Shown here one piece after another: positions 1-19,557 of a stretch of 19,557 bases of DNA (position 1 is the first letter of the stretch; the number at the start of each line of letters is the position of its first letter). A program made the translations under genes and the position numbers. The notes beneath the pieces are model-generated. The model worked only from the letters and a program-made list of their open reading frames with translations. It had not been told where the DNA came from and made no database searches. Origin of the DNA: an uncultured Oscillospiraceae bacterium (GTDB taxonomy: Bacteria > Bacillota > Clostridia > Oscillospirales > Oscillospiraceae). The DNA lies in the NCBI GenBank assembly GCA_934565775.1, contig CAKTIN010000036.1, positions 1 through 19,557 of the forward strand. Direction: 5' to 3'.

Positions 1-76
1 GACGATTAGCTCAGCTGGCTAGAGCATCCGCTTGACGTGCGGAAGGTCATAGGTTCGAGTCCTATATCGTCCACCA
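1..76 (+). tRNA. tRNA-Val, anticodon GAC (first base outside window)
   Basis: The cloverleaf can be drawn directly. The D-stem is GCTC/GAGC. The anticodon stem TCCGC/GCGGA encloses the loop TTGACGT, so the anticodon is GAC. The T-arm is ATAGG-TTCGAGT-CCTAT. The 3' acceptor strand ATCGTCC needs one more 5' G before position 1 to give 7 base pairs, so the gene starts one base outside the window. The CCA end is encoded (74-76). It reads GUC valine codons. Confidence 0.93.
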
Positions 77-80
77 CTTT

Positions 81-110
81 GGCACCATCTGAAAAGATGG
101 TGCCTTTTTT
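81..110 (+). terminator. Rho-independent terminator after tRNA-Val
   Basis: A perfect 10-bp stem GGCACCATCT/AGATGGTGCC with a GAAA tetraloop is followed at once by six T. It starts four bases after the tRNA CCA, so it ends the tRNA transcript. Confidence 0.93.
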
Positions 111-166
111 CTATGGATGCCGCCCGGGCGCACCGGTGCGGAAAAGCGCTCCCCTCTCCGCCCAAA

Positions 167-202
167 GGCCCCGGCAGATGCACAGCAGCATCCGCCGGGG
201 CC
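167..202 (-). terminator. Hairpin terminator after the FtsX permease gene
   Basis: Perfect 9-bp arms GGCCCCGGC/GCCGGGGCC (167-175 and 194-202) carry an inner GATGC/GCATC extension across a single A/C mismatch. The hairpin lies 8 bases past the permease stop codon. Read on the minus strand it is followed only by TTTGGG, so the U-tract is poor and termination may be partial. Confidence 0.65.
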
Positions 203-209
203 TTGCTCC

Positions 210-2912
210 TTATTCCTCCATATTCTTCAGCGCCGTGTCCATGGGGATACGGCGGATGCGGCGGAAATCCAGAACCATAACGAAGAGATACCCCACCAAC
301 ACAAACAGGAACATCTTTCCGTAGTCCCAGGGCTCCATATGGAAGCCGAACCAGCCGGAATAGGTGGCCATGATCTCCCGCCAGGCCGCTTTCATGACCA
401 GTGCGCCCAGCACCGCCCCCAGGGCGTCCGACACCAGCAGCACCAGGGTGGTGGACTGCAAATAAAGCCCGGCGATCTCCCGATTCGTATATCCCAGGAT
501 CTTCGTCATAGAAATAGCGGTCTCGTTCTTCTCAATGATGAGCTTGGACAGCAGGTAAATCAGCACCGCCGCCAGCAGCACGCACAGATACTGGAAATAG
601 GTCATGTACGAGCCCATGGAATGGTCCAGCTGATCCGCCATTTTGGTCAGATCCCGCTGGGTGATCACCGTGGCCACGCTATCCTCCGGCAGATCCGCAA
701 GGGGCGTATCGGACAGGTAGCCCGTAAAGTCCCCCTCCTCCAGGCCGAAGGCCGCCCGATACCGCTCCATAGGCAAAAACAGGGCGATGGTCTGGCAGCG
801 GCCATAGGTCCCCGCCACGGTGAAGGTATAAGACTCGTTTTCGTATTTCTCCTCCAGGGTCAAGGTGTCCCCCTTGCCAAGGCCGTACTTTTCCGCCATG
901 GAGGCGGAGATATAGGCCTCCCCCTCCGGCAGATTCCCAAGTCCCGGCAGCTGCACATAGGCGCTGTCCGGCGCGATACCGTAGACTGAGACCTCCTCGT
1001 CAAGGGACGGAGTCCGGAGCAGTAGAGCGTGCAGGCCGAAGGCCTCGGCCCCCGGGGTATCCGTCACAAGCCTGTGGCCATCCTCATCCACCGTGGTGCG
1101 CAGCACATACTGATAGTCGGCAAACATCATGTCCGACACCCGGCTCTGGTAGTACCGGAGGGTGCTGGGCATTCCCACGGCCATGGCCAGCAGCACCATG
1201 ATAAAGAAAACTCCCGCAAACAAAATGCAGTAATTGGCCCGGTTCTGGAGAATGATCCGCAGGCGGAACCGGCGCAGGAAGCTCCAGGCGGGCAGGCGCA
1301 GCGCCTTCTTCCGCCGGGTCTTTTTCAGGTCATGGCGCAGGAACTGCAATGGCGTATGCCGCAGCATCCGGGAAATCACAAGTAGGTTCACCGCCAGCAT
1401 CAGCGCCAGGGGGATCAGGGTGGTCTTTCCGAAGGCCACGGGGTTCCACAGGGTCCGGTAGTCCGGCAAGCTGTAGCTGTTGTAGTACATCCCCACCACC
1501 ACCTGCTTCGTGACCGTGTAGCCCAGCAGATTGCCCAGGCATGCGGCAAAGAGGGTCACCAGCATGGGCATGGCCAGATAGTGAACCGTCAGCTCCCACC
1601 TGGTGTAGCCCATGGCCCGCAGCGTTCCGATGGCGGAGGATTCCCGGGTCATAGTGTTGCTGATGGTAACAGCAAAAATAAAGGCGATGATCACAATAAG
1701 AATGTCCAGAAGGACCCCGCCCATGGACTCATCGGAGCCCATATCCTCCGGGGCAAAGGTCACAGCCGGATTGGCATAGCCGGGCACATAGTCGGCAAGC
1801 TCACTGCCGGCCGCCACAGTCTGGGTCAGCAGCGCCCGGAGAAAGTCGTCGGACAGGGCCTTTTCTTCCTTATCATCCGCCGGGGTCTGCTCATAGCGGA
1901 AGGCATAGCTATAATGGACGGGAGCGCCCAGCCGTTCAAAGCCCGCCTGGGTCACCATGGCCACATCAAATTTCAGCGCGTCAAACATCAGGTCCGTGGT
2001 CTTTTCGTGCAGGGTCGTGTAGTTCACATAAGCAAGAAGGCCCACGATCTCATAGCGCTGGCCTCCCACGGTTATGGAGTCCCCCACGGTAAGGCCCACA
2101 TTGTCGGCGTGCATCCGGTCAATGGCGATTTCCTCCGCCGTCTCCGGGAAGCGTCCCTTCAGCAGACAGGCCAGGTTCACATCCTGCGTGGGGGAGTAAA
2201 CCCGGACGGTCCCGTCGGAGACCCCGTCGCCGTTTTCCTCCACGGTCTCGTTCCGGAAGAAGTTGGGGTAGACCCGGGTCTTGACCGGTGTGAAGTCCGG
2301 GTCCTCCAGCTCATATTTTTCCACCGCGTCTGCGTATTCTTCCTCGATCTGCGTAAGAATTTTGTCCCAGGCCTCCTCATAGGCCTTGCGATAGGCCTCC
2401 GGATAGGCCGTCTCATAGGCTTCTGTATAGGCCGCCTCATAGGCGCCGGACTCCTTAGCTTGGTCCACGGCGGAATCCAGCAGCGCTCCGGCAGCCGCCT
2501 CGTCCAGGCCGGAGGCCAGGAGAGAGGCCTTCACCTGCTCCCGGAAAGCGGCCTCAAACTCCTGAGAAAAGGCCTCGTCAAACTTGAGTCGGAACTCCCC
2601 TTCCAGCTTTTCGTCCAGCTCCGCCTGGGCCCGGTCCAGATAATACTGCTTCACATCAGCCTTCTCGCCGGTCTCGATGGCTGCGAGAAGTGCCGCCGAA
2701 GCCTGCTCTTTCAGCTCGAAGTGGCCGTCCTCCCGCTTGTATTCCGTAATCCCGGTGTTCAGAGCCGCCAGCATACTGCCGTTTGCCACATACATACCGG
2801 ACACAAAGCTGATGGTCAGCACCAAAAACAGGCACACCACCAGATATTTCCGCCAGTCCCCCAGAAGCTCTCTGGGGATCCGCCGGAGCAGAGGGTCGCG
2901 TTTTCTCTTCAT
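210..2912 (-). CDS. ABC transporter permease, double FtsX domain
   Basis: This 900-residue integral membrane protein forms the permease half of a MacB/LolCE-like ABC system with the ATPase encoded just upstream (10-base gap). One N-terminal TM segment (about 21-42) is followed by a very large extracytoplasmic region (about 43-398), three TM segments (about 401-418, 441-467, 497-515), a basic cytoplasmic linker, TM about 561-581, a second extracytoplasmic domain (about 582-770), and three final TM segments (about 775-792, 818-840, 866-883). The two copies of the LGY/MGYTxxE element (RAMGYTRWE near 432-440, KILGYTNREI near 804-813) are typical of tandem FtsX domains. Residues 85-205 are charged, probably helical, and contain an AYxx repeat. 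FtsX-class permeases usually transmit ATPase motion to the outside (export of peptides or lipids, or control of hydrolases); the substrate cannot be read here. Confidence 0.9.
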   Translation of the reverse strand: MKRKRDPLLRRIPRELLGDWRKYLVVCLFLVLTISFVSGMYVANGSMLAALNTGITEYKREDGHFELKEQASAALLAAIETGEKADVKQYYLDRAQAELDEKLEGEFRLKFDEAFSQEFEAAFREQVKASLLASGLDEAAAGALLDSAVDQAKESGAYEAAYTEAYETAYPEAYRKAYEEAWDKILTQIEEEYADAVEKYELEDPDFTPVKTRVYPNFFRNETVEENGDGVSDGTVRVYSPTQDVNLACLLKGRFPETAEEIAIDRMHADNVGLTVGDSITVGGQRYEIVGLLAYVNYTTLHEKTTDLMFDALKFDVAMVTQAGFERLGAPVHYSYAFRYEQTPADDKEEKALSDDFLRALLTQTVAAGSELADYVPGYANPAVTFAPEDMGSDESMGGVLLDILIVIIAFIFAVTISNTMTRESSAIGTLRAMGYTRWELTVHYLAMPMLVTLFAACLGNLLGYTVTKQVVVGMYYNSYSLPDYRTLWNPVAFGKTTLIPLALMLAVNLLVISRMLRHTPLQFLRHDLKKTRRKKALRLPAWSFLRRFRLRIILQNRANYCILFAGVFFIMVLLAMAVGMPSTLRYYQSRVSDMMFADYQYVLRTTVDEDGHRLVTDTPGAEAFGLHALLLRTPSLDEEVSVYGIAPDSAYVQLPGLGNLPEGEAYISASMAEKYGLGKGDTLTLEEKYENESYTFTVAGTYGRCQTIALFLPMERYRAAFGLEEGDFTGYLSDTPLADLPEDSVATVITQRDLTKMADQLDHSMGSYMTYFQYLCVLLAAVLIYLLSKLIIEKNETAISMTKILGYTNREIAGLYLQSTTLVLLVSDALGAVLGALVMKAAWREIMATYSGWFGFHMEPWDYGKMFLFVLVGYLFVMVLDFRRIRRIPMDTALKNMEE
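2367..2444 (-). repeat. AYxx tetrapeptide repeat in the permease ectodomain
   Basis: Residues about 157-181 of the permease run as A-Y-x-x repeated six times (AYEA, AYTE, AYET, AYPE, AYRK, AYEE) and then AW. At the DNA level the plus strand shows recurring ATAGGC units 12 bases apart. A four-residue period with acidic filler suggests a helix with one aromatic stripe. It lies within the long first extracytoplasmic segment. Confidence 0.8.
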
Positions 2913-2922
2913 GGGGCGCCTC

Positions 2923-3639
2923 CTACCACTCCAGCGCCGAGGCGGAGAGCTTCTTTTCGTTGTGAAGGTCCTTCCGGACCATGCCGTCCCGGAGGCGGAT
3001 CACATGGTCCGCCATGTGGGAAATGGCTTCGTTGTGAGTCACCATAATGACGGTATTGCCGTATTTCCGGTTCACATCCTCAATGAGCTTTAGGATTTCC
3101 TTGGAGGTGGTATAATCCAAAGCCCCCGTGGGCTCATCGCACAGGAGGATGTCCGGATTTTTTACAATGGCCCGGCCGATCGATACCCGCTGCTGCTGCC
3201 CGCCGGAGAGCTGGTTGGGCAGCTTATACCGGTGCTCGTAGAGCCCCAGCGTCTTGAGCAGATCATCAAGGTCTAGGGGCCGGTCCGACAGGTAGGCCCC
3301 CACTTCAATGTTCTCCTTGACATTCAGATTGGCGATGAGGTTGTAGAGCTGGAATACATAGCCCAGGTGCTTCCGCCGGTACTGGGTCAGGGCCTTTTCC
3401 CCCATATCCTCCAGCTTGTCCCCACCGATGCTGATGTAGCCGGAGTCCGCTCCGTCAATGCCGCCGATGATATTCAGCAGGGTCGATTTCCCGGAGCCCG
3501 ACGGGCCCAGCAGAACGCAGAACTCCCCCTTGGCCACGGAAAAGCTCAGGCCCCGGAGGACCTCCTGGCGGGTTTCCCCGGCGCCGAAGCCCTTATGCAA
3601 ATCCGACACTTCCAGAAATTTCCGTTCTTTCTCTGACAT
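2923..3639 (-). CDS. ABC transporter ATP-binding protein (MacB/LolD type)
   Basis: This 238-residue cytoplasmic ATPase partners the FtsX permease downstream. All motifs are present: Walker A GPSGSGKS (45-52), Q-loop Gln97, signature LSGGQQQR (144-151), Walker B ILLCDEP (164-170), D-loop GALD, and switch His202 in MVTHNE. The GALDxxTSxEIL stretch after Walker B is typical of the LolD/MacB/FtsE branch. I chose the ATG at 3639 because AGAGGG lies 6-7 bases before it. An in-frame ATG at 3669 has no ribosome site and would add ten basic residues overlapping the probable 5' UTR. A near-consensus promoter and a palindrome sit directly upstream, so the pair is likely controlled by a repressor. No regulator gene is adjacent. 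Confidence 0.95.
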
Positions 3640-3678
3640 AGTTACCCTCTTTCTATGGCTGCGCGCCATATCTCTTTG

Positions 3679-3694
3679 GTTAGCATTCGCTAAC
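3679..3694. promoter_or_regulatory. Palindromic operator upstream of the ABC genes
   Basis: The perfect palindrome GTTAGC-ATTC-GCTAAC lies 13-28 bases downstream of the ABC promoter -10, at or just after the expected transcription start. This position suits a repressor such as a TetR- or PadR-type dimer. The cognate regulator is not evident nearby; the TetR-family gene at 16036-16599 is 12 kb away and need not be related. Confidence 0.6.
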
Positions 3695-3706
3695 TACTGT
3701 ATAAGG

Positions 3707-3735
3707 ATTATAGCACCCTCCCCTTCCGGTTTCAA
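3707..3735 (-). promoter_or_regulatory. Sigma-A promoter of the ABC transporter operon
   Basis: On the minus strand TTGAAA (3735-3730), a 17-base spacer and TATAAT (3712-3707) give a near-consensus promoter about 70 bases before the ATPase start codon. Confidence 0.85.
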
Positions 3736-3928
3736 GCAGGAAATCAGAATTTCTCCATTTTTTACGGTTTGACAAAGGAATCCCCGGAGAAATGCGGCGC
3801 TTTTGTGCGCTTTGAACCGCCGGAAGCATTTTTCCAATCGATCCCCGGTAATTTCCGGTTTCTTTGAGAATTTCTCCCAGTTTTCACCGGTTATTTCCCG
3901 GGATTTCCTTAAAATGCACCCATTTCCA

Positions 3929-3957
3929 TTGCAATTCGGTTACAAATCGGTTATAGT
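3929..3957 (+). promoter_or_regulatory. Sigma-A promoter of a small transcript
   Basis: TTGCAA (3929-3934), exactly 17 bases, and TATAGT (3952-3957) face rightward towards the 24-codon ORF, with the expected start near 3964. The stretch 3740-3928 before it shows no gene; it is less GC-rich than the flanks and carries an imperfect direct repeat, CCGGTAATTTCCGG (3845-3858) and CCGGTTATTTCCCGG (3887-3901), of unknown meaning. Confidence 0.75.
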
Positions 3958-3964
3958 TTGTAAC
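3939..3964. promoter_or_regulatory. Inverted repeat over the -10 of the small transcript
   Basis: Perfect 8-bp arms GTTACAAA and TTTGTAAC are separated by 10 bases that contain most of the -10 hexamer. Centre-to-centre spacing is 18 bases, under two helical turns, which suits a dimeric regulator that would block RNA polymerase. The binding protein is unknown. Confidence 0.55.
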
Positions 3965-4001
3965 GTCCTCGCAAGACAATCTCAACAAGGAGGTCCAAAC
4001 C

Positions 4002-4076
4002 ATGTTCTGTTTCCCGAACCTGGATTGCAGCGCCCTTTGGGCCGCGATCTGCAAGCGCCTGGGCATTGGCTGCTAA
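4002..4076 (+). CDS. Small Cys-rich peptide, 24 residues, unknown function
   Basis: The ATG at 4002 is preceded by a perfect AAGGAGG (3987-3993) at 8-base spacing, and the frame ends in TAA at 4074-4076. The peptide begins MFCFPNLDC, has a hydrophobic middle SALWAAIC, a basic KR, and ends LGIGC. Cysteines fall at positions 3, 9, 17 and 24, the last being the C-terminal residue. It has its own promoter about 40 bases upstream and structured RNA then a terminator downstream. There is no signal peptide and no RiPP-maturation or transporter gene adjacent; the ABC exporter next door is transcribed divergently. Options are a metal- or redox-binding peptide, a small membrane-associated regulator, a type I toxin-like peptide or a signalling peptide. 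The ribosome site argues for real translation; the function is not known. Confidence 0.6.
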   Translation: MFCFPNLDCSALWAAICKRLGIGC

Positions 4077-4163
4077 TCAACCGGGCGGCTCCGCAAGGAG
4101 CTGCCCTTGAATTGCGCATTGCCCCCACCGGCATCGCCGGTAGGGGCTTGTTCGAAAAATCAT

Positions 4164-4191
4164 AACCACCGGCCGTGCCGGTGGTTTTCTT
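4164..4191 (+). terminator. Terminator of the small transcript
   Basis: The 10-bp stem AACCACCGGC/GCCGGTGGTT with a CGT loop runs into TTTTCTT on the plus strand. Confidence 0.85.
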
Positions 4192-4196
4192 CCTAC

Positions 4197-4232
4197 AAGA
4201 AAAGCTCCCCGATGAAGTTCATCGGGGAGCTT
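4197..4232 (-). terminator. Terminator of tRNA-Leu
   Basis: A perfect 15-bp inverted repeat (4202-4216 and 4218-4232), with a one-base centre, is followed on the minus strand by CTTTTCTT. Its first arm begins at the last base of the encoded CCA, so hairpin and tRNA 3' end touch. Confidence 0.9.
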
Positions 4233-4319
4233 GGTGCGCGAGGCGGGACTTGAACCCGCATGCCCGGAATGAGCACTAGAACCTGAATCTAGCGAGTCTA
4301 CCAATTCCACCACTCGCGC
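4232..4319 (-). tRNA. tRNA-Leu, anticodon CAG
   Basis: Read on the minus strand, the acceptor GCGCGAG pairs with CTCGCGC, followed by the discriminator A and an encoded CCA. The anticodon stem CTAGA/TCTAG encloses TTCAGGT, giving anticodon CAG. The long variable arm (type II tRNA) and the T-arm GCGGG-TTCAAGT-CCCGC fit leucine. It reads CUG codons, which are frequent in the GC-rich genes here. Confidence 0.95.
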
Positions 4320-4358
4320 ATATCCGGTATGTTTGCGGCTCTCGTTGACCGCTTCCAT

Positions 4359-4387
4359 ATACTAACACAGGATTCCCCATTTGTCAA
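4359..4387 (-). promoter_or_regulatory. Strong promoter of tRNA-Leu
   Basis: On the minus strand a consensus TTGACA (4387-4382), a 17-base spacer and TAGTAT (4364-4359) sit about 40 bases before the tRNA 5' end. Confidence 0.88.
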
Positions 4388-4408
4388 CACCTTTTTTGCG
4401 TGCTTTTG

Positions 4409-4439
4409 AAAAAAAGACCGCCCCCGGCCCGGGGGCGGT
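4409..4439 (-). terminator. Terminator of trkH
   Basis: The 9-bp GC stem ACCGCCCCC/GGGGGCGGT (4417-4439) with a 5-base loop is followed on the minus strand by C and seven T, starting 5 bases after the trkH stop. Confidence 0.93.
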
Positions 4440-4444
4440 TTCTC

Positions 4445-5884
4445 TCACTTTTCCAGCCAGGTTGCAGGCATCAGCAGGAAGAACATGGGGAAGATCTCCA
4501 GCCGCCCAAAGAGCATATCCAGCGTCAGGACGATCTTTGACAGCACCGACAGACTGGCAAAGGAGCCATAGGGTCCCACAACGCCCAGCCCCGGGCCGAT
4601 ATTATTCAGAGTTGCCAGGACGGAGGTCACCGTCGTCGAGGCGTCCAGGTTGTCCAGAGATACCAGAAGCACCGACAGCAGCAGCACCGCAATGTACGCA
4701 ATGGTAAACACCAGCACACCGTGAATGGTGTCGTGGGGCACCTGCTTGCCGTCTACCTTTACCACCTTCACCACATTGGGATGGATCATCCTGGAAATTT
4801 CATTTTTGGCAAACTGATACAGGATCACCGCTCGAGAGACCTTGAAGCCGCCGCCGGTGGAGCCCGCGCAGGCGCCCATGATCATCAGGAAGCACAAAAT
4901 CACCCGGCTGAGCTCCGGCCAGAGGTTGAAATCCACCGTCCCGTAGCCGGTGGTTGTAATGATCGAGCCCACCGCAAAGGCCGAATGATGAATCGAGTCA
5001 TACCACGAGGGCATCATACTCCGGATATTCAGAGAAATGACGGCAATGGCCAGGAGGATCACGCCCAGATAGACCCACAGCTCCGTATTCCGCAGAGCCA
5101 GCTTCACCTTCCGCTTGAGCAGAAAATAGTACACCGAGAAATTGACGCCGAACAGGATCATGCCCACCGTAGTAACGGTCTGAAGGTAATTGGAATAGTG
5201 CATCATACCGTCCGCCGTCACGGAGAAGCCGCCGGTGCCCGCCGTACCGAAGGCGATACACAGGCTGTCAAACAGGGGCATCCCGCCCAGGAGATACAGC
5301 ACCACCAGCAGGGCGGTCATACCGAGATAAATCAGGTACAAAATTTCAGCCGAGGTCCGCATTTTGGGAACCATTTTGTCAACAGACGGACCGGGGCTCT
5401 CCGCCCGGAGCAGGTGGATCGCCGGGCCGCCCATGGTAGGCAGAATAGCCAGCATGAACACCAGAATGCCCATGCCCCCCACCCAGTGTGAAAAGCTCCG
5501 CCAGAAGAGCATACAGCGGCTCAGGGCCTCCACATCCGTCAGAATGCTGGAGCCGGTGGTGGTAAAGCCGGAGACCATCTCAAACACAGCGTCCACATAG
5601 CTGGGGATTTCCCCGGAGAGGGTAAAGGGCAGGGCCCCCAGAAGGCTGATCCCCACCCAACTCAGAGCCACCGCCACAAAGCCGTCCTTGGCGTACATAT
5701 TCTTCCGCTTCAGGGGGATCCGGCTCAGGCCGAAGCCCAGCGCCCCGCAGAGCGCCGCACCCAGCAGAAAGTAATACCAGACCTTTTCCCGGTAGATCAG
5801 ACCCACCGCCATAGGCAGCAGCATCAGCCCCGCTTCGATCAGCACGACGCTGCCCAGGACCTTCAGAATCATCCGTTTGTTCAT
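4445..5884 (-). CDS. trkH: TrkH/KtrB-family potassium uptake channel subunit
   Basis: This 479-residue polytopic inner-membrane protein is the ion-conducting subunit of Trk/Ktr potassium uptake. The four selectivity-filter P-loops are visible: TTTGSS (108-113), TAGTGGFS (214-221), TTTGYGT (310-316) and NNIGPGLG (427-434), each with the glycine that builds the filter. The length matches TrkH (about 480), and the gate-region element ACAGSTGGGFK (338-348) is intact. The start is supported by GGAGGAG a few bases upstream. The gene has its own promoter and terminator, so it appears monocistronic. Its TrkA/KtrA nucleotide-binding partner is not in the window, so it must pair with a TrkA encoded elsewhere. 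Whether the coupling ion is Na+ or H+ cannot be told from the sequence. Confidence 0.95.
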   Translation of the reverse strand: MNKRMILKVLGSVVLIEAGLMLLPMAVGLIYREKVWYYFLLGAALCGALGFGLSRIPLKRKNMYAKDGFVAVALSWVGISLLGALPFTLSGEIPSYVDAVFEMVSGFTTTGSSILTDVEALSRCMLFWRSFSHWVGGMGILVFMLAILPTMGGPAIHLLRAESPGPSVDKMVPKMRTSAEILYLIYLGMTALLVVLYLLGGMPLFDSLCIAFGTAGTGGFSVTADGMMHYSNYLQTVTTVGMILFGVNFSVYYFLLKRKVKLALRNTELWVYLGVILLAIAVISLNIRSMMPSWYDSIHHSAFAVGSIITTTGYGTVDFNLWPELSRVILCFLMIMGACAGSTGGGFKVSRAVILYQFAKNEISRMIHPNVVKVVKVDGKQVPHDTIHGVLVFTIAYIAVLLLSVLLVSLDNLDASTTVTSVLATLNNIGPGLGVVGPYGSFASLSVLSKIVLTLDMLFGRLEIFPMFFLLMPATWLEK

Positions 5885-5916
5885 TTCTCTCTCCTCCGCC
5901 CAGGAACTTTGGCCTT

Positions 5917-5945
5917 ATCATACTCCCAATCCGGAAAAAAAGCAA
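5917..5945 (-). promoter_or_regulatory. Promoter of trkH
   Basis: On the minus strand TTGCTT (5945-5940), a 17-base spacer and TATGAT (5922-5917). The -35 overlaps the T-tract of the upstream operon's terminator, so the two signals share bases. Confidence 0.65.
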
Positions 5946-5973
5946 GTCCCGGGAGACGCGGCCGTCTCCCGGG
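5935..5973 (-). terminator. Terminator of the lipid/alarmone operon
   Basis: The 11-bp stem CCCGGGAGACG/CGTCTCCCGGG (5948-5958 and 5963-5973) is followed on the minus strand by ACTTGC and seven T. It starts 9 bases after the relQ-like stop codon. The 6-base gap before the T-tract is unusual, but the stem is very stable. Confidence 0.85.
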
Positions 5974-5981
5974 CTTTCGGG

Positions 5982-6680
5982 TCATCGTTCCACGGACGCC
6001 TCCACCTTTTGGTGAATCCGCTCCATTCGTTCGTCCAGACCGGCGCTGAGCTCTGCGCAGGCCTTCAGCTCCCGCTCCGCCTCCGGGGTAATGACATAGT
6101 CCTTCTTATAGCGAATTTTATGCTCCAGGCTGGCCCACCAATCCATGGAAATCGTGCGGAACTGGACCTCCACCGGCATGAGCTTCTTCTCCGAGTGAAG
6201 GAAGATCGGGATCTCCACGATCAGGTGCAGGCTGCGGTAGCCGTTCTCCTTGGGCTTTTGAATATAATCCTTCCGCTCCAAAAGGCGAATATCGTCCTGC
6301 CGGAGAAAAGCGTCCGCCAGGGTGTAAATATCCGAGGGAAAGGAGCAGATCACCCGCACCCCGGCAATGTCCTGGATGTTGGCCTCAATGGCCTCCACAG
6401 AAAGGGGGATCCCCTTCCGGCCGCATTTCTCCAGAATGCTCTCCGGGGATTTCAGCCGGGTCTTAACGGACTCAATGGGATTGCGGTCATATTGCAGGGA
6501 CAGCTCCTCATTGAGCACCTCAAACTTAGTGGAAACCTCCATCATGGCGCACCGGGAATAGGCCATCAGCTCCCGGAAGGGCAGGGTGTACTTTTTTGCC
6601 ATATCCTTCACCTCCCGCTTGGACAGCCGGGACAGGAGCAGCTGCTCCATACGGCTGGTGCTCTGCTCGATCAGTCCCAT
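5982..6680 (-). CDS. Small alarmone synthetase, RelQ-like GTP pyrophosphokinase
   Basis: This 232-residue cytosolic enzyme makes (p)ppGpp from ATP and GTP/GDP. It is a synthetase-only protein with no HD hydrolase, TGS or ACT domain. Diagnostic elements are YDRNPIESVKTRLKSPESI (64-82), DIAGVRVIC (104-112), KPKENGYRSLHL (142-153, the GYRSLH G-loop with Tyr148) and EVQFRT (171-176) followed by the SLEHKIRYK segment with catalytic-region Glu186/His187. A C-terminal helix rich in charged residues (198-228) matches the RelQ tetramerisation region. The start codon shares one base with the plsY stop (TAATG), with AGGAGG 7 bases before it, so the two are translationally coupled. It is the last gene of the operon, just before a strong terminator. 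Being tied to PlsY and FakAB suggests alarmone output linked to membrane lipid synthesis. Confidence 0.93.
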   Translation of the reverse strand: MGLIEQSTSRMEQLLLSRLSKREVKDMAKKYTLPFRELMAYSRCAMMEVSTKFEVLNEELSLQYDRNPIESVKTRLKSPESILEKCGRKGIPLSVEAIEANIQDIAGVRVICSFPSDIYTLADAFLRQDDIRLLERKDYIQKPKENGYRSLHLIVEIPIFLHSEKKLMPVEVQFRTISMDWWASLEHKIRYKKDYVITPEAERELKACAELSAGLDERMERIHQKVEASVER

Positions 6681-7312
6681 TATGCCCCCTCCTTTTGCCC
6701 CAGGAGGTGGAATTGGGACTCGGAGCCCGCCAGCAGCCGCCGGATATTTTCATGGTGCCGGGCGATCAGCAGGGCGCTGGACGCCGTACACAGCCATACG
6801 GCGGCAGACTCCGCCCCCAGGCACAGCAGGCCCACCGGGCAGGCCAGAGCCGCCAGGATCACGGACAAGGACATATACTTCGTAGCAAACAACATCGTTC
6901 CCCAAAGGCCCAGGGCGATCAGCGCCACGCGCCAATCCACAAACCAGATGGCGGCGGCACCCACCAGGAAGCCCTTGCCCCCGTGAAAGCCATACCAGAC
7001 CGGGAAGGCGTGCCCCACCATAGCGCACAGGCCGATATAGGCGGCGCCCACCCCATAGGCGATCCCGGCGTGCCGGAACAGCGGGCAGAACACCAGGCAC
7101 AAAACCACCGACTTCAGCAGATCCAGTGCAAAGACGAACCAGGCATAGCGGTTTCCGAATACCCGCTTAAAGTTCGTAAATCCCGGATTTTTGCTGCCAA
7201 AAGTCCGAATATCCCGATGATAAATCAAATGAGACAGAACGATTGCCGGATTTACGCCTCCGAGCAGATAGCTGGCGGCCCCCACCAGAAAAAACAGCAG
7301 CTGCGGCTTCAT
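6680..7312 (-). CDS. plsY: PlsY-like glycerol-3-phosphate acyltransferase
   Basis: This 210-residue membrane enzyme would move an acyl group from acyl-phosphate to glycerol-3-phosphate, the first step of phospholipid synthesis. PlsY landmarks are GSKNPGFTN (39-47), GHAFPVWYGFHGGKG (100-114) and HHENIRRLLAGSE (186-198), embedded in about six to seven TM segments. Both glycine-rich motifs depart from the usual forms (usual SGNxGATN and GGKGVAT; here SKNPGFTN and GGKGFLV), so this is a divergent paralogue or a sub-family. The ATG overlaps the upstream stop by four bases (ATGA) and its stop overlaps the next start, so it is locked in the operon. FakAB encoded upstream would supply the acyl-phosphate; PlsX is not in the window. 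Confidence 0.87.
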   Translation of the reverse strand: MKPQLLFFLVGAASYLLGGVNPAIVLSHLIYHRDIRTFGSKNPGFTNFKRVFGNRYAWFVFALDLLKSVVLCLVFCPLFRHAGIAYGVGAAYIGLCAMVGHAFPVWYGFHGGKGFLVGAAAIWFVDWRVALIALGLWGTMLFATKYMSLSVILAALACPVGLLCLGAESAAVWLCTASSALLIARHHENIRRLLAGSESQFHLLGQKEGA

Positions 7313-10239
7313 ACGCTCCTTCTCCTTTTCTCCTCCAGCATGGCGAGCAGACTCCGCAGGCGAATGGTCGCCGCCCCCATATTGGAAATTTCGTCAATTT
7401 TCAGCTGGGTGTAGTCCCGCCCGGCCTCCTCCAGAATGGACCGCACCTCGTCGGTGGTAATGGCGTCTACCCCGCACCCGAAGGAGACCAGCTGCACCAG
7501 ATGCAGGTCCTCCTCTGCCGGGGCCCGGGCAATGTACTCCGCCGCGGCATACATCCGGCTGTGATAGGTCCACTGATTCCGGACCTTCGTGGGGAAGGGC
7601 TCCACCAGGCCGCTGAGGCAGTCCTCCGTGATCACCGCCGCCCCCAAATCGCAGATTCGTTGGTCCATGCCGTGATTCACCTCCGGGTCCACATGGTAGG
7701 GCCGCCCGCACAGGACGATCACCGGCTTACCCTCCTTCCGGGCGGCAGCGCGGATGGCCTCTCCCCGGGCCCGCACGGCGGCATGGAAGGCCTCCAGCGC
7801 CTCATAGGCCGCCTTTGACGCCTCATGCACCTGCTTTTGCGTAAGCGCCGGGAATTGGGGCAAGAGAATCTCCCGGATCCGCTTTTCAAACAGTTTCCGG
7901 TCCGCCAGGCTGACAAAGCCGCACAGGAACGGAACCTCCCGGAGCTCCGGCACATTGAGCTTCAGCACCTGGGGGTAATACGCCACCACCGGGCAGTTAA
8001 AATGGTCCACACCCAGGCCCTCGTCCACATTATAGCTCATATCCGGATAGAAGATGGCATCCGGCTTGCGCTCCAGCAGCCACTGGATATGCCCGTGCAT
8101 GAGCTTTGCGGGATAGCAAACCGTATCCGAGGGGATGGTATGCTGCCCGGCATGATACAGCGCCCGGTCGGAATGGGGCGAAACCAGCACATTGAAGCCC
8201 ATCCGGGCGAAAAAGGTATGCCAGAAAGGCAGCAGATCGTAAAAGTTCAGACCCATCGGCAGCCCGATGGTCTTTTTCCCGGGGTCCATTTCCCCGCTGC
8301 GGAAGGCGTCCAGCAGCTCCAGCTTATCGGCATAGAGATCGTACCGGGGCCCGGTCCGGGCCGTATGCAGGGGCTTGGAGCAGCGGTTCCCCGCCAGGAA
8401 GCGCCGCCCTCCAGAAAACTGGTTGACCGTCAGGGAGCAGTGATTCTGGCAGCCGCCGCAGGGCACCTGCCGGACCTTATGCACAAACTGCTCCAGGGCC
8501 TCCCGGTCCAAAAGGGTGCTGCCCGCCCCGGCCCGCTGGGCGGCATACAGCGCCGCGCCATAGGCTCCCATGAGACCGGCCAGTTTGGGGCGGATCACCT
8601 CCCGCCCGGTCTCCTGCTCAAAGGCCCGCAGCACGCAGTCGTTCAGGAAGGTCCCTCCCTGGACCACAATGTGCTCCCCCAGCTCCTCCGGCCGGGCGCA
8701 TCGAATGACCTTATACAGGGCGTTCTTGACTACGCTGATGGACAAGCCCGCGGCAATGTTCTCCACGGTGGCGCCGTCCTTCTGGGCCTGCTTCACGGCG
8801 CTGTTCATAAACACCGTGCAGCGGCTGCCCAGGTCCACCGGCGCCTGGGCAAAGCGCCCCAGGCGGGCAAATTCCTCGCTGGTGTACCCCAGGGTTCCGG
8901 CAAAGGTTTGCAGGAAGGAGCCGCAGCCGGAGGAGCAGGCCTCGTTCAGATACAGGCTGTCAATGAGCCCCCGGCGGATGCGGAAGCACTTGATGTCCTG
9001 CCCGCCGATGTCCAGAATGAAATCCACATCCGGGCGGAACTTTTTTGCCGCCGTATAATGGGCCACGGTCTCCACCAGCCCGTGATCCACGCAGAAGGCG
9101 TTTTTCACAAGCTCTTCGCCGTAGCCGGTGACTGCGCTGCCTCGAATCCGGAGGGCCGGATACGCCCGGTACAGCTCCAGCAGGTACGCCCGGATGAGCT
9201 TCACCGGGTCGCCCTGGTTGGGGCGGTAAAAGGGGTGGAACACGTTTCCCTCCCGGTCGCACAGCAGAGCCTTTACCGTGGTGGATCCTGCATCGATGCC
9301 CAAAAACATCTCGTCCTTGGGAGCCTCCAGCTCCCGGATTCCCTGGGAAGCCGCCTGATGCCGGGCGGCAAAGGCGTCATACTCCTCCCGGGAGGCAAAC
9401 AGCGGCCGGGTCTGGCGGTAATCTCCCTGCCCTGCCCCGGCCCTGACCTGGGCGATCAGCCGGGGCAGCCGCACCTCGCCGCCCACTCCGGCAAGGGCCG
9501 CGCCCAGAGCCACATAGTACAGCGATTGCGCCGGGCAGCGCCCCTGCACCCCCAGGACCTCGTCAAAGCTCTTCCGGAGCTCCGGCAGGAAGCTGAGGGG
9601 CCCGCCCAGATACAGGACGTTTCCCTCAATTCTGCGGCCCTGGGCCAGGCCCGCAATGGTCTGATCCACCACGGCCCGGAAAATTCCCGCCGCCACATCC
9701 TCCCGGCTGGCCCCCTGATTCAGCAGAGGCTGCACATCGGACTTGGCAAAAACCCCGCAGCGGGAAGCAATGGGCAGAACGGTCTTGTGCCGGGCAGCCA
9801 GGTCGTTCAGTGCGGCGGGTGTCGTCTCCATCAGGGTTGCCATCTGGTCGATAAAGGCCCCGGTCCCTCCGGCGCAGGTGCCGTTCATCCGCATCTCAAA
9901 GCCGCCGGTAAGAAAGAGAATCTTAGCGTCCTCGCCGCCCAGCTCGATCACCGCGTCCGTGTCCGGGTAAAACCTCCCCACCGCCAGGCGCTCGGCATAG
10001 ACCTCCTGCACAAAGGGCAGGCCCAGCCGCTCGGCGAAGCCCATGCCCCCCGAGCCGGAGACGGTAACCGCCAGGGGCTCATCGGGGTAGGCTGCGCTCA
10101 GCTTCTCCAGGATTCCCAGGCACACCTCATGGATTCGCGCCCCATGGCGGAGATAATCCGAAGCCAGAATGGCGCCGTCCTCCCCCAGCAGCACATATTT
10201 CATGGTCGTAGAGCCAATATCCAGTCCCAAGCGCTTCAT
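7309..10239 (-). CDS. Double-domain acyl-CoA dehydratase activase with DUF2229-like region
   Basis: This 976-residue protein carries two BadF/HgdC ATPase modules in tandem. Module 1 (1-260) has the phosphate loop LDIGSTTMK, GGEDAK, NGTCAGGTGAFI (Cys122) and SRCGVFAKSDV (Cys161). Module 2 (310-570) has GIDAGSTTVKA, IGGQDIK, NEACSSGCGSF (Cys435, Cys439) and GSRCTVFMNS (Cys474). HgdC-type activases place a [4Fe-4S] cluster between subunits using such cysteines and drive ATP-dependent electron injection into 2-hydroxyacyl-CoA dehydratases. Residues 594-620 hold a further cluster motif, CGGCxxHC plus RC. Residues about 655-960 match the DUF2229-type region (IGLPMGLNFYDLLPFWHTFF, GRPYHVDPEVNHG, SFGCGVDA). 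SD GGAGGAG precedes the ATG, which overlaps the upstream stop (ATGA). Family members are usually longer because the next gene's protein is fused at the C-terminus; here it is separate. Its true substrate is unknown. Confidence 0.87.
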   Translation of the reverse strand: MKRLGLDIGSTTMKYVLLGEDGAILASDYLRHGARIHEVCLGILEKLSAAYPDEPLAVTVSGSGGMGFAERLGLPFVQEVYAERLAVGRFYPDTDAVIELGGEDAKILFLTGGFEMRMNGTCAGGTGAFIDQMATLMETTPAALNDLAARHKTVLPIASRCGVFAKSDVQPLLNQGASREDVAAGIFRAVVDQTIAGLAQGRRIEGNVLYLGGPLSFLPELRKSFDEVLGVQGRCPAQSLYYVALGAALAGVGGEVRLPRLIAQVRAGAGQGDYRQTRPLFASREEYDAFAARHQAASQGIRELEAPKDEMFLGIDAGSTTVKALLCDREGNVFHPFYRPNQGDPVKLIRAYLLELYRAYPALRIRGSAVTGYGEELVKNAFCVDHGLVETVAHYTAAKKFRPDVDFILDIGGQDIKCFRIRRGLIDSLYLNEACSSGCGSFLQTFAGTLGYTSEEFARLGRFAQAPVDLGSRCTVFMNSAVKQAQKDGATVENIAAGLSISVVKNALYKVIRCARPEELGEHIVVQGGTFLNDCVLRAFEQETGREVIRPKLAGLMGAYGAALYAAQRAGAGSTLLDREALEQFVHKVRQVPCGGCQNHCSLTVNQFSGGRRFLAGNRCSKPLHTARTGPRYDLYADKLELLDAFRSGEMDPGKKTIGLPMGLNFYDLLPFWHTFFARMGFNVLVSPHSDRALYHAGQHTIPSDTVCYPAKLMHGHIQWLLERKPDAIFYPDMSYNVDEGLGVDHFNCPVVAYYPQVLKLNVPELREVPFLCGFVSLADRKLFEKRIREILLPQFPALTQKQVHEASKAAYEALEAFHAAVRARGEAIRAAARKEGKPVIVLCGRPYHVDPEVNHGMDQRICDLGAAVITEDCLSGLVEPFPTKVRNQWTYHSRMYAAAEYIARAPAEEDLHLVQLVSFGCGVDAITTDEVRSILEEAGRDYTQLKIDEISNMGAATIRLRSLLAMLEEKRRRSV

Positions 10240-11477
10240 ACCGCTGTCTCCTCCTTCGCCATGGCCAGCATCAGCTTGATCCGGTTCTCCTGATTGACCC
10301 GGGAGGCGCCGGCGTCATAATCCACCGGGAAAATATTGGCCCCCGGATACAGCTCCCGCAGCCGCCGGATGGTGCCCTTTCCCACAATGTGGTTGGGCAG
10401 GCAGCCGAAGGGCTGGGCGCAGATGATGTTGCGGTAGCCCTTTTCAATCAGCTCCGCCGCCTCCCCGGGCAGGAGCCAGCCCTCGCCCATCTTCACTCCG
10501 GGATCGATCACCTGTCCGGCCAACTCCTGCACCCGGTCAAAGGCCACCGGGGCTGCAAACTCCGGATAGGGCCGCAGGGCGTCGATCAGCCAGTCCTCCC
10601 AGCGCGCCGTGACCCGCCCCGCCCAGCGCCCGGCCAGGCGCTTCAGGCCGCTGCCGCCATAGTAGCGGTGGTCTGTCTCCATATTGGCAATGCAATACTG
10701 GAAAAAGCCCAGCACCCCGGGGACCATGTACTCGCAGCCCTGGGAGAGGAGGAATTTCTCCAGGCCGTTGTTTCCGAAGGAGGAATACTTCACATAAATT
10801 TCCCCTACGATCCCCACCTTGACCGCGTCGCGGTGGGTCCTGGGGATGGCGTGGAAATCCGCAGCCATGGCGGCCAGGTTCTTTTTCATGGCTCCCGCCG
10901 TCAGCCCCTGCTTTTTGCGGAACTGCCGGGTCAGCTCGGCGATCCATTTTTCCACCACCGCCCGGGTGTCCCCGGGGTGGTCCTCATAGGGCAGGCACTG
11001 GTTTTTCAGAAGCAGCAGCAGGTCCCCGTAGACAATGCTCCGCATGGCGGCGGCAGCCATCCCCGGGGTGATATGGAAGCCGGAATAGTGCTCCAGCCCG
11101 CCGAAGCTCAGGGAGATCACCGGCACATCCTCCAGGCCCATGCGCTCCAGGGCCTTGCGCAGCAGGCAGATATAGTTGGAGGCCCGGCAGCCGCCTCCTG
11201 TCTGAAACTGAATGAGCGCAGACCTGTGAGGATCGAAATCCCCGCAGGTCAGCGCGTAAATCTGCTGCCCCAGCATACAGATCGCCGGGTAGCAGACATC
11301 GTTATGTAAATACTTCAGCCCCGTGTCAATGACGTCCTTGCCCTCATAATGGACCACCGCCAGGCGGTAGCCATACATCCGAAATACCTCGGAGAGCAGT
11401 TCCATATGCGTGGGGAAAATATCCGGGGCGATGATGGTAGATTGCTCCTTCATCTCCTTGGTAAAATCGACCGGCAA
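10236..11477 (-). CDS. 2-hydroxyacyl-CoA dehydratase-like protein (detached C-terminal module of the activase)
   Basis: This 413-residue cysteine-rich protein has ten Cys, including DVCYPAIC (61-67), QTGGGCRASNYIC (92-104) and CAQPFGCLPNH (353-363), the type of signature seen in the HgdB-like C-terminal module of long activase fusions. Its first residues, FTKEMKEQ followed by TIIAPDI, resemble the linker that joins this module to the DUF2229 region in fused homologues, so the break lies at a domain border. The start is TTG at 11477: AAGGAGG lies 8 bases before it, while the first in-frame ATG (codon 9) lacks a good site. It overlaps the activase gene by four bases (ATGA) and follows fakA by 14 bases. 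It probably works in complex with the activase; whether it is a dehydratase, a reductase or something else is not known. Confidence 0.82.
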   Translation of the reverse strand: MPVDFTKEMKEQSTIIAPDIFPTHMELLSEVFRMYGYRLAVVHYEGKDVIDTGLKYLHNDVCYPAICMLGQQIYALTCGDFDPHRSALIQFQTGGGCRASNYICLLRKALERMGLEDVPVISLSFGGLEHYSGFHITPGMAAAAMRSIVYGDLLLLLKNQCLPYEDHPGDTRAVVEKWIAELTRQFRKKQGLTAGAMKKNLAAMAADFHAIPRTHRDAVKVGIVGEIYVKYSSFGNNGLEKFLLSQGCEYMVPGVLGFFQYCIANMETDHRYYGGSGLKRLAGRWAGRVTARWEDWLIDALRPYPEFAAPVAFDRVQELAGQVIDPGVKMGEGWLLPGEAAELIEKGYRNIICAQPFGCLPNHIVGKGTIRRLRELYPGANIFPVDYDAGASRVNQENRIKLMLAMAKEETAV

Positions 11478-11491
11478 GGTTTCTTCCTCCT

Positions 11492-13147
11492 TTATTGCAG
11501 GATCAGCAGATAATCATAGACGGCCTGGCCGCCGTCCAGAGCATAGCGCTCGGTCCGGGGGCAGCTTCCCTCCAGGAATTGCAGGAAGGCCGCCCGTTCC
11601 TCCGGGTCCACCGCCGCGCCGAAGATCACAAGCAAAAGCTCATGGTTCGAAGCCTTCAGCGCCCGGCTCAGGGCCTGCGCCGCCTCCAGCCGGGTAGGCG
11701 CGCTGACCAGCATCTCCTTGCCGGTAAAGCCCAAGTACCCGTCCCGGTGGATCTCCAGGCCGTTCAGTCCCGCATCCCGGACCGCCCGGGCGACCATCCC
11801 CGTCACCACGTCCCGGGCCGCCTCCCGCAGCGCCCGCTCGATTTCGTCTGCATCGCCGCTGTCATAGCTGAGCATGGACAGCGCCGCATAGCCCTCGCCC
11901 AGGGTTTTGGTCTCGATCACCCGGGCCTGGCTCTGCGGGTATAGCCCGGCCGCCTGCTTGGCCGCCAGGATCACATTGGAATTGTTGGGCAGGACAAAAA
12001 TCGTCTCCGCCTGAACCGCCCGGAAGGCGGCGAGAAACTCCTCTGCCGAGGGGTTGTCCGTTTGTCCGCCGTCGATGACATAGTCCGCGCCCAGCCCCTT
12101 CAGCGCCTCCACGATCCCCGCCCCGGAGGCCACCGTCACCGTGGCGAAGGGTTTTTTCTTCTCTTCCCGGGGCTTTGGGGAAAAATCGTTCTGGACCACG
12201 GTCTCATGGTGCTGCAGCGTCATATTTTCGATCTTCAGCGTTAAGAATTCGCCATAGCTCTGGCAGTGGTTCAGCACCTGCCCCGGCATCATGGTGTGCA
12301 CGTGCACCTTCACCACGGTCCCCGTCTGAAAAGCCACGATGGAGTCTCCCAGGGTCTCCAGATAGGCGATCAGCTCCCGGACGGAAAATGCCGCCGGGTC
12401 GCACTTACAGGTCTGCAATTGCAGGAGGAACTCCGTGCAGTAGCCGAATTCCATGACGCTGTTTTCATTGAACTTGCCCAAATCCACCTCGGCCCCGGCG
12501 GAGGGCCGCTCCGCAGCAATGCGCAGAGTCTCGCCGCTCTGGGTCTTTATCGCCCCCTGGGCGATAAAGTACAGCCCCGCGCCGCCGCTGTCGATGACAC
12601 CGGCCTCCTGCAAAACCGCAAGCAGGTCCGGCGTCCGCTGGAGGGAGGCGTAAAGCTCCTCCAGATAGTCCCGGCCAAAGGACTCCATGGTGGAGTCCGG
12701 AGCCAGACGCCCGGCGGCATACTCCGCCGCCTCCCGGGCCACGGTGAGAATGGTGCCCTCCGTGGGCGTTACCACCGCCCCGTAAGCGGCCCGGACCCCC
12801 TGGCGCAGGGCCTGCGCCAGCTCCGGCAGGCTTGCCGTCTCCAGACCCGCCAATCCGTCGGCAAAGCCCGCGAACAGCTGGGAGAGGATCACCCCGGAAT
12901 TGCCCCGGGCGGACAGCAGAGCCCCGTCCGCCAGGCGGCGGGCCGCCTGATCCACCGGGCCGGACTGCATCCCCTCCAGCCCCCGAAGCCCCCCCAGAAG
13001 GGTCAGGGTCATATTCTGCCCGGTATCTCCGTCCGGAATGGGAAACACATTCAGATTATTGACCACCCCGGCATTGGCCTGTAAATTGGCCGCCCCGCCG
13101 GAGACCAGGCGGATCAGCGTTTCGCCGTCAAAGCGCACCATGCTCAT
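11492..13147 (-). CDS. fakA: FakA, fatty acid kinase catalytic subunit (DAK domain)
   Basis: This 551-residue cytosolic kinase phosphorylates fatty acids held by FakB. The N-terminal DhaL/DAK2-type ATP domain shows NVFPIPDGDTGQNM (33-46; Asp39 and Asp41 are the expected metal ligands), ARGNSGVILSQ (80-90), TPTEGTIL (126-133) and SGGAGLYFIAQG (186-197). The middle domain carries YCTEF and VVKVHVHTMMPG, and the C-terminal part has LPNNSNVILAAKQA, all standard for FakA/YloV (about 550 residues). It starts 3 bases after the fakB stop, with GAGGG 7 bases ahead of the ATG. Genetic linkage with a DegV protein and PlsY supports a fatty-acid activation role over dihydroxyacetone phosphorylation, because no DhaK or PTS partner is present. 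Confidence 0.92.
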   Translation of the reverse strand: MSMVRFDGETLIRLVSGGAANLQANAGVVNNLNVFPIPDGDTGQNMTLTLLGGLRGLEGMQSGPVDQAARRLADGALLSARGNSGVILSQLFAGFADGLAGLETASLPELAQALRQGVRAAYGAVVTPTEGTILTVAREAAEYAAGRLAPDSTMESFGRDYLEELYASLQRTPDLLAVLQEAGVIDSGGAGLYFIAQGAIKTQSGETLRIAAERPSAGAEVDLGKFNENSVMEFGYCTEFLLQLQTCKCDPAAFSVRELIAYLETLGDSIVAFQTGTVVKVHVHTMMPGQVLNHCQSYGEFLTLKIENMTLQHHETVVQNDFSPKPREEKKKPFATVTVASGAGIVEALKGLGADYVIDGGQTDNPSAEEFLAAFRAVQAETIFVLPNNSNVILAAKQAAGLYPQSQARVIETKTLGEGYAALSMLSYDSGDADEIERALREAARDVVTGMVARAVRDAGLNGLEIHRDGYLGFTGKEMLVSAPTRLEAAQALSRALKASNHELLLVIFGAAVDPEERAAFLQFLEGSCPRTERYALDGGQAVYDYLLILQ

Positions 13148-13150
13148 GGC

Positions 13151-14035
13151 TCAGCCCTCAAAGGTCACTTCTTTGCCGAAGCCGAACACCCCCAGGGTGT
13201 CCGGGCCCACAGAGGCGCCGATGATCGGCCCAATGTAGCCCATATAGATCTCCTTGCAGGGGATCTCCGCCAGGACCATCTCCCGCAGCTCCTCCGCCTC
13301 GCCCTGGCAGTCGGCGTGGGCGATGAAGATCATCTGCTCCTGGGGGTGCTCCACCGCCTGGGCCAGCAGGCTCACCAGCTCCCGCATGGAGCTCTGGCGG
13401 CCCTTAACCTTTTTAATGGGCGTCTGATAGCCCTGCACGTCGGAGATCAAGATGGGCTTCACCCCGAACAGATTCCCGAAGAAGGCGGCGGAGGCCTTCA
13501 CCCGGCCCGCCCGCTTCAGGGCGTCCAGGCTGTGTACCGTGACGAACTCGTTCACCCGGTTCCGCTCGGCCAGAATCTTCTCGGCAATCTGGGCCGCAGA
13601 AAGGCCCTGATCCCGGTACTGCGCGGCGCGGACGGCCAGCAGGCCCTCGCCCATGGAAGCGTTCAGAGAATCGATGCAGTAAATGCTGGCCCCGGGATAC
13701 CGCTCCAGCAGCTTCTTGGCCACCACGGCGCCGGTATTCACAGAGCCGGACTGCTTCAGAGAGCAGCCGATGTACACAAGGTCAAAGCCCTGCTCCAGAT
13801 ACTGGGTAAAGATCCGCTCAAATTCCTCCGGGGGCACCTGGGTGGTCAGCACCCGGTTCCCGGCGCGCATCAGATCGTAGAGTTCCTTGGGGGTATAATA
13901 TTCAAAATCCAGGCTGGCCCACTGTTCCTTGTCCTGGTAGACGGTTTTCATCCGGGCATAATCCAGGCCGTAGGCCTGGCGGATCTCCTTGCCCAGGTCC
14001 GAACAGGAATCGGTGATAATCTGTACAGGTCGCAT
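13151..14035 (-). CDS. fakB: DegV-family fatty acid-binding protein (FakB)
   Basis: This 294-residue two-domain lipid-binding protein presents a fatty acid to FakA. Family features are IITDSCSDL (6-14), TTQVPPEEF (64-72, in place of the usual TTSQPSP), CSLKQSGSVNTG (91-102, in place of SSxLSGTY), IDSLNASMGEGLL (121-133), LKRAGRV (173-179, with the conserved Arg178) and GNLFGVKPILI (187-197). The C-terminal IGASVGPDTLG (272-282) has Ser275 where most FakB proteins have His in HxGPGxLG. This marks a variant group and may change the ligand or the carboxylate contact. GGAGG lies 8 bases before the ATG, and the gap to the preceding gene is 3 bases. Adjacent fakA makes the kinase partner assignment firm. 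Confidence 0.9.
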   Translation of the reverse strand: MRPVQIITDSCSDLGKEIRQAYGLDYARMKTVYQDKEQWASLDFEYYTPKELYDLMRAGNRVLTTQVPPEEFERIFTQYLEQGFDLVYIGCSLKQSGSVNTGAVVAKKLLERYPGASIYCIDSLNASMGEGLLAVRAAQYRDQGLSAAQIAEKILAERNRVNEFVTVHSLDALKRAGRVKASAAFFGNLFGVKPILISDVQGYQTPIKKVKGRQSSMRELVSLLAQAVEHPQEQMIFIAHADCQGEAEELREMVLAEIPCKEIYMGYIGPIIGASVGPDTLGVFGFGKEVTFEG

Positions 14036-14038
14036 TGC

Positions 14039-15304
14039 TTAGTCCTCCATTGGTTGTTGTTCGAATTGGGTTTCCTTTGTTTTTTGGCTGCGCCGGACAA
14101 TCCAGGTGCAGATTCCCAGAGACAGCAGCGCCAGTCCCACCTCCACGCAAACGGAGATGAGAAAGGCCGGGGACCGGACGTTGGACGCATTGGTCCCGAT
14201 GATGGGCAGCGTAATGGCAGAGCGGAGCATTCCCAGGACGCTGGCCCCGAGATAGGGCAGGTAGTCCGCGCCGGAGGCCCCGAAATACAGGCTCACCATA
14301 TCGTACGGCAGCAGATTCAGCATCCGCGCCAGGAGGGTGGCCGCAAAATCATTTTTCCGGAACAGCCCGCCCAGCGTCTCCGCCTTGGGATACTTCGCAC
14401 GGATCTTTTCCACGGCCTCCCGGCCGTTCCGCTTTCCGATGAAATAGGGCACCGTGGCCATCACCGCTGAGCCCAGCAGATTCAGCCCGATGGCCACCGG
14501 CAGGGGGAACAAGATCCCGCTGGCTGCATACAAAATCCCGCTGTACATAACGACAGTGAGGGATTTCAGAGCAAACAACAGCAGAAGCACCACCGCCGCC
14601 AGCACCGGGCTGCTGGGGGTAAAGCGCAGGACCTCGTCCACGGAAAAGCGGCTGCGGTTCAGGATGCAGGCCACCACAATGGCCGCCCAGACGCAAAGCA
14701 TCACGATCCGGTAAATCCGGGGACCGTGCTTTTTCCGGTCATTCCACAGCGGCGCGCCCCGGAGCACGGTGAGGTAAAAGTGGGTATACAGGGTCAGAGA
14801 TATCAGCATGGCCGCCATGCAGGCCAGCAGCAGCACGTCCACCACCTTTTGGGGCAGGTTGGGCAGAAGGATCAGCGCGGCGATGGACAGCTCCAGCACC
14901 ACGGTGCAGGCCTTGCCATACCATTTTGCGGAATTGACGCTCCCGGCGTAGTGCATGGAGAGGTAGCCCATGTACAGCATGGCCCCCTCCTTTGCCAGGA
15001 AGAGCACAATAACCCCCCACATCTGGTGATACCGGGTCAGCAGGCACAGGATCATTGCTCCCTGGGTCAGCTTGTCCGCCACGGGGTCCAGAATTTTTCC
15101 CACGTCCGTGACCATGTGGAACCGCCGGGCGACCCAGCCGTCCAGAATATCCGTCAGTGCAGACAGGGCAATGACGCAAACGGCGGCAAGATAGTTCCTT
15201 GCCCCGCAGTACAGCCAGACCAGCAGGGGGATGAGGCACAGCCGGAACAGGCTCATGCAGTTTGGAATCGTCCAGAAGCGGGACTGCGGCCCCTTTTTCT
15301 CCAT
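14039..15304 (-). CDS. CDP-alcohol phosphatidyltransferase fused to a VTT/DedA-like domain
   Basis: This 421-residue membrane protein has two recognisable parts. Residues about 8-185 are a CDP-alcohol phosphatidyltransferase with the full active-site pattern DxxDGxxAR-x8-GxxxDxxxD (Asp52, Asp55, Gly56, Ala59, Arg60, Gly69, Asp73, Asp77), as in PgsA and bacterial cardiolipin synthases. Residues about 240-405 look like a SNARE-associated/TVP38 (VTT) domain, with SGILFPLPVAIGLNLLGSAV, PYFIGKRNG and LARMLNLLPYDMVSLYFG. VTT/DedA proteins are linked to lipid scrambling. The product may be phosphatidylglycerophosphate or another phospholipid. I use the ATG at 15304 (GAGGAG 8 bases before) rather than a GTG three codons earlier with no spaced ribosome site. 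The gap to fakB is 3 bases. Confidence 0.87.
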   Translation of the reverse strand: MEKKGPQSRFWTIPNCMSLFRLCLIPLLVWLYCGARNYLAAVCVIALSALTDILDGWVARRFHMVTDVGKILDPVADKLTQGAMILCLLTRYHQMWGVIVLFLAKEGAMLYMGYLSMHYAGSVNSAKWYGKACTVVLELSIAALILLPNLPQKVVDVLLLACMAAMLISLTLYTHFYLTVLRGAPLWNDRKKHGPRIYRIVMLCVWAAIVVACILNRSRFSVDEVLRFTPSSPVLAAVVLLLLFALKSLTVVMYSGILYAASGILFPLPVAIGLNLLGSAVMATVPYFIGKRNGREAVEKIRAKYPKAETLGGLFRKNDFAATLLARMLNLLPYDMVSLYFGASGADYLPYLGASVLGMLRSAITLPIIGTNASNVRSPAFLISVCVEVGLALLSLGICTWIVRRSQKTKETQFEQQPMED

Positions 15305-15309
15305 CTTCC

Positions 15310-15876
15310 TCACTCCTCGTCCGGATGCTGGCCCCGAATGATCTTTACCGCTGTGAGCATGGTGCTGAAATTCAGCACGCCGTCCCAGATCAGTGCCGCA
15401 CCCAGCAGCACCGTCATCAGCCGCAGACTCTCACTGGGGCGGAAGATCAGCGCGATTCCGAAAACTGCCGTAAGCACCGCCGTCAGGAGAATCAGCCACC
15501 ACAGGCGAATGCCGAAGGGTTTGGCCTCTACGGCGATCTGGACCTTAAACAGGCCGTCGGTGAGGATCAGAATCCCGAAAACCGTACAGAAAAAGGTCAT
15601 AGACGCCTCCGTATGGAGCAGCAAGCTCCCGCCCAGGGCCAGCATCAGGATCCCGGAGGCCAGGTCGTTTTCAAAGGCCAGCCGGAACAGGTCCTTGGAA
15701 AAATAGCCCACCAGCTTAATAATCCCAAAGACCAGCATTCCGATACCGCAGCAGACCCCCACGGCCGCCAGAGAGAAGCCCGGCCAGGCAATGAGCAGTA
15801 TGCCCAGTAAAAGCAGCAGCACGGACATGGCAAGATAGCCGGATTTTGCAATTCGCATCGGCGCAACGGAGCGCAT
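15310..15876 (-). CDS. DUF308/HdeD-like six-TM membrane protein
   Basis: This 188-residue protein is made almost wholly of hydrophobic helices in three pairs (about 12-32, 35-57, 70-90, 92-112, 122-145, 150-175), each pair ending in Gly-rich turns such as GIGMLVFGIIKL, FGILILTDGLF and LLGAALIWDGVLN. This internal repeat is the hallmark of the DUF308/HdeD family, whose molecular function is poorly known (acid resistance is the best-known role, in enterobacteria). It is the first gene of the lipid/alarmone operon, with GGGAGGG 6 bases before the ATG and 5 bases between its stop and the next start. Membrane localisation fits the operon theme, but its role is not clear. Confidence 0.82.
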   Translation of the reverse strand: MRSVAPMRIAKSGYLAMSVLLLLLGILLIAWPGFSLAAVGVCCGIGMLVFGIIKLVGYFSKDLFRLAFENDLASGILMLALGGSLLLHTEASMTFFCTVFGILILTDGLFKVQIAVEAKPFGIRLWWLILLTAVLTAVFGIALIFRPSESLRLMTVLLGAALIWDGVLNFSTMLTAVKIIRGQHPDEE

Positions 15877-15907
15877 AGAAATCCCTCCCGTATCAGTGAC
15901 TCAATTT

Positions 15908-15943
15908 AGTATAAAACAAAGCACATCCCCCGGCTACGGTCAA
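15908..15943 (-). promoter_or_regulatory. Weak candidate promoter of the lipid/alarmone operon
   Basis: On the minus strand TATACT (15913-15908) is a good -10 placed 31 bases before the first gene. The only clear -35-like hexamer, TTGACC (15943-15938), is 24 bases away, which is too far for normal sigma-A spacing. The promoter may need an activator, or use a poor -35. Confidence 0.3.
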
Positions 15944-15954
15944 AGAGCCGGGGG
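15927..15954 (-). terminator. Hairpin between the TetR gene and the lipid operon
   Basis: Perfect 9-bp arms CCCCCGGCT/AGCCGGGGG (15927-15935 and 15946-15954) lie about 80 bases past the TetR-family stop. On the minus strand the following bases are ATGTGCTTTGTTTT, so the U-tract starts late. Either a weak terminator of the upstream unit or a structured leader of the lipid operon. The rest of 15897-16035 shows no gene. Confidence 0.45.
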
Positions 15955-16035
15955 CTGTTACGATTTTGGACACAGGGGGGAAACTGTTGAAAAATGCCAC
16001 GCAAGCACCCCGGCTGTCCCAAAAGGTCTGCTATT

Positions 16036-16599
16036 TTAAGTTGCATCCGCTACGCAGCGGTCCAGAATGGTCTCCAGCATTCCCTCCCGGAGCTGGCAGG
16101 CCCGGCGCATGGGGGCTGTCAGATCCTCCTTCATGCCGTCCATCAGCCACCGCATGAGAATCCCGAAGCATTCGTCCCGGTACAATGCCACCACCAGCTC
16201 CCGGTCCTCGGGGCGAATGGGCCGCCCGCGCAGGAGCTGCTCCACCATGGTCCGCACGGTGTAGTCGCACTGCTTCATCAGGTTCCGCTCATAGGCGTCC
16301 CGGTTCATGGAGGCGTAAATATGCAGCACCGACCGCCGGTGGGCCATAATCTGCCCCAGCAGCACCGTCAGGCACGCCTCCAGGGAGCGCAGCTCCTTGC
16401 ACTGCGCCGCCAGCTGGTCCGCATCCTCCGCGATGATCTCATCCAGCAGGGCCGGAATATCCTGGTAATGATAGTAAAAGGACTTCCTGTTGATCCCGCA
16501 GGTTTCCACGATCAGCTTCACGCTGATCTCGCTGAGGGGCTTGGCCTCCAGCAGGGTCCGGAAGGTCTCCTTAATATGCTGTTTTGTGAAATTTGCCAT
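16036..16599 (-). CDS. TetR-family transcriptional regulator
   Basis: This 187-residue protein has an N-terminal TetR DNA-binding domain: helix FTKQHIKETFRTLLEAKPL, then SEISVKLIVETCGINRKSFYYHY (23-45), the typical helix-turn-helix ending in the FYYHY turn. The C-terminal ligand or dimer domain is all-helical and divergent. AGGAG lies 5 bases before the ATG at 16599. The frame stays open for another 680 bases upstream, but that part is the shadow of the membrane protein gene, so the longer reading is rejected. It follows the membrane protein by 8 bases and is co-transcribed with it, so it may autoregulate the pair. It could also act on the lipid operon immediately downstream; no matching operator pair is evident. 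Confidence 0.88.
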   Translation of the reverse strand: MANFTKQHIKETFRTLLEAKPLSEISVKLIVETCGINRKSFYYHYQDIPALLDEIIAEDADQLAAQCKELRSLEACLTVLLGQIMAHRRSVLHIYASMNRDAYERNLMKQCDYTVRTMVEQLLRGRPIRPEDRELVVALYRDECFGILMRWLMDGMKEDLTAPMRRACQLREGMLETILDRCVADAT

Positions 16600-16607
16600 A
16601 GCCGCTC

Positions 16608-17366
16608 CTACCGCCGGCAGCGCATCGCCTGATTCTCCGCGAAGCGTGCCCGAATCGTCTGCCCCCGGGGCCGCAGGTCCTCCTGCCACAGGGCGGTAAG
16701 CAGAAGATACAGCCCAAAGATTGCGGGCATTCCCAAATTTGTCTCTACCAGGCTGTTCACCGCCAGGGTTCGGAGCTGCGCCTCCAGGGGCATCCCCGCA
16801 CTGCGGATCCCGCCCAGCAGAAGGGAGAATTCCCATCCGAACTGCGCCCCCACGCCGATGGCCCAGAGCCGCAGCAGGTTCACCCGCCCGGCCCGGTCCT
16901 CCCGGCGCAGATTCCACAGGATCAACCCGAGATAGGACAAAAACAAAATCGCTCCCATCCATCCGTGATAGCTGCCGGTGGTCCGCTGAATGTGGATGGC
17001 GCCGGAGGGGATCATTTCCGCCAGCATGGGGCACGCCAGCCACCAGGAAACCAGCAGCAGCGTCCACTCCGTGAGATGCCGGTCCCGATCCAGGCACAGC
17101 CAGATCCAGACAAAATTCGTAAAGCCATAGCTCATGCTCATCCACAGCAGCACCCAGAACAGGCTTCCGCCTGTGATGGACCGGGTGTGCAGGAGCAGAT
17201 GAAACACGCCATAGTCTACGGCAAAATACAGAATTCCCCCAAACAAGCCCCACAGGGCGGTCAGATACCGCCGCTTCCACAGCAGCAATCCCGCCAACAG
17301 CAGCAAAAAGGTGCTGTCCAACAAAATATAGGCCACGTTAAAATCCCGGGCCGCAACAATGCCCAT
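16608..17366 (-). CDS. Polytopic membrane protein of unknown function
   Basis: I do not recognise this 252-residue protein. It has about seven hydrophobic segments (near 12-30, 33-58, 65-85, 95-115, 126-146, 160-180, 206-228), and polar or aromatic residues recur at segment ends: SWWLACPMLAEMIPSG, RTTGSYHGWMG, GAQFGWEFSLLLGG and NSLVETNLGMP. Such clustered Trp, His, Glu and Asn in membrane segments hint at a binding site, as in transporters or membrane enzymes, but this is only inference. TAGGAGG lies 7 bases before the ATG, and a good sigma-A promoter is just upstream. The following TetR gene suggests that the protein is induced by a small ligand. Confidence 0.8.
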   Translation of the reverse strand: MGIVAARDFNVAYILLDSTFLLLLAGLLLWKRRYLTALWGLFGGILYFAVDYGVFHLLLHTRSITGGSLFWVLLWMSMSYGFTNFVWIWLCLDRDRHLTEWTLLLVSWWLACPMLAEMIPSGAIHIQRTTGSYHGWMGAILFLSYLGLILWNLRREDRAGRVNLLRLWAIGVGAQFGWEFSLLLGGIRSAGMPLEAQLRTLAVNSLVETNLGMPAIFGLYLLLTALWQEDLRPRGQTIRARFAENQAMRCRR

Positions 17367-17395
17367 GGCGGCACCTCCTAGTCGTTCTAAGAGGA

Positions 17396-17424
17396 ATTAT
17401 AGTATAAAACCTCAAAAAATGCAA
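17396..17424 (-). promoter_or_regulatory. Promoter of the membrane protein-TetR unit
   Basis: On the minus strand TTGCAT (17424-17419), a 17-base spacer and TATAAT (17401-17396), 30 bases before the start codon. Confidence 0.8.
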
Positions 17425-17486
17425 GTAAATGGAACTATTTCTCCGGTCGCCTCCGAAGAATATACAATCATGCAAAAATTTCTTCC

Positions 17487-17502
17487 AAAACCTCTAGGTT
17501 TT
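17487..17502. promoter_or_regulatory. Inverted repeat upstream of arcA
   Basis: A perfect inverted repeat AAAACCT-CT-AGGTTTT ends 15 bases before the arcA -10 and covers the place where a -35 would sit. It is a candidate operator; the two-base centre makes it a poor hairpin. Confidence 0.4.
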
Positions 17503-17513
17503 TTCCCGGGCCT

Positions 17514-17523
17514 ATGGTATAAT
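17514..17523 (+). promoter_or_regulatory. Extended -10 promoter of arcA
   Basis: TATGGTATAAT contains a TGN extension directly before a consensus TATAAT (17518-17523). The -35 region (TAGGTT at 17 bases) is weak, as is usual for extended -10 promoters. The expected start is about 25 bases before the arcA ATG. Confidence 0.65.
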
Positions 17524-17555
17524 AAAGAAAAATTCGCCCGAAAGGAGTCCCCGCT

Positions 17556-18770
17556 ATGCCCATCCAAGTGTTCAGTGAGATCGGCCCTCTAAAGCGCGTG
17601 CTGCTCCATCGCCCCGGCGCAGAGCTGGAGCATCTGGTCCCGGAGGCCCTGGAGCGTCTGCTTTTTGACGATATTCCTTATTTGAAAGGCGCCCAATGGG
17701 AGCACGACCGGTTTGCCGCCGTTCTGAAGGAGAACGGGGTGGAGGTCGTGTATCTGTCCCGGCTGACAGCGGAAACTCTGGCCCAGAGCCCGGAGCTGCG
17801 GACCAACTTTGTCCTGGATTTTCTCCGGGAGAGCGGTCCCCTGGCCCTGCGGTATCACAACGAGCTCTTTACCTATCTCATGGGCATGGACGATGTCCAT
17901 GAGATGGTTCTGAAAACCATGGGCGGCGTGCGCTTCGACGAGCTGCCCCACGGCAACCAGGATGCGCTGACCTCCCTACTCCACCACCGGTCCGACTTTG
18001 CCCTGGAGCCGATCCCCAATTTGTACTTCACCCGGGACCCCTTCGCCTCCATCGGCCGGGGGGTGGCGCTGAACCGGATGTATTCCGTGACCCGCCGCCG
18101 GGAGACGCTGTACGGCCGGTATATTCTGGAGCATCATAAGGACTACGCCGGGCAGGTGCCTCTCTATTACACCCCCAATATGCCCTTCTCCATAGAAGGG
18201 GGCGATGTGCTGAACCTGTCGGAAAAGACCATTGCCGTCGGCATTTCCCAGCGTACCACGCCGGAGGCCATCGAGTGCCTGGCCAATGCCGTATTCACGG
18301 AGGCCTCCCCTCTGGAGACCATTCTGGCCGTGAGCATTCCCAGTATGCGGGCTTTCATGCACCTGGATACGGTGCTGACCCAGGTAGACCGGGATAAGTT
18401 TGTGGTCCATCCCGGGATTCTGCCTGCCGTGCAGGTCTATGAGCTCCGCCGGGGCGCCAAGGGGCAGCTGTCCGCCCGGGCGCTGGAGGGAGATCTGGCG
18501 CACATTCTTAGGTGTTATCTCCCGGCGGGCCAGGCGGAGCTGATTCCCTGCGGCGGGCAGGACGCCATTGCCTCCCAGCGGGAGCAGTGGAACGACGGCT
18601 CCAACACCCTGTGTATCCGCCCGGGGGTCGTGGTGGCCTATGACCGGAACGATGTGACCAACGAGATCCTGGACCGCTCCGGGATCACCGTGCTGCCCAT
18701 CCCCAGCGGCGAGCTCTCCCGGGGCCGGGGCGGCCCCCGGTGCATGAGTATGCCCCTGTGGCGCGAATAG
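17556..18770 (+). CDS. arcA: Arginine deiminase
   Basis: This 404-residue cytosolic enzyme hydrolyses L-arginine to citrulline and ammonia, the first step of the arginine deiminase pathway, which yields ATP and resists acid. Active-site residues are in place: FTRDPF (158-163, Asp161), IEGGDVL (213-219, Glu214), HLD (269-271, His269 and Asp271) and the nucleophile Cys396 in GRGGPRCMSMPL. The N-terminal SEIGPLKRVLLHRPGAEL and the length (about 405-410) are typical. AAAGGAG lies 8 bases before the ATG. It is the only long plus-strand gene before the amidase and has its own promoter and terminator. arcB, arcC and arcD are absent from its flanks, so the rest of the pathway must lie elsewhere, or arginine deimination serves another purpose such as nitrogen or pH control. 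Confidence 0.96.
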   Translation: MPIQVFSEIGPLKRVLLHRPGAELEHLVPEALERLLFDDIPYLKGAQWEHDRFAAVLKENGVEVVYLSRLTAETLAQSPELRTNFVLDFLRESGPLALRYHNELFTYLMGMDDVHEMVLKTMGGVRFDELPHGNQDALTSLLHHRSDFALEPIPNLYFTRDPFASIGRGVALNRMYSVTRRRETLYGRYILEHHKDYAGQVPLYYTPNMPFSIEGGDVLNLSEKTIAVGISQRTTPEAIECLANAVFTEASPLETILAVSIPSMRAFMHLDTVLTQVDRDKFVVHPGILPAVQVYELRRGAKGQLSARALEGDLAHILRCYLPAGQAELIPCGGQDAIASQREQWNDGSNTLCIRPGVVVAYDRNDVTNEILDRSGITVLPIPSGELSRGRGGPRCMSMPLWRE

Positions 18771-18778
18771 CTCAAAAA

Positions 18779-18812
18779 AGTCTCTGCGCAGGCTCTTGCG
18801 CAGAGGCTTTTT
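18779..18812 (+). terminator. Terminator after arcA (possibly bidirectional)
   Basis: The stem CTCTGCGCA/TGCGCAGAG (18782-18790 and 18797-18805), extendable by flanking pairs, is followed by CTTTTT on the plus strand. AAAAAA on the other side also gives a U-tract on the minus strand. Confidence 0.92.
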
Positions 18813-18840
18813 CTATACCAAAGCAAAGCCCAAATTGAAA

Positions 18841-19025
18841 TGCGCCAGTTCCCCGCCCCTTCAGGGCAACCGGAAATGACGCGCAAAGGCTTCATGGGCC
18901 GGTGTTCTGCACGGTTTCGCGGTGCGGTATCAAGGCATGAGGGTTTGAGCCCTTCTGAAAATTCCCTTTTGTGAGACGGGGGCGTGCAACCGGCACGTCC
19001 CTGCCCCTTATGGGCAGAGGCCCCC
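18841..19025 (+). other. Structured leader or ncRNA upstream of the amidase gene
   Basis: The 244 bases between the arcA terminator and the amidase start carry dense base-pairing potential on the plus strand. TGCGC/GCGCA (18841-18845, 18881-18885) encloses GCCC/GGGC (18855-18858, 18864-18867). CTTCATG pairs with CATGAGG (18890-18896, 18936-18942) around CTGCAC/GTGCGG (18907-18912, 18922-18927). A three-way junction is formed by GGGGGC/GCCCCC (18978-18983, 19020-19025) around CGTGC/GCACG (18983-18987, 18993-18997, sharing one base) and CTGCCC/GGGCAG (19001-19006, 19012-19017). I find no long ORF with a ribosome site and no obvious promoter. It may be a riboswitch-like 5' UTR; no family can be assigned. 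Confidence 0.45.
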
Positions 19026-19056
19026 CAAGGGCCCGCTTTCAAACAGGAGGGATCTT

Positions 19057-19557
19057 ATGGAAATTCAGGCCAACTTTCTTACCCAAAACGACTGTTTCCG
19101 CAAAAACCGGCAGCAAAAGGCTTTGCCGCCGGAGCAGCAGGATCCGCGCTACCGCCGGTATTACCGGGGTCCCACGGGGATCGTCGTACATTCCACCGGC
19201 GCGGACAACCCCTGGCTCTGGCGCTATGTCCAGCCGGACGATGGGCAAATCGGCGGCAACCCCTACGGCACCGACTGGAACCGGCCGGGGCTGGAGGTCT
19301 GCGTAAACGCCTTGATCGGTAAGCTGAAAAGCGGCCAGCCCGCCGTCCGGCAGACTCTGCCATGGGACGATCGCCCCTGGGGCGTGGGCAGCGGGCCGGC
19401 GGGCAGCTGCAACGACACCCACATCCAATTTGAGATTTGTGAGGACGATCACGCCGACGAGGACTACTGCCGGAGCTGCTTTACCCTAGCGGCGGAGCTC
19501 TGCGCCTACCTGTGCCGCCGCTATGAGATCCCGGTGTCCGGAATTCTCAGTCACCAC
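19057..19557 (+). CDS. N-acetylmuramoyl-L-alanine amidase (amidase_2 type), 3' truncated by window
   Basis: The first 167 residues are seen and the frame runs off the window end. The protein cleaves the bond between N-acetylmuramic acid and L-Ala in peptidoglycan. Clostridial amidase_2 proteins share this layout: N-terminal NFLTQNDCFRKNR (6-18), GIVVHSTGADNPWLWRYVQPD (41-61, His45 the expected first zinc ligand), GTDWNRPG, VNALIGKLKSG, QTLPWDD, then THIQFEICED and the LCAYLCRRYEIP helix, ending at ILSHH, which should precede the second zinc ligand region. The usual WHxG after LPW is replaced by WGVG. There is no signal peptide, so release would be by lysis or another route, as in phage-type or resident lysins. 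AGGAGG lies 6 bases before the ATG. The structured leader upstream may control it. Confidence 0.88.
   Translation, partial: MEIQANFLTQNDCFRKNRQQKALPPEQQDPRYRRYYRGPTGIVVHSTGADNPWLWRYVQPDDGQIGGNPYGTDWNRPGLEVCVNALIGKLKSGQPAVRQTLPWDDRPWGVGSGPAGSCNDTHIQFEICEDDHADEDYCRSCFTLAAELCAYLCRRYEIPVSGILSHH

Follow-up and report, generated by a model that had tools for sequence, protein, structure and literature searches.

The 592-base gap at positions 3640–4231 of the window (the whole stretch of DNA analysed, 19,557 nucleotides long) holds the signals of a small plus-strand transcription unit, as is directly read from the sequence. On balance, we think it probable that this unit is a stand-alone, conserved small-protein gene whose promoter and 5′ leader also head genes of CAP-domain proteins. 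It would be repressed by a WalR-type regulator, and its predicted product is an amphipathic peptide with four cysteines that would act at the membrane in cell-wall homeostasis. Judged by sequence comparison, it is a real conserved small-protein gene, and it is without a match in the protein libraries searched. The evidence that promoter and leader tie it to the genes of CAP wall proteins is good, and the evidence for a tie to WalR is fair. The link to cell-wall genes is new relative to the initial annotation.

Structure of the locus

The gap is flanked by the start of a minus-strand ABC ATPase gene (ATG at 3639) and by a minus-strand tRNA-Leu gene (4232–4319). The features of the small unit are as follows.

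3922..3996, plus strand: promoter and 5′ leader unit common to the relatives (model R1, see below)
3928..3955, plus strand: WalR-type box, with half-sites ATTGCA at 3928, GTTACA at 3939 and GTTATA at 3950, spaced 11 bases
3929..3957, plus strand: sigma-70 type promoter, TTGCAA-17-TATAGT (9 of 12 matches in a consensus scan; aligns with the promoters of relatives)
3929–3934, plus strand: −35 element TTGCAA (direct reading)
3939–3946 and 3957–3964: perfect inverted repeat GTTACAAA / TTTGTAAC, spanning the −10 element
3952–3957, plus strand: −10 element TATAGT (direct reading), with a 17-base spacer from the −35 element
3965..3977, plus strand: conserved 5′ leader element GTCCTCGCAAGAC, a possible small hairpin just after the predicted start (sequence conservation)
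3987..3993, plus strand: Shine-Dalgarno sequence AAGGAGG, with the ATG 8 bases downstream
4002..4076, plus strand: ORF of 24 codons and a stop, MFCFPNLDCSALWAAICKRLGIGC, with the ATG at 4002
4083..4106, plus strand: hairpin 1, with a GCAA loop and a weak T tract; probable counterpart of the relatives' post-stop terminator
4121..4147, plus strand: hairpin 2, whose counterpart is absent from the relatives' 3′ sequences read
4164..4191, plus strand: probable intrinsic terminator at which the small transcript would end (hairpin 4164–4186 and a T-rich tail)

The cysteines of the ORF stand at residues 3, 9, 17 and 24. The promoter, the Shine-Dalgarno sequence, the cysteine-containing 24-codon ORF, the hairpins and the terminator were thus all found where the initial annotation had placed them, and the unit is free-standing as it had claimed: no plus-strand gene lies 3′ of the ORF in the gap, and the convergent minus-strand tRNA-Leu gene comes next. 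The inverted repeat over the −10 element had been counted among these signals; it is perfect in the window, but it is not kept in the relatives, many of which carry direct repeats, GTTACA-N5-GTTACA, rather than the inverted repeat.

Elsewhere in the window, a plus-strand tRNA at 1–73 is cut by the window start (Rfam). The minus-strand ORFs of 976 and 413 amino acids at 7309–11477 are presumably parts of a large protein of the acyl-CoA dehydratase activase type, and the plus-strand ORF of 404 amino acids at 17556–18770 reads like an enzyme that we take to be arginine deiminase.

The peptide family in relatives

With the neighbouring TrkH gene as bait, relatives were reached at 5 loci, of 45–51% identity only. 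A search of the 24-residue peptide against 394 genomes of a single order, to which a genome titled Oscillospiraceae bacterium belongs, gave 79 genomes at E ≤ 1, mostly noise; in six of the 30 loci fetched from it, a Shine-Dalgarno sequence was followed by a short ORF with this pattern. When a profile was searched in 300 genomes of the family to which genome G178 belongs, the matches at E ≤ 0.1 lay in 54 genomes and were clear in 17 of them (E ≤ 0.0021); the peptide is present in a minority of the family genomes (about 17 of 300 clear). The class-wide search gave matches in only two of 391 genomes, G178 itself and G812, and the peptide family is therefore narrow. The place of the G812 match in that search was not readable as an ORF for a cysteine peptide.

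Through the peptide search and the leader search described below, 26 homologous short ORFs (19 and 7, respectively) were found in relatives, and a further one runs into the end of its contig. The consensus from 16 peptides is MCxxNFDCxSLWQLLCxLFGxGC. The members are 20–27 residues long, with three to six cysteines among 27 peptides (four in that of the window), and the family has a C-x7-C core and a C-terminal cysteine. The stop codon comes at, or a few codons after, the last cysteine, and the spacing between the Shine-Dalgarno sequence and the ATG is 7–10 in 19 loci.

Core statistics were computed on 23 of the 27 peptides (L085, L104, L106 and L128, which did not fit the fixed core pattern, were left out). 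The synonymous share of the differing codons was 0.29, as compared with 0.17 (sd 0.045) for column-shuffled codons, and 9 of 1000 shuffles were as high. Third codon positions differed most (0.467 vs. 0.376 and 0.279). The synonymous excess by itself is moderate evidence for coding, and the Shine-Dalgarno spacing and the stop position agree with it. As to the other alignments, A3 is without L077, L084, L085 and L042; A4–A6 are without L070, which has no leader; A6 keeps 12 of 19 loci, the seven indel-bearing ones being out; and A7 gives 36 of the 51 sources counted in the covariation test of the 5′ hairpin, 15 being left out.

These results bear on the core of the initial annotation, which had argued that so many matching signals were unlikely by chance and could mark a new small protein whose expression is regulated. 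Other genomes do contain ORFs of this pattern, behind similar promoters, leaders and Shine-Dalgarno sequences, and the reading frame, the cysteine pattern, the promoter and the 5′ leader are kept there. Both the search of the peptide in related genomes and the examination of synonymous changes in its ORF, which had been proposed with it, came out on the side of a conserved frame.

No credible family was found with Pfam and NCBIfam (four peptides each), PADLOC and PHROGs (three each) or the PDB (profile), and a consensus-like peptide had no tblastn match in phage and plasmid records. A PDB profile match to the PARP12 winged helix, at E 0.21, was rejected. Nor was the family described in the top-ranked open-access literature on small proteins of microbiomes, small ORFs of Oscillospiraceae, WalRK and small proteins, and WalR and CAP/LysM proteins.

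The four cysteines, the C-x7-C core and the C-terminal cysteine would also suit a precursor from which an exported or modified peptide is made, either a signal peptide or a cysteine-crosslinked RiPP, and L073 and L074 encode radical-SAM proteins (Pfam PF04055) on the opposite strand, at most 1 kb from the peptide gene. However, among 19 loci only these two have a radical-SAM protein so near, no family of maturases or transporters turns up repeatedly in the set, and the 20–27 residues include no separate leader segment. We regard a precursor of this kind as improbable.

Promoter and leader shared with CAP-domain protein genes

The conserved upstream region reads roughly ATTRCATTTGCAAAATAGTTACAAAACGGTTACAAT, a few bases, TGTCCTCGCGAGACAAATACTT, and then AAGGAGGT. 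A covariance model of the promoter and 5′ leader with the ORF excluded (R1, 12 rows) was searched in 400 family genomes at a threshold of E < 1e-5, and 41 sites were found in 36 of them. Downstream of all 41 sites lies either a cysteine-rich short ORF (21 sites, at one of which the contig ends within the ORF) or a gene for a CAP-domain protein (20 sites). The 20 CAP-domain proteins, of which 6 were identified by Pfam, 13 by motif and one (L127) by its likeness to L125, have a signal-like start, and 14 of them contain a LysM motif. Among the 21 peptide sites, ten had served as rows of the model, three had already come up in the peptide search and eight are new; a cysteine-rich short ORF comes next in each of the new ones, and the contig-cut one shows 2 cysteines in 13 residues. 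The window matches R1 with 62.5 bits (E 5.9e-12), which it does by construction because it is one of the 12 rows.

Of the 86 matches listed, 50 were read, namely all 41 below the threshold and nine weaker ones; behind the latter stand one CAP gene, four short ORFs of the peptide kind, two genes for G5/3D proteins and, in two cases, neither. In the control of 299 genomes of the phylum, only G178, a family member, gave a match below 1e-5, and 19 of the 299 gave one at E ≤ 0.05. The peptide is present without a recognisable leader in L070 (G209), and no CAP match was found in two of the peptide genomes. Since the ORF is conserved and its promoter and leader are common to the CAP genes, the locus appears to be the gene of a small protein, linked to genes of the cell wall.

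Two further groups of genes behind the leader are recorded here. The G5/3D-type wall proteins behind weak R1 matches (L134:2189-3394, plus strand, by Pfam; L136:2117-3241, plus strand, by eye) are presumably YabE-like. In genome G528, the leader precedes three divergent short ORFs (L108, L131 and L135), two of which are nearly identical and have fewer cysteines.

In three of 30 loci (L074, L075 and L100), the order is peptide, terminator-like hairpin and LysM-CAP gene, and the last begins 71–83 bases past the peptide stop. Such an arrangement, with a hairpin and, less than 100 bases past the stop, a wall gene, would be expected if the ORF were a leader peptide of cysteine codons, on which ribosome stalling governed the terminator and hence the downstream gene. 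Several observations argue against attenuation of this kind. One is that, in 19 loci, the neighbours of the peptide gene include no recurrent family except in close pairs and as generic ABC ATPases; a first neighbour count missed the LysM-CAP genes just named, and in a fuller count, a group of seven loci, taken as such ATPases, was the sole addition among the 14 largest groups. Another is that the leucine, glycine, phenylalanine and tryptophan positions are as conserved as the cysteines. Furthermore, 20 CAP genes carry the leader without the peptide, and in the window there is no plus-strand gene downstream to be governed. Attenuation is accordingly very improbable.

A WalR-type box in the promoter

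The published WalR consensus is TGTWAH-N5-TGTWAH (PMC9210968). The repeats GTTACA-N5-GTTACA are the reverse complement of TGTAAC-N5-TGTAAC and fit this consensus. Among 30 peptide promoters including that of the window, 13 carry the exact box, 6 one exact half-site and 11 neither. The window promoter has one exact half-site, with one mismatch to the box at 3939–3955 and two at 3928–3944; these are 2 matches, and 5 of 200 shuffles yield as many. Where the repeats exist, the box lies between the −35 and −10 elements, with its second repeat overlapping the −10 element.

The box was also searched in 16 genomes, which had been selected for carrying the peptide or the leader, and 52 sites were found, as compared with 3 for a reversed control pattern. 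The genes behind them are those for 13 cysteine peptides (2 of which are followed by a CAP gene), 8 CAP proteins, 9 Hydrolase_2 proteins, 12 copies of a 96-residue protein, 2 SLH proteins, 2 BTAD proteins and 6 others; 30 of the 52 sites therefore precede genes for cysteine peptides, CAP proteins or wall hydrolases. The identities rest on Pfam for ten representatives and on inspection by eye for six rows (2 of the 96-residue protein and 4 of SLH/BTAD). Pfam finds 22 CAP and 39 Hydrolase_2 genes in total in the 16 genomes, in agreement with the 8 CAP and 9 Hydrolase_2 box places; 10 of the 22 CAP genes (2 of them after a peptide) and 9 of the 39 Hydrolase_2 genes stand behind the box.

The conserved protein, about 96 residues long (MADQKFPLVYKGHPLRRKDNLIYYGSMADKYI...), is encoded at L169:2105-2395, plus strand (G178), and behind 11 other box sites. 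The single copy scanned had no Pfam family, and the protein is probably a further member of the regulon. The BTAD-type regulator genes behind the box are L145:1669-2877, plus strand (G528; by Pfam), and one in L180 (G460; by eye).

In G178, a kinase gene whose best family is HK_WalK adjoins a response regulator gene whose best family is YycF. The WalK model matched all 16 box genomes, always below the curated cut-off and near full-length in 11 of the 16. This result is not specific, because the model matches 11 of 14 control genomes as well, E. coli included.

From the boxes and this gene pair, the regulator of the peptide promoter is likely to be of the WalR type. The same small-protein gene might nevertheless have a box that serves another OmpR-type regulator, such as one of the PhoB type, or it may be mainly the promoter itself that is conserved. 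Half-sites of related OmpR-type regulators are similar, and PhoB-type regulators read similar boxes. The G178 regulator scores 290 bits for YycF (cut-off 340) and also 217 bits for PhoB, and repeats are missing from 11 of the 30 peptide promoters. On the other side, the targets include CAP/LysM, cell-wall hydrolase and SLH genes, which are of the kind that WalR controls (PMC7299342, PMC9210968), and we consider this alternative, in either form, rather unlikely.

The likeness to the WalR (YycF) regulon of Firmicutes lies in the exact consensus in 13 of 30 peptide promoters, in the wall proteins and hydrolases among the targets (PMC9210968, PMC7299342, PMC10746227), and in the G178 pair closest to WalK and YycF. 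It differs in that no peptide of this size was found in the available portions of these three papers.

RNA structure and transcription termination

The 230-base strand of the window folds better than all of 200 shuffles (z −4.74), and the 3′ hairpins carry most of this. In the relatives, the 3′ hairpins vary in sequence and fit terminators under a strict rule in 17 of 29 loci (1 of the 30 loci, cut by N, is not counted), as compared with 16 of 580 control positions. Hairpin 1 of the window sits at the place of the relatives' terminator and has a poor T tract; the tail of the third hairpin is the better one. The 3′ hairpins are thus likely to end transcription.

At the 5′ side, the element GTC-N7-GAC is conserved in sequence, and the five pairs of its hairpin form in 76.7% of the cells, as compared with 27–55% when slid. 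In folds, a CCUC of the leader can possibly pair with the Shine-Dalgarno sequence. Compensatory stem changes, which the initial annotation had named as the sign of an RNA, were also looked for: in two alignments, the covariation of the small 5′ hairpin was not above that of shuffles, and a structured RNA is therefore not established. Over the ORF, no Rfam family was found at the gathering score, and matches at E ≤ 5 were sub-threshold only.

The strong fold of the window, the conserved 5′ element and the excess of paired cells are what would be seen if the locus made a functional small RNA and its ORF were incidental. The variable, terminator-like 3′ hairpins, the Rfam and covariation results, the excess of synonymous change in the ORF and the occurrence of the leader at the head of CAP genes all speak against it. 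Such an RNA is highly improbable, and the dual-function RNA of the initial annotation fares no better, since the downstream hairpins differ among relatives and the 5′ hairpin shows no covariation above shuffles.

Possible action of the peptide

Within the core helix of 11 residues, the mean hydrophobic moment peaks at 100 degrees among the angles tried. The helix moment of the family is significant by column permutation (p 0.0006), with p ≤ 0.05 in 20 of 23 members, while the peptide of the window is by itself not significantly amphipathic (p 0.51). No signal sequence was visible by eye in the peptide.

A short, hydrophobic, family-wide amphipathic peptide could also be a type I toxin or another self-directed, membrane-disrupting peptide, and the three divergent ORFs behind the leader in G528 would be in keeping with this. 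The idea of a toxin or signal peptide, raised in the initial annotation, has gained little support: a consensus scan of the window over 3940–4200 showed no minus-strand promoter-like site, the PADLOC and PHROGs scans of three peptides and the tblastn search of phage and plasmid records gave nothing, and the regulation is in common with wall genes. We hold a toxin to be quite improbable.

For the conserved small-protein gene with a WalR-type box, the following action can be proposed. WalR, rather than another OmpR-type regulator, would bind the box and, given its position, would repress the peptide gene. Those WalR sites of S. aureus that lie between the −35 and −10 elements, or downstream of them, accompany repression (PMC10746227). 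Since the box lies between these elements, the peptide would be low with WalK active and would rise with WalK signalling down. More speculatively, the peptide might lie on the membrane through its short helix, its cysteines might bind metal or respond to the redox state, and it might modulate a membrane partner, either a WalK-type kinase or a wall-remodelling protein; it would thereby help tune cell-wall upkeep. The choice of a kinase or a wall protein as the target is the weaker part, suggested by analogy with MgrB, by the shared promoter and by the three loci in which the peptide precedes a LysM-CAP gene.

An extension of this proposal makes the family of four-cysteine peptides of 20–27 residues a built-in feedback of WalRK, in which a peptide at the membrane surface, co-regulated with LysM-CAP proteins, uses its cysteines to bind a metal ion or to sense the redox state and thereby resets a WalK-type kinase. 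Zinc is reported to hold down WalK of S. aureus (PMC6624279). We regard this extension as unlikely.

Three known systems may be compared. MgrB, a membrane peptide of 47 amino acids, belongs to the PhoP regulon and inhibits PhoQ (PMC2789325), and the present peptide would resemble it as a tiny feedback peptide of an envelope sensor kinase, if the above reasoning is right. It is, however, half as long, and the box position in its promoter predicts repression. SpoVM has 26 residues and a surface helix. The peptide resembles this B. subtilis protein (PMC4307972) in its similar length and in the surface helix predicted here, but differs from it in the four-cysteine pattern and the wall-gene promoter. 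The predicted logic, production at low WalK signalling, is that of IseA of B. subtilis, a WalR-repressed inhibitor of wall endopeptidases (PMC7299342), although IseA is secreted and the present peptide has no signal sequence by eye.

Significance

Genes of 20–27 codons fall under the usual cut-offs of gene finders, and their functions therefore stay unseen. The present family can be tested: it has a promoter of its own, and a regulator and a pathway, that of cell-wall homeostasis, can be named for it as likely. WalRK is central in this homeostasis, and its accessory parts vary between genera (PMC10746227). The cis-module offers a handle on wall-gene control in little-studied bacteria, including the 96-residue protein behind the box.
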